The notes beneath the pieces are model-generated. The model was not told the origin of the DNA. It saw only the letters and a list, made by a program, of their open reading frames with translations, and did no database searches. Positions 1-64,000 of a DNA stretch of 64,000 nt are shown here, one piece after another. The stretch covers positions 248,001 through 312,000 of the forward strand of contig NZ_SJCY01000004.1 of assembly GCF_004354365.1 (NCBI RefSeq), written 5' to 3'. Both the position numbers and the translations under genes were made by a program. The DNA comes from Pedobacter changchengzhani. GTDB taxonomy: Bacteria; Bacteroidota; Bacteroidia; Sphingobacteriales; Sphingobacteriaceae. The number at the start of each line of letters is the position of its first letter. Position 1 is the first letter of the stretch.

Positions 1-221
1 GCGGTAAGCTTTTAATGGATTGTTATTGACATACTTAATCCACTTTTATTCTAAGCTGAATTAACTGAAAGTATAATATTAAAAGGTTCAAATAGTTAAT
101 AAATTGATTGTTTAACTGGTGTTAGTTTATATTTATAAATAAAATTCTCGTTCATTTTCTTTAAAATTATTAACTTACCTGTGTATCATCAAAACCAAAA
201 TTTGTTCGGTTTCTAATTAAA

Positions 222-923
222 ATGAGCATATTCAAATTTAAGCAATTCGATGTAAATCAAAGCAATTGCGCAATGAAAATTAATACAGATGGGGTGTTGT
301 TGGCTACTCTGGTAGAAAGTGATAATCCTAAATACATATTAGATATTGGAACGGGAACAGGCGTTTTGGCTTTAATGATGGCGCAACGTTTTCCAATGGC
401 TCTTGTAGAAGCGGTCGAAATTGATGAAAACGCATCCGCGACTGCGGAAAAAAATTTTCAGTTATCGGCTTTTAGTAATCGATTATCAATTAACAATATA
501 CCAATTGAGCAATATAACAATAAAGAGCACTTTGATTTAATCATTTCCAATCCTCCGTTTTTTGTAAACGATTTAAAAAATATAGAACAAAAAAAAGGAA
601 TTGCGCGCCACACCAACGAAGAATTTTTTGTTAATTTAATTAAAAAGGTTGATGCGCTGTTGAGCGGAACAGGCAGTTTTTGGTTTATATTGCCAATTAA
701 ACAGGCAAAATTATTAATAAAAGATGCGCTAGAAAAAGGGTTAATCCTCGCCAAAAAGATAGAGCTTCACTCTGATGAATCGAAACCGGCTTTTAGGTGG
801 ATTGTTTGTTTAGCCAGAAATGGTGCTCAATGTAAAACAGAACATTTTTACATTTACGAAGGTGAAAAGGTTTATACACAATCTTATAAAGATTTACTAA
901 AAGATTTCTTTTTGCAATATTAA
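222..923 (+). CDS. trmN6: tRNA1(Val) (adenine(37)-N6)-methyltransferase, TrmN6/YfiC family
   Basis: Cytoplasmic SAM-dependent enzyme that in the family methylates N6 of A37 in tRNA1(Val). The 233-aa protein has a Rossmann methyltransferase fold: SAM motif I DIGTGTG at residues 41-47 and the N6-adenine catalytic motif NPPF at 110-113. The N-terminal stretch around CAMKINTDGVLL is typical of TrmN6 and separates it from HemK. Length fits the family. It stands alone, with a degenerate repeat separating it from the next gene. The ATG at 222 begins directly at the family N-terminus. No clear promoter motif was found upstream. Confidence 0.9.
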   Translation: MSIFKFKQFDVNQSNCAMKINTDGVLLATLVESDNPKYILDIGTGTGVLALMMAQRFPMALVEAVEIDENASATAEKNFQLSAFSNRLSINNIPIEQYNNKEHFDLIISNPPFFVNDLKNIEQKKGIARHTNEEFFVNLIKKVDALLSGTGSFWFILPIKQAKLLIKDALEKGLILAKKIELHSDESKPAFRWIVCLARNGAQCKTEHFYIYEGEKVYTQSYKDLLKDFFLQY

Positions 924-933
924 GGTAGTTATT

Positions 934-1016
934 AGTGATGAGATATGAGTGATGAGTGATGAGTTGGCATGAGGTTAGTTATGAGGTAGGAGTGATGAGA
1001 TATAAGTGATGAGTGG
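934..1016. repeat. Degenerate GTGATGAG short tandem repeat
   Basis: About 80 bp made of imperfect iterations of GTGATGAGA/ATATGAGTGATGAG. Related strings occur at 46159-46190 and 31783-31855, so this is a dispersed low-complexity intergenic repeat, not coding. Confidence 0.7.
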
Positions 1017-1062
1017 GGTTTGGCGAAAAAATAAGGCTTAAATAAAAGTAAGTAGGTACAAA

Positions 1063-1554
1063 ATGAAGAAGATTGGATTACTTTCTGATACGCATAGTTT
1101 TTTAGATGAAGCTGTTTTTAAGCATTTTAGCGAATGTGATGAAATTTGGCATGTTGGCGATTTTGGAAATGATGTAGCCGATAAATTAGCCGATTTTAAA
1201 CCACTGCGTGGCGTTTATGGTAATATTGATGATGCTACAATACGGTCGCAGTTTCCGGAGCATAATAGGTTTATGTGCGAAGGTGTGGACGTGTGGATGA
1301 CTCATATAGGCGGTTATCCAAATAAATATGCGCCACAGGTGAAGCCAGAAATCTACACTAAGCCACCTAAAGTATTTATTACCGGTCACTCACATATTTT
1401 AAAAGTAATGTTCGATGATAAAATTAAATGTTTGCATATAAATCCCGGCGCAGCAGGTAAACAGGGTTGGCATAAAGTACGTACCTTAATTAGATTTTGC
1501 ATTACTGACGAAAATATTCATACCTTAGAAGCCATAGAATTATCGGGTAGATAA
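1063..1554 (+). CDS. YfcE/MJ0936-family metallophosphoesterase
   Basis: Small calcineurin-like phosphodiesterase, 163 aa. The five metal-binding blocks are visible in order: D9-x-H11, GDF with D33, GN(I)DD with N54, H81, and GHSH at 108-111. The family hydrolyses phosphodiester bonds with Mn or other divalent metals; the physiological substrate is usually unknown. It lies 19 bp upstream of fbp on the same strand, so co-transcription is likely. The start ATG is directly at the conserved first strand ([10 protein letters not shown]). Confidence 0.88.
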
Positions 1555-1573
1555 TGTAAAAAGTACACTAAGT

Positions 1574-2653
1574 ATGATTCACGCCTTTAAAACACTTGGC
1601 CAGTTTATTATTCAGAAACAAGCAGATTTTCCTTATGCTAAAGGAGAACTTTCAAGGTTATTACGAGACATCGGCATTGCCGCCAAAATTGTAAACCGCG
1701 AAATTAATAAGGCCGGGTTAGTTGATATTTTAGGCGATGTTGGTACCACAAATGTGCAAGGCGAACAACAAAAAAAATTAGATGTTTACGCCAATGAACA
1801 ATTTATTGCGGCCTTAACCACCGGAGGCGAATGTTGCATCATCGCAACCGAAGAAGAGGAAGAAATCATCCATATTCAATCTCCAGTATCCGGAAACGCC
1901 AAATATATTGTCTGCATTGATCCTTTAGATGGCTCTTCGAATACCGATGTTAACGTTTCTGTGGGAACAATATTTTCTATTTACCGCCGTAAATCTGTTG
2001 AAGGATTAGCCGATTTAAAAGATGTTTTACAAAAAGGAACCGAACAAGTTGCTGCGGGTTACATCATTTACGGTTCATCAACCATGTTGGTTTATACCAC
2101 CGGTGTTGGCGTAAATGGTTTTACTTTAGATCCATCAATTGGCGAGTTTTGCTTGTCGCATCCACAAATAAAAATCCCTACTACGGGCATTGTGTATTCG
2201 GTAAATGAAGGTAATTATGTTCATTTTCCCGATGGGATAAAAAAATATATCAAATATTGCCAGGTTGAGGATGAATCTACAAATCGTCCGTACACCTCTA
2301 GATATATCGGTTCTATGGCAGGCGATATTCACCGTAGCTTAATTAAAGGCGGCATTTATATGTACCCAACTACAGCGAGTTCGCCTAATGGAAAATTAAG
2401 GTTGCTTTACGAGTGTAACCCAATGGCATTTATTATTGAGCAAGCAGGAGGGAAGGCAACAACGGGTTACGAGCGTATTTTAGACATTCAGCCGGACGAA
2501 GTTCATCAACGTGTACCCATTATAATTGGCTCCATTGAAATGGTAGAAAAAGCCGAAGCATTTATGAAAGAATTTTCTCCAAAAGCAAAATTGACTGAAG
2601 AAAAAACGGACACAAAACTAGAAGCATTAGGTGTTATTGGAGGAATTGATTAG
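1574..2653 (+). CDS. fbp: Class 1 fructose-1,6-bisphosphatase
   Basis: Gluconeogenic enzyme converting fructose-1,6-bisphosphate to fructose-6-phosphate in the cytoplasm. The 359-aa protein has the metal/substrate motif DPLDGSSN at residues 116-123 and the EEEEE acidic loop at about 93-97, both diagnostic of class 1 FBPases; length is normal. It follows the YfcE-like gene by 19 bp. The C-terminal tail after about residue 335 is charged and poorly conserved. Confidence 0.95.
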
Positions 2654-2796
2654 GCAGTCAGAGTTGAAAGGTAAAAGGTGGGTTTAGGCCATCCCTTGGA
2701 AAAAAGTGAAAAGTATTACTTGATTAACCGGATTTGATTTAGAAGTTTTGTGAGTTTTTTTGGAAAATTAAGGTCAGTGGTAAATAACTTATTTAG

Positions 2797-2866
2797 CCCC
2801 GCTTTACGCTTTATCTCGCTAAACAGCCGAAAAGGCTGTTGCTAGATGTTCGCTCCGATCGGGTTT
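2797..2866. repeat. Intergenic palindromic repeat between fbp and rnhA
   Basis: Contains the hairpin AACAGCC-GAAAA-GGCTGTT at 2822-2840, flanked by GCTTTACGC-type sequence. Similar GCGGGACTTTCGG-type pieces recur near 50.7 kb. It sits between two converging genes (fbp + and rnhA -) and may also help stop transcription, although no long T-tract follows. Confidence 0.5.
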
Positions 2867-2919
2867 AATAACATTGGCTTGTTCTGTGCAGAAACATTAT
2901 TTAGCCCACTGCTATTTTT

Positions 2920-3393
2920 TTACAGCAATGTCGGTTTATTCCTTTCTGCTTCAAAAAAGGAATCAATTGCGAGTGCAGTTTTGTTTTGAGATGCCGCAAC
3001 AGCCAAACGATCGCAACGTTCGTTTTCTGGATGCGCATTATGGCCTTTTATCCACGTAAACCTAACTTTTTGCAATTTATAAACCGCTAAAAAACGCATC
3101 CATAAATCTTTATTTTTTTTATCTTTAAAACCAGTTTTTACCCAATTAAATACCCATTTTTTTTCTACCGAATCTACTACATATTTAGAATCAGAGTAAA
3201 CCATTACTTCATTGTTAATGCTTTTTAGTGCTTCTAACCCAGTAATTACGGCGAGTAATTCCATGCGGTTGTTGGTAGTCATCCTAAAACCACCACTTAA
3301 TTCTTTCTCATGTTTCCCCGAACGCAAAATTGTGCCAAAACCACCCGGACCAGGGTTGCCACTTGCGGCGCCATCTGTGTAAATCTCTATCAT
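2920..3393 (-). CDS. rnhA: Ribonuclease HI
   Basis: Degrades the RNA strand of RNA-DNA hybrids. Using the ATG at 3393 gives 157 aa with the DEDD active site: D7 (YTDGAASGNPGPGG), E45 (NRMELLAV), D68 (YSDSKYVVD) and D128 (NERCDRLA). A GTG two codons upstream is possible, but the ATG fits the family start and sits 8 nt below a TAGCTTTG -7 box. The gene is monocistronic and convergent with fbp. Confidence 0.93.
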   Translation of the reverse strand: MIEIYTDGAASGNPGPGGFGTILRSGKHEKELSGGFRMTTNNRMELLAVITGLEALKSINNEVMVYSDSKYVVDSVEKKWVFNWVKTGFKDKKNKDLWMRFLAVYKLQKVRFTWIKGHNAHPENERCDRLAVAASQNKTALAIDSFFEAERNKPTLL

Positions 3394-3401
3394 AAACACA
3401 A

Positions 3402-3409
3402 CAAAGCTA
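3402..3409 (-). promoter_or_regulatory. -7 promoter box of rnhA
   Basis: TAGCTTTG on the minus strand matches the Bacteroidetes -7 consensus TAnnTTTG. It ends 8 nt before the rnhA ATG, which would give a leader of a few nucleotides at most. No TTTG is seen 19 bp further upstream. Confidence 0.45.
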
Positions 3410-3509
3410 AGTTTTTCGCACTAAATATGTCTGTTTAATAAATTTTTAATTATTCAATCAATTGACGGTTAAGTCATTAAAAAATTTTAATAAAAGTTTG
3501 ATAAAAATA

Positions 3510-3540
3510 TTTGCAGGAAATATTTAAAATCGTACTTTTG
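3510..3540 (+). promoter_or_regulatory. Bacteroidetes-type promoter of tRNA-His
   Basis: TTTG at 3510-3513, a 19-bp spacer, then TACTTTTG at 3533-3540: an exact match to the primary sigma consensus TTTG-N19-TAnnTTTG. Expected start near 3546, about 10 nt before the tRNA. Confidence 0.85.
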
Positions 3541-3557
3541 TTGCACGAAAAAACACG

Positions 3558-3631
3558 GTGGTTGTAGCTCAGTTGGTTAGAGCACTGGTTTGTGGTGCCG
3601 GGGGTCGTGGGTTCGAGCCCCATCATCCACC
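3558..3631 (+). tRNA. tRNA-His (GTG anticodon)
   Basis: Cloverleaf read from the sequence: acceptor GTGGTTG 3558-3564 with CATCCAC 3624-3630, D arm GCTC/GAGC, anticodon stem CTGGT/GCCGG with loop TTGTGGT (anticodon GTG at 3592-3594), variable GGGTC, and T arm GTGGG-TTCGAGC-CCCAT. G at 3557 can be the His-specific G-1, facing C73 at 3631. Pair 5:68 is a U-U mismatch. The CCA end is not encoded (CCG follows). Confidence 0.95.
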
Positions 3632-3641
3632 CCGAGTTTTT

Positions 3642-3674
3642 AAAAGCAGTTCTGAAAAGAGCTGCTTTTTTTTT
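3642..3674 (+). terminator. Rho-independent terminator of tRNA-His
   Basis: AAAAGCAGTTCT (3642-3653), loop GAAA, AGAGCTGCTTTT (3658-3669) running into a T-tract to 3674; 12-bp stem with one G-U pair. It lies 10 nt after the tRNA. Confidence 0.9.
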
Positions 3675-3730
3675 GGTTATTTTATGCAAATTTATTATAA
3701 ATTAATAAGAGCTTTGGAAAGATTGCTTAT

Positions 3731-4002
3731 ATGTGTTTTGAAAATGGAAATATCCATACAAATCCTTTTACCTGTTGCAAGGGACGAACCGAAAAGGTAG
3801 ACCGCCAATATTTCCATCAGGATGAAATACAGTTAATTGTTAGCAAAAAAATTGCTTCCGGCAGGCTGAATATGATCAGGGAAGTATTTTTTTTTGCTAT
3901 TTTTCCGACCCTGCCTATGAGGATATTAAAAAACTAAGAAACGCCCATATCGACAAAGGTATTGCTCCATGGCTGGAGAATTTTTATTTCGCTACAATTT
4001 GA
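3731..4002 (+). pseudogene. Remnant of an unidentified coding sequence
   Basis: This stretch between tRNA-His and the SIR2-STAND gene holds protein-like sequence broken over frames. One frame covers HQDEIQLIVSKKIASGR and is followed, in another frame, by DPAYEDIKKLRNAHIDKG, APWLENFYFATI and a stop at 4002. A run of T near 3889-3896 is a natural place for a slip between them. I do not recognise the parent family. It may be debris of an earlier island insert next to the tRNA. The rest of the 3675-4155 interval shows no intact gene. Confidence 0.35.
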
Positions 4003-4075
4003 TGTTGGCTTTTAACTTTAATTTGAAACGCGCCATCGTGTAGAAAAATATCACACATTTTTATTTTTATTACAT

Positions 4076-4083
4076 TATATTTG
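4076..4083 (+). promoter_or_regulatory. Possible -7 box of the SIR2-STAND gene
   Basis: TATATTTG matches TAnnTTTG, 72 nt before the start codon. No TTTG at the expected 19-bp spacing. Between it and the ATG lies a short AAAGC-TGTG-GCTTT hairpin followed by T, too weak to call a terminator. Confidence 0.3.
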
Positions 4084-4155
4084 CGTTAATATTAACGTGC
4101 CTTCACTCTCCTTAAAGCTGTGGCTTTTTTTGGCAAAAGGTTTTAAATTTTTTCA

Positions 4156-7100
4156 ATGAATTTTGGCTCAGACAAAATGCTTATATCCCGAATTAATGCC
4201 GGATTCAAGCAAAAAAAACAATTTACTTTTTTACTAGGTTCAGGATGTACTCTTTCTAACGGTGCAGGTTCACGTGGCGTATCAAGTGTTAGCGAAGTAA
4301 TATCATTAATAAAAGGTCAATTTGAGGCTGATGGTCAATTAGACATTTTGGAGGATGCCTTAATGATTGAAAATAAAGAGTCCAATCCCTATCAGATTGC
4401 GATGAATACATTATTGCAATGTTATGGACAGGATGATGTAAATAAAGTTATCATTACTGCGGTTTTGAATGCTAGAAACAATTCCATAGTTCACTCAGAA
4501 AATCAGAACGATTCGCTGATTTTAGAGGATATAGAAAAAGATTTAACAGGATGGATTTTACAAGACGGGATAATTGCATTAGGAAAAATTCTTGTGCAAT
4601 ACCCAAGGATTTTTAAAAGTCCAGTGCTAACAACTAATTTTGATCCGCTGATAGAAATTAGCGTTGCTAAAAATAATGGAACGTATGCTCCAACAAGTAT
4701 GACAAATGATGGGAATATTCTAAATGTGGTTAGTAGTCCCAGTGTACAAATTGTGCATCTGCATGGTTATTGGAGGCAAGGGGATACAATGCACTCATCA
4801 ATTCAATTAACTAAAGAGAGAACTTTGTTAAAAGGAGATCTGCGAAAATTACTGCAAAATAGCATTCTAGTCATTATTGGATATGGTGGGTGGGGGGATG
4901 TTTTTACAAATACACTAATTGATGTAGTCAATGAGGGAAATAGCGAAAGTAATGTTTTATGGACGTTCTATGACGATGATGAAGGGTTAATAAGGGACAA
5001 AAACGATGCTCTATTTGAAAAACTAAAAAATAGTCTAGATCAAAGGGTTGTGTTATATAAAGGAATCGATTTTAATTCGATTATGCCAAGACTTTATGAA
5101 ATTATTTCAGGTCGTAAAATTGACTTACCTGGCCAGCAACTAGCGGATGGATCTGTAATTAAGAAGGTTATCAACGTTGTTAGCAAAAAGTTTATGACAA
5201 CTTATGAATGTGACATTCCACCCTCAAATATCCATTGGGTCGGAAGAGTGAATGAGCTCAAAATATTGGATCAAACTAATTACAAAGCATATTTTATAAC
5301 AGGGATTGGAGGGCAAGGAAAATCAGGTCTTGCATCTCATTTTATTTCAACAATTGCAGATACTGATGAGTATGATTTTTGGGATTGGAGAGATTGTAAA
5401 GAAGAGGATAATCGTTTTATAACTATATTTATTTCTTTAATTGAACGAATAACAAATGGAAAATATAAAAGTTTCCAATTAATCAATGAATCTATTCAGG
5501 GCATCATAAATTTATTTTTTAAAGAGCTAGGGGAAAGGAAGTGCGTGTTCGTTTTCGACAATATTGATAATTACATTGATTTAATAAATTTTTATCCTTC
5601 AAGAGGAATAAAAGAGTTGCTCGAAAAGATAATTACAGTTAATCACAACTCTAAATTCATATTTACTTGTCGTCCTGAAATAAATGTAACAAATCCTGTT
5701 ACATTTCAAATTGCTTTGAAGGATCTTGATATCGATGAAACTAAGCAGTTATTTAGAAGTGTGAACTGTTCATTAAGTGATATAATCAAGGAAGAAATTG
5801 CCATAAAGGCTCACCAACTTACTAATGGACATCCTTTATGGCTAAATCTAGTAAGTGCACAATTAATGAAAGGAGAGGAATCGGCTATTGGTTTTATCGA
5901 GGATATAAAAAACTCTAAAGGATCAGACATACAAAATCCCTCTACAATTTTAGCAGTAAATACTCTGAATATCGTTTGGAAAAGTCTTAATCAAAAACAA
6001 GAGATATTAATGCGTGGGCTCTCAGAAAGTGTTGTAGCAGAAACAGAGAAACATTTACGGCAAATAATGTCATCAGAATTGAATGATAATCAATTTAGTA
6101 AAGCATTTAATGCAATAAAAAAATTGAATCTGGTAGTAATTAAATCTGCTCCATTTTCTCCAGAACTATATGAACTCCATCCCTTAGTTAAGGAATATAT
6201 TGTATATAAATTTCCAAAAAAGGATCGTAATAAATACATAACGATGTTTGTGAATTTTTATGACCAAGTAATTCTTTTAGTAAAAAAAACACCTGACTCA
6301 TCAGCACCTTTAAGTTTATTCCAAAATTGGACGAACAAAATTGAGCTTGAAATAAATCAAGAGAATTATATATCTGCTTTAAGCACCTTACACCAAATTG
6401 GCGATTCAATAATAACTGCTGGGTTTATTGAGGAATACCAAAGAGTAGCGACACGTTTTTTTATTGAAGTAGATTTTAACGAAGCGCTTACCAATGAATT
6501 TCCTTATTTTGAAGAGCAATTTAAAAATTTTGTAATATCTATGAGCGAACTTGGCAAATTTACAGAAGCGGAGGCTTTCTTAAATAAATTTTCCAAATCA
6601 ATATCGTTTAAAGGCATGACATATATTTCATTTTGCCATACTTATGCATATCATAACTGGTGTAAAAAAGACTTTATCTCATCAATTGAATATTCCGAAA
6701 AAGCATTAGCCATTATAAATAGTACAAATATCACTATAGGACAAGATGTACCACACACGTTGGCTCTAGCACTCAGAGATACTAGAGATGATACTAATAT
6801 TAGACGTGCACTTGAAATTTTTTGCGAAGGAAAATCAGAAGATGATATAATGATAGAGTTAGAAAAAGAAGAAAAACAATCAGGCTCTTATTATGGTAAT
6901 ATAGGTAGGTGTTTTTGGTTTTTGGGTAAATCTCAAAATGCTCTAAAGCTCATGAAAGCCTCATTTAAAGCGTTATTAAAGGAAAACTATTCCAATTCGA
7001 CCCTTAATAAAGGATTTGCTTGTAATTGGATAATGGAATTGCTACTATCCGAAAAAAGATTAAATGATGCTTACTTCTTTTATAGAATGACCCAAAAGTA

Positions 7101-7236
7101 TTGGGAAATAGTTGCTCCCGTTAAGAAACAAGAATTGGAAAGAGACTATCTAACAATTTTTAAAAATTTAACACAAAAAACGTTATCAAATACAGCGTGG
7201 GAAGTCGAAAAATTTTGTGTCAAATTTATTAATTAA
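4156..7236 (+). CDS. SIR2-STAND NTPase, AVAST type 5 (Avs5)-like antiphage protein
   Basis: Predicted single-gene defence protein, 1026 aa. Residues about 20-320 form a SIR2-like NAD-binding/hydrolysing domain: GSGCTLS 28-34, TNFD 160-163, HLHG 201-204 with the likely catalytic H203, and GYGGWGD 242-248. Residues about 365-640 are a STAND/NACHT-type ATPase: Walker A GIGGQGKS 383-390, Walker B VFVFDNID 464-471, and an FIFTCRPE sensor block with R506. The C-terminal ~380 residues are helical, repeat-like (TPR-type) and would be the sensor. In known SIR2-STAND systems, sensing a phage protein triggers oligomerisation and NAD depletion. A second in-frame ATG lies at 4177. It is flanked by tRNA-His and a gene remnant, and carries no partner gene. 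Function is inferred from domain order. Confidence 0.82.
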   Translation: MNFGSDKMLISRINAGFKQKKQFTFLLGSGCTLSNGAGSRGVSSVSEVISLIKGQFEADGQLDILEDALMIENKESNPYQIAMNTLLQCYGQDDVNKVIITAVLNARNNSIVHSENQNDSLILEDIEKDLTGWILQDGIIALGKILVQYPRIFKSPVLTTNFDPLIEISVAKNNGTYAPTSMTNDGNILNVVSSPSVQIVHLHGYWRQGDTMHSSIQLTKERTLLKGDLRKLLQNSILVIIGYGGWGDVFTNTLIDVVNEGNSESNVLWTFYDDDEGLIRDKNDALFEKLKNSLDQRVVLYKGIDFNSIMPRLYEIISGRKIDLPGQQLADGSVIKKVINVVSKKFMTTYECDIPPSNIHWVGRVNELKILDQTNYKAYFITGIGGQGKSGLASHFISTIADTDEYDFWDWRDCKEEDNRFITIFISLIERITNGKYKSFQLINESIQGIINLFFKELGERKCVFVFDNIDNYIDLINFYPSRGIKELLEKIITVNHNSKFIFTCRPEINVTNPVTFQIALKDLDIDETKQLFRSVNCSLSDIIKEEIAIKAHQLTNGHPLWLNLVSAQLMKGEESAIGFIEDIKNSKGSDIQNPSTILAVNTLNIVWKSLNQKQEILMRGLSESVVAETEKHLRQIMSSELNDNQFSKAFNAIKKLNLVVIKSAPFSPELYELHPLVKEYIVYKFPKKDRNKYITMFVNFYDQVILLVKKTPDSSAPLSLFQNWTNKIELEINQENYISALSTLHQIGDSIITAGFIEEYQRVATRFFIEVDFNEALTNEFPYFEEQFKNFVISMSELGKFTEAEAFLNKFSKSISFKGMTYISFCHTYAYHNWCKKDFISSIEYSEKALAIINSTNITIGQDVPHTLALALRDTRDDTNIRRALEIFCEGKSEDDIMIELEKEEKQSGSYYGNIGRCFWFLGKSQNALKLMKASFKALLKENYSNSTLNKGFACNWIMELLLSEKRLNDAYFFYRMTQKYWEIVAPVKKQELERDYLTIFKNLTQKTLSNTAWEVEKFCVKFIN

Positions 7237-7335
7237 ATTTACAATAATTATGCAAACATTAAAATCGAGTTCAGCCAAGAGCGAAGTTAGCTTATAAGGG
7301 CAAACGTTTGAATTGCACACCACATAATATGCCAT

Positions 7336-7620
7336 CTAGCGCAAGCGGCCTGCTTGTGATATGAAAAAATCCAATTTCAAAATGTTGTAACCCACATGCT
7401 GAACTCTTTTTGATTGTAAAAGACCAGTGGTTGAAGAAAATGCATAGGCCTCATCTGGGATCAAGATTTCAGCAAAATCCCACTTTTTCATTTGGCACAT
7501 TTCAGCAGCTTGTCTTAAGTTGAGCTTACCTGCTTCATACAGCTTGGCTGCAATAAGGCGCACGGTCTCATTGTGCTCTTTCTCAAGGGCTTCAAGAACT
7601 TGTATGGTCATTGTAGTCAT
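7336..7620 (-). CDS. UPF0175-like antitoxin with repeat-derived C-terminus
   Basis: 94 aa. The first ~58 residues resemble UPF0175 small HTH proteins (VRLIAAKLYEAGKLNLRQAA, then an EMCQMKKWDF helix), which usually act as antitoxins of PIN-domain toxins. From about residue 58 the coding sequence runs into a copy of a dispersed repeat (7339-7448), so the last ~36 residues (from about SSTTGLLQSKR on) are read from mobile DNA, not from the normal acidic UPF0175 tail. No toxin gene adjoins it. A TATCTTTA box ends 4 nt before the ATG at 7620. It could be a decaying gene or a novel hybrid protein; expression is unproven. Confidence 0.6.
   Translation of the reverse strand: MTTMTIQVLEALEKEHNETVRLIAAKLYEAGKLNLRQAAEMCQMKKWDFAEILIPDEAYAFSSTTGLLQSKRVQHVGYNILKLDFFISQAGRLR
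7339..7448. repeat. Older copy of the GCGCAAGCG inverted-repeat element
   Basis: Matches the left ~110 bp of the element at 7798-7926, including GCGCAAGCGGCCTGCTTGT at 7339-7357 (two differences from the other copy's end). The right inverted repeat is missing. It forms the 3' part of the UPF0175-like gene. Confidence 0.7.
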
Positions 7621-7710
7621 AATATAAAGATACGTATTATTGAAATTTAAAGCAAAACTTGTACTGATGACAAATCAACGTCAATTATCGAAATTCGGTT
7701 ATTAAAAATG

Positions 7711-7792
7711 TTGCAAAAAAATTATTCAAAAAAAATGGCGCAACTTTCGGGTTGCACCATTTCTTACGCCAAGTTATTTTAAATATTACCCC
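7711..7792. repeat. 82-bp direct repeat, copy A
   Basis: Identical over 82 bp to 9522-9603. It includes a hairpin (TGGCGCAAC/GTTGCACCA) and ends with the TTACCCC that in copy B is the stop end of the 9597-10187 gene. Copies A and B bracket the S41 peptidase gene. Confidence 0.85.
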
Positions 7793-7797
7793 ATCTA

Positions 7798-7926
7798 GCG
7801 CAAGCGTCCCGCTTGTGAAATAAAAAAAATCCAGTTTCAAAATCTTCTAACCTAAATGCTGATCTTTTTTATTTTAAAAGACCAGTGGTTAAAGAAATTG
7901 CATAGGAACAAGCGGGACGCTTGCGC
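7798..7926. mobile_element. 129-bp MITE-like element with 19-bp terminal inverted repeats
   Basis: Starts with GCGCAAGCGTCCCGCTTGT (7798-7816) and ends with its exact reverse complement at 7908-7926. The interior is similar to 7358-7448. No coding capacity. The 7621-8004 interval contains only this element and direct repeat A. Confidence 0.75.
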
Positions 7927-8004
7927 CATAAGCGGATTAACTTTGAGTAGGAGTTTAGTAATTATAATGAATGAGCACCGAAATTTCTTAGTTTTATGGT
8001 ACTG

Positions 8005-9369
8005 CTATGGTTGTGCTTTTTCAATTTCCTGAAGCGCAACCTCTAAAGCTAGGCTTGGTTCGCAAATTATATTCGGTGTTACACCGATTCCATCGAGTCT
8101 TTTACCGTCAAAAGTATAATAATCTAGCATAGGTATCGTTAGAGCAAAGTTTGAAATGTGAAAATATTCCATGCTTAAAACTGAGCCTGCTGTTTTGGCG
8201 CCGATTAAAGTAGCAATTTTTTCTTTTTGTAACGTATATGCAAATGGTTCGCTTGTGCTTGCAGTAACGTTGCTGGTTAGTATGTATATTTTCCCTTCAA
8301 ATGTTTTCGGTAACGGTTCACTGATAATGCTCAATCCTTCAACGCCACTTTTTACTTCTTTTTTATACCTGTCGTAGTTTGCATTATTCATAACCTTAAA
8401 CTTTCCATAATCTTGGGTAAGGGGTGGAGACTGATTGTTTTTCCAATAGGATTGGGAAAGCACTACGCCTCCGTATAGGGTTTTTTTGGTTAAATATTGG
8501 CAAATTCTCATTGCGCCTTCTAAATCTCCACCTGGATTGTTTCTTAAATCTATAATCAGATTTTTAGCTTTAGAATTTACAATTTCATTCATTATTGCAT
8601 CAATATCGCCTGATCTGAAATCGAAGGCTGGAATATCTAAAAGAAATGTGCTTTCATTTAATGGCTTTAATTCGGGTTTATTTCCTTTTACTGTTTCTAC
8701 TGCTCCTGCGATTAGGAAGTTGCTCGCATTTTCTTTATTACCGGTTAAAGAATAGTGAGAGAAAGGGAATTCACGGCTTTTATAAAAAAATCCAGACATA
8801 AATTCAGCATCGTCTTCCACTCTATGGCTAAAATCGTCCATATACTTAACAAAATTAGTCCATTCCTTGCCTTCTAATACGGTTTTGTGGTAAATATTTT
8901 CCTCCGTAAGAACCTTGATTTCAGTCCATAATTGTTGATAATTTTTAGGCTTTTCAATTAAATCAACTTGCGTTGCAACAAATTTTCCATAAGTTTTACC
9001 GGAGCTTTTACCCATTAAATTGGCAGTTATTACATTTCCATTTTTTGTACCTTGTAAAAAGTATTTTTTCTTTTGAAGGATTAAAAAGCCAGTTACGGTA
9101 TTATTTTCTATCAGCACACTATCTAATTCCATCATACTACCATCTCTTTGAAAAAAACCTTTAGCAAAAGAACCTTTTAAACCTCCGAGAATTCTTTTGT
9201 TGGCATCTGGCTTTGTGATTCCAAAAAGGTAAGAATTGTTCTTTTGCAATGTGAAGTTAGTAATCAGTTGTCCAAACTCTCCAGTAGTGATGTCTGCTCT
9301 CCAGTTTCCCTGTTGAGCGTAAGTCATATTGACGATAAAAAAAGTAAAGATTGATAGGAATATTTTCAT
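8005..9369 (-). CDS. Secreted S41-family (C-terminal processing protease-like) peptidase
   Basis: Start taken at 9369 (MKIFLSIFTFFIVNMTYAQ), which gives a Sec signal peptide of about 19 residues and a 454-aa protein; an upstream ATG at 9396 would bury that signal. The S41 catalytic core is recognisable: a NLIIDLRNNPGGD strand-turn, then TSNVTASTSEPFAY with the nucleophilic Ser, then GAKTAGS. The N-terminal half is a variable region usual in Bacteroidetes S41 proteins, with no clear PDZ domain. Likely periplasmic or membrane-associated proteolysis; the substrate is unknown. The gene lies between two 82-bp direct repeats, so it may be an insertion. Confidence 0.85.
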   Translation of the reverse strand: MKIFLSIFTFFIVNMTYAQQGNWRADITTGEFGQLITNFTLQKNNSYLFGITKPDANKRILGGLKGSFAKGFFQRDGSMMELDSVLIENNTVTGFLILQKKKYFLQGTKNGNVITANLMGKSSGKTYGKFVATQVDLIEKPKNYQQLWTEIKVLTEENIYHKTVLEGKEWTNFVKYMDDFSHRVEDDAEFMSGFFYKSREFPFSHYSLTGNKENASNFLIAGAVETVKGNKPELKPLNESTFLLDIPAFDFRSGDIDAIMNEIVNSKAKNLIIDLRNNPGGDLEGAMRICQYLTKKTLYGGVVLSQSYWKNNQSPPLTQDYGKFKVMNNANYDRYKKEVKSGVEGLSIISEPLPKTFEGKIYILTSNVTASTSEPFAYTLQKEKIATLIGAKTAGSVLSMEYFHISNFALTIPMLDYYTFDGKRLDGIGVTPNIICEPSLALEVALQEIEKAQP

Positions 9370-9521
9370 AACTATGGGAGGATTAATCAATTTCAAGGGA
9401 TTTTTTATTCGGTAGTTAAATGTCTAGTATTTAAGATCTAAACTTAGAAAAAAAGAATCTTCTAAACAACGTTTATCTCATAAAAATAAAGATGGAAATC
9501 GGTGTCAATTATTTAATGACC

Positions 9522-9603
9522 TTGCAAAAAAATTATTCAAAAAAAATGGCGCAACTTTCGGGTTGCACCATTTCTTACGCCAAGTTATTTTAAATATTAC
9601 CCC
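9522..9603. repeat. 82-bp direct repeat, copy B
   Basis: Identical to 7711-7792. This copy covers the last codon and stop of the 9597-10187 gene and its terminator, so it is probably the original and copy A the duplicate. Confidence 0.85.
9534..9571 (-). terminator. Rho-independent terminator after the 9597-10187 gene
   Basis: On the minus strand TGGTGCAAC, loop CCGAAA, GTTGCGCCA followed by eight T; 9-bp stem with one G-U pair. It starts about 27 nt after the stop codon. Confidence 0.8.
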
Positions 9604-10187
9604 GCTTTAAACATCTTATTTACAGCCTGCTCAACTTTAACTATATCTGCAGTAATTGTTTTTTGAATGCCCGCATCAAATGAAGCCGTAAACCTTGGCT
9701 CAATTGTAATTTCATTTGGCTCATTGTTAATATTTATCCTAAAAATGTGCTTACCAAATTTAAAGCCAGCGCCAATTTTTGTAATTTTTGTTTCTACAGT
9801 TTGAATAAATTCATAGCTGTTACTCACCTGATCCAATAAATCTTTTATCGCTTGAAAAACCAATTCGGTTTCTATATTCAGCTCATTTATAATTATTGTT
9901 GTAGCTTCTAAATCAGTTTTTAGTGCTTTACTGATCTTAGCATCCTTATGCATATCTTGCAAAACTTCAAGCAAATCTTCACTGTAAATAATACGTCTTT
10001 TATCGGTAATTAAGATGGTTACTGCGTTTTCATCTTTGTTAGTTTCCTGCTTAAGATGAATTTCATCGTTACCGTCTTTAACTGTATATTCAGTAGGTGA
10101 TAGACTTTCTACTTTCGAATCTGCTATCGCATTCTTCAATGTGTTTACAATATGATCCAAAACTGGATGATTTTCTATACCGCTCAT
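9597..10187 (-). CDS. Hypothetical protein, 196 aa
   Basis: Not recognised. The protein is acidic to neutral, soluble and rich in helix-forming heptads in the middle (about residues 70-135: LLEVLQDMHKDAKISKALK and following), flanked by beta-rich ends (VTILITDKRRIIY near 52-64; GKHIFRININNEPNEITIEP near 150-170). There is no signal peptide or membrane segment. A TACCTTTG -7 box lies 17 nt before the ATG and a good terminator follows, so it is a genuine monocistronic gene. Confidence 0.6.
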   Translation of the reverse strand: MSGIENHPVLDHIVNTLKNAIADSKVESLSPTEYTVKDGNDEIHLKQETNKDENAVTILITDKRRIIYSEDLLEVLQDMHKDAKISKALKTDLEATTIIINELNIETELVFQAIKDLLDQVSNSYEFIQTVETKITKIGAGFKFGKHIFRININNEPNEITIEPRFTASFDAGIQKTITADIVKVEQAVNKMFKAG

Positions 10188-10319
10188 TTTATTAATTTTT
10201 TTTGCAAAGGTAAGTTTGTAAATTGATTTTTTGGTTATTAGTAAGGATTACTTTTTAATCTTCCTTAAATAATTTGATGCCACATGCTACCTTTCTAAAT
10301 CAAGTTGTCTTCACACTTG

Positions 10320-10405
10320 CTAGCGTTAACGATTGAAGTGGCATCCTTTTTGGTTTTTTCTACCAAAAAGATAAAATTCCGAAAATTCGGGATTAAAACG
10401 CCCAT
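10320..10405. repeat. Dispersed intergenic repeat (copy 1 of 2)
   Basis: Shares CTAGCGTTAACGATTG, ATCCTTTTTGG-TTTTTTCT-ACCAAAAA and TTAAAACGCCCA blocks in the same order with 32980-33060. The middle block is a TTTTTGGT/ACCAAAAA hairpin. The 10188-10505 interval holds nothing else recognisable. Confidence 0.7.
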
Positions 10406-10505
10406 AATAAATAAGGATTTATAATAACTATTGAGCTATATTGTTAATAAAACCCACCAACTATATAGCGTGCTGATGATATACCCGATTTCATCGTAAA
10501 TTCTG

Positions 10506-13500
10506 CTATTTAAAGTTTCTTCCATTTGAAAAGATTTCATTCCGCGCAGTTTCTCGTAACTGGGTTCTCTTGTTTTCTGGATTGGGCGCTGTTTTTTCAT
10601 CGCCCCGAGCAAGTGTTAACAACGGTAATTGATCATCATTTTTAGCAGTCAGCCTCTTCAGTAATTTAGTAAAATCGAAACATTTTTGTACAATTACATG
10701 TACCACTTCGCCCTCTCGCTGTAATTTCCCTTCTACCATAAGCAACCTAGAATGAAGTATTTCTTTACGATATTTATCGAAAATTTTCTCAAAAACCACT
10801 AAGTTAGAAAAACCGGTTTCATCTTCGATAGTGATAAAACATACGCCACGGGCGGTTCCCGGTCTTTGGCGCACCAATACCAAACCCGATACTTTAACCA
10901 GCTTTCCATTTTCTGTTTCGCCAATTTCTTTGGACGATTTTACATTGAACATTTGCAGTTTTTCCCTAACCAAACTAACAGGATGCGCTTTCAATGAAAG
11001 TGAGGTTGAAGCATAATCTTGCACCACATGCTCACTTTTGGATAACAGAGGCAATTGAATTTGTTTTTCGGTTTCACTTTCCGAAACCTGACCTTCAAAA
11101 AGTGCAATCGGGCGGTCTTTTAAGGCAGAAACTTCCCAAAGGGCTTGTCTTCTATCTAATTTTATAGATCGAAAACAATCTGCATCTGCTAATTTTTCTA
11201 ACGCGCCCATAGAAACACCCGCATCCAATAAACTGTGTATGTTTAAATAACCGTTTCCGCGCCCATTTACTAAGGCAATCATATCATCTTCCCTCAACCC
11301 AGAAATTTGCCTAAAACCCAAACGAAGCGCATGGTATTTGCCCGATTTTTCTTGCAGAATATTATTCCACTCAGAAATATTTACATCAATTTCTCTAACT
11401 TCAACACCGTGGTTTTTAGCATCAATAACTAATTGTGCGGGTTGGTAAAACCCCATAGGCATAGAATTAAGTATGGCGCAAACAAAAACATCAGGATAAT
11501 AACATTTTAACCAGCAAGATACATAAACCAGTAAAGCAAAACTTGCTGCATGACTTTCAGGAAACCCATAACTTCCAAAACCTTCCAATTGTCTGAATAC
11601 TCTCCGGGCAAAATCTTCTGTATAACCTTTTTTGGTCATTCCATTTACCAACTTCTCTTCAAATTTGGTTACCATACCGTGCATTTTAAAAGTGGCCATG
11701 CTCCGCCTAAGTTCATCCGCTTCGGTAGGCGTAAATCCAGCCGCCACAATGGCAATTTTCATCGCTTGTTCTTGAAAAAGTGGCACGCCTAAAGTTTTAC
11801 CCAAAATTTCCTCAAGTTCTTTCGAGGGATATTCTACAGGTTCTTCGCCATTTCTTCGCTTAAGATAAGGATGTACCATGTCGCCTTGAATTGGACCCGG
11901 ACGTACGATTGCAACTTCAATTACTAAATCGTAAAAGCATTTTGGGCGCAACCTAGGCAACATTTGCTGTTGTGCCCGACTTTCAATTTGGAAAACGCCA
12001 ATGGTATCGGCATGACTGATCATTTCATAAACTTTCGGATCATCCTCTTTATTAATTGAAGCAAGTGTGAGGTCTAAATCGTAATGTTTTTTAGCCAAAT
12101 CAAACCCCTTACGAATACATGTGAGCATGCCCAAAGCCAAAACATCAATTTTTAAAAATCCTAAAGCATCAATATCATCTTTATTCCATTCTATATTGGT
12201 TCGGTTTTCCATTCGGGCATGGAAAATAGGGCAGAGATCAGTGAGTTTGCCACGGGTAATCACAAAGCCTCCGGTGTGTTGCCCAAGCTGGCGCGGAAAG
12301 CCCATCATCTGTTGGGTTAAATCCAAAACTTTTAGCAACAATGGGTCTTGTGCGTTTAGTCCTTGTTCTGTTATGCGTTCTCCTTCAAACCATTCTTTGC
12401 TAAATTTCCAAACGGAGGCCGATAATCGATCAATGGTATCTGTTGATAAACCCATTGCTTTGCCAACATCGCGCAATGCACCTTTTTGGTGGAGTTGTGT
12501 AACGGTGGCAACAATGGCCGCACGGTCTCGGCCATATTTGTTGTAAATATATTGAATCACTTCTTCTCTTCGCTCGTGTTCAAAATCTACATCAATATCT
12601 GGCGGTTCATTACGGGCAGATGAAATAAAACGCTCAAATAAAAGGTCGAATTTTGTAGGATCTACCGAGGTAATACCCAAGCAATAACAAATGGTAGAAT
12701 TTGCTGCAGAACCACGACCTTGACATAAAATTTTCTGATTGCGTGCAAATTTTACAATATCATAAACGGTGAGGAAGTAAGAGGCATAATTCATTTCCTT
12801 CACGAATTTCATTTCGTAGTTTATGTTGTTAATTACTTTTTCGGGTAAGGGTAAACCGAAAATTTCTTCAGCACCTTTCCAAGTTAGGTATTCTAATTCT
12901 TCTTGTGGCCCGCGGTCGCTAGAAAGTATTTCCTCAGGATAAACATATTCGAGCGTATCCAAACTAAATTTACAAAGTGCAGCAATTTCTAATGTTTTTT
13001 CAATCGCATCTGGATAAGGTCTAAATAATCGCTGCATTTCTTCAATGGATTTTAAATGTCGCTCTGCATTCATTTTTAACCTAAAACCTGCATTTTGAAT
13101 CGTGCATTTCTCTCGTACGCAGGTAAGAATATCCTGCAACTCTCGGCGCTGAGGTTGGTGATAATACACATCGTTGGTAGCAACCAAAGGGATACCAATT
13201 TTTTTTGAAAGCTGATCTAACCTAAATACTCTTTTTTGGTCTTGGCCATGATAACTCCTGTTTACACCTAAATAAAGTTTTTTGCCAAAAAGCGCTTTGT
13301 AATTCTGCAGTTGTGTGGCAAAGTTAGCTTCAAAATCAAAGACGTTGCTTAAGGCATCAGGTGCTATGGCAATAAAAATAATCCCCTTTTTATATTCTTC
13401 TACATCTTTAACATATAGGTAGCATTTTCCCTTTTCAGCACGGAAATTACCCATACTTAACAATGCAGATAATCTTCCATAAGCTTCTTTATCAGTAGGA

Positions 13501-13733
13501 TAAGCGAGTAAACTCGGCCCATCAAGCAGTTCTAATTTACATGCGGGGATAATAGAAATATCAAATTTACGAGCTTCTGAATGCGCACGAACAATCCCCG
13601 CCATGGTGTTTACATCGGTAATGGCAATTTTAGAATAGCCAAAAGCAGCGGCTTGCTCCACCAGTTCTTCTGGATGAGAAGCCCCTCTAAGAAAGCTAAA
13701 ATTACTTGTTACCTGTAGTTCGCAATAGCCCAT
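10506..13733 (-). CDS. dnaE2: Error-prone DNA polymerase III alpha subunit DnaE2
   Basis: Polymerase of the ImuA-ImuB-DnaE2 translesion mutasome that bypasses DNA lesions at the cost of mutations. 1075 aa, the usual DnaE2 size. N-terminal PHP domain begins CELQVTSNFSFLRGASHPEEL, where the first PHP His-x-His pair is replaced, as is normal in DnaE2. The C-family polymerase catalytic aspartates are in PPDIDVDF at about residues 377-384. A helix-hairpin-helix region lies near 800 and an OB fold near 960-1030. It is 12 bp downstream of imuB and last in the operon. Confidence 0.95.
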   Translation of the reverse strand: MGYCELQVTSNFSFLRGASHPEELVEQAAAFGYSKIAITDVNTMAGIVRAHSEARKFDISIIPACKLELLDGPSLLAYPTDKEAYGRLSALLSMGNFRAEKGKCYLYVKDVEEYKKGIIFIAIAPDALSNVFDFEANFATQLQNYKALFGKKLYLGVNRSYHGQDQKRVFRLDQLSKKIGIPLVATNDVYYHQPQRRELQDILTCVREKCTIQNAGFRLKMNAERHLKSIEEMQRLFRPYPDAIEKTLEIAALCKFSLDTLEYVYPEEILSSDRGPQEELEYLTWKGAEEIFGLPLPEKVINNINYEMKFVKEMNYASYFLTVYDIVKFARNQKILCQGRGSAANSTICYCLGITSVDPTKFDLLFERFISSARNEPPDIDVDFEHERREEVIQYIYNKYGRDRAAIVATVTQLHQKGALRDVGKAMGLSTDTIDRLSASVWKFSKEWFEGERITEQGLNAQDPLLLKVLDLTQQMMGFPRQLGQHTGGFVITRGKLTDLCPIFHARMENRTNIEWNKDDIDALGFLKIDVLALGMLTCIRKGFDLAKKHYDLDLTLASINKEDDPKVYEMISHADTIGVFQIESRAQQQMLPRLRPKCFYDLVIEVAIVRPGPIQGDMVHPYLKRRNGEEPVEYPSKELEEILGKTLGVPLFQEQAMKIAIVAAGFTPTEADELRRSMATFKMHGMVTKFEEKLVNGMTKKGYTEDFARRVFRQLEGFGSYGFPESHAASFALLVYVSCWLKCYYPDVFVCAILNSMPMGFYQPAQLVIDAKNHGVEVREIDVNISEWNNILQEKSGKYHALRLGFRQISGLREDDMIALVNGRGNGYLNIHSLLDAGVSMGALEKLADADCFRSIKLDRRQALWEVSALKDRPIALFEGQVSESETEKQIQLPLLSKSEHVVQDYASTSLSLKAHPVSLVREKLQMFNVKSSKEIGETENGKLVKVSGLVLVRQRPGTARGVCFITIEDETGFSNLVVFEKIFDKYRKEILHSRLLMVEGKLQREGEVVHVIVQKCFDFTKLLKRLTAKNDDQLPLLTLARGDEKTAPNPENKRTQLRETARNEIFSNGRNFK

Positions 13734-13745
13734 TATTTTTATTTT

Positions 13746-15242
13746 TTATGCGAAAAACCCATGAATGAACCAATTTGATTTTTCTTCGCTATAATGGCCA
13801 GATCTAAATATCCAATATCTTCTTCCTTTTTCATCCTCAACAATATAATAATCTCTATGCTCGCCTTTTTCTATCCACCATTCTCTTTCAATGCGCTCGG
13901 GTCCATCGGCTTTTTTAATTAAATGCAATTCATCTTTATACCTAAAATTCATTGGTGGATAATCTGGAATGGGGGCTGTAACTTGCACGGGTTCTGGGTT
14001 TTTTAACATCTCCATAGGGCGAGGGTTAACTTTTTGCCAACTACATTCCGATTTTTCTTCTAAAGATACCGCTGTTCTTAGCGAGCGTTCTGGCCAGTAA
14101 TGAGCTTGAGGAATGTATCTTTTAATCGCCTGAGGACCAATTTTTCCAGCAAGTCTATCTAAAAGTTGAGCGATATTTTGATCTGCAAGTCCGGGTTTGC
14201 CACCCCAAAGTTTTTCTTGTTGTACAAGCATAGCTTCAGTTTTGATGGCGGTTAACATAAAAAGCTCTATGCCCAAAGCGGGTTCAATTTGGTCAATTCG
14301 CAATTGAAAAAGTTTAAATAAGTGCTTAATGTTATGGCTTGGCTGGTTGGTGCCGATTTTTGTTAACGTAACCTTGCCATCTAAACGGTAACCTTTCAAT
14401 TCTGCCGAGCGCATACCTAAACCATCACTGGCTAATCTATTACATAAATTTTCTAATAATTTTTCAATCGCAATTTCTATCGCGGTCTTTGTTCTTATCG
14501 GCTCTAAGCAAGCTAATCTTTCTTCGTAAGGCTGGATGATGATGATTGGTTTAACCGTTTCTTCTTCGGTGCCCAATGCTTGCGCGAGTTTTAACAACAT
14601 TCCTTCTCCAAACCTTCTGCGGAGTACTGATCTTGGCATCTGGATGAACTTTCCAATTTTATCAAGTCCTAGTTTGTACAACCGTTGATAACTATTTGTT
14701 TCTAAACGAAGTGCAATTGGTGGCAGGTTCAAAAGTGCATTGTACTGCTCGTTAGGTGCAATAATCGGCAGCTTTTTGCCAAACCTGGCAATTGCCCAAC
14801 TTGTGCCAATGGTATCGGATAATGCTGCACGGCAGCCATAACCAGATTCATTTAGCTTTGCGAGTATATGCTGAAGATATTTTTCTTCGCCTCCCCAAAG
14901 ATGTGAGCAACCACTAGAATCTAAAATAATCCCTTCAGGAAGATCTATAGCCACAAAAGGGGAGTAGCGAATTGCCCATTTCGCAATTCGGGTAAGTAAT
15001 TTTTTATTTAGATTGGCTTCGTCATCAAAGCATTGAATGTTCGGTACAATGGCTTTTGCATCCGCCAGAATAGCGCCACAAAAAATACCTTGCTTTTCGG
15101 CTTCTTTTGAAGATGCAGTAACTATAATCCGCCCGCGTTCGGGTTTTGTAAATACAAATACTTCGCCCTTGAGCTCCGGTTTGCGGGTGGCAAGCCAGTC
15201 CGAAAGTAAATTCGGAAACCATATTGATACCATTCTTTTCAT
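13746..15242 (-). CDS. imuB: ImuB, catalytically inactive Y-family polymerase homologue
   Basis: Adaptor of the mutasome, linking DnaE2 to the beta clamp. 498 aa with Y-family palm and fingers but no catalytic acidic triad: the start KRMVSIWFPNLLSDWLATR replaces the active DinB strand that carries Asp. The C-terminal part, with the PEPVQV segment at about residue 415, is the extension that interacts with partners in the family. The start codon is one base after the imuA stop, so translation is coupled. Confidence 0.92.
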   Translation of the reverse strand: MKRMVSIWFPNLLSDWLATRKPELKGEVFVFTKPERGRIIVTASSKEAEKQGIFCGAILADAKAIVPNIQCFDDEANLNKKLLTRIAKWAIRYSPFVAIDLPEGIILDSSGCSHLWGGEEKYLQHILAKLNESGYGCRAALSDTIGTSWAIARFGKKLPIIAPNEQYNALLNLPPIALRLETNSYQRLYKLGLDKIGKFIQMPRSVLRRRFGEGMLLKLAQALGTEEETVKPIIIIQPYEERLACLEPIRTKTAIEIAIEKLLENLCNRLASDGLGMRSAELKGYRLDGKVTLTKIGTNQPSHNIKHLFKLFQLRIDQIEPALGIELFMLTAIKTEAMLVQQEKLWGGKPGLADQNIAQLLDRLAGKIGPQAIKRYIPQAHYWPERSLRTAVSLEEKSECSWQKVNPRPMEMLKNPEPVQVTAPIPDYPPMNFRYKDELHLIKKADGPERIEREWWIEKGEHRDYYIVEDEKGRRYWIFRSGHYSEEKSNWFIHGFFA

Positions 15243-15243
15243 T

Positions 15244-15978
15244 TTACCCTGCCTGTTTGGTTTGTAAAACTGCTAATGCTATTTTTTGATCAAATGAAGC
15301 AAATTTATCTTCGAGCCATTGTATTTGAAACGTACCTGTAACGCCGTTACGAACTTTTAACAAATTCACTTCCCATATTGGATTGCCCACGCCAGGCATT
15401 TCATCTACCATTTCACTTGGTTGTGGCTTAATTTGCCAACGCACCGTACATGGTGTGGCCGAGCGTGCATATTTAGGTTGTTTGCGAAGAATTATTCCGG
15501 TTACACCGCTCTTTTCTGTCGCAAGCTGTAATCTTCGGCTTTGTGCAAAACTAATATCTGGTATTTCTGCAACTACACAGGCAAGTCCTTCGCATTTCAA
15601 AGCTTCTTCGGTAGTCCATAGTATTTCTTTCTCATAATTAAGGTCGATAAAAATAACCTGTTGTGGATCAACCCCAAAACGTTCCATTGATGGTGGAAAA
15701 AGTTTCCGATTACGGCTTATCCATATACAAGGACTTCCGTTTTCCATTAACTTTCCCATTACTCCAGAAATAAAACCTTCGCTAGAGGCCGCATCTTCGA
15801 GGTTTTCTGATAGGAATTCGTGAATGGTAGCTGTTGGAAAAACTGAGTTTGGAAAGCACGCTTCTAAAGAACCAAGACCAAATCCTTCAGTATTACTGAT
15901 TGGCGCAGGTTTGAATCCTTGCGTTTCCAATATTTGCTTCTTAAGTTGTGCTACTATTTCCTCTTTGTCTGTCTTCAT
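15244..15978 (-). CDS. imuA: ImuA-like RecA/SulA-related mutasome protein
   Basis: First gene of the mutasome operon. 244 aa with a reduced RecA-like core (ATIHEFLSE, SPCIWISRNRKLFPP, QQVIFIDLNYEKEILW) and no intact Walker A, as in ImuA'/SulA-like proteins of Bacteroidetes. In the better studied Pseudomonas/Mycobacterium systems, the ImuA-type protein supports DnaE2/ImuB recruitment at damage. One base separates it from imuB. The operon is headed by a palindromic operator cluster at 16031-16064, consistent with damage-regulated expression, although no lexA-like gene is in the window. Confidence 0.85.
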   Translation of the reverse strand: MKTDKEEIVAQLKKQILETQGFKPAPISNTEGFGLGSLEACFPNSVFPTATIHEFLSENLEDAASSEGFISGVMGKLMENGSPCIWISRNRKLFPPSMERFGVDPQQVIFIDLNYEKEILWTTEEALKCEGLACVVAEIPDISFAQSRRLQLATEKSGVTGIILRKQPKYARSATPCTVRWQIKPQPSEMVDEMPGVGNPIWEVNLLKVRNGVTGTFQIQWLEDKFASFDQKIALAVLQTKQAG

Positions 15979-16020
15979 CGCTATGTCCTGATCACATTTT
16001 TGCAGTTATCATTATAGTAA

Positions 16021-16064
16021 CAAATATAAAACTAATAATATTAGTAATTACTAACAATATTAGT
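16021..16064 (-). promoter_or_regulatory. imuA promoter with overlapping dyad operators
   Basis: The minus-strand -7 box TATATTTG occupies 16021-16028. Directly upstream lie two near-identical dyads, ACTAAT-AAT-ATTAGT (16031-16045) and ACTAAC-AAT-ATTAGT (16050-16064), centres 19 bp apart, and between them the perfect palindrome TTAGTAATTACTAA (16041-16054). They cover the place where polymerase would bind, so repression is the simplest reading. Confidence 0.65.
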
Positions 16065-16248
16065 AAAATTATCAACATTTAAGTAGTCGTTTTGTAGAGA
16101 TGATGGTGTTGAAATTTTCTTTTTTTCTCGCCAAGAAAACTTTTCAAAAGTACATTGTGGGCTGAAGGGTATAAGGGGCAAAAACATAAACTATTGCTTT
16201 GTATTAATAAAATTATTTACTTTGCTACCAAAATAACCAAATAACAAT

Positions 16249-17517
16249 ATGACTGAAACTAAAACTTCTACAAGGTTTGCCTTTGTGATGATTACTTCCC
16301 TTTTCTTTTTATGGGGCTTTGTGCATAACCTCGATCCAATTTTAATTCCTCACTTAAAAAGAGCATTTAGTTTAAGTACTTTACAAGCCTCATTAGTAGA
16401 TTCTGCCGTGTTTATTGCCTATTTTGTTATGGCGCTTCCAGCAGGATTGATTATGAAAAAGTATGGTTATAAAACAGGTATAATTGTAGGTTTATTGTTT
16501 TTTGCCATAGGTTCTTACCTTTTTATTCCCTCAGCAAATACACAATCTTATGGATTTTTTCTTTTTGCTTTGTTTGTAATTGCTTGTGGTTTAACAATAC
16601 TAGAAACTGCAGCAAATCCTTTTGCATCGCTATTAGGTGATCCAAAAACGGCTGTTCAACGGTTAAATTTGGCGCAATCTTTTAACGGTTTGGCAGCTAC
16701 AATTGCGCCAATTATCGGGGCGAAAATAATTTTAACTGAAGGTGTTCCGCAGGCTATTTTACAAAGTATGGAGCCTCAAGCAAAAGCAGTTGCTCTGGCT
16801 ACAGAAGCTTCATCGGTAAAACTTCCTTATTTTATTTTAGGGTCAATAATCTTAATCGTCGCAATTATATTTTGGTTTACCAAACTTCCTAAAATAAAAG
16901 AAGATTCATCCTCGGGTGTAAGTATTTTTAGTGCATTAAAGCATAAGCATTTAAGGTGGGCTATTGCTTCTCAGTTTTTTTACGTTGGCGCGCAAGTATG
17001 TGTATTTAGCTTTTTTATTCTTTATGCCACCAAAGTAGCCGGGATAAGCGAACTTACAGCAGCTAGTTATGCCGGTTTTGGCGTCGGTATGGCTTTTATG
17101 TTCGGCCGTTTCTTTGGTACATTCTTCATGAAATATATCAGTCCGGTAAAACTATTGTGCATATATGCCGCTATTTGCGCAGTATTAAGCATTGCCGCCA
17201 TGTTTGTTACGGGTATGGCTGCTATTTTTATAATTATTGGTACAGCGTTTTTTATGTCGGTTATGTTCCCAACAATATTTTCTTTGGGGATAAAAGATTT
17301 AGGTGCAGATACTAAATTTGGAAGTAGTTTAATTATTATGTCGATTGTTGGTGGTGCCATTTTACCTCCACTTTTTGGCTTTATAAGCGATGAATTTAAC
17401 AATATTCAGTTTGGCTACATTGTGCCATTTATCTGTTTTCTAGTTATTCTGTGCTTCGGTCTTTTCGGTCATAAAGTGCAACCTTCAGATGATAGTTTAT
17501 TAAAACCTAACTTTTAA
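16249..17517 (+). CDS. FucP-type sugar MFS permease
   Basis: Inner-membrane H+/sugar symporter of the L-fucose permease family, 422 aa with 12 predicted membrane helices. Family marks: the FFLWGFVHNLDPILIPHLK block in TM1, and GLTILETAANPF in TM4. Substrate in Bacteroidetes members is fucose, glucose, galactose or related sugars; the FAH-family gene 94 bp downstream makes L-fucose or another deoxy-sugar plausible but unproven. The stop codon lies inside a terminator-like hairpin (17503-17527), so transcription into the next gene may be reduced. Confidence 0.85.
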   Translation: MTETKTSTRFAFVMITSLFFLWGFVHNLDPILIPHLKRAFSLSTLQASLVDSAVFIAYFVMALPAGLIMKKYGYKTGIIVGLLFFAIGSYLFIPSANTQSYGFFLFALFVIACGLTILETAANPFASLLGDPKTAVQRLNLAQSFNGLAATIAPIIGAKIILTEGVPQAILQSMEPQAKAVALATEASSVKLPYFILGSIILIVAIIFWFTKLPKIKEDSSSGVSIFSALKHKHLRWAIASQFFYVGAQVCVFSFFILYATKVAGISELTAASYAGFGVGMAFMFGRFFGTFFMKYISPVKLLCIYAAICAVLSIAAMFVTGMAAIFIIIGTAFFMSVMFPTIFSLGIKDLGADTKFGSSLIIMSIVGGAILPPLFGFISDEFNNIQFGYIVPFICFLVILCFGLFGHKVQPSDDSLLKPNF

Positions 17518-17527
17518 AGTTAGGTTT
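17503..17527 (+). terminator. Hairpin overlapping the permease stop codon
   Basis: AAACCTAACTTT (17503-17514) and AAAGTTAGGTTT (17516-17527) are exact reverse complements around one base; moderate T/A-rich tail. It contains the TAA stop. Confidence 0.55.
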
Positions 17528-17611
17528 ATATTTGATTGTTGAATACGGAATAGCATCAAATGCAATTTAAAATAAAAGTGTTTGAGTAGCACAAATAAAA
17601 CCTAAAATAGG

Positions 17612-18469
17612 ATGAAATTAATAAGATACGGAGCGATAGGGAAAGAAAAAACTGGTGTAATTATCGATGATAAAAAATATGATACATCGGCTTTTGGAGA
17701 AGATTACGATGAGAATTTTTTCGAGTCGGATGGTATCAAAAGGCTGACTGATTTTGTTGAGAAGCATAAAACGAATTTAACTGAAATTTCTGATGGAGAA
17801 AGGTTAGGTTCGCCAATAGCAAGGCCTTCAAAATTGGTATGTATCGGTTTAAATTACGCCAAACACGCTAAAGAAACCAATGCACAAATTCCGCAAGAAC
17901 CAATTATCTTTTTTAAATCTACTACAGCTATTGTAGGGCCAAATGATAATATTATGCTTCCTAAAGGTTCGGTAAAAACCGATTGGGAAGTAGAATTGGC
18001 TTTAGTAATTGGTAAAAAAGCGAGCTATGTTTCTAAAGAAGAAGCTTTAAATTACGTAGCCGGCTATGTTTTACATAACGATATTAGTGAAAGAGCGTTC
18101 CAAATAGAGCGTGGCGGGCAGTGGACTAAAGGGAAAGGATGCGATACTTTTGCACCACTTGGCCCTTGGTTGGCAACTGCCGATGAAATTGAAGACCCAA
18201 ATAATTTGCGCCTTTGGTTAAAATTAAATGGTAAAATAATGCAGGATGGAAATACCGACGACTTCATTTTCGACATTGCCCATGTTGTTTCTTATTTAAG
18301 CGAATTTATGACACTTTTGCCCGGTGATGTAATTTCCACAGGTACGCCAAACGGTGTTGGATTAGGTTTTAATCCACAAATTTATTTAAAAGAGGGTGAT
18401 GTGGTTGAATTGGGGATTGATGGTTTGGGTACAGCAAAACAAAATGTGGTTGCCTACGCTAAAAATTAA
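17612..18469 (+). CDS. Fumarylacetoacetate hydrolase (FAH)-family protein
   Basis: 285 aa, soluble. The FAH-fold metal site is visible (DWEVELALVIGKKA with the Glu pair, then GYVLHNDISERAFQ), as is the RPSKLVCIGLNYAKHAKE block. The closest functional types are 2,4-diketo-3-deoxy-L-fuconate hydrolase and ureidoglycolate lyase-like enzymes; the former, last step of an oxidative L-fucose route, fits the upstream FucP-type permease. Other steps of that route are not in the window. FAH specificity cannot be read from sequence alone. Confidence 0.8.
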   Translation: MKLIRYGAIGKEKTGVIIDDKKYDTSAFGEDYDENFFESDGIKRLTDFVEKHKTNLTEISDGERLGSPIARPSKLVCIGLNYAKHAKETNAQIPQEPIIFFKSTTAIVGPNDNIMLPKGSVKTDWEVELALVIGKKASYVSKEEALNYVAGYVLHNDISERAFQIERGGQWTKGKGCDTFAPLGPWLATADEIEDPNNLRLWLKLNGKIMQDGNTDDFIFDIAHVVSYLSEFMTLLPGDVISTGTPNGVGLGFNPQIYLKEGDVVELGIDGLGTAKQNVVAYAKN

Positions 18470-18686
18470 CAACAAGCTATTAAATGGATAAAAAAAATCA
18501 ATTTAACACAAAATAGTATTCATTACTGTTGGTGCTATGTAATTGATTTAGAATTGCCAAAAACAGAACTTTTTTTGTTCGAGCATAATCCCTTAATCGC
18601 GATTTAAAGTGCCTTTGGAGTTAAAATTAAGTGATTTCTCTCACAGAATAAATAATTTTATTGAAGTATTAGTTAGCATCATCATT

Positions 18687-19895
18687 ATGAAGATTAAAAT
18701 GATTAGGTTTTTTTTGGTTGCTTTTGCAATTTTAACAATGGGAATTACCAATGCTTGTGTAGCCCACAATAAGGGAGCTTTTATTTGGACAAATGGCTCG
18801 AGGCACACAAATTTGATAGACTCGGCAGGTTTACTTGTAAAAGTGAAGAATACTTTATCGACAAAAAGAACTGCGCAAACGATAGCATTAGATTGGAAGC
18901 GGTTATGTAAAAAAGTTAAAAATGCTACAGTAAATAATATTGTAGTTTATGATGCCATTACGAATAAACAAATCCCATCTCAGGTGCTGTACAAAGGCAA
19001 AAAATCACCTCAGGATTTAATTTTTCAGACTGATATTTCAGCAGAGACAACTTTAAATTTTATAATTCGTACGGGTACGAGAGACGATTATAAGCGCAAA
19101 ACTTTTGGTAGGCAAGTGCCAGAGCGTTTTGATGATTTTGCATGGGAAAATGATGTGGTTGCGTTTAGGATGTATGGTGCAGCGCTAGAAACGCAACCCG
19201 ATAATGCAAAAGGGTTAGATGTTTGGTCGAAAAATACGCCAGAATTGGTTTTGAATAAATGGTACAAAGAAGGCGATTACCATACCAACCACGGCTTAGG
19301 TATGGATGGGTACAAAGTTGGTTTTTCGTTGGGTGCAGGTGATTCTGCCCCGTTAATAGGCGATAAATTTATATTCCCGAAAAATTACGACAGTTATAAA
19401 ATAATTGATGAAGGACCAATACGCCTCACATTTGAATTAAATTTTAGCGCTTGGAATGTTAACGGACAACAAGTTACCGAAACAAAACGGATCACTTTAG
19501 ATGCGGGTTCGAGCATAAATAAAATAGAAAACTTTTATCATTTTAAAGTTGGCGTGCTACCCATAGCAGTTGGCGTAACTAAACACAGTGGCGATGGCAG
19601 TATAAAATTAGATAATATTAATAACTACGTAAGCTATTGGGATAAAACCGATGGTAAAATTGATAATGGGATGATTGGTGTAGGTGTTATATTTCCAGCA
19701 GCAGAAGGTTTTAAATTGGCCGATCAGGCGAACCACCTTTTGGGCTTAAAAACCCTTCGTAAAAATCAGCAATTTGTTTATTATCAAGGTGCTACATGGA
19801 ATAGAGGTGGGCACTTTACTAATGAAGATGAGTGGTTGAAATATTTAGAAAATTACAGCAAAAATTTACAACAACCATTAATCGTAGCCTTTTAA
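18687..19895 (+). CDS. Secreted DUF4861-family protein
   Basis: 402 aa from the ATG at 18687, chosen because it gives a signal peptide (KIKMIRFFLVAFAILTMG, ending near NAC; possibly a lipoprotein); an upstream in-frame ATG at 18609 would displace it. The core FGRQVPERFDDFAWENDVVA and YHTNHGLGMDGYKVGFSLG blocks are typical of DUF4861 proteins, which are common in Bacteroidetes polysaccharide utilisation loci. The enzymatic role is not established to my knowledge. It follows the FAH-family gene and precedes a LacI regulator, suggesting a carbohydrate role. Confidence 0.7.
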   Translation: MKIKMIRFFLVAFAILTMGITNACVAHNKGAFIWTNGSRHTNLIDSAGLLVKVKNTLSTKRTAQTIALDWKRLCKKVKNATVNNIVVYDAITNKQIPSQVLYKGKKSPQDLIFQTDISAETTLNFIIRTGTRDDYKRKTFGRQVPERFDDFAWENDVVAFRMYGAALETQPDNAKGLDVWSKNTPELVLNKWYKEGDYHTNHGLGMDGYKVGFSLGAGDSAPLIGDKFIFPKNYDSYKIIDEGPIRLTFELNFSAWNVNGQQVTETKRITLDAGSSINKIENFYHFKVGVLPIAVGVTKHSGDGSIKLDNINNYVSYWDKTDGKIDNGMIGVGVIFPAAEGFKLADQANHLLGLKTLRKNQQFVYYQGATWNRGGHFTNEDEWLKYLENYSKNLQQPLIVAF

Positions 19896-20270
19896 TAGAA
19901 CAGTAGATATAATACCACATTGGCAATTTAAAACCATTAAACTTTTTGAAATGTAAGCTCCCGAAATTGGCAAACATTGTGTTGGGAGATATATGCACAA
20001 TTTTTTAGGATCATGAAAATACAATTATTAAACAGTAAGTGGCAATTGTTGTTAGGGTAATAGAAAAAGATAAATCTATAAACTCAAATTTTTTTGAATA
20101 AAAATATTTTCATTCCTTGTAAGAATATCCGGAAAACCTACAAAAAGTTAAATATTACGCATAAGTTGTTAATATCACAACAATTTATTCAACATTAAAT
20201 GTGCATTATTGCATAGTATAAGTGTGCCTTTTGTTAAAAGTATTACATTTATGCTCATTACAACTTTTAA
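19896..20270. other. Intergenic region before the LacI-family gene
   Basis: 375 bp without a gene. The only structure noted is the loose dyad TTGTT-N8-AACAA at 20166-20183, about 90 bp before the regulator gene, which could be an operator; support is weak. Confidence 0.35.
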
Positions 20271-21344
20271 ATGAAAGATAAAGAGATAACCATTAAAGAT
20301 ATTGCCTTAAAAGCAGAAGTTTCTACCGGAACGGTTGATAGAGTTTTGCATAAAAGAGGAAGAGTGGCTCCTAGCGTAGAAAAGAGGGTGCTTAAAATCT
20401 TGAAGGAGATGGAATATGAGCCGAACATTATTGCAAGAGCACTCAGCTCTAAAAAAGAATATAAAATTGCGGTACTCATTCCTGATGATGCTTACGATAA
20501 TTATTGGTTTGCGCCCAAAGCTGGCATTAAAAAGTCTTTAAAAGAACTTAAGCGATTTGGTTTAACGGTGAAATTTCATTTTTTCGACCCTTACCAGGTT
20601 CATTCTTTTGTTGAAAAAGCAAACGAAGTGAACAACGAATTACCTGATGGAATTATATTGTCGCCTATTTTTCATCGCGAAACCTTACCATTTGTACAAA
20701 ATTGGAAAAAAGCTGAAGTTCCGTTTGTACTCTTTAACACAGAAATATCTGATTTTGAGCCATTGAGTTATATTGGTCAGGATTCGTACTTGAGTGGTTT
20801 TCTTGCAGGGAAATTAATTAACTACGGCCAATGTGATCCATGCACTATTTTAATTGCACATTTTGATGAAGAAACCTCAAATGCAGCACACTTAGAAAAG
20901 AAAGAACAAGGTTTTAGAAATTATTTTACGCAAAATAACCTATCTCAAAAGTACGAATTGATTAGGGCGGATATTGAAACACAAAATGCTTCATTAACGG
21001 TTAAACAATTGGATGAGGTGTTTGAAACAAATCCAAATATCAAAGCTGTTTTTGTAACCACTTCAAAGGCATTTGAAATTGCAGCGTATCTTAACCAAAA
21101 ACATATTGCCGATGTTAAAATTATCGGATACGATTTGTTGCCAAAAAACATACATTATCTTAAAAACAATACCATCAATTTTTTAATTAATCAAAACCCC
21201 AAAGGGCAAGGCTTTTGGTCGTTGCAGTTGTTAGCAGATAAATTAATTTTTAAAAAGGAAGTGCCATTACTCAAATATTTACCGCTAGATATTGTAACTA
21301 AGGAGAATCTAAATTATTTCGTAGGGGAAGAGATAGAAGGTTAA
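20271..21344 (+). CDS. LacI/PurR-family transcriptional regulator
   Basis: 357 aa. N-terminal helix-turn-helix at residues 7-27 (TIKDIALKAEVSTGTVDRVL), the hinge helix at about 50-60 (IIARALSS), then a periplasmic-binding-protein-like sugar domain from about residue 65 (KIAVLIPDDAYDNYWFAP, DGIILSPIFHRETLP, VPFVLFNTEI). Cytoplasmic DNA-binding protein that releases or binds DNA on ligand binding. Its targets are probably the neighbouring permease/FAH/DUF4861 genes, from position only. Confidence 0.9.
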   Translation: MKDKEITIKDIALKAEVSTGTVDRVLHKRGRVAPSVEKRVLKILKEMEYEPNIIARALSSKKEYKIAVLIPDDAYDNYWFAPKAGIKKSLKELKRFGLTVKFHFFDPYQVHSFVEKANEVNNELPDGIILSPIFHRETLPFVQNWKKAEVPFVLFNTEISDFEPLSYIGQDSYLSGFLAGKLINYGQCDPCTILIAHFDEETSNAAHLEKKEQGFRNYFTQNNLSQKYELIRADIETQNASLTVKQLDEVFETNPNIKAVFVTTSKAFEIAAYLNQKHIADVKIIGYDLLPKNIHYLKNNTINFLINQNPKGQGFWSLQLLADKLIFKKEVPLLKYLPLDIVTKENLNYFVGEEIEG

Positions 21345-21440
21345 CTAACGATATTGACAGCAATAAAGCCTGTTTTTAAAATGTTTTAGCTTTATTAACT
21401 ATTGATTGCTTGATATAGCGCTGTATAAATAAGTTGTTAA

Positions 21441-21523
21441 GATGCCCAGTCAAGCTGAGCATGACGACGACACCAAATTAAATTCTATTGGAATTTCTTA
21501 ACTCATTGTTTTGAGCGAGCCTC
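21441..21523. mobile_element. Truncated copy of the 210-bp GAGGCTGTCTC element
   Basis: Carries GATGCCCAGTCAAGCTGAGC, ATGACGA, CCAAATTAAATTCT and a decayed end TTTTGAGCGAGCCTC in the same order as the right halves of 32662-32874 and 38337-38546. The left half is absent. Nothing else is seen in 21345-21716. Confidence 0.65.
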
Positions 21524-21716
21524 GACGTTGCAATAACCGAAGACTGCATTTAGCCTTTTGAAAGGAATATTTAATTGTCCACATTAGGTTAACATTAAAA
21601 CGATATATTTTATGGTTTGTAACATTATAAATTCATTACAATATTTAGGTGATGTTTTTGCACTTTTACAGCACTAAACTTATTCAAAAAATTCTTAAAT
21701 AATTTTCAATCACTAC

Positions 21717-24248
21717 ATGAAGAAGAAAATATTCAGTCTATTGCTCGCTGTTTCTGTTTTTACTTTCGCTCAGGCGCAAGATAAGCCAGTTGTTAAGGCA
21801 GCTCCTACAGATTCTACAAAAAGAACACCTGGTTCAGCCTTGGGTTCTGGCGTAAAAGCACAGCCAAAGCCTTACAACGAAGTAATTACCGATAAGGCAA
21901 TTACCCGAAGAGGCATGATTACTTCTCATAAATTGGAAGATAAATACTTTTTTGAAATTGCAGATAGCACCCTCGGAAGAGACATTTTAGTAGTAAGCAG
22001 AATTGCAAAATCGGGCGCCGATGTAAGGGCTGCGCAAGGTTACGCAGGCGATCAAATCGGAAGTTCGGTCATTCGCTTCGAAAAAGGTCCAAATAATAGG
22101 ATTTTTATGCGCAAAGTGAGTTTTCGTACTTATGGCGCAGATAGTACTGCATCAATGTATCAATCGTTAAAAAACTCTAATATACAAGCCATTGCGGCTT
22201 CATTCAATATTGCGGCGTACTCGCCTGATAAGCGAGGAAGTGTTATCGACATAACCGATTATTTAAACGGAGACAATGATATCTTTTACTTTGGTTCACC
22301 TCAAACAAAAAATAGATTTAGATTAGGTGCTCCCTTATCCGATAGGAGTTATATTCAAAGCATACGCAGTTTCCCGATGAATGTGGAAATTAGTACGGTA
22401 AAAACATATACGCTTACATCTGGTCAGGCGCCCGGTACACCACCTCCGGCAGGTGGCGCACCAACAGGATCGTCAACTGTAGAGCTTAACACTTCGTTAG
22501 TTCTATTACCAGCTGTGCCAATGAAAGCCCGCTATGCAGATCCGAGAGTTGGCTATTTTACCGTTGGATATACAGATTTCGACTTAAATCCTCAAGGTGT
22601 TAAAGATGTAGAATTAATTAAAAGATGGAGGTTAGAGCCGAAACCACAAGATTTAGCTAAATATAAACGAGGAGAATTGGTAGAGCCAGCAAAGCCGATT
22701 ATTTATTATATAGACCCTGCAACGCCTAAAAAATGGATTCCTTATTTAATGGCCGGTGTAAACGATTGGGCTAAAGCTTTCGAAAAAGCTGGTTTTAAAA
22801 ATGCAGTGATGGCAAAATTGGCACCGACATATAAACAAGATTCTACTTGGAGTATTGATGATGCCCGTAATTCTGCCATCGTTTATAAACCATCAGAAAT
22901 TGCAAACGCAAGCGGACCAAGTATTTCCGATCCGCGTACTGGCGAGATTATGGAAAGTCACATCAATTGGTTTCATAACGTGCAGAAATTGCTTCACGAT
23001 TGGTATATGATTCAAACAGCTGCGGTTGACCCAAGAGCACGTAAAATGGAGTTCGACGATGAATTAATGGGCGACTTAATTCGTTTTGTTTCTTCTCACG
23101 AAGTTGGCCATACCCTAGGTTTGTTGCATAATTTTGGATCAAGTTCTACCGTACCTGTAGAATTATTGAGGGATAAAAAGTGGGTAGAAGCAAATGGCCA
23201 TACGCCTTCAATTATGGATTATGCCCGCTTTAATTATGTGGCGCAACCGGGAGATAATATATCCAAAAAAGGTTTATACCCACGCATCGGCGATTATGAT
23301 AATTGGGCAATAGAATGGGGATATAAATACTTTCCAGATCAAAAGGGCCCAAAAGCCGAATCATTAGTGCTAAATAAAATGGTTATCGAGTCTGCTAAGA
23401 ACCGTAGATTGTGGTTTGGTACCGAATCTAATCCTGATGATCCGCATTCGCAAAGTGAAGATTTATCGGATAACGCAATGAAAGCGAGTGCTTATGGTAT
23501 TAAAAATTTGCAGGTTATTATTAAAGGATTGCCAGAATGGACAAAAGAACCCGTAGATGGTTATGATAACCTAAAAAACATGTATGGCCAGCTAACTACG
23601 CAGTTTAACCGATATTTAGGGCATGTTACCAAAAACATTGGTGGCATCTACGAAAACCCAAAAACGGTAGAGCAAGCGGGTACCGTTTACCAGCGCACAC
23701 CAGCTGCTACACAAAAAGAGGCAATGCAGTTTTTGGATGTACAACTATTTAAAACACCAATGTGGATGGTTGATCAAACTATTTTAGATGATATTGGCAT
23801 GAATGGTTTGGATGTTATTGGAAAAATGCAAAGTGCTACCATTAGCAGATTATTGAGTACAAATACTTTAGCTAAACTAATTGCAGGCGAGGCTGCTGAT
23901 GGAGATTCAGCTTATAAAATAACTGATCTTTTTTCAAATTTAGATGCATCTATATTTACTGAATTGAAATCTAATCAGCCAATCGACGTTTATAGAAGGA
24001 ACTTGCAGAAAGTTTATGTTGATAAATTAATTTCCATTGTAAAGCTCGGTTCAACCGATGCACAATCGGGCAATCAAGATGCAGTTGTTACATCAAGAAG
24101 TGATGTTTTGTCTGTTGCGAAAGGGGAATTGAAAGCATTAAATACGTTAATAAAAAACGCAGCTAATGTAGCAGTTGGTTTAGATAAATATCATCTACAA
24201 GATCTTTCAGACCGGATAGAGGGCGCATTAGACAACAAGAAAGATTAA
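21717..24248 (+). CDS. Secreted zinc-dependent metalloprotease (DUF5117/DUF5118 family)
   Basis: 843 aa with a signal peptide (KKKIFSLLLAVSVFTFAQA). Order: a short DUF5118-like segment, a DUF5117-like region at about 80-280, then a metzincin-type catalytic domain with HEVGHTLGLLH at residues 461-471 (three His ligands and Glu462) and the Met-turn SIMDY at 498-502. A C-terminal helical domain follows. Acts outside the cytoplasm; substrate unknown. Many Bacteroidetes carry several paralogues. A strong terminator follows at 24295. Confidence 0.9.
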   Translation: MKKKIFSLLLAVSVFTFAQAQDKPVVKAAPTDSTKRTPGSALGSGVKAQPKPYNEVITDKAITRRGMITSHKLEDKYFFEIADSTLGRDILVVSRIAKSGADVRAAQGYAGDQIGSSVIRFEKGPNNRIFMRKVSFRTYGADSTASMYQSLKNSNIQAIAASFNIAAYSPDKRGSVIDITDYLNGDNDIFYFGSPQTKNRFRLGAPLSDRSYIQSIRSFPMNVEISTVKTYTLTSGQAPGTPPPAGGAPTGSSTVELNTSLVLLPAVPMKARYADPRVGYFTVGYTDFDLNPQGVKDVELIKRWRLEPKPQDLAKYKRGELVEPAKPIIYYIDPATPKKWIPYLMAGVNDWAKAFEKAGFKNAVMAKLAPTYKQDSTWSIDDARNSAIVYKPSEIANASGPSISDPRTGEIMESHINWFHNVQKLLHDWYMIQTAAVDPRARKMEFDDELMGDLIRFVSSHEVGHTLGLLHNFGSSSTVPVELLRDKKWVEANGHTPSIMDYARFNYVAQPGDNISKKGLYPRIGDYDNWAIEWGYKYFPDQKGPKAESLVLNKMVIESAKNRRLWFGTESNPDDPHSQSEDLSDNAMKASAYGIKNLQVIIKGLPEWTKEPVDGYDNLKNMYGQLTTQFNRYLGHVTKNIGGIYENPKTVEQAGTVYQRTPAATQKEAMQFLDVQLFKTPMWMVDQTILDDIGMNGLDVIGKMQSATISRLLSTNTLAKLIAGEAADGDSAYKITDLFSNLDASIFTELKSNQPIDVYRRNLQKVYVDKLISIVKLGSTDAQSGNQDAVVTSRSDVLSVAKGELKALNTLIKNAANVAVGLDKYHLQDLSDRIEGALDNKKD

Positions 24249-24294
24249 GATAGTGGTTGATTTAGTTTAACACTTTTTTATTTAAAATTTTACC

Positions 24295-24327
24295 ATGGGT
24301 TCGATAGTTTATCGAGCCCATTTTTTG
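24295..24327 (+). terminator. Rho-independent terminator after the metalloprotease gene
   Basis: ATGGGTTCGAT, loop AGTTT, ATCGAGCCCAT, then TTTTTT; 11-bp stem with one G-U pair. Confidence 0.9.
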
Positions 24328-24420
24328 TTTTTTCAAAATGCATCCTGCACGGTTAAAACCGAAAAGCTTATTTATGCATATTTAAATGTAAAAAGCAGAT
24401 AAAAAGCTTAGCATTTACCT

Positions 24421-24428
24421 TATTTTTG
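24421..24428 (+). promoter_or_regulatory. -7 box before the FAD/Fe-S oxidase gene
   Basis: TATTTTTG matches TAnnTTTG and ends 6 nt before the ATG at 24435, so the transcript would be leaderless or nearly so. No TTTG at the 19-bp spacing. Confidence 0.4.
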
Positions 24429-24434
24429 TTTGTA

Positions 24435-27260
24435 ATGAATAACCTAGCAGATTTACTCACAACCATCCTCCCAAGAGACCGAATAAAATCTCGTTTAATT
24501 GATTTGGTTGCTTTCGCATCTGACGCTGGTTTTTATTATTTGCGCCCTAAAGCCGTAGTTCAACCCATTTCTACGGATGAAGTACAAGCACTTTTTAAAT
24601 TCTCGCACACGCACAACATTCCCATCACATTTCGTGCAGCGGGCACCAGTTTATCCGGACAATCAATTTCTGATGGAATTTTAGTGGATCTTAGTCAGTA
24701 TTGGAATTTTGTTCGGGTAGAAGATAAAGGCGAAACAGTTAGGGTACAACCTGGTGTAATTGGCGCTATTGTTAATTCTGAATTAAAGCGTTATGGAAAA
24801 AAAATCGGGCCTGATCCAGCAAGTATAAATGCTGCGATGATGGGTGGCATTATTTCTAACAACGCAAGCGGCATGTGTTGCGGCGTAACTAAAAATTCTT
24901 ATCACACCATAAAATATATCAAATTCGTTTTACCAAATGGCTTTATTTTTTCTACCGAAGTGGCCGAAGATTATGTTCGTTTTGAAGCAGAATTACCAGA
25001 GATTTTTACTGAAATTAAATTGTTAAGGGAAAAAATATTAACTGATCCATCTATTTATGAACTCATTAGACATAAATATAAAACTAAAAATACCGTTGGT
25101 TACTCTGTAAACGCATTTATAGATTATGAACATCCCTTAGATATTTTAGCGCATATTTTAGTTGGAGGAGAAGGTACTTTGGGTTTTATTGCCGAAGCAG
25201 TGCTTAAAACTGTGCCCGATTATCCTTTAAAAACCACATCATTATTATATTTTCCTGATATTTTTGCAGCCTGCAAAGCCATCGTTCCTTTAACTTTATC
25301 AGGTGCAGAAGCCGTTGAATTAATGGATAGGGCATCATTAAGGTCGGTTGAAAATATTAAAGGTGTGCCAGATGTTTTGAAAGTACTGCCCGAAAATACC
25401 GCTGCTTTATTGGTCGAATATCAAGGAAATACACAGCAAGAAATCGATACAAAAGCCAATCAATTTTTAAAAGTTAGCACTGATTTAAATTTACTTTATC
25501 CAGCTGTTTTTACAAACGATCCGACCGAGCAAGCTTTTTTATGGAAAATTAGAAAAGGAATGTTCCCATCTGTAGGTGCGGTTAGAGCAAGTGGTACAAC
25601 TGTTATTTTAGAAGATATTGCTGTTCCTGTTAGCGAGTTGGGAAATGCAATATCAGATCTTCAATCTCTTTTTAGAGCTTACGAGTACGAAAACGCAATT
25701 ATTTTTGGACATGCAAAAGATGGAAATATTCACTTTGTGGTTACTCAAGCATTCGAAACCCATGAGGAGATTTCTCGTTACGATAATTTTTTGAGAGCAG
25801 TTGTAGCCTTAGTTGTTGATAAATATAAAGGTGCATTGAAGGCCGAACATGGTACGGGAAGAAATATGTCGCCATTTGTAGCAACCGAATGGGGTAGTGG
25901 TGTTTACGAAATTATGAAGGCTTTAAAAGATTTAATAGATCCTTTAAATTTGTTAAATCCAGGGGTGATTATTAATGCAGATAAACAAGCGCACATTCAT
26001 CATTTAAAAGAACTGCCCAAGGTAGAAGAAGAGGTGGATAAGTGTATGGAATGTGGTTTTTGTGAACATAAATGCCCAAGCAGGAATATCACTTTAACAC
26101 CAAGGCAAAGGATTGTAGTTCGTAGAGAGTTGCTTAAACTAAAGGATAACAACGAAAAGGCCGACTATAAAAATCTTTTAAACGATTACCAATATGATGG
26201 TTTAGACACTTGTGCTGTTGATGGCTTGTGTGCAACTGCTTGTCCGGTAGATATTAATACAGGCTCGTTAGTAAAAAGATTGAGACGAGAAAACCACAAC
26301 GCTTTTTCTAATAAAGTTGCCCTTATGGTTGCTAAAAATTTTAAAAGTGTTACGTGGTTTGTTCATTCTGTAATCAACATCGCTAATGGCATTAATAATG
26401 TTTTTGGCGCACGCGCGATGATTAATTTAACAAGAGGCTTGAAGAAAATTATTCCCGCAGTTCCGTTATGGTCAAATCAGATTAAACCCACAAAATATTT
26501 TTCGCAGTACTTAAATAAGACTTATCTGCATCCTGTACCGGGCGTAGTTTATTACCCAACTTGCATTAATAGGGTGATGGGCGGAAGTGCGTTTGGATCG
26601 AAAAATATTATTGATACTTTCATTAGTGTTTCAGAAAAAACAGGAGTGGATTTTATTATTCCAAATGATATTCAAGGTACTTGTTGCGGACAAATCTATT
26701 CTTCAAAAGGTTTCAGCGATGCTTACAAATTCAGTGTTAACGACACCGTAAGTAAGTTATGGACTTGGACAAAAGAGGGGAAATTACCTGTTGTGTTAGA
26801 TATAAGTTCGTGTACACATACTTTAAAAGATTGCAGGCCAGCGCTTTCTGATGAAAATAAGTTGAAATATGATGCGATTAAGATAATTGATAGTGTAGAT
26901 TATATATTAGAATATCTTTTACCCGTTGCAAAAATTTTAAATAAAAAACATAGCATTGTCCTTCACCCGGTTTGTTCATTAGAAAAAATGGGTACAGAAA
27001 ATAAATTTCTCAAAATTGCACAACAATTGGCTATAAATGTAACGGTTCCCATTCACGCAGGTTGCTGCGGAATGGCAGGTGATAGGGGTTTCTTATTCCC
27101 GGAGTTAACCGAATCTGCAACAAAGCCAGAGGCCGATGAAGTTAAGAGTGGAAGCTACGAAGGATATTATTCATCTGCTAAAACCTGCGAAATCGCAATG
27201 TCTGATGCAGTTGGCAAAAACTATGAATCTATTTTGTTGTTGTTGGATGAGTGTATGTAA
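24435..27260 (+). CDS. FAD-linked oxidase/(Fe-S)-binding fusion, D-lactate dehydrogenase-like
   Basis: Start taken at the ATG (a TTG three codons upstream is also in frame), giving 941 aa. Residues about 1-530 are a VAO/GlcD-type FAD domain (ITFRAAGTSLSGQS, GPDPASINAAMMGGIISNNASG, GHAKDGNIHF, KAEHGTGRNMSPF). Residues about 535-610 hold two 4Fe-4S sites (CMECGFCEHKCP and CAVDGLCATACP), and the C-terminal part has two CCG motifs (TCCGQIYSSKGF, GCCGMAGDRGF) as in GlpC/LutA. Such fusions oxidise D-lactate or similar 2-hydroxyacids at the membrane and pass electrons to quinone. The exact substrate is inferred. Confidence 0.85.
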   Translation: MNNLADLLTTILPRDRIKSRLIDLVAFASDAGFYYLRPKAVVQPISTDEVQALFKFSHTHNIPITFRAAGTSLSGQSISDGILVDLSQYWNFVRVEDKGETVRVQPGVIGAIVNSELKRYGKKIGPDPASINAAMMGGIISNNASGMCCGVTKNSYHTIKYIKFVLPNGFIFSTEVAEDYVRFEAELPEIFTEIKLLREKILTDPSIYELIRHKYKTKNTVGYSVNAFIDYEHPLDILAHILVGGEGTLGFIAEAVLKTVPDYPLKTTSLLYFPDIFAACKAIVPLTLSGAEAVELMDRASLRSVENIKGVPDVLKVLPENTAALLVEYQGNTQQEIDTKANQFLKVSTDLNLLYPAVFTNDPTEQAFLWKIRKGMFPSVGAVRASGTTVILEDIAVPVSELGNAISDLQSLFRAYEYENAIIFGHAKDGNIHFVVTQAFETHEEISRYDNFLRAVVALVVDKYKGALKAEHGTGRNMSPFVATEWGSGVYEIMKALKDLIDPLNLLNPGVIINADKQAHIHHLKELPKVEEEVDKCMECGFCEHKCPSRNITLTPRQRIVVRRELLKLKDNNEKADYKNLLNDYQYDGLDTCAVDGLCATACPVDINTGSLVKRLRRENHNAFSNKVALMVAKNFKSVTWFVHSVINIANGINNVFGARAMINLTRGLKKIIPAVPLWSNQIKPTKYFSQYLNKTYLHPVPGVVYYPTCINRVMGGSAFGSKNIIDTFISVSEKTGVDFIIPNDIQGTCCGQIYSSKGFSDAYKFSVNDTVSKLWTWTKEGKLPVVLDISSCTHTLKDCRPALSDENKLKYDAIKIIDSVDYILEYLLPVAKILNKKHSIVLHPVCSLEKMGTENKFLKIAQQLAINVTVPIHAGCCGMAGDRGFLFPELTESATKPEADEVKSGSYEGYYSSAKTCEIAMSDAVGKNYESILLLLDECM

Positions 27261-27633
27261 AAAGATAACATCGGATATTAAGTGATGTGTATCGATAAGT
27301 CAAACTCCCCGTTATTTTTAAGGCGGGGGTGGTTTCAATGCTGAATCCTTGATAGGTTGCGAGTCCGTTAGCAGGGTTTAGAGAGATGGTGGGTTATGTA
27401 ATTCGCAACTCCCCTCCTTATTTTCAAGGAGGGGATGATTTGGGTTTGTGTGTTGGCGGGGGTGGTTGTAATCCTGTCATTTCATGCCTGAAGGCAGTCG
27501 ATCGCGTTTTTCACCAGTACAAATCTTTTTATTGTAGGTAACGCTGAGTGTCTCTGCATCATGTCCCCCTTCCTTCTGAGGGGGCAGGGGGAGGATATAC
27601 GCCTTATCATTTACTATTAGAGCTATTGTAATT
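27261..27633. repeat. Cluster of palindromic intergenic repeats
   Basis: 373 bp with no gene. Contains the perfect dyad CCCCTCCTT-ATTTTC-AAGGAGGGG (27411-27434), a CCCCG/CGGGG dyad near 27307, and a CCCCCTTCC...GGGGGCAGGGGG block near 27565. The arrangement resembles REP/BIME clusters and separates two convergent genes. Confidence 0.55.
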
Positions 27634-28575
27634 CTACCCTTCAACAATTACACTATCTAACTTGCTGTAATCCAGTACAATTTTGCCTTCACTATTATGG
27701 TAGTACATCATTTCAAAACGGGCATTCATTTTAATATCATCTTCTTGATAACTCGTTCTGGTGTGAATAGTCTGCGAGAATGTATCATCAAATGCCTTCA
27801 ATATTAGTATAATTTCTACTTGAGCTTGCTTAATATCTGCTAATGTTTTTTCAAATAGCGGGCTATCCTCATTTATGGGATGAACTAAAGTCCAGTTTAA
27901 GGACAACACACTTATTTTATCCCGTTCTAGCAGTAAAGGATAATAACTTCGTTTAGATTTTCCGTCAACAATTTCGTTAAATGTAATATACATTTGTGCT
28001 TCAATCTCAATTAAAGAATTTCTCCTTAAGTTTACCAAACGGCACATCAAGCCCATTTTATCTTGATAGGGCGAAATAACTATATTTTTGCTAAACGAAA
28101 CTTTTGATGTTGGTCTGCTAAATCGGCCGTAAAGTAAGCCTGTGGCCAATGCGAAAGCAAGTAAACCCAACATACTTTCGAAAGCTGCTACAATGGATGT
28201 CATAAAACCTTGTGGCGAAATATGGCCATAACCAACCGTCGAAATTGTTTGTGCAGAGAAGAAAAATGCATCAAAAAATTGATCTCGTGGTGTTTTGCCC
28301 ATTGCTCCGTTTAAATGCTCGATACCAATAATATTATAGGTAACTGCAAATAAGGTGTTTACGAGCAGGTAAACGATTAAAATAACTAAGAAAAAACGAG
28401 ACCAGCCCATAGTAACCAACTTAGTATAGGTGTCATCAAATTTAAACCATGGCAAGCCTGTGCGTTCAATATTTGGAGTGCCATCAACATTTAAAGCACG
28501 TTGGTTTTTAACTACCGGATTCGAACTAAAACCCAAATCATCATTAAATTGTATTTTTCTTTTAAAAAAGGGCAT
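27634..28575 (-). CDS. Inward-rectifier potassium channel (KirBac-like)
   Basis: Start taken at 28575 (MPFFKRKIQFNDDLG), giving 313 aa; an in-frame ATG at 28641 would run through the trp promoter and leader on the other strand. Two membrane helices at about 61-83 and 127-150 flank a pore loop with the K+ selectivity filter TVGYG at 113-117. The C-terminal ~160 residues are the immunoglobulin-like cytoplasmic Kir domain. Forms a tetrameric K+ channel in the inner membrane. Divergent from the trp operon. Confidence 0.9.
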   Translation of the reverse strand: MPFFKRKIQFNDDLGFSSNPVVKNQRALNVDGTPNIERTGLPWFKFDDTYTKLVTMGWSRFFLVILIVYLLVNTLFAVTYNIIGIEHLNGAMGKTPRDQFFDAFFFSAQTISTVGYGHISPQGFMTSIVAAFESMLGLLAFALATGLLYGRFSRPTSKVSFSKNIVISPYQDKMGLMCRLVNLRRNSLIEIEAQMYITFNEIVDGKSKRSYYPLLLERDKISVLSLNWTLVHPINEDSPLFEKTLADIKQAQVEIILILKAFDDTFSQTIHTRTSYQEDDIKMNARFEMMYYHNSEGKIVLDYSKLDSVIVEG

Positions 28576-28591
28576 ATTTTTAATAAAGATT

Positions 28592-28622
28592 TTTGGATTT
28601 ATAAAAATTATATCAATATTTG
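28592..28622 (+). promoter_or_regulatory. trp operon promoter
   Basis: TTTG at 28592-28595, 19-bp spacer, AATATTTG at 28615-28622 (one mismatch to TAnnTTTG). Expected start near 28628, seven nt before the leader peptide ATG. It lies between the divergent channel gene and the leader. Confidence 0.75.
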
Positions 28623-28634
28623 TTCCATACAAAA

Positions 28635-28688
28635 ATGACAATTAAAAACTTAAATATCAACTGGTGGTGGCATAACGAAAATCGTTAG
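28635..28688 (+). CDS. trpL: trp operon leader peptide
   Basis: A 17-codon ORF encoding MTIKNLNINWWWHNENR and a TAG stop. Three consecutive TGG codons (28662-28670) are the hallmark of a Trp-sensing leader peptide: when charged tRNA-Trp is scarce the ribosome pauses there. The stop codon at 28686-28688 directly abuts the antiterminator strand, as classical attenuation requires. It is preceded by a -33/-7 promoter, followed by a terminator at 28733, and the first downstream gene is trpD. Seen directly in the sequence; the mechanism is by analogy with enterobacterial trpL. Confidence 0.88.
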   Translation: MTIKNLNINWWWHNENR

Positions 28689-28767
28689 GCAAATTCTATT
28701 GTTGTATATTTTAAAAATATTCAAACATAATTAAAAGGATTGCCCAAAAAGCAATCCTTTTTTTTTT
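28688..28767 (+). promoter_or_regulatory. trp attenuator (antiterminator and intrinsic terminator)
   Basis: The terminator is AAAAGGATTGC (28733-28743), loop CCAAAAA, GCAATCCTTTT (28751-28761) and a T-tract to 28767. The alternative antiterminator strand GGCAAATTCT (28688-28697) can pair with AGGATTGCC of the terminator 5' arm: five pairs, a bulged A, then four pairs including one G-U. A ribosome paused on the Trp codons leaves this strand free; a ribosome at the stop codon covers it, so the terminator forms. No plus-strand gene ends nearby that the terminator could otherwise serve. Confidence 0.85.
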
Positions 28768-28798
28768 AACCGTCAGGCTTTAGAGGTTTTCCTTTAAG

Positions 28799-28829
28799 CT
28801 TGAACTTAGTTTAATAACTTATACTTTTC
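28799..28829 (+). promoter_or_regulatory. Possible second trp promoter beyond the attenuator
   Basis: CTTG at 28799-28802, 19-bp spacer, TACTTTTC at 28822-28829; one mismatch in each box. It would start transcription near 28835, 34 nt before trpD and independent of the attenuator. Confidence 0.35.
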
Positions 28830-28868
28830 GTCATTCGTTCTTCGCAATGATGATTTTTTAAAGAGAAA

Positions 28869-29855
28869 ATGAAAAAAATATTAGGTCATTTATTTGAGAA
28901 TAAAAGTTTTAGTAGGGAAGAGGCGAAGCACATTTTAATATCGATTACGCAAGGTGAGTTCAATTCATCGCAAATTGCATCTTTTATTACGGCTTACGCC
29001 ATGCGCAATATTACAGTTGATGAATTACAAGGTTTCAGAGACGCGATGTTAGATTTATGCCTTCAAATTGATTTTCAAGGCTATGATTTAATCGATTTGT
29101 GTGGCACTGGCGGGGATGGGAAAGATACATTTAATATTTCTACATTGGCCTCATTTGTTGTTGCAGGCGCGGGGCACAAAGTTGCGAAACATGGTAATTA
29201 TGGCGTTTCTTCGGGTTGCGGTTCATCAAATGTAATGGAGTATTTAGGTTATACTTTTACCAATGATGAAGCGACTTTGAAAAGGAATTTAGATGATGCT
29301 GGAATTTGCTTTCTACATGCGCCGCTCTTTAATCCTGCAATGAAAATAGTAGCACCAATTAGAAAAGATTTAGGCGTAAAAACATTTTTTAATATGCTCG
29401 GTCCAATGGTTAATCCTTCGCATCCCAAATATCAAATGGTGGGTGTTTTTAGTTTAGAATTGGCACGGTTGTACAACTATTTATATCAAGACACCGACAA
29501 AAAATATACGATTGTACACGCTTTAGAAGGTTATGATGAAATTTCTTTAACCTGCGACGTGAAAACTTTTAGCAATAAAGGCGAAAGCATTTTAACTTTA
29601 AATGAAATGGGTTTCCAAAAGGTTGATCAAAATGCGATTAAAGGTGGCGATACAGTAGCATCATCAGCAAAAATATTTACAAATGTTTTAAATGGTACCG
29701 CTACCGAAGTGCAAAATAGCGTGGTGCTTTGCAATGCGGCATTGGCCATAAAAACGATAAAACAAAGCGCAAGTTTTGCCGATTGCTTTTATGAAGCCGA
29801 AGAATCTCTTCTAAGTAAAAAAGCTTTAACCAGTTTTAAAAAGTTAGTGGCCTAA
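28869..29855 (+). CDS. trpD: Anthranilate phosphoribosyltransferase
   Basis: Joins anthranilate to phosphoribosyl pyrophosphate, the second dedicated Trp step. 328 aa; PRPP-binding GTGGDGKDTFN at residues 79-89 and KHGN at 107-110 are intact, and no glutaminase domain is fused. First structural gene after the trp attenuator. Its stop overlaps the trpF start (TAATG), so the two are translationally coupled. trpE and trpG, usually upstream in Bacteroidetes, are absent here. Confidence 0.95.
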   Translation: MKKILGHLFENKSFSREEAKHILISITQGEFNSSQIASFITAYAMRNITVDELQGFRDAMLDLCLQIDFQGYDLIDLCGTGGDGKDTFNISTLASFVVAGAGHKVAKHGNYGVSSGCGSSNVMEYLGYTFTNDEATLKRNLDDAGICFLHAPLFNPAMKIVAPIRKDLGVKTFFNMLGPMVNPSHPKYQMVGVFSLELARLYNYLYQDTDKKYTIVHALEGYDEISLTCDVKTFSNKGESILTLNEMGFQKVDQNAIKGGDTVASSAKIFTNVLNGTATEVQNSVVLCNAALAIKTIKQSASFADCFYEAEESLLSKKALTSFKKLVA

Positions 29856-30493
29856 TGAAGCACCTAAAACTTAAAGTTTGTGGAATGAAATTCGCTTCGA
29901 ATATTGCTGCTGTGGCAGATTTGGCGCCAGATTATTTGGGATTTATTTTTTACGAAAAATCGCCACGGTTTATTAGCGATGTTTCGGCAGAGCTGATTAA
30001 ATATGTGCCTGCTGAAATTAAAACAGTAGGGGTTTTTGTGGATGAAGATTTGTTGAAGGTTAAGGAAAAGGTTAATCTGTTAAATTTAAAAGCAGTGCAA
30101 TTACATGGGAAGGAATCGCCAGCTTACTGCATAGAATTAAAGGCTTCGTTTAGTCATTTGGAAGTGATCAAGGCATTTGGTATTGATGAAAATTTTGATT
30201 TTTCGATACTCGATGAATATGTAAACGGTGTTGATTACTTTTTATTCGACACTAAAACTGCAACGCACGGTGGCTCTGGTAAAACATTTAGTTGGCAAAT
30301 TTTAACGAAATATACGCTGGCAAAACCTTATTTTTTAAGTGGCGGAATCGATTTAGAACAAATCATCGCGATAGCTGAGATAGAAGATGCAAGATTATAT
30401 GCGTTGGATATTAACAGTAGGTTTGAAACAGCGCCAGGTTTAAAAGATGTAGCGCGTATTGAAAAATTTATAGCAGAATTAATTGAGAATTAA
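29855..30493 (+). CDS. trpF: Phosphoribosylanthranilate isomerase
   Basis: Third step of Trp synthesis, an Amadori rearrangement. 212 aa TIM barrel with the catalytic Cys in KVCGMKFASNI near residue 9, then YLGFIFYEKSPR, VGVFVDE, LQLHG-type AVQLHG, FDTKTATHGGSGKTF and FLSGGID near the phosphate site. Overlaps trpD by one base. trpC, which normally lies between trpD and trpF in this phylum, is missing from the operon. Confidence 0.95.
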   Translation: MKHLKLKVCGMKFASNIAAVADLAPDYLGFIFYEKSPRFISDVSAELIKYVPAEIKTVGVFVDEDLLKVKEKVNLLNLKAVQLHGKESPAYCIELKASFSHLEVIKAFGIDENFDFSILDEYVNGVDYFLFDTKTATHGGSGKTFSWQILTKYTLAKPYFLSGGIDLEQIIAIAEIEDARLYALDINSRFETAPGLKDVARIEKFIAELIEN

Positions 30494-30601
30494 TAATTCT
30501 TCGCAAAGCGGAAGATTAATCATCTTATAAATTTTACAATGATTATTAAAGAAATAAATTTATTCAATTCGGTTTTACCGATAAAGATTTGATAAAATAT
30601 T

Positions 30602-31783
30602 ATGAATTACAAAGTAAACGAAAAAGGATATTATGGAGATTTTGGTGGAGCATATATCCCTGAAATGCTTTATCCAAACGTGGAAGAACTGCGCCAAAAT
30701 TATTTACAAATTATTGCTGAGCCTGATTTTCAAAAAGAATTTCATCAGTTAATGAAAGATTATGTTGGTCGCCCTTCGCCTTTATATTTAGCAAAAAGAT
30801 TATCGCAAAGGTATGGCGCAAACATTTTTTTAAAGCGTGAAGATTTAAACCACACTGGCGCACATAAAATTAACAACACCATTGGCCAAATTTTGCTTGC
30901 CGAGAAATTGGGTAAGAAAAGAATTATAGCCGAAACAGGTGCTGGTCAGCATGGTGTAGCAACAGCAACGGTTTGTGCGCTGCGAAATTTAGAATGCGTT
31001 ATTTACATGGGCGAGGTGGATATAGAGCGCCAAGCACCAAACGTTGCGCGTATGAAAATGTTAGGTGCAAAAGTCGTTCCTGCAAGTTCGGGTAGTAAAA
31101 CGTTAAAAGATGCAACAAATGAGGCGATGCGCGATTGGATTAATAACCCAATTGATACACATTACATCATCGGTTCGGTAGTTGGGCCACACCCTTATCC
31201 AGATATGGTTGCGCTTTTCCAATCAATCATTTCTGAGGAGACCAAAAAGCAACTTATAGAACAAACAGGAAACGATCAACCTGATTATGTTTTAGCTTGT
31301 GTTGGCGGTGGAAGTAATGCAATGGGTATGTTTTATCATTTTATGGATGATGAAAATGTACAGTTAATTGCAGTAGAAGCAGCTGGAAAAGGCGTTTCTA
31401 GTGGTTTTTCTGCAGCTACAACTTATTTAGGTAAAGAAGGGGTTTTACATGGCAGTAGAAGTATTTTAATGCAAACTCCCGACGGACAAGTTGTAGAACC
31501 ACATTCGGTTTCTGCAGGTTTGGATTATCCAGGTATTGGCCCACAACATGCACACTTATTTAAAACTGGTCGTGGAAAATATGTTTCCATTACCGATGAA
31601 GAAAGTTTAGAAGCGGGTTTACTTTTAACGCAACTTGAAGGCATTATTCCTGCAATTGAAACCGCACATGCATTGGCTTATTTAGAAAAAATGGAGTTTA
31701 AAGCAGGTGATAATGTTGTGGTTTGTTTATCCGGTAGGGGAGACAAGGACTTAGATACGTACATTAAATATTTTAATTTATAG
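30602..31783 (+). CDS. trpB: Tryptophan synthase beta chain
   Basis: PLP enzyme joining indole and serine; partner of TrpA. 393 aa. The PLP lysine is K89 in [13 protein letters not shown] and the phosphate-binding GGGSNAMG lies near 237-244. AETGAGQHG and the C-terminal SGRGDKD are intact. 108 bp after trpF and 79 bp before trpA, with no strong terminator in either gap. Confidence 0.97.
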
Positions 31784-31855
31784 ATATGAGACAATAGATA
31801 TGAGATATTAGACTATGAGTCTATTTCTCAAATCTCAAATCTCAAATCTCAATTC
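31783..31855. repeat. Imperfect GATATGAG / CTCAAATCT inverted repeat between trpB and trpA
   Basis: Iterated GATATGAGA units are followed by iterated CTCAAATCT units, making a loose fold-back. It carries the same motif family as 934-1016. It sits between cotranscribed genes, so it may affect relative trpB/trpA expression. Confidence 0.5.
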
Positions 31856-31862
31856 TATTGAA

Positions 31863-32630
31863 ATGAACAGAATAAAACAACTCTTCGAAAAGAAGAAAAA
31901 TATATTATCTATTTATTACACAGCAGGTTATCCTGATTTGATAGATACAGTTAGAATTGCTGAGGCTTTAGAGAAATCTGGTGCTGATATGCTCGAAATT
32001 GGTTTTCCGTATTCAGATCCTGTTGCCGATGGGCCAGTTATACAGGCGAGTAGTAAGCAATCGCTGGATCAAGGCATGACGCTGAATATTTTATTTGGGC
32101 AACTGAAAGAATTACGTAAAAACGTAACCATTCCGGTGTTATTAATGGGCTATGTAAACCCTGTTTTGCAGTTTGGTGTAGAAAATTTTTGTAAAGCTTG
32201 TGCCGAAGTTGGTGTTGATGGGTGTATCGTTCCAGATTTGCCAATGGTTGAATATGAAGAATTTTACAAAGGTTATTTTGAAGAACATAATTTAAGTAAT
32301 GTGTTTTTAATAACGCCGCAAACTGCTGATGAACGCATCAAAAAAATCGATAGCCTCACTAATGGTTTTATTTATTTGCTTTCTTCGTCGGCTACAACAG
32401 GTAAAAATTTAGAGGTTGGTAATACTACCGAGGCGTATTTCAGTAGAATTCAGAATATGAATTTGAAAAACCCAACTATGATTGGTTTCGGGATAAGCGA
32501 TAAGCAAACTTTTGATAAGGCTTGCGCATATTCGAATGGGGCAATTATTGGTACCGCATTTGTGAAAGCGATTGCTAACGGTAATATTGAACAGAATGTT
32601 AGTGATTTTATGAAAAACTTTAAAGGTTGA
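31863..32630 (+). CDS. trpA: Tryptophan synthase alpha chain
   Basis: Cleaves indole-3-glycerol phosphate to indole, channelled to TrpB. Start at 31863 (MNRIKQLFEKKK) fits the family; an upstream ATG at 31815 would read through repeat DNA. 255 aa with catalytic Glu45 (MLEIGFPYSDP) and Asp56 (VADGP), and GFGIS near the phosphate site. Last gene of the operon; a MITE-like element whose fold-back could stop transcription begins 31 bp after the stop. Confidence 0.95.
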   Translation: MNRIKQLFEKKKNILSIYYTAGYPDLIDTVRIAEALEKSGADMLEIGFPYSDPVADGPVIQASSKQSLDQGMTLNILFGQLKELRKNVTIPVLLMGYVNPVLQFGVENFCKACAEVGVDGCIVPDLPMVEYEEFYKGYFEEHNLSNVFLITPQTADERIKKIDSLTNGFIYLLSSSATTGKNLEVGNTTEAYFSRIQNMNLKNPTMIGFGISDKQTFDKACAYSNGAIIGTAFVKAIANGNIEQNVSDFMKNFKG

Positions 32631-32661
32631 TGATTTTATAGATTAACTGAAATGGCGGGAC

Positions 32662-32874
32662 GAGGCTGTCTCAAAATTAATATTGAAATTTATTAGACAG
32701 AATAATATTGTGGGCGGTCGTCATTCCCGCGCAGGCGGGGAATCTTAATGGGACAAAATGACTAATAAATCAGTTCCTACCAATGCATTAAGATACCCAG
32801 TCGAGCTGAGTATGACGATAACGCCAAATTTAATTCTTTTACAATTTCTTAAATTGTCGTTTTGAGACAGCCTC
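32662..32874. mobile_element. 213-bp MITE-like element, copy 1
   Basis: Perfect 15-bp terminal inverted repeats GAGGCTGTCTCAAAA (32662-32676) and TTTTGAGACAGCCTC (32860-32874). The interior has GTCATTCCCG/GGGAATCTTA and CCCAGTCGAGCTGAGTATGACG blocks. About the same length and layout as 38337-38546. Non-coding. Followed by a T-run, so it could also act as the trp operon terminator. Confidence 0.8.
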
Positions 32875-32979
32875 TTTTTTTTTGAAAACAAAGTTTATTT
32901 CTGAATTTATATTGCCTTTTAGCCACATTTCGATCATTAATCATTAGAATTGATATTTTATCAATGGTTTTTGAACATC

Positions 32980-33060
32980 GCTAGCGTTAACGATTGCAAC
33001 GATATCCTTTTTGGTTTTTTCTACCAAAAAATAAAGTGGAAAGCGTGTTAAAACGCCCAA
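32980..33060. repeat. Dispersed intergenic repeat (copy 2 of 2)
   Basis: Same ordered blocks as 10320-10405, including the TTTTTGG/CCAAAAA hairpin. With the MITE-like element it accounts for the recognisable content of the 532-bp gap between trpA and nhaA. Confidence 0.7.
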
Positions 33061-33162
33061 ATCTAATCTTAAATAAGTTTTAATTATCGAATTGAGTTTT
33101 CTAAGCTTCGACCTCCAAGTGTTAAATATTATCTTTTTTGCAAACTAAATCGAAAATTTAGC

Positions 33163-34332
33163 TTAACGTTTCGAGGCATTAAATTTTAAGAAGAAAAATC
33201 CAACTGCACCAGAAAAAACTGAAGCTGTTAAAATAGCAAATTTTGCTTCTGCGATATGTAAAGGGTCGACAAAAGATAATAACGAAATAAATATCGACAT
33301 GGTAAAACCGATCCCGGCTAACATTCCAATGCCTAATATATGTTTCCAATCCGCTTTACTCGGTAACTTAGCAAATTTGGTTTTAACGGCAATCCAAGAG
33401 AATAATGAAACACCAATTGTTTTACCAACGAATAACCCAAGGATAATGCCCAAGCCCAACGGAGAAATTAATCCCATTATCATTTCCTTTTCGAAAGTGA
33501 TATTTGTATTGGCCAAGGCGAAAATCGGCATAATTAAAAACGCAACTGGCTTAACCAAAAAATGCTCTAGTTTTTCTAAGGGCGATTCTTCGTCGGTATC
33601 GTTAGTTGGAATTGTGAATGCCAAAATTACGCCAGCAATTGTAGCATGAATGCCCGAATGGTGTACCAAGTACCAAAGCAAAATTCCAGGAATTAAATAA
33701 AACCAAAGCGACTTTACGTTAAAATAGTTAAGTAATAATAGTATTGCAATTATGCCACCGGCGATGTATAAATAGTTCCAATGAATTTCATTCGTATAAA
33801 AAATGGCAATAACCGAAATCGCACCTAAATCATCGACAATAGCCAACGCAGCCAAGAATATTTTCAAAGAAGCTGGAATACTTTTGCCAAGCAAAGCTAC
33901 AATTGCCAATGCAAAAGCAATATCAGTCGCCATCGGAATTCCCCAACCTTTTGCGGTTGCTTGCCCATTATTAAAAATAAAATAAATAGTCGCCGGAATA
34001 ATTATGCCGCCTAAGGCAGCAAAAACGGGTAAGGTAGCTTTTTTAATGGTTGATAATTCACCTTCAATCAGTTCTCTTTTTATTTCTAAGCCAACCAAAA
34101 GAAAAAATATAGCCATTAAGCCATCATTAATCCACGCAGAAACGCTATAAACAATAGGAGTAGAGCCAATATTGAAACCTAAGGATTGAGTTAGTAAATT
34201 TGAAAAATTAGATGCGTAGCCAGAGTTTGCTATTAATAATGAAACGACTACGCAAAGTATAAGTACGATACCGCCATTTTTTTCCGAATCAAAAAATTCT
34301 TTAAAAACGGTTGCATTTATTTTTTTTCTCAT
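33163..34332 (-). CDS. nhaA: Na+/H+ antiporter NhaA, paralogue 1
   Basis: Inner-membrane antiporter expelling Na+ in exchange for H+. 389 aa, about 12 membrane helices. The paired aspartates of the ion site are in ALAIVDDLGAI and the pH/assembly regions (SAWINDGLMAIFFLLVGLEIKRELIEGEL) are conserved. Immediately follows, on the same strand, a second nhaA at 34745-35929 with high similarity throughout, so the pair is a tandem duplication. Confidence 0.95.
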   Translation of the reverse strand: MRKKINATVFKEFFDSEKNGGIVLILCVVVSLLIANSGYASNFSNLLTQSLGFNIGSTPIVYSVSAWINDGLMAIFFLLVGLEIKRELIEGELSTIKKATLPVFAALGGIIIPATIYFIFNNGQATAKGWGIPMATDIAFALAIVALLGKSIPASLKIFLAALAIVDDLGAISVIAIFYTNEIHWNYLYIAGGIIAILLLLNYFNVKSLWFYLIPGILLWYLVHHSGIHATIAGVILAFTIPTNDTDEESPLEKLEHFLVKPVAFLIMPIFALANTNITFEKEMIMGLISPLGLGIILGLFVGKTIGVSLFSWIAVKTKFAKLPSKADWKHILGIGMLAGIGFTMSIFISLLSFVDPLHIAEAKFAILTASVFSGAVGFFFLKFNASKR

Positions 34333-34744
34333 AATTACTGTTTAAAAAATTCGTGTGCTCGTAAATGTTTGTTAAATATTGAGCGGCCGAAACGGATTAT
34401 TATCCGAAACACAAAGTTAAAAAAAACGCTAACTTGAGTTTGATATTTTTCATTAATTTAATCAAAAACCTGCATTTAATCTTTAATATTTTTTCGGCTT
34501 CTGTTGAATTTGAAACGCTAATGATTACTAAGCTGAGTTCGATAATTGTTTTATTGGAAATAGTGCTCCATTGGCATTACACTTAGGCTCATCGTCTTGC
34601 TGTCCCGACTTCTCGGGATCAGCAACTTTCCTGCTACAAAGACCCTGAACTGAATTCAGGGTGACGGCCGCTCTAACCAAAAACCTGAGTTTAATTTTTA
34701 ATTTTTTTTTTGGATTTCTGTATAATTTGAAACGCTAATAGGTG
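34333..34744. repeat. Repeat-rich gap between the two nhaA genes
   Basis: 412 bp. Contains CCCGA-CTTC-TCGGG (34604-34617) and CCCTGAA-CTGAA-TTCAGGG (34643-34661) dyads. The stretch 34462-34535 is an imperfect direct repeat of 34677-34752 (shared AAACCTG, TTTAAT and TTTGAAACGCTAAT blocks), likely left by the gene duplication. Confidence 0.5.
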
Positions 34745-35929
34745 CTAAACTGGAACGTTTTCACCAACCAAGTTATCGTCAGAGTTTAGTGATTTTAAAA
34801 ATACAAAACCGACAATACCAGAAAATACTGAAGCAGTTAAAATTGCAAATTTTGCTTCTGCAATATGTAGAGGATCAACAAAAGAGAGCAACGAAATAAA
34901 TATCGACATCGTAAAACCGATCCCCGCCAACATACCTAGGCCTAATATGTGCTTCCACCCTGCACCTGTAGGCAAATCTGCAAATTTTAATTTAACAGCG
35001 AGCCAACTAAAAAGTGTTACGCCAATGGTCTTGCCGGCGAACAAGCCAAAAATAATACCCAACCCCAATGGGGATATTAAACCCTTTAACATTTCTTTTT
35101 GAAACGTAATGTTGGTGTTCGCTAAAGCAAAAATCGGCATAATTAAATAACTAACGGGCGTAGTTAAAATGCCTTCCAATCTTTCTAATGGCGATTCAAC
35201 TGCTGTATCGTTTGTGGGGATAGTAAGTGCTAAAAGTACACCTGCAATGGTTGCATGGATGCCGGAATGATGTATAAAATACCATAAAAATATGCCAGGT
35301 ATTAAATAGAAGAAAAGATTTTTTACGCCCATATAATTGAACAAAATTAGCAGTGCTAAAATTCCTCCGGCATAAGCTAAGTATTCGAAATGAATTTGGT
35401 TGGTGTAAAAAATTGCGATAACCAAAATTGCGCCTAAATCATCAACAATGGCCAAGGCAGCAAGAAATATTTTTAAACTTACAGGAACACTTTTTCCCAA
35501 AAGAGAGATGATGGCCAGCGCAAAAGCAATATCAGTTGCCATCGGTATTCCCCAACCGGCGCCTGTTTCTTTACCAGTATTAAACAAGAAATAAATTAAA
35601 GCAGGAAACAACATGCCGCCCATTGCGGCAATTACTGGTAATGATGCAGATTTAACTGTTGATAATTCGCCTTCAATTAGCTCGCGTTTAATTTCTAAAC
35701 CAACCAACAAAAAAAATATGGCCATTAAGACATCATTTATCCATGCTAAAATGCTGTAATTTACAGTGCCAAAACCAAGTTTGGTTTCTAAAAAAGCTTC
35801 AAAGGTTTCTTTTAAATCGCTATTTGCAATAAAAAGAGAAATTGCAACACAGAATAAAAGTATAATTCCACTTACTTGGCCTGATCGAAAAAATTTATTG
35901 AAAATATAGAGATTAATGACTTTAGCCAT
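34745..35929 (-). CDS. nhaA: Na+/H+ antiporter NhaA, paralogue 2
   Basis: 394 aa with the same architecture as the neighbouring paralogue: INDVLMAIFFLLVGLEIKRE, TDIAFALAIISLLGKSVP and the AIVDDLGAI aspartate pair. Divergence is greatest in the N-terminal 40 residues and at the C-terminus, which ends in a short polar tail. Two nhaA copies could differ in pH range or salt response; the sequence does not show which. The tsaC-type gene lies 37 bp upstream on the same strand. Confidence 0.95.
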   Translation of the reverse strand: MAKVINLYIFNKFFRSGQVSGIILLFCVAISLFIANSDLKETFEAFLETKLGFGTVNYSILAWINDVLMAIFFLLVGLEIKRELIEGELSTVKSASLPVIAAMGGMLFPALIYFLFNTGKETGAGWGIPMATDIAFALAIISLLGKSVPVSLKIFLAALAIVDDLGAILVIAIFYTNQIHFEYLAYAGGILALLILFNYMGVKNLFFYLIPGIFLWYFIHHSGIHATIAGVLLALTIPTNDTAVESPLERLEGILTTPVSYLIMPIFALANTNITFQKEMLKGLISPLGLGIIFGLFAGKTIGVTLFSWLAVKLKFADLPTGAGWKHILGLGMLAGIGFTMSIFISLLSFVDPLHIAEAKFAILTASVFSGIVGFVFLKSLNSDDNLVGENVPV

Positions 35930-35966
35930 TCTAATAGATTAAGTGAAAAAAATTGGATTTTAATTT

Positions 35967-36587
35967 TTAAAGATAATCTTCGATATTACCTTTTCCTTCT
36001 CGAAGGATTTCAATTTCACCGTTGGTAAAATCAATTATCGTAGATGCTTCATTATCTCCGTAACCGCCATCAATAACTAAATCTACTAAATTCTCATATT
36101 TTTCATGTATCAGTTCTGGATCGGTCGAATATTCAACCAATTCATCATCATCTTTTATCGATGTTGATAAAATAGGATTGCCGAGTTCTTTCACAATACA
36201 ACGAGCAATATTATTATCAGGCACACGAATACCAACAGTTTTTTTGTTAGAACTTAACAAATTCGGTACGTTTTTGCTCGCATTAAAAATAAATGTAAAA
36301 GGACCCGGAAGTGCTTTTTTTACAATACGAAAAGTTGTATTGTCAATTGGTTTTATATAATCAGCAATGTGGCTTAAATCGTGACAAATGAAAGAAAAGT
36401 TAGCTTTCTCTGGTTTTATTCCTCTAATTCGGCAAATTCTTTCTATCGCTTTTGGGTTTGAAATGTCGCACCCTAAACCATAAACAGTATCGGTAGGATA
36501 AATAATAATTCCGCCCTTTTTAAGTACCTCTACAACTTGCTCAATTGCTTTTTCATTTGGATTTTCTGGATAAATCTTGATTAACAT
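35967..36587 (-). CDS. L-threonylcarbamoyladenylate synthase (Sua5/YciO/YrdC family)
   Basis: Makes threonylcarbamoyl-AMP from Thr, bicarbonate and ATP for the t6A37 tRNA modification. 206 aa, single YrdC domain: GGIIIYPTDTVYGLGCD at about 30-46, PGPFTFIFNASK near 112 and SSNKKTVGIRVPDN. The form lacking the C-terminal Sua5 domain is common in Bacteroidetes and close to YciO, so activity is likely but not certain. A TAAATTTG -7 box lies at 36601-36608, 13 nt before the ATG. Confidence 0.82.
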   Translation of the reverse strand: MLIKIYPENPNEKAIEQVVEVLKKGGIIIYPTDTVYGLGCDISNPKAIERICRIRGIKPEKANFSFICHDLSHIADYIKPIDNTTFRIVKKALPGPFTFIFNASKNVPNLLSSNKKTVGIRVPDNNIARCIVKELGNPILSTSIKDDDELVEYSTDPELIHEKYENLVDLVIDGGYGDNEASTIIDFTNGEIEILREGKGNIEDYL

Positions 36588-36668
36588 AGTGTAAAAATAA
36601 CAAATTTATGGTGCCACTTGTTTAATATTATTAATCTTTGTATCATTAAACTTATTTATTCCTAAAAC

Positions 36669-38330
36669 ATGAGAAAAGCTTTTATTGCGATAGCCGCATT
36701 TTTAGTTGCACTTACTATTTTATTGGGCTTAACGTACACGCCACTGTGGTGGATTTCTATTTTCACGTTTCCGATTGTTATACTTGGTATTTACGATTTA
36801 ATTCAACCCAAACATAGTATTGTAAGAAACTACCCCGTTGTTGGTCGGTTGCGTTACCTAATGGAAGATATACGCCCTAAAGTTTATCAATACTTTGTAG
36901 AAAGTGATACCAACGGTACGCCATATAGCCGATTAAATAGATCGTTAATCTATCAGAGGGCCAAGCAAGAAAATGATACAATTCCTTTTGGAACCCAACT
37001 GAATGTTTACGATAATGGCTACGAATGGTTAAGCCACAGTATTGCTGCAATTTCTCATCACGAGCTAAATTTAGATCCTCGGGTACTTGTAGGTGGGCCA
37101 GATTGCAAGAAACCGTATGCTGCAAGCATTTATAACATTTCTGCAATGAGCTTTGGTTCTTTAAGCCAAAATGCAATTTTAGCTTTAAACGGTGGTGCCA
37201 AAATGGGTAATTTTGCGCATAACACTGGCGAAGGGGGCTTGAGTGATTACCACCGACAGCCAGGTGGAGATTTAATTTGGCAAATTGGTACGGGTTATTT
37301 TGGATGCCGAAATCAAGATGGAACTTTTAATCCTGATGCATTTGCAGAAAGAGCGAATACAGATCAAGTTAAAATGATCGAAATTAAATTGTCGCAAGGC
37401 GCAAAACCTGGTCACGGGGGGATGTTGCCCGCAAAAAAAGTAACGCCCGAAGTGGCACGAATTAGACTGGTGCCAGTTGGGAAAGATGTATTGTCTCCTC
37501 CATCGCACTCGGCGTTTAACAGCCCGATAACTTTATTAGAATATGTAAAAACATTAAGAGATCTTTCGGGTGGTAAACCCGTGGGTTTTAAATTGTGTAT
37601 CGGTCGGAAGTCTGAATTTTACTCCGTTTGTAAGGCCATGGTAGAGACTGGTATTTATCCTGATTTTATTACGGTTGATGGAGGCGAAGGTGGCACAGGT
37701 GCTTCTCCACAAGAATTTTCAAATTCAGTTGGTATGCCTTTAAGAGAAGGCGTTGCTTTTGTTTACGATGTGTTAAATGGTTTTGACCTTAAAAAGCATA
37801 TCAAAATTATTGCCGCCGGCAAAGTAGCTACTGGTTTCGATATTGTAAAAAATATTGCTTTAGGTGCCGATATGTGTAACGCTGCACGAGGAATGATGTT
37901 TGCTTTAGGTTGCATACAGGCGTTGGAGTGCAATAAAAATACTTGCCCAACTGGTGTTGCCACGCAAGACCCAAGTTTGATGAAAGGATTGGTGGTTGAG
38001 GATAAAACGGTAAGGGTAAAAAACTTTCACAATTTAACCGTGGCAAGTGCCGTAGAACTTTTAGGCGCCGCAGGTTTAAGAGAACCAAATCAGCTTACAC
38101 GAGCATATATTAGTAGAAGAGTAAGCCCAAATTTAATTCAGAGTTATTTAGAAAGCTATCCTTATATTCCTGCCGGAAGTTTATTACAAACACCGTATCC
38201 TTCGCGTTTTGAGTTAGGAATGGCACTGAGTACCTCAAAAAGCTTTGCACCAACAGATTATAAGGTTTCTGCGGTTGATTATGCACATGCAAATCCTTAC
38301 GCAGATAAAACTTTTGAGAACGAGAAATAA
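36669..38330 (+). CDS. FMN-binding glutamate-synthase-related protein
   Basis: 553 aa. Two N-terminal membrane segments (about 2-20 and 28-45), then the synthase/FMN TIM-barrel domain of GltB: NGGAKMGNFAHNTGEGGLS, PGHGGMLPAKKVTPEVARIR, DGGEGGTGASP, and the iron-sulphur cysteines in ALECNKNTCPTGVATQ. It lacks the glutaminase domain, so it is not a complete GltB. Membrane-anchored family members are common, with unproven function. Transcribed divergently from the YrdC-family gene. A MITE-like element starts 6 bp after the stop. Confidence 0.85.
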   Translation: MRKAFIAIAAFLVALTILLGLTYTPLWWISIFTFPIVILGIYDLIQPKHSIVRNYPVVGRLRYLMEDIRPKVYQYFVESDTNGTPYSRLNRSLIYQRAKQENDTIPFGTQLNVYDNGYEWLSHSIAAISHHELNLDPRVLVGGPDCKKPYAASIYNISAMSFGSLSQNAILALNGGAKMGNFAHNTGEGGLSDYHRQPGGDLIWQIGTGYFGCRNQDGTFNPDAFAERANTDQVKMIEIKLSQGAKPGHGGMLPAKKVTPEVARIRLVPVGKDVLSPPSHSAFNSPITLLEYVKTLRDLSGGKPVGFKLCIGRKSEFYSVCKAMVETGIYPDFITVDGGEGGTGASPQEFSNSVGMPLREGVAFVYDVLNGFDLKKHIKIIAAGKVATGFDIVKNIALGADMCNAARGMMFALGCIQALECNKNTCPTGVATQDPSLMKGLVVEDKTVRVKNFHNLTVASAVELLGAAGLREPNQLTRAYISRRVSPNLIQSYLESYPYIPAGSLLQTPYPSRFELGMALSTSKSFAPTDYKVSAVDYAHANPYADKTFENEK

Positions 38331-38336
38331 AAAAAA

Positions 38337-38546
38337 GAGGCTATCTCAAAATTCATTTTGATGATTTGTTAGAAGAATAATATTTTGCAAAGTCGTCATT
38401 CCCGTGAAGACGGGAATCTTAAAGCGATAGAAAGGCTATGAATTATTGCCTAAAAAGCATTAGGATGCCCAGTCAAGCTGAGCATGACGAAACCGCCAAA
38501 TTTAATTCTTTTATATTTTCTGAATTTTTAATTTTGAGACAGCCTC
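38337..38546. mobile_element. 210-bp MITE-like element, copy 2
   Basis: Ends GAGGCTATCTCAAAA (38337-38351) and TTTTGAGACAGCCTC (38532-38546), one mismatch between arms. The interior parallels copy 1. It fills the gap between two convergent genes and probably doubles as a transcription stop. Confidence 0.8.
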
Positions 38547-38563
38547 TTTTTTTGTTGGAATTT

Positions 38564-39763
38564 TTACAACACCCGACCAGGATATTCCTTTAACGCTTTT
38601 TCAAGGCAATCCATTGCAGTATTCAAATCATCTGTATTCAAAACATAGGCCATCCTAACTTCGTTTTTTCCAAAACCAGGTGTCGAATAAAATCCTGTAG
38701 CAGGCGCCATCATAACGGTTTGGTTGTTGTAGTCAAAATCTTCCAATATCCATTGGCAAAATTTGTCGGCATCATCAATTGGGAATTTCGCTACAACATA
38801 AAAAGCACCACCTGGATTAGGACAGAAAACACCTTCAATTTTATTTAATCTATTTACCAACGTATCTCTACGTAAAGTATATTCCTTATTTACCTTTTCA
38901 AAATAAGAGTCTGGCGTGTCAACTGCAGCGGCGCCAGCAATTTGCTCAACCATACCAGGACTTAAACGCGCTTGCGCAAATTTTAATCCTGCAGCAATAA
39001 CCGATGCATTTTTAGTAATTAAACAGCCTAAACGTGCGCCGCAAGCACTATACCTCTTAGAAACCGTATCCATAATAACAACGTTTTCATCCAGTCCATC
39101 TAAATACATTGGTGAGATAAATTCACGGCCATCATAACAGAATTCTCTATATGCTTCATCAGAAAACAGAAACAAGTCGTATTTTAAACAAAGTGTTTTT
39201 AATGCTTCTAATTCTGCTCTCGAGTATAAATAACCTGTTGGATTATTGGGATTGCAAATAATGATTGCTTTCGTTTTCTCCGTAATAAGTTTTTCAAATT
39301 CGGCAATTGGGGGCAATGCGAAACCATTCTCTATAAACGACAAAATTGGTTTTACCACTACATTACTCATACAGGCAAAGCCATTATAATTTGCGTAAAA
39401 TGGTTCTGGAATAATAATTTCATCACCTTCATTTACGCAGGTTTGCATGGCAATCGTAATTGCTTCAGATCCGCCAACGGTAACTAAAATATTTTCTGGC
39501 TTAATGTTATAACCTAGTTTGTTGTAGTATTCAGTTAGTTTTGTTCTGTATGCCAACGTACCTTCAGAAGGTGTATATGCCCAAACATTAAAATCAATGT
39601 TTTTTATAGCATTTAACATCCCTTCGGGTGTTTCTATATCGGGCTGACCAATGTTTAAATGAAAAACCTTTTTACCGGCTAATTTTGCTTGATCTGCAAA
39701 TGGAGTTAACTTTCTTATTGGAGATGCAGGCATTTCCAACCCTTTTAATGAAATTTTTGGCAT
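38564..39763 (-). CDS. PLP-dependent class I aminotransferase (aspartate/aromatic type)
   Basis: 399 aa fold-type I aminotransferase. PLP-contact blocks: TVGGSEAI near the phosphate site, NPNNPTGYLYSR, FSDEAYREF, and the Schiff-base Lys in DTVSKRYSACGARLG. The family moves amino groups from Asp or aromatic amino acids to 2-oxoglutarate. Given the nearby aromatic genes, a role in the last step of Phe/Tyr synthesis is possible but not shown. A TATTTTTG box ends 4 nt before the ATG. Confidence 0.85.
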   Translation of the reverse strand: MPKISLKGLEMPASPIRKLTPFADQAKLAGKKVFHLNIGQPDIETPEGMLNAIKNIDFNVWAYTPSEGTLAYRTKLTEYYNKLGYNIKPENILVTVGGSEAITIAMQTCVNEGDEIIIPEPFYANYNGFACMSNVVVKPILSFIENGFALPPIAEFEKLITEKTKAIIICNPNNPTGYLYSRAELEALKTLCLKYDLFLFSDEAYREFCYDGREFISPMYLDGLDENVVIMDTVSKRYSACGARLGCLITKNASVIAAGLKFAQARLSPGMVEQIAGAAAVDTPDSYFEKVNKEYTLRRDTLVNRLNKIEGVFCPNPGGAFYVVAKFPIDDADKFCQWILEDFDYNNQTVMMAPATGFYSTPGFGKNEVRMAYVLNTDDLNTAMDCLEKALKEYPGRVL

Positions 39764-39767
39764 GGTT

Positions 39768-39775
39768 CAAAAATA
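39768..39775 (-). promoter_or_regulatory. -7 box before the aminotransferase gene
   Basis: TATTTTTG on the minus strand, 4 nt from the ATG, predicting a leaderless transcript. It partly overlaps the T-run of the upstream gene's terminator, so chance cannot be excluded. Confidence 0.35.
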
Positions 39776-39805
39776 AAAAAAAAGTCCCGAAAATATCGAG
39801 ACTTT
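39773..39805 (-). terminator. Terminator after the DUF1573 gene
   Basis: On the minus strand AAAGTCTCGA, loop TATTT, TCGGGACTTT and a long T-run; ten positions with one mismatch. Confidence 0.75.
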
Positions 39806-39826
39806 AATGTGTTATGTTTTTAAAAA

Positions 39827-40222
39827 TTACTTAGATGCTGGTGCAACAGTTTCGCCTTTAATATAAAGCACTTTTACTGGCGTTTTAGCATTCGATGAGA
39901 TGGTAACAGTTTTTGTAAACGGCATTGGGCTTCCTGCAGGGTTAAAAGTTACAGAAATAATTCCTGTGTCACCTTTTTTCAACGGAACAGTAGTGTATTT
40001 TGGAACAGTACAACCGCAACTACCTTCAACTTTTGTAATAATTAATGGCTCTTCACCTTGGTTTGTGTATTTAAAATCGAACGAAACAGGCTTGCCAAGT
40101 ACAACTTTACCAAAATCATGGGTTTCTTCGGCGAATTTAAATTCAGCGGGTTTAGCAGTTTGTGCATTTGCAACAAAACCAAAACCTAAAACGATAGCGA
40201 ATAATACTAATACTTTTTTCAT
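39827..40222 (-). CDS. Exported DUF1573 protein
   Basis: 131 aa with a signal peptide (KKVLVLFAIVLGFGFVANAQ) and a single DUF1573 Ig-like domain: EFKFAEETHDFGKVVLGKPVSFDF, EGSCGCTVPKYTTVPLKKGDTG, ISVTFNPAGSPMPFTKTV. The CGCT cysteines are typical. Abundant in Bacteroidetes periplasm or cell surface, function unknown. Monocistronic with its own terminator. Confidence 0.88.
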   Translation of the reverse strand: MKKVLVLFAIVLGFGFVANAQTAKPAEFKFAEETHDFGKVVLGKPVSFDFKYTNQGEEPLIITKVEGSCGCTVPKYTTVPLKKGDTGIISVTFNPAGSPMPFTKTVTISSNAKTPVKVLYIKGETVAPASK

Positions 40223-40362
40223 GTGTGTGGGTATAAATTATAACGTTTAATTATATAGAACAAATTTAACTATTTCATTGTAAAACAAAAACTATTCCAA
40301 TTTTATTTTATTAACGATATTATATTTTACAATTCTATTTAAAGCAAAATTTTTATTTTGTC

Positions 40363-40370
40363 TATATTTG
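40363..40370 (+). promoter_or_regulatory. -7 box before the fused E1 dehydrogenase gene
   Basis: TATATTTG, 22 nt before the ATG. No clear -33 box at the usual spacing. Confidence 0.4.
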
Positions 40371-40392
40371 CAACAACCAATATTTAAAAAGC

Positions 40393-42813
40393 ATGCAGAA
40401 TGAAAAATTTGATAACAACTCCATTGATGCTTCTGAACTTAGTTTTAACGATTTCAAATCTATTGTAATAAGCGATTATACAGTTGCTTACCAAAGTAGG
40501 CAAGCTAGTGTTTTGGGCAGGAGGGAAGTGTTAACAGGTAAAGCCAAATTCGGTATTTTTGGTGATGGGAAGGAAGTGCCACAAATTGCGATGGCCAAAG
40601 CTTTTAAAAAAGGAGATTGGCGATCGGGTTATTACCGCGATCAAACTTTTGCTTTTGCAACTGGCATATCGACTATTAAAGAGTTTTTCGCTCAATTGTA
40701 TGCAAATCCTGCGCCTGATGCGGATCCGTTTTCTGGTGGTAGGCAAATGAATTGTCATTTTGCAACAAAATCTATTAACGAAGATGGAAGTTGGAATGAT
40801 TTAACGCAAATTAAAAACTGTTCTTCAGATATTTCTCCAACTGGTGGTCAAATGGCTCGTTTGGTAGGTTTGGCTTATGCTTCAAAATTATTTAGAGAAA
40901 ATAAGGAATTAGATTATTTAAAGCACTTTTCTGTTAATGGAGATGAGGTAGCTTTTGGTACTATTGGCAATGCTTCTACATCCGAAGGTGTTTTTTTCGA
41001 AGCCATAAACGCTGCGGGTGTGTTGCAAATTCCAATGGCTGTTTCTGTTTGGGATGATGCTTACGGCATTTCTGTACCGGCAAAGTATCAAACTACAAAG
41101 GAAGATATTTCAGAAATATTAAAGGGTTTTCAGCGTGATGAAAATAATGCTGGCTATGAAATTTATAAAGTTAAGGGTTGGGATTATCCATCGCTTTGCG
41201 AAGTTTATGAAAAAGCAATTAATGTTTGTAGAGATGAACATGTACCTGTTTTAATCCACGTAACCGAGCTTACTCAACCTCAAGGTCATTCAACTTCTGG
41301 CTCTCACGAGCGCTATAAATCTAAAGATAGATTAACTTGGGAAGCAGAACATGATTGTATTTTGAAGATGAGAACGTGGATGCTGGAATCTGCAATTGTA
41401 TCAGAAGAGGAAATTATAGAATTAGAAAAAAGTTCAAAGATTATTGTTCGCAATGCGCAAAAAGAAGCATGGAATGAATTTTTAGACAGTATTAAACAGG
41501 AACAAAAATTAGTTGTAGATTTTATTTATGATTTGGCGAAACATCAACCCGAACTTAAAAAAATAGGCGATCAATTGGCTTCTACCGCAGATGCGCAACG
41601 TAAAGAAGTTTTTACTGCCGCTCGAAAAGCAATTCGTTTATCAGCTAATTTTGATAGTAAGGAAAGAAATAATTTTCTACATTGGTATAAAAATCAATCT
41701 GAATTAAATTTTGATCGATACAATTCTAAATTATTTACAGATGGAAAAGAATCTCCATTAAAGGTAAAAATTATTGATGCCGAATACGATCAACTTTCTA
41801 AAATGGTTGATGGTAGGGAGATTTTAAATGCTTGTTTCGATAATAATTTTAACAGAGATCCTCGGTTGGTAGCAATTGGGGAAGATTTAGGCAATATTGG
41901 CGATGTAAACCAAGGTTTTGCAGGTTTGCAGGCAAAATATGGTGAAATAAGAATTACCGATACTGGCATTAGAGAAATGACCATTATGGGGCAGGGTATT
42001 GGGATGGCAATGAGGGGTTTAAAACCTATTGCAGAAATTCAGTACTTAGATTATTTAATTTTCGCGCTAAATGTTTTAAGTGATGATTTATCGACTTTAT
42101 CATACCGTACAAAAGGAATTCAGAAAGCACCAGTTATTGTTCGTACCCGCGGACATAGATTAGAGGGGATTTGGCACTCTGGGTCTCCAATTGGAATGTT
42201 GTTAGGGTCGTTGCGAGGGATGCATATTTGTGTACCAAGAGACATGACGCAGGCTGCAGGAATGTACAATACTTTATTTAGAGGTGATGAACCTGCGGTG
42301 GTTATAGAGTGTTTAAATGGTTATCGTTTAAAAGAAAAATTACCAATTAATGTTGGCGAGTTTACGGTTCCGTTAGGCATTGCAGAAGTTTTACAAGAAG
42401 GTACGGATATTACAGTGGTTTCCTACGGTTCTACGTTAAGGGTGGTAGAAGAAGCTGCCGAGGAATTGATTTCGATGGGTATTTCTCTCGAAATTATAGA
42501 TACCCAAACGCTGTTGCCATTTGATACCACGAAAGTTTGTGCTTCATCCTTAAGCAAAACGAATAAATTACTTATCGTGGATGAAGATGTTCCAGGTGGT
42601 GCTTCGGCCTATATTTTGCAGAAAATTGTAGAGGAGCAAAAAGGATATCTTTTGTTAGATGGACAACCGAAAACATTAACATCAAAAGCACATCGTACAC
42701 CTTTTGGTTCGGATGGTGATTATTTTACCAAGCCATCTGTTGATGATGTTATAGAAGCAGTTTATGCAATGATGAATGAAGCAAACCCAGAAAAGTTTCC
42801 TAAATTGTTTTAA
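40393..42813 (+). CDS. Fused alpha/beta E1 of a 2-oxoacid (branched-chain type) dehydrogenase
   Basis: 806 aa thiamine-diphosphate enzyme. Residues about 30-430 equal the E1 alpha subunit (RDQTFAFATGI, then the ThDP motif around GDEVAFGTIGNASTSEG...NAAG), and about 450-806 the beta subunit (GEDLGNIGDVNQGFAGLQ, TGIREMTIMGQGIGMAMRGLKPIAEIQYLDY). The fused form is typical of Bacteroidetes and decarboxylates branched-chain 2-oxoacids or pyruvate before the E2 lipoyl enzyme. E2 and E3 are not in the window. Note the absence of a break between domains. Confidence 0.88.
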   Translation: MQNEKFDNNSIDASELSFNDFKSIVISDYTVAYQSRQASVLGRREVLTGKAKFGIFGDGKEVPQIAMAKAFKKGDWRSGYYRDQTFAFATGISTIKEFFAQLYANPAPDADPFSGGRQMNCHFATKSINEDGSWNDLTQIKNCSSDISPTGGQMARLVGLAYASKLFRENKELDYLKHFSVNGDEVAFGTIGNASTSEGVFFEAINAAGVLQIPMAVSVWDDAYGISVPAKYQTTKEDISEILKGFQRDENNAGYEIYKVKGWDYPSLCEVYEKAINVCRDEHVPVLIHVTELTQPQGHSTSGSHERYKSKDRLTWEAEHDCILKMRTWMLESAIVSEEEIIELEKSSKIIVRNAQKEAWNEFLDSIKQEQKLVVDFIYDLAKHQPELKKIGDQLASTADAQRKEVFTAARKAIRLSANFDSKERNNFLHWYKNQSELNFDRYNSKLFTDGKESPLKVKIIDAEYDQLSKMVDGREILNACFDNNFNRDPRLVAIGEDLGNIGDVNQGFAGLQAKYGEIRITDTGIREMTIMGQGIGMAMRGLKPIAEIQYLDYLIFALNVLSDDLSTLSYRTKGIQKAPVIVRTRGHRLEGIWHSGSPIGMLLGSLRGMHICVPRDMTQAAGMYNTLFRGDEPAVVIECLNGYRLKEKLPINVGEFTVPLGIAEVLQEGTDITVVSYGSTLRVVEEAAEELISMGISLEIIDTQTLLPFDTTKVCASSLSKTNKLLIVDEDVPGGASAYILQKIVEEQKGYLLLDGQPKTLTSKAHRTPFGSDGDYFTKPSVDDVIEAVYAMMNEANPEKFPKLF

Positions 42814-42964
42814 CTAAAACCTTTTTTGAATAATAGTTATTGCGCTAATTTGGTTTAGTAGTATTTTTTGGTTTTTACATCCATTTTCGAGTGTTTTCGA
42901 TTGAAGTGCTATGGGATACGAAATTTTTTATTTAATCCGTTAGTGGAATTTAGAGATTTCTTTG

Positions 42965-43723
42965 CTATTTCTGTAAAAAAGAATTTATACTGTCTTCTGT
43001 CTGATCTGCATCGGCTTCGCTTTGATTTTTCTTAAGTTTATTAATCAAAAGGTTTTTAAATTTTGAATTCTGACTGGCGCTAAGAATAATCAAGTCTGTA
43101 CATAATCTGAAAACGATAATCATAAATGCAGCAGCAATAGAACCTTTGATTAGCATCATAAAAAATACGGCGATAATGGTTACGAATTGCTGTATAAAAA
43201 TGCGAACATAAGGTTGCATAAACAGTTTTGAAACTGTTGCTTCCTTATAAATGCCGGGTAAAAAGAAATCCTTTAAAGTGATAGCCACATTACTAAACAC
43301 TAGTGCGAGAAAGGCCATTAAAACATCATGCTGAGCGAGCAAATAAGCGTAGTTGCCAAAAACATTAAATGGTGTACTACCTTTTGGCAGGATATCACTT
43401 ATCATCAAAAAAATGAAAACCGACTGTATAAAAATGAAAAAGAAATAGTGGAAAATAAAGAAAGGAATTGCCGCAAAGCCAGTTATTGTATTGCCTGGGG
43501 TAGGCGTATCAAACCTTTGTGCGTTGCTGTAGAAAAGTACAATTAACATTTTGAAAACATGTATTACGCCAATGATAATTGTTTCTAGAAAATAAGCAAC
43601 AACCACTACTTCGGGTTTCCACCCAAAATGAAAAACGCCAACCAGCATCACTATGGCATTTAACCAGATAAAAATGTTTTTGAAGCTGGGAATGAATGCC
43701 TGCAATAAACTATTTTTCATCAA
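42965..43723 (-). CDS. DUF6498-type integral membrane protein
   Basis: 252 aa with about six membrane helices (FIWLNAIVMLVGVFHFGW, VVVAYFLETIIIGVIHVFKM, FFIFHYFFFIFIQSVFIF, YLLAQHDVLMAFLALVFSN and a C-terminal pair) and a charged tail. The block KPEVVVVAYFLETIIIG is typical of DUF6498. No function known. Convergent with the E1 gene; 39 bp upstream is the DUF1684 gene on the same strand. Confidence 0.75.
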   Translation of the reverse strand: MMKNSLLQAFIPSFKNIFIWLNAIVMLVGVFHFGWKPEVVVVAYFLETIIIGVIHVFKMLIVLFYSNAQRFDTPTPGNTITGFAAIPFFIFHYFFFIFIQSVFIFLMISDILPKGSTPFNVFGNYAYLLAQHDVLMAFLALVFSNVAITLKDFFLPGIYKEATVSKLFMQPYVRIFIQQFVTIIAVFFMMLIKGSIAAAFMIIVFRLCTDLIILSASQNSKFKNLLINKLKKNQSEADADQTEDSINSFLQK

Positions 43724-43762
43724 TTTATACTTTAAAATAAGTTATTAAATAATTGTCGATTT

Positions 43763-44362
43763 TTAATGTTTCTTTCCGCCTGTATAAATTTTCTCGCCAG
43801 CTGTAATGCTCATTTGTAAATTATTATCTTCAGGCGGAGCCGGACAATTATAGCCGCCACCGTAAGCACAGTAGGGGTTGTAAGCTTTATTAAAATCAAT
43901 CTCAATTTTGTCGTTCTTAATTTCTTTTTCACTTAAATCAATATACCGGCCACCACCATAAGTTTCATTGCCATTTGTTTGATCGGTAAATGGTAAAAAC
44001 AATAAATTTTTATACATTGGATTATTTGCCAATGCCACGCTCTTATATAAAGTCATGGTTATTGGCTGATCATTTAAAATAAAGTTTATCAACGCGCAAC
44101 GATAAAAATTTTTACTCGTACCATTGTAAGTTGGCATTTTAAAAACTTTTTTGTTTTGTAAAATTTGCACTTTTGCAGAAACCTTATAGGTGCTATCAGC
44201 ATCAAAAAAATTTAAATGTTGAAGATCTTTTTGTTTCAGGGGAGAATTATCCTCTTTTAGAAACGCCGCTTTGTATTCGGTTCTATGTTGTTCAATTTCA
44301 GCTTTAAAAGTTTGAGCAGTTGCTGAGGATGTGATTAATAATAAGATAATGATAAATTTCAT
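43763..44362 (-). CDS. Exported DUF1684 protein
   Basis: Start at 44362 gives a signal peptide (KFIIILLLITSSATAQT) and 199 aa. DUF1684 blocks are clear: LFLPFTDQTNGNETYGGGRYIDL and DFNKAYNPYCAYGGGYNCPAPPEDN. The family is widespread and uncharacterised. An upstream in-frame ATG at 44386 is less likely because it would lengthen the signal peptide. Confidence 0.85.
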   Translation of the reverse strand: MKFIIILLLITSSATAQTFKAEIEQHRTEYKAAFLKEDNSPLKQKDLQHLNFFDADSTYKVSAKVQILQNKKVFKMPTYNGTSKNFYRCALINFILNDQPITMTLYKSVALANNPMYKNLLFLPFTDQTNGNETYGGGRYIDLSEKEIKNDKIEIDFNKAYNPYCAYGGGYNCPAPPEDNNLQMSITAGEKIYTGGKKH

Positions 44363-44392
44363 AACATATAATTTAGCCAAGTGCAAATAAAA

Positions 44393-44962
44393 CTATGATG
44401 AAGGTAATACTTTAGATGGAATGTTGGTTGCGCTAATTTCCCTGGGCCAATTAGCTCTAAATGCCTTTACGATGTAAAATAGCGAAAATGCAACTACGCA
44501 TAATTTAATTACAACCATTGCCGAAGCGGAAAAAGCACCGATAAAACTAAGCGAAAAAATAATTGCTGCAATAATTAAAACCACTAAAATATGCTCCAAT
44601 ACAAATTTCCAAATAGGTTTGCCTGCATAAAATTTACAGTTTGGGTTTTGTTGGCTTACATTTAAGGCTAAATTTTTTATAAATTCATTATATTCAATCG
44701 CCTTATCTTCAAAATTTGCAAACGATACATAGCTTACAGAAGAGATTTTCATTTTTGAAGGTGGATTAAGAAAATCCATTTCGCAAACATAATTGTTGGT
44801 TTTCATCCGAGTTGGAAAATAAAATAACCGAACTGATTTTAAGTTTTGATATACACAAAGTGATTCATGAATACCATCGTAACTTATAGTTAATCCCTCT
44901 GAATTTGTTTTCCAGGTTTCGGGTTGTGTTAAAACACTTCGTCTAAAAGTAAAACTTGCCAT
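44393..44962 (-). CDS. Hypothetical membrane protein, 189 aa
   Basis: Not recognised. The first ~115 residues are soluble and beta-rich, PH-like in feel (SFTFRRSVLTQPETWKTNSEGLTISYDG). Two membrane helices follow (about 121-143, FVLEHILVVLIIAAIIFSLS, and 146-168). The C-terminus is short and basic. Same strand as the DUF1684 and DUF6498 genes, so possibly one transcript. Confidence 0.6.
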   Translation of the reverse strand: MASFTFRRSVLTQPETWKTNSEGLTISYDGIHESLCVYQNLKSVRLFYFPTRMKTNNYVCEMDFLNPPSKMKISSVSYVSFANFEDKAIEYNEFIKNLALNVSQQNPNCKFYAGKPIWKFVLEHILVVLIIAAIIFSLSFIGAFSASAMVVIKLCVVAFSLFYIVKAFRANWPREISATNIPSKVLPSS

Positions 44963-45056
44963 TTATCATTTCTTTTAATGTAAAATTCGGCAAAATTATT
45001 TACCATAGAAATACCTTAAAATACTGATTTTTTAGGCAACTATTTTTTTGCAAATA

Positions 45057-46154
45057 CTATAATCGATTGCTTCTTTGTCTCAATAAATGATCGGCTACCA
45101 CCAATGCGGCCATTGCTTCTACAATAATAACGGCTCTTGGTACAACACAGGGATCGTGCCTACCTTTTCCCTTAATTTCTGCGGCCTCGCCCAACGAATT
45201 TATAGTTTGTTGATTGTGCATAATTGTAGCAACTGGCTTAAAGGCGGTTGTAAACGTAATGTCCATTCCGTTTGAAATGCCTCCTAAAATGCCCCCTGCA
45301 AAGTTTGTGGTTGTTTTAAAATTATTTTCATCCATCGCTTTTGGCTGTGGAATATCGTTATGTTGCGAACCTAATAATTCGCTACCAGCAAAGCCAGAGC
45401 CATACTCAAAGCCATGCACAGCATTTATACTTAGCATTGCCTTGCCTAAATCGGCATGTAATTTATCAAAAACAGGCTCTCCTAAACCAGCCGGACAACC
45501 CTTGACAATACAGCTAATTTTTCCACCTATGGTATCGCCATCTTTACGAACATTATCTATAAACTCAATCATTTCATCAGCAGATTGTGGATCTGCACAG
45601 CGTACAATATTTTGTTCTCTAATGTTTAGCAAAGCGGATAAATCATTAATTTGCAATTCAGGTGCATTTATTTTGCCTACTGAAGTTACATGGGCAAAAA
45701 TTTCAATGCCCTGTTGTTTCAAAAATAATTTGGCGATTGCGCCAGATGCTACTCGTGCTGCAGTTTCTCTTGCAGATGATCTTCCGCCTCCACGATGATC
45801 GCGAATGCCATATTTTGCATCATATACATAATCTGCATGACTTGGGCGATACACATTTACATTATGGCCGTAATCCTTCGATCGCTGATCCTCATTCGGG
45901 ATAAGTAATGAAATAGGCGTGCCCGTACTTTTCCCTTCGAAAATACCTGACAAAATTTGTACGGTATCACTTTCTTTTCTCTGCGTGGTAATTTTTGATT
46001 GCCCTGGTCTCCGTTTATCCAATTCCGACTGAATAAATTTCATGTCGATATCCAAATTTGCCGGACAGCCATCGATAATTACACCAATGGCTACGCCGTG
46101 AGATTCGCCAAATGTGGTTATGCGAAATAATTGTCCGAATGAGTTACCTGCCAT
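45057..46154 (-). CDS. aroC: Chorismate synthase
   Basis: Last step of the shikimate pathway, converting EPSP to chorismate with reduced FMN as cofactor. 365 aa. Signatures: [33 protein letters not shown], the [25 protein letters not shown] block, and [15 protein letters not shown]. Last gene of the minus-strand aromatic cluster; 102 bp after aroA, the gap containing a short GAGTTATGAG repeat. Confidence 0.97.
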
Positions 46155-46158
46155 TTTT

Positions 46159-46190
46159 GAGTTATGAGTTATGAGTGCTGAGTGATGAGT
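46159..46190. repeat. GAGTTATGAGT short repeat before aroC
   Basis: Four imperfect units of GAGTTATGAGTG; same family as 934-1016. Confidence 0.5.
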
Positions 46191-46256
46191 TTTTATTGAG
46201 TATCATCATTTCCACGCCTCGTCTTAAAGTATATTTATTCGTTGCTCTTTGTTTCT

Positions 46257-47528
46257 TTATTCTTGCTCTCTAACTGAGAATCCCGCCTTCTTCAAATCTT
46301 CCCAAAAATAGGGATATGATTTTTCTACAACTTGCATTTCTTCAATTTCAACTTCATCGATTAATAGCGCAAGCGGTGCAAATGCCATTGCCATACGGTG
46401 ATCTTCGTAAGTTGAAATCTTTATTTTTTCGGGGAAGTGAAGTTTGTCGGTGTTTAAAGTATAAACTAGATTATCTTCGGTTAAAGTAACGCCAATTTTT
46501 GCCAATTCGGTTTGTAGGGCCAAAACTCTGTTGGTTTCTTTAATCTTTAAAGTCTCTAAACCTGTAAACGACATGTTTTTGCCTAAAGCAGCAGTAATAA
46601 CTATAATGGTTTGAGCCAAATCAGGGCAAGTTTTTAAGTCTAATACACCTAAAAGTCCTGAAGGGGCTTTTGCTTTACTTAACGAGATTCCGGTATTGGT
46701 TTTAGTTGTTGCGATACCAAAAGCTGTCATTATTTGCTTAATCTGACTATCGCCCTGCAAACTTTTATCTTTTAATGCTGGTAAAGAAATTTCAGCATCA
46801 TCGGCCAAAGCGGCTATGCTATACCAATAAGATGCAGCACTCCAATCGGGTTCTACGATTAATGTTCCCGATTTAAAATTTTGTGGTTTAATAGAGATTG
46901 AATTTCCATCCCACGCATTTGCAATACCAACTTCGGCCAGCATATCTAAAGTCATATCTACATACGGTTTAGAAGTAAGTTCGCCCTCTATTTCTAAAGT
47001 TAAACCTAACGGAAGTTTTGGTGCAATCATTAATAAAGCAGAAATATACTGACTGCTAACATCACCTTTAATTTTCACATGTCCATTTTGTTGATTTAAT
47101 GGACCAACAATATTCAACGGAGGGAAGCCTTCATTTTCTGCATAAGAAATATTGGCGCCAATGGTTTTCAAAGCTTCTGCTAAAATCCCGATAGGGCGTT
47201 GTTTCATCCTTTCGGTTCCTGTTAGCAAGAAATTACCATTTTTGGCAGATAAGTATGCAGAAAGGAAACGCATGGCCGTTCCAGCAGGACCCACATCTAC
47301 CGTTTTTGATTCCTGAATTTCTACGTCCAAATCATTTTCCAAGTGATTTAAAATTCCATCAAGCGTAACCGTATCTGCAGCGTTTGATAAGTTTTCTACC
47401 TTAACTAATTTCTTACTTAAAGCGCTAATAATCAAAGCTCTATTGCATTCGCTTTTTGAGCCAGTTAATTGTATTTCCGTATTAATATTCTTGGTTCCTT
47501 TAAAAGAAACTAAGGCATTTTTTGACAT
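46257..47528 (-). CDS. aroA: 3-phosphoshikimate 1-carboxyvinyltransferase (EPSP synthase)
   Basis: Adds the enolpyruvyl group of PEP to shikimate-3-phosphate. Start at 47528 (MSKNALVSFKGTKN) gives 423 aa; an upstream ATG at 47570 would read through a palindromic repeat. Signatures: LTGSKSECNRALIISAL, VGPAGTAMRFLSAYLSAK (PEP loop) and the C-terminal YEDHRMAMAFAPLAL. Second-last gene of the aromatic operon. Confidence 0.95.
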   Translation of the reverse strand: MSKNALVSFKGTKNINTEIQLTGSKSECNRALIISALSKKLVKVENLSNAADTVTLDGILNHLENDLDVEIQESKTVDVGPAGTAMRFLSAYLSAKNGNFLLTGTERMKQRPIGILAEALKTIGANISYAENEGFPPLNIVGPLNQQNGHVKIKGDVSSQYISALLMIAPKLPLGLTLEIEGELTSKPYVDMTLDMLAEVGIANAWDGNSISIKPQNFKSGTLIVEPDWSAASYWYSIAALADDAEISLPALKDKSLQGDSQIKQIMTAFGIATTKTNTGISLSKAKAPSGLLGVLDLKTCPDLAQTIIVITAALGKNMSFTGLETLKIKETNRVLALQTELAKIGVTLTEDNLVYTLNTDKLHFPEKIKISTYEDHRMAMAFAPLALLIDEVEIEEMQVVEKSYPYFWEDLKKAGFSVREQE

Positions 47529-47546
47529 TTTATAGCCTCTCTCTAA

Positions 47547-47567
47547 CCCTCTCCTTAATGGAGAGGG
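47547..47567. repeat. CCCTCTCC/GGAGAGGG palindrome
   Basis: Perfect 8-bp arms around TTAAT, between the DAHP synthase gene and aroA. A common type of intergenic palindrome in these genomes. No T-run follows, so not a terminator. Confidence 0.6.
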
Positions 47568-47664
47568 CACTTTAAGTTTTAAATTTAATTTTTATAAGAT
47601 CCGTTACTTTGAACCTAAATCTTTCGCTTTTAAGCTTTGGACTTTCCGCTTTAAGCTTTTTACT

Positions 47665-48804
47665 TTAGGCTTTAAGCTCGCTATGTTGTTCAGCAGCAAT
47701 TCCTTTATCGGCTTTGCCAGCGTTCATTATTTCTGTTTGCTTACGGATAGATTCGCTGTGAACCAATTCTAAAAACTTTTCGGTAAAGTTTAAATCCAAC
47801 TTTAAAGCTTTAGCAAAAGCGTGTCCTTTCTGAAGGATAGAATCCCAACGGTTAACCTGTAAAATGGTAACTTGATTATCGCGTTTAAATTCACCAATTT
47901 TTTCAACGATAGACATACGTTCGCCTAATTTCTGCATTAAAATATCGTCAATTTTATCAATTGATTTACGCATTTCGGCTAATTTATCTGCAGAAACTTC
48001 ATTTTGAACTTCAGGATCGCGGATGGTTAAACGGTCTGCTAATTCTGCCAAAGCAGCCGGCGTTAACTGTTGCTTAGCATCTGTCCAAGCAGTTGATGGA
48101 TCAATGTGAGCCTCAATCATTAAGCCTTGCATATCTAAATCTAAAGCTTTTTGTGATATATATGGGATTAATTCGCGATTACCACAAATATGACTTGGAT
48201 CGTTTAGAATTGGTAATTCAGGACATAAAGTTTTCAATTGAATAGCAAGTTCCCACATTGGTTCGTTACGGAAAGAACTCTTTTCGTATGATGAAAAGCC
48301 ACGGTGAATGGCACCAATTTTAGTTATACCTGCACGGTTAATGCGCTCAATTGCACCAATCCATAATTGTAAATCAGGGTTAATTGGGTTTTTAATTAAA
48401 ACAGGTACATCATGGCCTTGTAAAGCATCAGCAATTTCTTGTACTGTAAACGGATTCACGGTAGAGCGAGCACCAATCCATAAAATATCAACACCTGCAG
48501 CTAAAGCTTCTTCAACATGTTTTGCGTTGGCAACTTCAACAGCGATTGGTAAACCAGTTTCTGCTTTAGCACGCTTTAACCATTCTAAGCCTATACTTCC
48601 AATACCTTCAAACTCTCCCGGACGAGTACGTGGTTTCCAAATTCCAGCTCTTAAAACCGATACTTTACCAGTTGCTGCAAGCAAATGCGCTGTAGTTAAT
48701 AATTGTTCTTCAGTTTCTGCACTGCATGGGCCAGAAATGATTAATGGTTCGTTTTTTACCGTTAACCAAGTGTTTAATGGCTGAATGTTTAAATTTAATT
48801 TCAT
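47665..48804 (-). CDS. Bifunctional DAHP synthase / chorismate mutase (AroQ type)
   Basis: 379 aa fusion. Residues about 1-265 are a class I DAHP/KDO8P synthase barrel (IISGPCSAETEEQLL, RAGIWKPRTRPGEFEG, HRGFSSYEKSSFRNEP, NDPSHICGN), the entry step of the shikimate pathway. Residues about 275-365 are an all-helical AroQ chorismate mutase (KLAEMRKSIDKIDDILMQKLGERM). In related Bacteroidetes enzymes the mutase domain lets prephenate or chorismate inhibit the synthase. Second gene after the Phe/Tyr attenuator, so entry into the pathway would respond to Phe/Tyr supply. Confidence 0.93.
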   Translation of the reverse strand: MKLNLNIQPLNTWLTVKNEPLIISGPCSAETEEQLLTTAHLLAATGKVSVLRAGIWKPRTRPGEFEGIGSIGLEWLKRAKAETGLPIAVEVANAKHVEEALAAGVDILWIGARSTVNPFTVQEIADALQGHDVPVLIKNPINPDLQLWIGAIERINRAGITKIGAIHRGFSSYEKSSFRNEPMWELAIQLKTLCPELPILNDPSHICGNRELIPYISQKALDLDMQGLMIEAHIDPSTAWTDAKQQLTPAALAELADRLTIRDPEVQNEVSADKLAEMRKSIDKIDDILMQKLGERMSIVEKIGEFKRDNQVTILQVNRWDSILQKGHAFAKALKLDLNFTEKFLELVHSESIRKQTEIMNAGKADKGIAAEQHSELKA

Positions 48805-48823
48805 GACGTTTTAGGTTGTTTTT

Positions 48824-48855
48824 AGTCCGAAAGTCCGATGTAAGAAGTCCGAAGT
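48824..48855. repeat. AGTCCGAAAGTCCGA short repeat
   Basis: Three AAGTCCGA units in 32 bp between pheA and the DAHP synthase gene; non-coding. Confidence 0.5.
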
Positions 48856-48914
48856 TATATTGTTTAATTGTCTATTTTTTTATGGTATTTCGTAATGCTA
48901 AAATCGTACTTTGC

Positions 48915-49748
48915 TTACACTTTATCATTTTTTTGATATTCTCCGAGGATGTTGAAATTGCTGGTGTATTTTAACGCTTTTCTCACTGCCTTATCGTACT
49001 TTTCGGTAGTTGGCCATTCTAAGTCAACATAAAAATAATATTCATTTCTTTTACCTAAAACTGGCATAGATTGTATTTTGGTTAGCGTAACATCTTGCTC
49101 TGCAAAGATGTTTAGAACGGTTGCCAATGAACCTGCTTTATGGCCAACTTGAAAACAGATGGAAGCTTTGTTGATTTTTTTTCCTTCGTCTGTTTTGTCT
49201 TTTTTTAGAATATGAAAACGGGTGTAGTTTTTTTTGTTAGATTCTACACGTCGTTCTAAAATATTTAAACCGTATAACTCTGCTGCTAAACTATTTGCAA
49301 TAGCCATTGTGTCCGTTAATTTTTCTTCTTGAATCCGTTTTGCGCAAGCTGCAGTATCGTTGCTTTCTACAATTTTAATATGTGGGTAATCGTAAAAGAA
49401 ATCAACACATTGGCGTATAGCGATGGGATGTGAGGTTACAATTTTAATATCTTCAAATTTAACACCGGGTAAGGCCATTAAATGTAGTTGAATAGGTAAA
49501 TAAACTTCACCTACTACAGAAAAACCGTAATCTCTTATTAACGTGTAATTTGGTAATAAACTACCTGCAATTGAATTTTCGATCGCCATAATGACGAAGT
49601 CTGCTTCATTTTTATCGAGTTTATCGCAAGTTTCTTTAAAGGAATTGCATTCTAAAGTTTCGATATTTTTACCGAAATATTTAAAAGCTGCTTCTTCATG
49701 AAAAGAGGCTTTAATTCCTTGAATAGCTACACGTTTAATCGTTTCCAT
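48915..49748 (-). CDS. pheA: Prephenate dehydratase
   Basis: Converts prephenate to phenylpyruvate. 277 aa: catalytic PDT domain (residues about 5-185, with ENSIAGSLLPNYTLI, ESNDTAACAKRI and the NYTRF motif) and a C-terminal ACT domain for Phe feedback (KASICFQVGHKAGSLATVLNIF). There is no fused mutase; that activity sits in the next gene. First structural gene after the leader and attenuator at 49765-49890, so it is regulated both by enzyme feedback and by attenuation. Confidence 0.95.
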   Translation of the reverse strand: METIKRVAIQGIKASFHEEAAFKYFGKNIETLECNSFKETCDKLDKNEADFVIMAIENSIAGSLLPNYTLIRDYGFSVVGEVYLPIQLHLMALPGVKFEDIKIVTSHPIAIRQCVDFFYDYPHIKIVESNDTAACAKRIQEEKLTDTMAIANSLAAELYGLNILERRVESNKKNYTRFHILKKDKTDEGKKINKASICFQVGHKAGSLATVLNIFAEQDVTLTKIQSMPVLGKRNEYYFYVDLEWPTTEKYDKAVRKALKYTSNFNILGEYQKNDKV

Positions 49749-49764
49749 TTTTTATTTTTAAACA

Positions 49765-49838
49765 AAAAAGTCCCGGCCATTGGCCGGGACTTTTTATACA
49801 TTTTAATATTTTATATTATTTTGCATATTAGCCCCGGC
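49765..49838 (-). promoter_or_regulatory. phe attenuator (antiterminator and intrinsic terminator)
   Basis: On the minus strand the terminator is AAAAAGTCCCGGCCA / TGGCCGGGACTTTTT (49781-49795 and 49765-49779), a 15-bp arm match at a tight centre, followed by T-rich sequence and then the pheA ATG 17 nt later. The antiterminator strand GCCGGGGC (49838-49831), encoded by the last three leader codons, can pair over eight bases (one G-U) with GTCCCGGC of the terminator 5' arm. A ribosome reaching the TAA at 49828 covers it. Confidence 0.87.
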
Positions 49839-49890
49839 TCTCACTAAAATAGTAAAAGTAACCAAAGTAATATGTGTTAAAGTTTTTCAT
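49828..49890 (-). CDS. phe operon leader peptide, Phe/Tyr-rich
   Basis: A 20-codon ORF, MKNFNTYYFG followed by YFYYFSESRG and TAA. Nine of 20 residues are aromatic: Phe at 4, 9, 12, 15 and Tyr at 7, 8, 11, 13, 14. Such a run is very unlikely by chance and matches the products of the operon it precedes (pheA and the DAHP synthase/chorismate mutase gene). It is functionally analogous to enterobacterial pheL but senses two amino acids. A promoter lies 16 nt upstream and the terminator/antiterminator follows directly. Mechanism is inferred. Confidence 0.88.
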   Translation of the reverse strand: MKNFNTYYFGYFYYFSESRG

Positions 49891-49906
49891 TTTTTTTTCG
49901 TTGAGC

Positions 49907-49937
49907 CAAATGTAGCAACAAAATTTAATTTGTCAAT
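49907..49937 (-). promoter_or_regulatory. phe operon promoter
   Basis: Minus strand ATTG (49937-49934), 19-bp spacer, TACATTTG (49914-49907). Fits TTG-N19-TAnnTTTG. Expected start near 49901, 11 nt before the leader ATG. Confidence 0.75.
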
Positions 49938-50029
49938 AGGAAAATGAAAATAAATTTAATTTTTTTTGAAATAGACCGTTTTCGGTACTGGTATGAATTG
50001 TATAAATTTGGGTAATAGGAATTGCATTT

Positions 50030-50353
50030 TTATAAACTATCAATAATTTTTTGAATATCTGCTTTTGTTATTGTCGCTTCTTCAGATTTGTCGTAAATAT
50101 AAATTAAGTTCACCTGGTTTTCTGTTTGAAGATAAGTGATAACGCGATAACCCCCACTCTTACCCTTTCCTTTACTTTTAACGGCCAGTCTAATTTTAAA
50201 AACGCCATTTCCTAAATCTATGCCAAGTTTTAAATTTTTGGATAATTCAAGCTCTAGATGATGTAGTTCATTAACTAATGATGGATGCTTTTTCTTTAAC
50301 TGCTTTGCTTTTTTTATAAAAACTTTTGAATATACAAAGCTTACATTTGACAT
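50030..50353 (-). CDS. RelE/ParE-superfamily toxin
   Basis: 107 aa, basic. The core fits the RelE/HigB fold: FIKKAKQLKKKHPSLVNELHHLELEL helical pair, GNGVFKIRLAVKSKGKGKSGGYRVITYL strands and LIYIYDKSEEATI near the C-terminus. The family cleaves mRNA at the ribosome or poisons gyrase. Its start overlaps the stop of the 63-aa upstream gene by one base, the normal antitoxin-toxin layout. Target is not predictable from sequence. Confidence 0.8.
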   Translation of the reverse strand: MSNVSFVYSKVFIKKAKQLKKKHPSLVNELHHLELELSKNLKLGIDLGNGVFKIRLAVKSKGKGKSGGYRVITYLQTENQVNLIYIYDKSEEATITKADIQKIIDSL

Positions 50354-50544
50354 TATATATCCTTTAAAGATAGAGGCTGCAGCTTTCCTTCGCTAATTTG
50401 TTTAGCTTCTTGTAGGCCTTTTTTTATGCCGTCTAATAAATTCTCTTTTTTTGAAGTTTTCACAATTTTGCCATTAATCCTTTTCAAAACCTGTAAGAGG
50501 AAATCGGTATCTTTATCATCTACCTGAATTGTAAGTGTTGTCAT
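50353..50544 (-). CDS. Small antitoxin partner of the RelE/ParE toxin
   Basis: 63 aa, starting TTLTIQVDDKDTDFLLQVLKRI, with a lysine-rich middle and a helical, toxin-binding type tail (IKKGLQEAKQISEGKLQPLSLKDI). This is typical of Bacteroidetes antitoxins that pair with RelE-like toxins. It precedes and overlaps the toxin gene. Antitoxins of this size usually autoregulate; no clear dyad was found in its upstream region. Confidence 0.75.
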   Translation of the reverse strand: MTTLTIQVDDKDTDFLLQVLKRINGKIVKTSKKENLLDGIKKGLQEAKQISEGKLQPLSLKDI

Positions 50545-50796
50545 GTCGCAATAAATTGTTTATTCAAAAATACAAAATATTTACAAATTAGTTTTATTAT
50601 CTATTTTTAAAGGTTCGTAAATTTGATGATTGTTTTATTTCAGTCGAAAATTGTCCGATGAAACACAATCTTTGTTCCTAAACCCGATTGCAACGGAAAG
50701 CCTCAATTTTTCATTGAGCTTGAAGTGTAAAGCGGGACTTTCGGCCGCCAAAAACCACTTACTTTCGTTTCCAAACCCGTCAAAAATATTGTTAAA

Positions 50797-51696
50797 TTAA
50801 TTTTCCAGACTTTCTTGTTCGAGTAATTCTTTCTGCATAATTTTTGCAATTTTTGTGCTTCCGTCATGGCTCCAGCCCGGTGGGTTTACAATATATTTAA
50901 CCTTATCCATAAAAGTCGGTGCTTTTTTAACATCAGCGGTTAAAGCTATAAACTCGTGGAAAATAATATTTACTGCTCCAGTATCTGTTGGTTGTGTGGT
51001 TAAACCATATTTAATTTTATCTTCGGGCAATTCTGCTTGGAAAGTGCCAAACCACCTATCCCAAAGTATTAAAACCATGCCCATATTTTTATCTAAATAA
51101 CGCACATTACTTGCATGATGAACGCGGTGGTGAGATGGTGTTACAAAAATATATTCGTACCATTTTGGTAACTTTATATTGTATTGCGTATGCACTAAGT
51201 TGCCGTAAATTTGGGTAACTAAATAGGCAAAAAGAATATCCATAGCGGTAAAACCCATAAACGCTAGGGGCAAGTAAAAAAATACGCGGTAAAAAGGTTC
51301 GAACACGGTAGAGCGGAAACCTGTTGTTAAATTAAAATGTTCTGACGAGTGGTGCGTTACGTGCATTGCCCAAAAAAAGCGTACATAATGACCAACACTA
51401 TGCAAAAACCAATACAAAAAATCTTGTGCAAGGATTAAAACCAACCAGTAAAACCAAATATTAGAAATTTGAAACAAACGAAATTGATAGCAATAGGCTA
51501 ACAAAAAGAATGTTGCGGTTTTCATGGTTAGGTTAATTACAATAGCCGAAACCATTAAATAAATGTTTGTCCAAGTATCGCGTTTGGTATATAATTTCCT
51601 GTCGTGGGCATAGCTAAAATACATTTCAACCAAGGTTAAAACGATAATAAAGCCAAATAATGCGCCTACAGAAAAATCACTTCCGGTGTATTTCAT
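50797..51696 (-). CDS. Sterol desaturase / fatty acid hydroxylase-family membrane protein
   Basis: 299 aa with four to five membrane helices. The di-iron histidine clusters are present: HSVGH at 99-103, HVTHHSSEH at 112-120 and HHRVHHA near 190. The family inserts oxygen or a double bond in lipids; in Bacteroidetes the substrate may be a carotenoid, hopanoid or fatty acid, unknown here. Starts one base after aroB stops, so it is cotranscribed with it; the metabolic link is unclear. Confidence 0.88.
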   Translation of the reverse strand: MKYTGSDFSVGALFGFIIVLTLVEMYFSYAHDRKLYTKRDTWTNIYLMVSAIVINLTMKTATFFLLAYCYQFRLFQISNIWFYWLVLILAQDFLYWFLHSVGHYVRFFWAMHVTHHSSEHFNLTTGFRSTVFEPFYRVFFYLPLAFMGFTAMDILFAYLVTQIYGNLVHTQYNIKLPKWYEYIFVTPSHHRVHHASNVRYLDKNMGMVLILWDRWFGTFQAELPEDKIKYGLTTQPTDTGAVNIIFHEFIALTADVKKAPTFMDKVKYIVNPPGWSHDGSTKIAKIMQKELLEQESLEN

Positions 51697-51697
51697 T

Positions 51698-52756
51698 TTA
51701 TAAATTGTTATAATAATCTAAGCTGCTTAAAATATCGGCTTTGCTTACACGGCAGTTAAACGTGCATTTTCCTATTGTTTCTAATAAAGAGAATAAAATA
51801 TTGCCATCTTCGTTCTTTTTATCGCTTTTCATTAATTCCAAAAGCGCATCAAAACTTCCTTTTTTGATTTCATATTTTGGGTATAATGATAAAATATAAT
51901 TGCCGATATCTTTTAGTTCATCTTTTGTTAAGCCACTGTTTTTAATTGAAAGCGCAGCTTCGCATACAAAACCGATGGCAATTGCTTCACCATGGGTAAG
52001 TGGGTTTTTGTCGTTAGCTAAAGAATAACCTTCTATTGCATGACCAATCGTGTGACCGAAATTTAAGATTTTCCGTAGATTTTTTTCATGCGGATCAATC
52101 GTAACCACTTCGTTTTTAATTTCTACCGAGCGGTAAATATCTTGGGCAGATGGGGTTAAATAGTCAGTGGTTTTTAATTTTTCGTAATAAGCTTTATCGT
52201 AAATTAAACCATGTTTTATCATTTCGGCAAAGCCTGATAAAAGCTCGCGTTGAGGCAAGGTTTTTAAAAATTCGGTTTCGATAAAAACCATTTGGGGTAA
52301 AGTAAAAGTACCCACCATATTTTTAACGTTATCTATATCAATCCCAGTTTTGCCACCTACAGATGCATCAACCTGCGAAAGTAGGGTAGTAGGCACGTTT
52401 ATAAAATCGATACCACGTTTGTAGGTTGATGCAATAAAGCCACCCATATCGGTAATTACACCACCGCCAAGGTTAATGATTAAACTTTTTCGGTCGGCTT
52501 CGAAATCTAGCAGTGTTTTCCAAATGCCAATGCAAAAATCTATATTTTTATTTTCCTCGCCTGCGGATGTTTCAATTAAATCGAAATCAGAAAAATCATC
52601 CATTAAGGATTGAAAAACCGGTAAGCAAATCTCGCTCGTGTTTTCATCAGCAAGGATAAAAACTTTACTGTATTTATTACTTTCTAAAAGTATTTTTAAG
52701 GCTTCTAAGTTGCTTTCGAAATAAAGCGAATGGCCTGCGCTTGTTAAAGTTTCCAT
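51698..52756 (-). CDS. aroB: 3-dehydroquinate synthase
   Basis: Second step of the shikimate pathway, NAD- and metal-dependent. 352 aa. Signatures: LGGGVITDMGGFIASTYKRGIDFINVPTTLLSQVDASVGGKTGID (in one block near 95-140), the metal ligand E in GFAEMIKHGLIYD, and HGEAIAIG. The start overlaps the S4-domain gene stop by one base (TAATG). Unlike aroA/aroC it is not downstream of the phe attenuator. Confidence 0.97.
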   Translation of the reverse strand: METLTSAGHSLYFESNLEALKILLESNKYSKVFILADENTSEICLPVFQSLMDDFSDFDLIETSAGEENKNIDFCIGIWKTLLDFEADRKSLIINLGGGVITDMGGFIASTYKRGIDFINVPTTLLSQVDASVGGKTGIDIDNVKNMVGTFTLPQMVFIETEFLKTLPQRELLSGFAEMIKHGLIYDKAYYEKLKTTDYLTPSAQDIYRSVEIKNEVVTIDPHEKNLRKILNFGHTIGHAIEGYSLANDKNPLTHGEAIAIGFVCEAALSIKNSGLTKDELKDIGNYILSLYPKYEIKKGSFDALLELMKSDKKNEDGNILFSLLETIGKCTFNCRVSKADILSSLDYYNNL

Positions 52757-52962
52757 TAAATTACTTCAATTTTATCTTGTTCAAAAGTGATAATGTCGCC
52801 AACCCTAACTTTATACCGCTTGCGAAACTCCACTTCGCCATTGCATTTTACCAGACCATCCATCACTACTGCCTGCGCATCGCCACCTGTGCCCACCATG
52901 CCCGTTGCCTTTAACAGTTGGATAAGGGGAATAAACTCGCCTTCTAATTTGAATTGTATCAT
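52756..52962 (-). CDS. S4-domain RNA-binding protein (YbcJ-like)
   Basis: Start at the ATG of MIQFKLEGEFIPLIQLLKA, 68 aa, which is essentially a lone S4 domain (KATGMVGTGGDAQAVVMDGLVKCNGEVEFRKRYKVRVGD). Small proteins of this kind bind structured RNA and are often linked with ribosome assembly. First gene of a three-gene unit with aroB and the desaturase. An upstream non-ATG start is possible, but the ATG sits 7 nt below a -7 box. Confidence 0.85.
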   Translation of the reverse strand: MIQFKLEGEFIPLIQLLKATGMVGTGGDAQAVVMDGLVKCNGEVEFRKRYKVRVGDIITFEQDKIEVI

Positions 52963-52969
52963 TTGGTTG

Positions 52970-52977
52970 CAAAAATA
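52970..52977 (-). promoter_or_regulatory. -7 box of the S4-aroB-desaturase operon
   Basis: Minus-strand TATTTTTG, 7 nt before the S4-gene ATG; predicts a near-leaderless mRNA. Divergent from the proline dehydrogenase promoter. Confidence 0.45.
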
Positions 52978-53021
52978 CAATTAATTAAATATTTTTATCT
53001 TCCAACAGCGAACGGAATTTA

Positions 53022-53029
53022 TAATTTTG
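53022..53029 (+). promoter_or_regulatory. -7 box before the proline dehydrogenase gene
   Basis: TAATTTTG, 26 nt upstream of the ATG at 53056; no matching -33 box. Confidence 0.4.
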
Positions 53030-53055
53030 CACGCAAGTGACTTAATTTTTAAAAA

Positions 53056-54240
53056 ATGAACGTTTCAACCCCAAATCAACCAAATTTTGACAATACAGAA
53101 ATTGCTTTTAAGCAAAAAAGTAATGGCGAACTGAAGAAGGCATTTTGGCTTTTTAAAATAATTAGCAGTAATTTTTTAACCAAAGTTGGGCCAGCCATTA
53201 CCAATTTTTTTTTAAACATTGGCTTACCCGTTCAAGGTGCAATTAAGGCTACTATATTTCAACAATTTTGTGGTGGCGAAACCATCGGCGAATGTGATAA
53301 AGCCATAACTCAGCTCGCAAATGGCGGTGTGGGTACTATTTTAGATTATTCTGTTGAGGGCGAAGATGAAGAAAAAGTTTTTGATGAAACGTGCCAAGAA
53401 ATTATTCGCACTATTTTGCGTGCCGATGGCGATAAGAATATCCCGATTACGGTTTTTAAAATTACGGGTATAGCGAGGTTTGCCTTATTAGAAAAAATTG
53501 ATGCGAAGCAAGAATTATCCATTGAGGAGCAAGCTGAATTTAGTAAAGTGCATTTTCGTTGTGAACTTATTTGTAGGAATGCCTACGAAAAGCAGGTGCC
53601 AATTATGATAGATGCGGAAGAAACTTGGATCCAAGCTACAATTGACGAATTGGCTTTTGAGATGATGCGCAAGTTTAACCGAGAGAGTATAATCGTTTAC
53701 AACACCTATCAAATGTATCGACATGATAAATTTGCCGATATGAAAGCAGACCACTTGATTGCCAAAGCTGACGGTTACATTCTTGGTGTAAAAATTGTGC
53801 GTGGTGCTTATATGGAAAAGGAACGCAAACGTGCTGAAGAAAAAGGTTATCCATCGCCCATTCAACCCGATAAAGAAGCAACTGATCGGGATTACGATGA
53901 GTCATTGCGTTATTGTGTAGATCATATTGAGGAAATTGCAGTTGTAGCAGGAACGCACAACGAAGATAGTAGCAGGCTATTGACTTATCTTTTGGAAGAA
54001 AAAAAAGTAAGGCATAATCATCCGCATGTTTATTTTGCTCAGCTACTGGGAATGAGCGATAATTTAAGTTTCAATCTGGCCGATTCGCAATATAATGTTG
54101 CTAAATACGTACCTTACGGTCCAATTAAAGCAGTAATGCCTTATTTGTTTAGAAGGGCTCAAGAAAATACATCGGTTGCTGGCCAAACTGGCAGAGAATT
54201 GGCTTTAATAGAAAGAGAACTGAATAGAAGAAGAATTTAA
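53056..54240 (+). CDS. Proline dehydrogenase
   Basis: Flavoenzyme oxidising proline to pyrroline-5-carboxylate, feeding electrons to quinone. 394 aa with the PRODH barrel: VFKITGIARFALLEKI, MIDAEETWIQ, VKIVRGAYMEKERKRAEEKGYPSPIQPDKEATDRDYDES in one conserved region, GTHNEDS, and the C-terminal YLFRRAQENTSV with the substrate-binding Arg pair. Stand-alone PRODH without the P5C dehydrogenase domain of PutA. Confidence 0.93.
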   Translation: MNVSTPNQPNFDNTEIAFKQKSNGELKKAFWLFKIISSNFLTKVGPAITNFFLNIGLPVQGAIKATIFQQFCGGETIGECDKAITQLANGGVGTILDYSVEGEDEEKVFDETCQEIIRTILRADGDKNIPITVFKITGIARFALLEKIDAKQELSIEEQAEFSKVHFRCELICRNAYEKQVPIMIDAEETWIQATIDELAFEMMRKFNRESIIVYNTYQMYRHDKFADMKADHLIAKADGYILGVKIVRGAYMEKERKRAEEKGYPSPIQPDKEATDRDYDESLRYCVDHIEEIAVVAGTHNEDSSRLLTYLLEEKKVRHNHPHVYFAQLLGMSDNLSFNLADSQYNVAKYVPYGPIKAVMPYLFRRAQENTSVAGQTGRELALIERELNRRRI

Positions 54241-54342
54241 TTGCTTTTTATTTGGTTTATTTTAAGGTTGATGCAAATATTTGTTCGATTTTATGATATT
54301 GGCGAATATTTTAGGATTTATTTGAAGTTATTCGAATATTAA

Positions 54343-55506
54343 TTAACCACTCGCTATTTTCTTTTTCAAAACACATGCAGCCTGCGTGTAGCCACCTTCG
54401 CCACCGTCAACAAAGTGGATGTGGTCATCGGCCAAGTCTCTAATATAGCAAGACATTACAGATTGCCCACTGATATGAACACCATAATATATTTCCTGTT
54501 CTTTTTCGAGTTCGTCCAACGCCGAAATAAGCTTTTCTCGCTGGATTTTAATTCCTGTAATTACTGTATTAATTTTTCCGTCGATAACCAGCGTATCAGA
54601 CATTTCTACCAATCGCGTCAGGTAATTTTGACCATTTTCTGTCCGTAGATAAATTTTTCCATATAGGTTGATGATCCATTCTTTTAAAATTTGAAAGAAA
54701 TTGATGTTATCAAATTTTGCCGTCATTTCCCTACGCATATTATGGAAACTGGTTTTAAAAATCAGCTTCTCTACCGATATAGGTTGGCGAGCTTCTGGTT
54801 CGCCGTAAATTTTATCAATTAAGGAAATTATTTTGCTAAACACCCTCGCCTGATCACTGCCATTCCGAGCGATTGCGATAATGGTTACAATTTCTTCGCT
54901 GTTTTGTGGTGGATCAATTTTATCCCACCTGCATTGCATTCCGCTTAAATCTAGGTCGTTATTTACTTTTACTTGCTCGTTAAAAATATAATCCGGACCT
55001 TTTATTATTTTCTCGGCATAACTCAGTCCTTCACCTAAAATAATCGGGATGGAAAAGGATTTTGAGCTGGTAAACTTACAAACTTTAAGTGCTTGGTTAT
55101 TTGCGTAAATTTCTGCTACAGCAACAGCCCCGGTACGTAGTTCTAGTTGAAATTTTTGGAAAGTATTTTGTCTGTACAAATAAAGTGCGTTCATCACTTC
55201 ATCGTAAATTTCTGGCGGAATAATAAACGTTGCGCCATCGCCACCAAAGAAAAATGGAATACTTATTTGTTTCGCAAATGCAATATTTAACACCGCAACT
55301 ATGCTGCCTGTCGCTACAAAATTTACATCTTCATGCTTGCCACTTAAAACTGCATCAGTAGAATTCTTAACATCCGTAATAATTACGTGCCAATTTGAAG
55401 GTATTTTTTGAAACAAATAATCCTTTAGCAATAGCTTGCTTAAAGTGATTTTATTTTCGGGAAGGTTAGTGTAAAAATTTAGGTCCGGCACCATGCATAC
55501 TTTCAA
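54343..55506 (-). CDS. DUF3095 protein with a nucleotide-cyclase-like domain
   Basis: 387 aa. The N-terminal region resembles a class III nucleotide cyclase fold: ITDVKNSTDAV with Asp45 and FFFGGDGATFIIP with Asp90 are placed like the two metal-binding aspartates of these enzymes. The rest is the DUF3095 family body, ending YTQAACVLKKK. Family members are sometimes labelled adenylate cyclase, but activity is not established to my knowledge. Single gene, convergent with proline dehydrogenase. Confidence 0.75.
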   Translation of the reverse strand: MKVCMVPDLNFYTNLPENKITLSKLLLKDYLFQKIPSNWHVIITDVKNSTDAVLSGKHEDVNFVATGSIVAVLNIAFAKQISIPFFFGGDGATFIIPPEIYDEVMNALYLYRQNTFQKFQLELRTGAVAVAEIYANNQALKVCKFTSSKSFSIPIILGEGLSYAEKIIKGPDYIFNEQVKVNNDLDLSGMQCRWDKIDPPQNSEEIVTIIAIARNGSDQARVFSKIISLIDKIYGEPEARQPISVEKLIFKTSFHNMRREMTAKFDNINFFQILKEWIINLYGKIYLRTENGQNYLTRLVEMSDTLVIDGKINTVITGIKIQREKLISALDELEKEQEIYYGVHISGQSVMSCYIRDLADDHIHFVDGGEGGYTQAACVLKKKIASG

Positions 55507-55557
55507 TAGTTAACAAGATACATGCATTATTGTTGCAATTTATAATAAAATGATATT

Positions 55558-55878
55558 TTAATTTTTAACCTTAAAACTTTGTTTTCCTTTTAATAAATCG
55601 TAAAACAAAATAAAATCGCTAACGAAGCTATATCCGGGATATTTAAAGGTAGCTGGCTTATTTTTTTCGAAGAAGAAATGTCCAATCCAGGCAAAGCCAT
55701 AACCAAAAAGTGGCATACCTATAAAAAATCTAAAATCGTGAAAGAGAAAGCCGGTAAAAAAACAGAGCACAACTAAGCCTGTACCAATAAAATGCAATAC
55801 CCTTGATGTAGTATTTGTATGTTGACTTAAATAAAAAGGATAAAATTCTTGTATCGATTTAAATTGTTTTTCGGTCAT
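55558..55878 (-). CDS. Mpo1-like (DUF962) membrane protein
   Basis: Start at 55878 (MTEKQFKSIQEFYPFYLSQH) gives 106 aa. The family histidines are present: FYLSQHTN, SRVLHFIGTG and FAWIGHFFFEKNKPATFKYP. Yeast Mpo1 is an Fe-dependent dioxygenase of 2-hydroxy fatty acids; bacterial members are presumed related. Two to three membrane helices. It starts 7 bp after the HAD gene ends, so likely one transcript. Confidence 0.85.
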   Translation of the reverse strand: MTEKQFKSIQEFYPFYLSQHTNTTSRVLHFIGTGLVVLCFFTGFLFHDFRFFIGMPLFGYGFAWIGHFFFEKNKPATFKYPGYSFVSDFILFYDLLKGKQSFKVKN

Positions 55879-55885
55879 GATTAAT

Positions 55886-56521
55886 TTACAAAATATGGTT
55901 AGCAATTAAAAATGATTCTAATTGGTCTGGTTTTTCTGTCATCAGTAGGGTATTCAGTCCCACTTTTTTTGCCCCCTCAATATGTTGCGGGCTATCATCA
56001 ATAAACAATGTTTCGGCAGGGTTAAGGTTATTTTCTTTTAAAACTTGTTCAAAAATATTGGTATTTGGTTTACGCAGTTTCATGTGTTGCGAAAAATAAG
56101 CTTTCTCAAAATACGCATCGTAATTGTTTATTTTAAAAGCTGTTTTTAAATAATTGATAATCCAATCGTAATGGATTTCATTGTTATTGCTCAATAAAAA
56201 AGTGCGGTAACGCTGCTTTGCTTTAAGCAATACATTATGATTATCGGAAGTTGTGCCAACCAATAAACTGTTCCAAGCATCGTCTATTTGTTGGTCGGTA
56301 AGCTGTAAATTATTAGCGGCTTTTCTAATGCCATTTCTAAATTCTGCTGGTGATATAGAACCTGTCTCAAAATCATCAAAAAGTGGATTATGGCCTAAGT
56401 GAGCAAAAAAAGTATCGATATTTAAAATGCCCAACTGTTTAAAAGCTTGTTGTGTTCTCTTAAAATCTATTTCGAAAATCACATTTCCGTAATCAAAAAT
56501 TATATTTTTTATTCCTCGCAT
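55886..56521 (-). CDS. HAD-superfamily hydrolase (YihX-like)
   Basis: 211 aa phosphatase-type HAD protein. Motif I IIFDYGNVIFEID with the nucleophile Asp, motif II FLLSNNNEIHYDW, a Lys in MKLRKPNTNIFEQ, and motif IV TLFIDDSPQHIEGAKKVGL. The cap is the small helical kind found in HAD-IA enzymes of the YihX (alpha-glucose-1-phosphatase) group. Substrate unknown. Confidence 0.85.
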   Translation of the reverse strand: MRGIKNIIFDYGNVIFEIDFKRTQQAFKQLGILNIDTFFAHLGHNPLFDDFETGSISPAEFRNGIRKAANNLQLTDQQIDDAWNSLLVGTTSDNHNVLLKAKQRYRTFLLSNNNEIHYDWIINYLKTAFKINNYDAYFEKAYFSQHMKLRKPNTNIFEQVLKENNLNPAETLFIDDSPQHIEGAKKVGLNTLLMTEKPDQLESFLIANHIL

Positions 56522-56652
56522 CTTAAAAACAAAATTATGTACAAATATTCAATATTATATCATTACAAGTTCAAAACAACATCAATATTCAATTTCTGTT
56601 ATCACAAGGATTATCAAAAACAAATTCATTTTAAAATTGCTATTTATATTAG

Positions 56653-56660
56653 TATATTTG
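56653..56660 (+). promoter_or_regulatory. -7 box before the first Uma2 gene
   Basis: TATATTTG ending 3 nt before the inferred GTG start at 56664; predicts a leaderless mRNA. Confidence 0.4.
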
Positions 56661-56663
56661 ACT

Positions 56664-57296
56664 GTGCAAGAGCCAATTCCATATTCTAAACTGCAAGATG
56701 AATCCATTCATCAATTCAACGATATAGACGCATCGTTAAGTTATAGTTATGCAAATTATTTAAATTGGCTTTTTGATGATCGGATAGAACTCATAAAAGG
56801 GAAGATTTTTAAGATGAGTCCTGCGCCATCAAGAGTTCATCAAAAAATTTCCATTAGAATTCTCAATCCTCTGGTAAATTTTTTAAAAGGTGAAGTTTGC
56901 GAAGTGTATTCGGCTCCGTTTGATGTTCGTTTTCCTAAAGAGAGCAAAGCTGATAAAGATGTATTTACTGTTCTACAACCAGATATTTGCGTAGTCTGCG
57001 ATAAAAATAAGCTTGATGATCGCGGTTGTATTGGCGCACCGGATATCGTTGTAGAAATTTTATCGCCTGGTAATACCAAAATGGAACTTTTGCATAAATA
57101 TAAGGTTTACGAAGAGTTTGGTGTAAAAGAATATTGGGTGGTAAGTCAAAGCGACCAAAACATTTTAATTTATACACTTAATGGTTTAGGTAAATTTGAA
57201 CCTTCTAAACAATTTACCCTGAGCGAGAAAATCACTTCATCGGTTTTACCAGGTTTTGAGTTAAAACTGGATGATGTTTTTGGGGATTTGAATTGA
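56664..57296 (+). CDS. Uma2-family (DUF820) putative endonuclease, copy 1
   Basis: 210 aa if translation starts at the GTG at 56664. That choice makes it exactly the same length as the downstream copy and aligns QEPIPYSKLQDESIHQF with VKPILYSESNDESIHQF; an ATG at 56637 would give nine extra residues. The PD-(D/E)xK-like core is DVRFPKES, QPDICVVCDKNKLDDRG, GAPDIVVEILSPGN with the Asp and Glu, then KYKVYEEFGVKEYWVVS. Uma2 proteins are abundant in cyanobacteria and found in Bacteroidetes; function unproven. Confidence 0.82.
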   Translation: MQEPIPYSKLQDESIHQFNDIDASLSYSYANYLNWLFDDRIELIKGKIFKMSPAPSRVHQKISIRILNPLVNFLKGEVCEVYSAPFDVRFPKESKADKDVFTVLQPDICVVCDKNKLDDRGCIGAPDIVVEILSPGNTKMELLHKYKVYEEFGVKEYWVVSQSDQNILIYTLNGLGKFEPSKQFTLSEKITSSVLPGFELKLDDVFGDLN

Positions 57297-57366
57297 TCTA
57301 AAAGCAAAGAAATTAAATTTTTCTTCGATAACATACTAAATTTTGTAAAAATAAATATATTTCTCG

Positions 57367-57999
57367 ATGGTAAAACCTATTTTATATTCAGAATCGAACG
57401 ATGAATCCATTCATCAATTCAACGATATAGACGCATCGTTAAGTTATAGCTATGCAAATTATTTAAATTGGCTTTTTGATGATCGGATAGAACTCATAAA
57501 AGGTAAGATTTTTAAGATGAGTCCTGCGCCATCAAGAGTTCATCAAAAAATTTCTTTTGCTATTTCATTGGCATTTGGTAAATTTTTAGAACAAAAAAAA
57601 TGTGACGTTTATTGTGCCCCGTTCGATGTTCGTTTTCCTAAAGAGAGCAAAGCTGATAAAGATGTATTTACGGTTCTACAGCCAGATATTTGCGTAGTCT
57701 GCAATAAAAATAAGCTTGATGATCGTGGTTGTATTGGCGCTCCAGATATTATTGTCGAAATATTATCACCTGGCAATACCAAAATGGAACTTTTGCATAA
57801 ATATAAGGTTTACGAAGAGTTTGGTGTGAAAGAGTATTGGGTGGTGAGTCAAAGCGACCAAAATATTTTAATTTATACACTTAATGGTTTAGGTAAATTT
57901 GAACCTTCTAAGCAATTTACCCTGAGCGAGAAAATCACTTCATCGGTTTTACCAGGTTTTGAGTTAAAACTGGATGATGTTTTTGGAAATTTGGACTAA
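57367..57999 (+). CDS. Uma2-family (DUF820) putative endonuclease, copy 2
   Basis: 210 aa, tandem paralogue of the gene 70 bp upstream. The first ~60 and last ~105 residues are almost identical to copy 1, but the stretch of about 25 residues after the HQKIS motif differs (FAISLAFGKFLEQKKCDVYC here against IRILNPLVNFLKGEVCEVYS), giving a mosaic. Same nuclease-like core with GAPDIIVEILSPGN. A TATATTTC box ends 3 nt before the ATG. Confidence 0.85.
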   Translation: MVKPILYSESNDESIHQFNDIDASLSYSYANYLNWLFDDRIELIKGKIFKMSPAPSRVHQKISFAISLAFGKFLEQKKCDVYCAPFDVRFPKESKADKDVFTVLQPDICVVCNKNKLDDRGCIGAPDIIVEILSPGNTKMELLHKYKVYEEFGVKEYWVVSQSDQNILIYTLNGLGKFEPSKQFTLSEKITSSVLPGFELKLDDVFGNLD

Positions 58000-58004
58000 T
58001 TAGC

Positions 58005-58028
58005 TGACGAGAGGGTTTAAGCTCGTCA
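58005..58028 (+). terminator. Possible weak terminator after the Uma2 genes
   Basis: TGACGAG, 10-nt loop, CTCGTCA just after the stop codon, followed only by AAATTT; without a proper T-run it is a weak candidate. Confidence 0.3.
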
Positions 58029-58104
58029 AATTTCACTTTTTAAAGTAAAGCTGAATTGACATATTTTCGAGTTATTTCTACTTCAGTTTTTCCACTGAAA
58101 AACG

Positions 58105-58112
58105 TATTTTTG
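58105..58112 (+). promoter_or_regulatory. -7 box before valS
   Basis: TATTTTTG, 29 nt before the valS ATG; no clear -33 partner. No T-box-like leader is seen. Confidence 0.4.
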
Positions 58113-58141
58113 CCACTCAAATTGATATTGAATAATTTTTC

Positions 58142-60787
58142 ATGAGCATTTCCACAAAGTATAATCCTGCAGAAACAGAAGATAAATGGTATAGTTATTG
58201 GCTAGCCAAAAAGTTTTTCCATTCAGAACCTGACGAGCGCGAGCCTTATACCATCGTAATTCCGCCACCAAATGTTACGGGTGTACTGCACATGGGGCAC
58301 ATGTTAAACAACACTATTCAAGATGTTTTAATTCGTAAAGCACGCATGGAAGGCAAAAATGCTTGTTGGGTACCGGGTACCGATCACGCATCTATCGCTA
58401 CAGAAGCAAAAGTTGTAGCGATGTTAAAAGAGCAAGGAATCAATAAAAAAGACCTTTCGCGCGAAGAGTTTTTGAAATATGCGTGGGAATGGAAAGAGAA
58501 ATATGGTGGCATTATTTTAGAACAACTTAAAAAATTGGGTGCAAGTTGCGATTGGGATCGTACTCGTTTTACCATGGAGGATGATCTCTCTGATGCGGTA
58601 ATTGATGCCTTTATCCACTTGCACAAAAAAGGGTTAATTTATCGCGGTATCCGAATGGTAAATTGGGATCCTGCAGGAAAAACCGCAGTTTCTGATGAAG
58701 AGGTGATTCGTAAGGAAGTGAACCAAAAGTTGTATTATATTAGGTACCAAGTATCTAGTAGCAATAATCAAGATGAAGCTGAATATTTAACTGTTGCCAC
58801 AACTCGTCCGGAAACGATTATGGCAGACGCAGCGATTTGTGTAAATCCTAATGATGAGCGTTTTACACACTTAAAAGGTAAAACAGTTTTCGTGCCTTTG
58901 GTAAATAGAGAAATTCCGGTTATTGAAGATGAATATGTAGATATTGAGTTTGGTACTGGTTGTTTAAAAGTTACACCTGCACATGATTTAAACGATTATG
59001 AACTTGGCGTAAAACACAAATTACCTGTAATCGATATTTTAAATGATGATGGTACTTTAAATGAATTGGCTGTTATTTTAGTGGGCGAAGATAGATTTGT
59101 TGCCCGTAAAAAGATAGCCAAAATGTTAGATGAGGCTGGTCATTTAGAAAAAGTAGAGGATTATAAATCGCAAGTTGGTTTTTCTGAACGTACTGATGCA
59201 GCGATAGAACCTAAACTCTCGATGCAGTGGTTCGTTAAAATGAAAGAATTGGCAAAACCTGCTTTAGATGATGTTTTGAACGGTGAAGTTAATCTCATTC
59301 CAAATAAATTTGAAAATACTTACCGCCATTGGATGGAAAATGTGCGCGATTGGAATATCTCGCGTCAACTGTGGTGGGGACAACGCATTCCAGCTTGGTA
59401 TTTACCCGATGGAACTTTTGTAATTGCTAAAACCAGAGAAGAAGCTTTTGAAGAAACTCAAGCCCTAAACCCTAAACCTGTAAACCTTAAACCATCTGAT
59501 TTAAGGCAAGACGAAGACGTAATGGATACTTGGTTCTCTTCTTGGTTGTGGCCAATTTCTGTTTTTGATGGATTTAAAGACCCAAATAATAATGATATAA
59601 ACTATTATTACCCCACAAATGATTTAGTTACTGCGCCAGAAATTTTATTCTTTTGGGTGGCGCGTATGATAATGGCAGGACACGAGTTTATGGGCAAAAA
59701 GCCATTTACAAATGTTTATTTAACGGGGATTGTTCGCGATAAGCAAGGCCGTAAAATGTCTAAATCGTTAGGCAATTCGCCTGATCCTATTGAGCTGATG
59801 GAGAAATATGGTGCCGATGCGGTTCGAGTTGGTATGTTAATGTCATCACCTGCGGGCAACGATTTAATGTTCGATGAAAGCTATTGCGAGCAGGGACGTA
59901 ATTTTGCCTCAAAAATTTGGAACGCCTTCCGTTTGGTTAAAGGTTGGGAAGTAGATGAAAACTTAGCAAACCCTAATACACAAGCAATTTTATGGTTCGA
60001 AAACCGATTTAATGAAGCTTTGATGGAAATTGAAGCCAACTTTAAACAATATCGTTTATCGGAAGCTTTAATGATTACGTACAAACTTGTTTGGGATGAT
60101 TTCTGTGCATGGTATTTAGAAATGGTTAAACCTGCTTACCAGCAACCAATTGATGCAGAGAGTTTTAAAGCCACCGTCGGCTTTTTCGAGCAAATTATTA
60201 AATTATTACATCCAAATATGCCTTTTCTTACCGAAGAACTATGGCACGATGATTTATTTGCAGAACGTGGAGAAATGGAATGTTGTATTGTCGCTGAGTT
60301 TCCGAAAGGAGGCGCAATTGATGAAAAAATATTGAAGGATGTAGAGGTTATTAAAACGGTTATTGCAGAAATTAGAAATGTGCGTAATCAAAAGCAAATT
60401 TCGCCAAAAGAAGCTTTGCCATTAGGCTTGAAAGTTAATTCTGACATCGATTATGAACAATGGCTAAATATTGTTTTCAAATTGGCTAATGTATCACAAG
60501 CAGAAATAGTAAACGAGAAGATTGCTGGCGCAACGGCATTTATGGCTGGTAAGGATGAGTTTTTCATCTCACTCTCTGAAAATATTGATGTAGATGCGGA
60601 GCGGATTCGCTTAAATGCTGATTTGATTTATCAACAAGGTTTTTTGAAATCTGTTGATGCAAAATTAAATAATGAGCGTTTTGTACAAAATGCAAAGCCC
60701 GAAATTATTACTAACGAACGAAATAAAAAAGCAGATGCCGAAGCGAAAATTAAGATAATTGAAGAGAATTTAGCATTGTTAGGATAA
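58142..60787 (+). CDS. valS: Valyl-tRNA synthetase
   Basis: Charges tRNA-Val. 881 aa class I synthetase: HMGH at residues 50-53 (HIGH motif), the editing domain at about 190-350 ([18 protein letters not shown]), KMSKS at 538-542, the anticodon-binding helical domain, and a C-terminal coiled coil from about residue 815 that contacts tRNA in ValRS. Full length. Monocistronic, with a strong terminator at 60836. Confidence 0.97.
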
Positions 60788-60835
60788 GTAAATAAATTGA
60801 TTATTTTACCAAAAATAATTAATTTAAAGTTTTTA

Positions 60836-60874
60836 TAAGCCTTTCGGATTAACTCCCGAAAGGCTTATTTTTTT
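60836..60874 (+). terminator. Rho-independent terminator of valS
   Basis: TAAGCCTTTCGG, loop ATTAACTC, CCGAAAGGCTTA and seven T; perfect 12-bp stem. Confidence 0.93.
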
Positions 60875-60892
60875 ATTTCAGCTCTAAAAATT

Positions 60893-61330
60893 TTACTTTC
60901 TCCAAAAAGAAAAACTCTTTTTTTCTCTAAAATTATGATGTGCTTTCGGGTTTTTTAATTTATGGATAAATGCTCCTCCATCTGGATGCAACATTTGCCA
61001 AACTTCATCCCAGCCTACAAAACCACCTAAATTTCGATCATCAATAAACAAATCGGCATTAAGTTTTCTGCTGTAACTAACTTCTTTAGATTCGCCAAGG
61101 TAACTCTCATTAACGGCGTAAAATACCAAACCATTCTCTGCACAATAATCAACAGCTTCTTGCAACAATTCGCCTTCCCTGTAAGTCCATAAAATTAAGT
61201 GATGCCCTTTTTCTTGCAATTCCTTTAACGTAGCAAACGCAAAAAGCATTTCTTTGCCAATATTTGGGTATTTATGCTCAACAATTGTCCCGTCAAAATC
61301 TACAGCTATTATTTTTGGATTCAAATTCAT
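60893..61330 (-). CDS. BT0820-like HAD-superfamily protein
   Basis: 145 aa. HAD motif I IIAVDFDGTIVEHKYP with both Asp residues, LKELQEKGHHLILWTYREG (motif II Thr), and LFIDDRNLGGFVGWDEVW (motif IV Asp pair). This matches the short BT0820-type hydrolases of Bacteroidetes; the substrate is unknown, possibly a nucleotide or sugar phosphate. No cap domain. Convergent with valS. Confidence 0.85.
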   Translation of the reverse strand: MNLNPKIIAVDFDGTIVEHKYPNIGKEMLFAFATLKELQEKGHHLILWTYREGELLQEAVDYCAENGLVFYAVNESYLGESKEVSYSRKLNADLFIDDRNLGGFVGWDEVWQMLHPDGGAFIHKLKNPKAHHNFREKKSFSFWRK

Positions 61331-61531
61331 GGTTGCGTTTTACAGTATTTTGATAGTTTTATCAAACTTTGTTCCAAAATATTACTCCTAATTTAGTTCA
61401 ACTTAACAAAATTTATAATGTGGGTAAAGAAAAAAGGGAACAACGTTAATTGCTGCAAATATAAACCTAACTAATGATTTATTACTGCATCTATATTAGA
61501 TGAATGGACATAGAGATTTTAACAGCTAATG

Positions 61532-61990
61532 CTACAAATCTTCATAATTAGGCAAATTCTCGATAAATGAAAAATTTGCTTTTTTTAAGTCCATTTGCGC
61601 ATAAACGTGTTTTAAGCCATTTGTAAGCACAATCCACTTCGCTTGATGGATGGAATTATACCTCGAAGCCTGCTCAAATACAGCGTTCGTTATTTTTATT
61701 TTCGGCGCTTTGCACTCAACCAGCATTAATTTTTCTCCAATTGCATTATAAACTAATATGTCGCTTCGTTTTTGTAACTGATTTAAAATAAGTCCTCCTT
61801 CAATTTGAATTAAACTTTTAGGAAATTTTTTCGTGTTAATAAGGTATTGAATAAAATGTTGTCTAACCCATTCTTCAGGTGTTAAAATCAAGTGTTTTTT
61901 TCTTAACTCATCAAAAATATAAATTACATTATCCTTCTCTGTTATTTTAAACGAATGTGGAGGCAAATTTAACGGTGTTGGAAAAAACAT
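61532..61990 (-). CDS. Orphan type I restriction HsdR N-terminal-domain protein
   Basis: 152 aa consisting of only the R_HsdR_N nuclease-type domain: EEWVRQHFIQYLI, IEGGLIL, then a PD-(D/E)xK signature with D77 (RSDILVYN) and E92-x-K94 (LVECKAP). There are no hsdM, hsdS or helicase genes nearby, so it is not a restriction system. Such stand-alone proteins are common next to holA in Bacteroidetes; the role is unknown. Divergent from holA. Confidence 0.85.
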   Translation of the reverse strand: MFFPTPLNLPPHSFKITEKDNVIYIFDELRKKHLILTPEEWVRQHFIQYLINTKKFPKSLIQIEGGLILNQLQKRSDILVYNAIGEKLMLVECKAPKIKITNAVFEQASRYNSIHQAKWIVLTNGLKHVYAQMDLKKANFSFIENLPNYEDL

Positions 61991-62140
61991 TTTTGGTAAT
62001 CGGTTTAAACTTATTATTTACAGTACAAATAAAATAAATGCTTGGTGCAACTTAATACGCGTTGTAGGTTTTGATTGTCAAAGTTAGCATTTTGTGCATA
62101 AACAATTTGAGTAATTTCTCCAATCGTAAAACCTAAATCG

Positions 62141-62148
62141 TAATTTTG
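62141..62148 (+). promoter_or_regulatory. -7 box of holA
   Basis: TAATTTTG, 5 nt before the holA ATG; predicts a leaderless transcript. Confidence 0.45.
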
Positions 62149-62153
62149 CTACG

Positions 62154-63176
62154 ATGACTGCTGCCGAAATTATAAAAGATATTAAAGCCCGTAAGTTTAA
62201 GCCTGTGTATTTATTGCATGGCGAAGAAGCTTATTATATCGATCAAGTTACCGATTATATAGAAAGTAATGTTTTAAGTGATGCCGAAAAAGGCTTCAAT
62301 CAAACGGTATTGTACGGAAAAGATACGGATATGGGAACAGTTTTAGGCGCAGCAAAACGTTACCCAATGATGTCTGAATTTCAGGTTGTTGTTGTTAAAG
62401 AAGCACAAGATTTAAAATGGGCGAAAGAGGAGGGGAATAGTAAAGAGGCTGAATTTGTTTTAAATTATTTTGAAAAGCCTTTGCCAAGTACCATTTTAGT
62501 TTTGGCGTTTAAGTATGCAAATTTCGATAAACGTAAAAAAATATATAAAGCAATAAACAAAAGTGGCTTAATATTTCAATCAGAATTGCTTCGCGATTAT
62601 AAAATAGGGCCGTGGATTGAAGAATTTATTAAAGCTAAAGGCTACAAGATAGATCAACAGGCCACTGCTTTAATGGCGGAGTATTTGGGTACAGATCTTT
62701 CAAAAATAGCTAATGAGATAGAAAAGTTAATGCTGAATGTGCCTAAAGACCAATTGATTAACACAGATTTGGTGCAAAAAAATATTGGTATTAGTAAAGA
62801 ATACAATGTTTTTGAGTTACAAAAAGCTTTAGCGACTAGAGATGTATTGAAATGCAATAAAATTATCAATTATTTCGCCAGCAATCCTAAAGCAAATCCG
62901 ATGGTGATGGTTTTAGCAAATTTAGCATCGTATTTTACCAAAATTTTAAAATATCATTACGTGCCCAATAAAGCAGATGCTGCATCCGCATTAGGTATTT
63001 CTCCGTTTTTTGTGAAGGACTTCGAAATGGCTTCACGAAATTACAGCAATGGAAAAGTTTTTTCTGTAATTAGCCTTTTAAGAGAATATGATTTAAAAAG
63101 TAAGGGTTTAGATAGTACAGGCAATATAGATGATGGCGAACTTTTGAAAGAATTGGTTTTTAAAATTGTACATTAA
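62154..63176 (+). CDS. holA: DNA polymerase III delta subunit
   Basis: Clamp-loader subunit that opens the beta ring. 340 aa. The family start AAEIIKDIKARKFKPVYLLHGEEAYYIDQV is clear, followed by QVVVVKEAQDL (about 80), PLPSTILVLAFKYANFDKRKK, and TDLSKIANEIEKLML in domain II; the C-terminal collar helices close with DDGELLKELVFKIV. Low sequence conservation is normal for HolA. Confidence 0.93.
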   Translation: MTAAEIIKDIKARKFKPVYLLHGEEAYYIDQVTDYIESNVLSDAEKGFNQTVLYGKDTDMGTVLGAAKRYPMMSEFQVVVVKEAQDLKWAKEEGNSKEAEFVLNYFEKPLPSTILVLAFKYANFDKRKKIYKAINKSGLIFQSELLRDYKIGPWIEEFIKAKGYKIDQQATALMAEYLGTDLSKIANEIEKLMLNVPKDQLINTDLVQKNIGISKEYNVFELQKALATRDVLKCNKIINYFASNPKANPMVMVLANLASYFTKILKYHYVPNKADAASALGISPFFVKDFEMASRNYSNGKVFSVISLLREYDLKSKGLDSTGNIDDGELLKELVFKIVH

Positions 63177-63279
63177 GCGTTAATCTAGTTTCCTTAAGTT
63201 CACTTAAAATTTGTAAAAAGTTAAGCCTGCCTCTAAATGTGCTAAAGTTTAGTTTGTTGGCCCTACATTTAATAATAAT

Positions 63280-63309
63280 AAAAGGCTACCAAAAAATTGG
63301 TAGCCTTTT
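63280..63309. terminator. Bidirectional terminator between holA and the DUF2383 gene
   Basis: AAAAGGCTACCAA, loop AAAA, TTGGTAGCCTTTT; perfect 13-bp arms with A and T flanks serving both convergent genes. Confidence 0.88.
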
Positions 63310-63342
63310 AAAATTTCTCAACTTATAGCCGATAAATTTATT

Positions 63343-63795
63343 TTATGCTTTTGCATTTTTTAACAATGTAATTGCTGTTAAAGCGTCTTGAATGCCTGTT
63401 CTTTGCTTCGTTAGCAGTTCTAAATGATCGGCGTGAGTAGATGGATGGTTAAGTAATGCATCGTACTTTTCTATTGCTGCTTTTTCTCCAGTTTCTATTG
63501 CACCTAAAATAGCCACATCTTCTTTGCTACTTAAAGCTTCTTTAATATCAATCCAAGTTCTGTGTATTGCGCCTAAAATTCCACCTTCACTATTGTCTGA
63601 TTCAGCACCATGTGTTGCCAAATGCGCTTTCAATTCCAGCTCGTAAATCTTACGTTCAGCAGCATATTTTAAAAAAATTCCTTTTAATTCTAAACTATCT
63701 GTTGTTTCTGCAGCCGATTCGTAACCCTCTTTACCATCATTAACAATTGAGATTAAACCTTTAAGATCGCTGATGATTTCATTATTATTTTCCAT
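63343..63795 (-). CDS. PA2169-family four-helix-bundle protein (DUF2383)
   Basis: 150 aa ferritin-like helical bundle. DUF2383 features: ISDLKGLISIVNDGKEGYESAAE in helix 1, ELKGIFLKYAAERKIYELELKAHL in helix 2, GALHRxW-type GAIHRTWIDIKEALSS, and ILGAIETGEKAAIEKYDALL. Function unknown, often linked to stress. ATTAGTAA and TTAGTAAG half-sites lie just upstream of the start (63807-63825). Confidence 0.88.
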   Translation of the reverse strand: MENNNEIISDLKGLISIVNDGKEGYESAAETTDSLELKGIFLKYAAERKIYELELKAHLATHGAESDNSEGGILGAIHRTWIDIKEALSSKEDVAILGAIETGEKAAIEKYDALLNHPSTHADHLELLTKQRTGIQDALTAITLLKNAKA

Positions 63796-63923
63796 GATTC
63801 TTATATTAGTAAATGTTTAGTAAGAACTGGGAAAATAAAAAATTGTTTTGGAAAAATAGATTTTCAGAATTTTTAAAATATCTATTTCACTAAATTGCTA
63901 CTTGTAATGATGTCTCAATACTA

Positions 63924-64000
63924 CTAACGTGATGCTGCAATTGGAACAGTAATAATAGCAGCACCCAGCGCCAATACAGCACCGCCGATTAGAACTTGGT
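63924..64000 (-). CDS. C-terminal end of a small membrane protein (partial)
   Basis: Minus-strand reading frame entering from the window edge, ending in LIGGAVLALGAAIITVPIAAS, Arg and TAG at 63924. One glycine/alanine-rich membrane helix is visible. The rest is outside the window, so no family can be assigned. Confidence 0.5.
   Translation of the reverse strand, partial: QVLIGGAVLALGAAIITVPIAASR

Follow-up and report, generated by a model that had tools for sequence, protein, structure and literature searches.

A predicted Phe/Tyr attenuator with an aromatic-rich leader peptide upstream of pheA in Pedobacter changchengzhani and its relatives

The region upstream of pheA in Pedobacter changchengzhani very probably carries a ribosome-mediated transcription attenuator that senses two inputs, charged tRNA-Phe and charged tRNA-Tyr, as judged from the sequence and its comparison with related loci. 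The predicted switch is widespread, being present before the majority of the related pheA genes that were compared. The window studied here is the whole stretch of 64,000 nucleotides from this species. An earlier note made from its sequence had interpreted the region as a Phe/Tyr attenuator, and this interpretation is supported by the conservation of the leader and by covarying pairings.

All elements of the leader lie on the minus strand. The promoter (49907..49937) is of the type TTG ... TAnnTTTG, which we take to be the Bacteroidota consensus. Direct reading of the minus strand gave ATTG (49937-49934), a 19-nt spacer and TACATTTG (49914-49907), confirming the ATTG-N19-TACATTTG arrangement given in the earlier note. 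The leader peptide ORF (49828..49890), supported by the sequence as read and by conservation, runs from ATG at 49890 to TAA at 49830-49828 and translates into MKNFNTYYFGYFYYFSESRG; it indeed has 20 codons with four Phe and five Tyr, as had been claimed, i.e., nine aromatic codons in 20, upstream of pheA and a gene for a DAHP synthase/chorismate mutase (DAHPS/CM) fusion. Strand 1 (CATATTACTTTGG, 49862..49874), within codons Thr6 to Gly10, forms the 5' side of a protector hairpin and TAATATG (49824..49830) its 3' side, both recognised by the fold and by pairing in 66 leaders. Strand 2, the antiterminator strand GAGCCGGGGCT (49830..49840), is GC-rich, codes for Ser-Arg-Gly and extends into the stop codon; it pairs with strand 3 (AGTCCCGGC, 49783..49791; fold and pairing), so that the proposal of an antiterminator strand in the last leader codons was borne out. 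Strand 3 is common to the antiterminator and the intrinsic terminator (49765..49795; fold and pairing in 66 leaders), which has a 3-nt loop and a T run overlapping its 3' end, and which ends 16 nt before pheA (48915..49748, start 49748). The GC-rich terminator noted earlier just before pheA is present, but its stem comprises 14 bp (eight of them G-C) and not 15 bp. A folding energy of -41.9 kcal/mol was obtained for the 151-nt leader, versus -21.6 +/- 3.4 kcal/mol for shuffled sequences (z -6.0, 0/200).

Based on these elements, RNA polymerase would start near 49901 and a ribosome would enter the leader peptide at once. With ample charged tRNA-Phe and tRNA-Tyr, the ribosome would reach the end of the leader and cover strand 2; strand 3 would then be available to strand 4 for pairing, so that the terminator would halt transcription before pheA. 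With Phe or Tyr in short supply, the ribosome would stall at any of the nine Phe/Tyr codons, leaving strand 2 free to capture strand 3 ahead of the synthesis of strand 4. Transcription would then read through into pheA and the DAHPS/CM gene, probably also into aroA and aroC.

Three sets of pheA upstream regions were compared. The Pedobacter-type set (80 kept of 98 found; 77 titled Pedobacter and three Sphingobacteriaceae) may overlap in species with the family set, which consists of 90 of 135 matched genomes (the 30 best and 60 hand-picked for spread, with the genome of the window included). The distant set of 40 comprises 28 of 29 matched genomes outside the family (G174 being left out) and 12 more, which were the strongest new matches of a second search in which 65 other matched genomes were left out; by kinship label, three of the 40 stretches fall outside the class (L202 and L205 with a leader, L212 without). 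Genomes without a PheA match (16/151, 86/119 and 11/99) were not included, and the counts are not independent, the rows being related and partly of the same species and the first two sets sharing a genus.

The detector used in its strict form requires at least six Phe/Tyr in any 10 codons of a short ORF, together with a terminator ending at most 140 nt from the stop codon; the presence of a terminator in relatives is thus part of the detection rule. It recovered 80/80 Pedobacter-type, 86/90 family, and 26/40 distant regions, while only two of 508 500-nt windows across the 64 kb were positive, both representing the pheA leader site. At a threshold of five, which gives the counts of leaders before pheA used below, the real regions scored 80/80, 87/90, and 26/40 and the shuffles 1/400, 2/450, and 2/200 (5/1050 in all), with 6/508 in the window scan. 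These results bear on the explanation that the ORF encodes a functional small protein or is a chance ORF before an ordinary terminator. Short hydrophobic peptides can be functional, and this speaks for a small protein. However, none of 1050 dinucleotide-shuffled upstream regions passed the strict detector, nor did any other site in the 508 windows, in agreement with the earlier statement that chance is very unlikely. Moreover, beyond the family the peptides have little in common except their aromatic content, and the antiterminator strand is kept and compensated; the explanation is therefore hardly conceivable.

Comparison with relatives, which the earlier note had proposed as a check, revealed that the leader ORF is kept upstream of pheA, as are the Phe/Tyr codons in it. 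Phe and Tyr codons both occur in all 193 detected leaders, with at least two of each in 191. The peptides themselves differ widely (e.g., MNTKNTYTYFWHFYFSDKSRD, MRNINTYLFGYFYYYQ, and MLQNTWQGFYFYFYFFYKS), aromatic richness being the constant trait. Six Pedobacter-type leaders start with TTG; an apparent loss of the leader in L045, L057, L061, L062, L073, and L077, which a scan for ATG alone misses, was rejected on these grounds. The three family loci that were missed (L150, L170, and L171) have a divergent PheA with 42% identity. By eye, 30 of the 40 distant stretches have a leader, the four additional ones (L184, L194, L195, and L197) showing a lower aromatic score or a terminator with a longer loop; no leader was found in the other ten, eight of which were read by eye, and these ten count against the attenuator. 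The leader had been called unusual in Bacteroidetes, a view at odds with the 26/40 distant upstream regions that pass the detector (30/40 by eye) and with PMC9723704, in which a structured 5' element had already been noted ahead of pheA in Flavobacteriaceae. In L174 (upstream of pheA, G173), a promoter-like TTACATTTG and a terminator of the pheA type were observed with no aromatic leader ORF between them; here the leader was possibly lost by deletion.

The promoter motif TAnnTTTG was located at most 75 nt ahead of the start of the leader in 78/80 Pedobacter-type loci (136/1600 in shuffles), in 79/87 family leaders (157/1740), and in 12/26 leaders of the distant set (40/520). Directly before the leader promoter of the window (50030-50544, minus strand), a gene for a RelE-type toxin (PF06296) was observed with a small ORF upstream, which has no Pfam match and perhaps encodes the antitoxin. 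Two Flavo-1 RNAs (Rfam RF01705) are also present in the window, at 50676-50743 and 32979-33054, both on the plus strand, one of them approximately 0.9 kb upstream of pheA.

A covariance model built from 66 family leaders, with rough E-values, gave 121.3 bits for the window, which is itself in the training set. It matched 23/40 distant stretches at E < 0.01, and 14 of the 40 scored above 41.2 bits. Since plain terminators of the own genome that have no leader also reached up to 41.2 bits (E about 0.001-0.003), the weaker distant matches prove little.

The alternative pairings were examined in an alignment of 66 leaders out of 107 non-redundant ones. In the terminator, 91.7% of the cells were paired and changes on both sides were found in 10/12 tested pairs; the seven pairs of the protector (CATATTA/TAATATG) were paired in 87.5%, with changes on both sides in 3/7. 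For the antiterminator (strand 2/strand 3), 90.4% of the cells were paired and 6/9 pairs had changes on both sides. There were 15 double-change cells versus 4.8 in shuffles, none of the 500 shuffles reaching 15, although the number of double-changed pairs taken alone (six) was matched by 32/500 shuffles. When the partner was slid by 1-3 columns, pairing fell to 18-56%. Covariation of both hairpins in relatives, which had likewise been proposed as a check, was thus found for the terminator and the antiterminator. As strand 3 takes part in both the antiterminator and the terminator, a share of its changes have counterparts in each: leaders whose strand 2 contains CCAGGAC usually carry GTCCTGGC in the terminator, an exception being L059, in which strand 3 is partly mismatched. 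An initial pairing test (strand 2/strand 3 against shuffles, p <= 0.05) was anchored on the stop codon and was positive in 79/80 Pedobacter-type and 77/87 family leaders but only in 12/26 distant ones. Among the 26 distant leaders, swapped partners gave -7.3 kcal/mol versus -10.5 kcal/mol for the native ones, with a mean rank of 0.26 (0.5 by chance).

The distance between the aromatic codons and the antiterminator strand follows a fixed register. Counted from the first base of the last aromatic codon, the start of strand 2 lies 5-16 nt downstream in 193/193 leaders as compared with 531/1930 shuffled spacers, the range having been taken from the data before the shuffles were counted. The end of strand 2, on the other hand, lies anywhere between 25 nt upstream and 13 nt downstream of where the stop codon ends, and the position and frame of the stop vary. 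In eleven family leaders (e.g., MQQINTYYFGYFYYYQ) the ORF is cut short by an early stop codon, and strand 2, which elsewhere codes for SRD, is situated at or past this codon. Because these early-stop leaders retain the strand past the ORF, the bases of strand 2 are kept for pairing and not for the peptide. The position of the ribosome on the aromatic run therefore appears to be the quantity measured, and the register, fixed despite changes of frame and stop, provides a clean comparative picture of the constraint on such switches.

A terminator switch run by a regulatory protein or a small molecule, with the ORF being incidental, would be compatible with the strong and conserved terminator. The fixed register from the last aromatic codon to strand 2 would, however, be needless for a switch that works independently of ribosomes, and the occurrence of both Phe and Tyr in every one of the detected leaders also argues against such a switch, which is extremely unlikely. 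A riboswitch, T-box, or leader of a known Rfam family was considered as well and rejected: at the gathering score, Rfam gave no match over the leader of the window or over any leader at 14 pheA loci (that of the window included), and the lack of an Rfam family over the leader counts against a protein or small-molecule switch too. The sole Rfam match in those 14 loci was Flavo-1 in L083, outside the leader.

Arrest by the nascent peptide, in which the peptide itself stalls the ribosome, perhaps with an aromatic metabolite bound, is known from TnaC-type leaders. In favour of it, 76 of the 80 Pedobacter-type leaders have 20 codons and a nearly constant central peptide, mostly TYYFGYFYYFS or TYWFGYFYYFS. 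This constancy is, however, explained in part by the RNA pairing of the bases concerned. In the wider family and in more distant loci, aromatic residues are exchanged and reordered, the length varies, and aromatic richness alone persists; furthermore, the C-terminal SRG/SRD is dispensable as a peptide, considering the eleven family leaders that end earlier. Peptide arrest is accordingly very unlikely.

Attenuation by ribosome position was modelled by assuming a footprint that extends 15 nt beyond the first P-site base, with equilibrium folding of the RNA up to strand 3. The probability of the antiterminator was 0.91-1.00 with codons 2-14 in the A site, 0.62 with Phe15, 0.16 with Ser16, and 0 from Glu17 on, which places the switch point at the last aromatic codon. 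Among the aromatic codons, the model thus gives antitermination when the ribosome stalls at those numbered 4-14 and partial antitermination at codon 15. With no ribosome, and before strand 4 was made, the probability was still 0.97, so that the protector hairpin looks like a weak guard and a shut-off in the absence of translation is left unexplained by the equilibrium model. With the full-length leader, i.e., with strand 4 present, the terminator was favoured at every ribosome position. Since the terminator wins at equilibrium once strand 4 exists, antitermination must be kinetic.

The genes downstream are in keeping with the leader codons. In the window, pheA, encoding a prephenate dehydratase (PDT domain), is followed by the DAHPS/CM gene (47665..48804), by aroA for EPSP synthase (46257..47570), and by aroC for chorismate synthase (45057..46154), the last two being the probable third and fourth genes of the operon. 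The four genes are on the same strand (minus) with gaps of 94-110 nt, no terminator-like site was found on that strand in the gaps from pheA to aroC, and the same order was also observed in one other genus of the family (L239); aroA and aroC are thus probably under the control of the leader. The GTG listed as the start of aroA may be too far upstream, the true start being downstream. An inverted repeat, CCCTCTCC...GGAGAGGG, was noticed before aroA (47540-47575, minus strand), where it appears in the listed N-terminus as PSPLRRGLERG; it looks like a dispersed repeat.

Downstream genes were also read in 20 hand-picked loci. In 19/20, the DAHPS/CM gene follows pheA with no more than two intervening genes, the 20th locus being cut off by the end of its contig. 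In 12/20 loci exactly two genes, of the size of an aminotransferase gene and tyrA, are located between pheA and DAHPS/CM, and in the one such locus checked they encode an aminotransferase and prephenate dehydrogenase. The mixture of Phe and Tyr codons would be accounted for by an operon that serves both amino acids, and this match between operon genes and leader codons is a point for the attenuator. In the lineage of the window, we infer that tyrA left the operon and both inputs were kept. A 425-aa protein that resembles prephenate dehydrogenase but is very divergent is encoded in the own genome on another contig than pheA (L213, 1318-2595); it scored 28.2 bits against PF02153 in one search and 26.2 in another, with a cut-off of 26.5, and its best solved relative is prephenate dehydrogenase 1 (E 2e-13). 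This protein may be the TyrA of the lineage. The own genome also encodes a protein with an aromatic amino acid hydroxylase domain, but a scheme in which Tyr is made only from Phe is not needed to account for the Tyr codons.

Leaders were also observed before other amino acid genes. In the own genome, L301 (G000:C2:98357-98483, minus strand) has the leader MNFNSTIITIIINTTGINQRG and a 16-bp terminator directly before an ORF that is presumably aspartokinase-like. It scored 56.9 bits with the covariance model of the pheA leader, the next-ranked matches in the own genome being plain terminators. The layout is the same as in the pheA leader, with a similar leader end (QRG) and the terminator just before the gene, but Thr/Ile codons replace Phe/Tyr codons; Thr/Ile leaders are those of the thrL type, and L301 is a predicted thrL-like attenuator. 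Upstream of trpE in the own genome (L215, about 705-850), a Trp leader beginning with MINNIHSWLWQ was found, with WWW in many relatives; of the 30 family loci taken (L240-L269), 29 were readable and 27 showed a Trp leader with a terminator, a count made without a shuffled control. Upstream of hisG (L217, L270-L299), a His-rich ORF occurred in 29/30 loci (likewise without a shuffled control), with HHLHLHH or HHVHFHHRHCGD, often followed by a short hairpin such as GTTTCTACGTGAAAC. An intrinsic terminator after this leader was found in 0/29 at a cut-off of -6 kcal/mol, and the hisG leader would have a different output.

Taken together, we tend on balance to favour a single ancestral Phe-or-Tyr attenuator on an operon of pheA, aminotransferase, tyrA, and DAHPS/CM, which would have been inherited across Bacteroidia, with both inputs kept after tyrA left. 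It would belong to a set of leader switches (Phe/Tyr, Trp, Thr/Ile, and His) that makes ribosome-coupled attenuation the default means of controlling amino acid synthesis in the phylum, the His member lacking a recognisable terminator and having another output. If attenuation works in this way, the first ribosome must trail RNA polymerase closely in Bacteroidota, which include soil, water, and gut bacteria. Ribosome-polymerase coupling outside the enterobacteria is an open question, and the pheA leader would allow it to be tested in this phylum. As the leader has no Rfam match and its ORF is too short for standard gene calling, the regulation of pheA is probably unannotated in many genomes.

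Related observations have been published for the phylum. In Flavobacterium psychrophilum and other Flavobacteriaceae, transcriptome mapping showed pheA to be preceded by a structured 5' element without an Rfam match, and the authors also described strong clues that leader peptides attenuate amino acid operons (PMC9723704). That element and the Pedobacter leader share the gene and the phylum, and neither is in Rfam; the section describing it gives no leader sequence, codon content, antiterminator, or range past Flavobacteriaceae (PMC9723704). In the parts available, short ORFs reminiscent of leader peptides were described in Bacteroides (PMC7366714) and leader genes were counted in Bacteroidetes with pheA unnamed (PMC4833913). 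No description of a Phe/Tyr leader in Bacteroidota was found in the literature, which was judged by titles and in which subscription journals were mostly outside the search. Attenuators were reportedly predicted by Lopatovskaya et al. in 2010 in bacteria including Bacteroidetes, of the same mechanism class. The textbook case is the pheL-pheA attenuator of enterobacteria, whose leader is rich in Phe and is not known to contain Tyr. Like pheL-pheA, the Pedobacter system has a leader ORF of aromatic codons, alternative hairpins, an intrinsic terminator, and a prephenate dehydratase gene downstream. Unlike pheL-pheA, it mixes Phe and Tyr in its leader, has no Rfam match and a promoter of the Bacteroidota type, and its next gene after pheA is the DAHPS/CM fusion. 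The mechanism is thus known from textbook attenuators, and the Phe/Tyr codons with their two inputs are the particular feature here.
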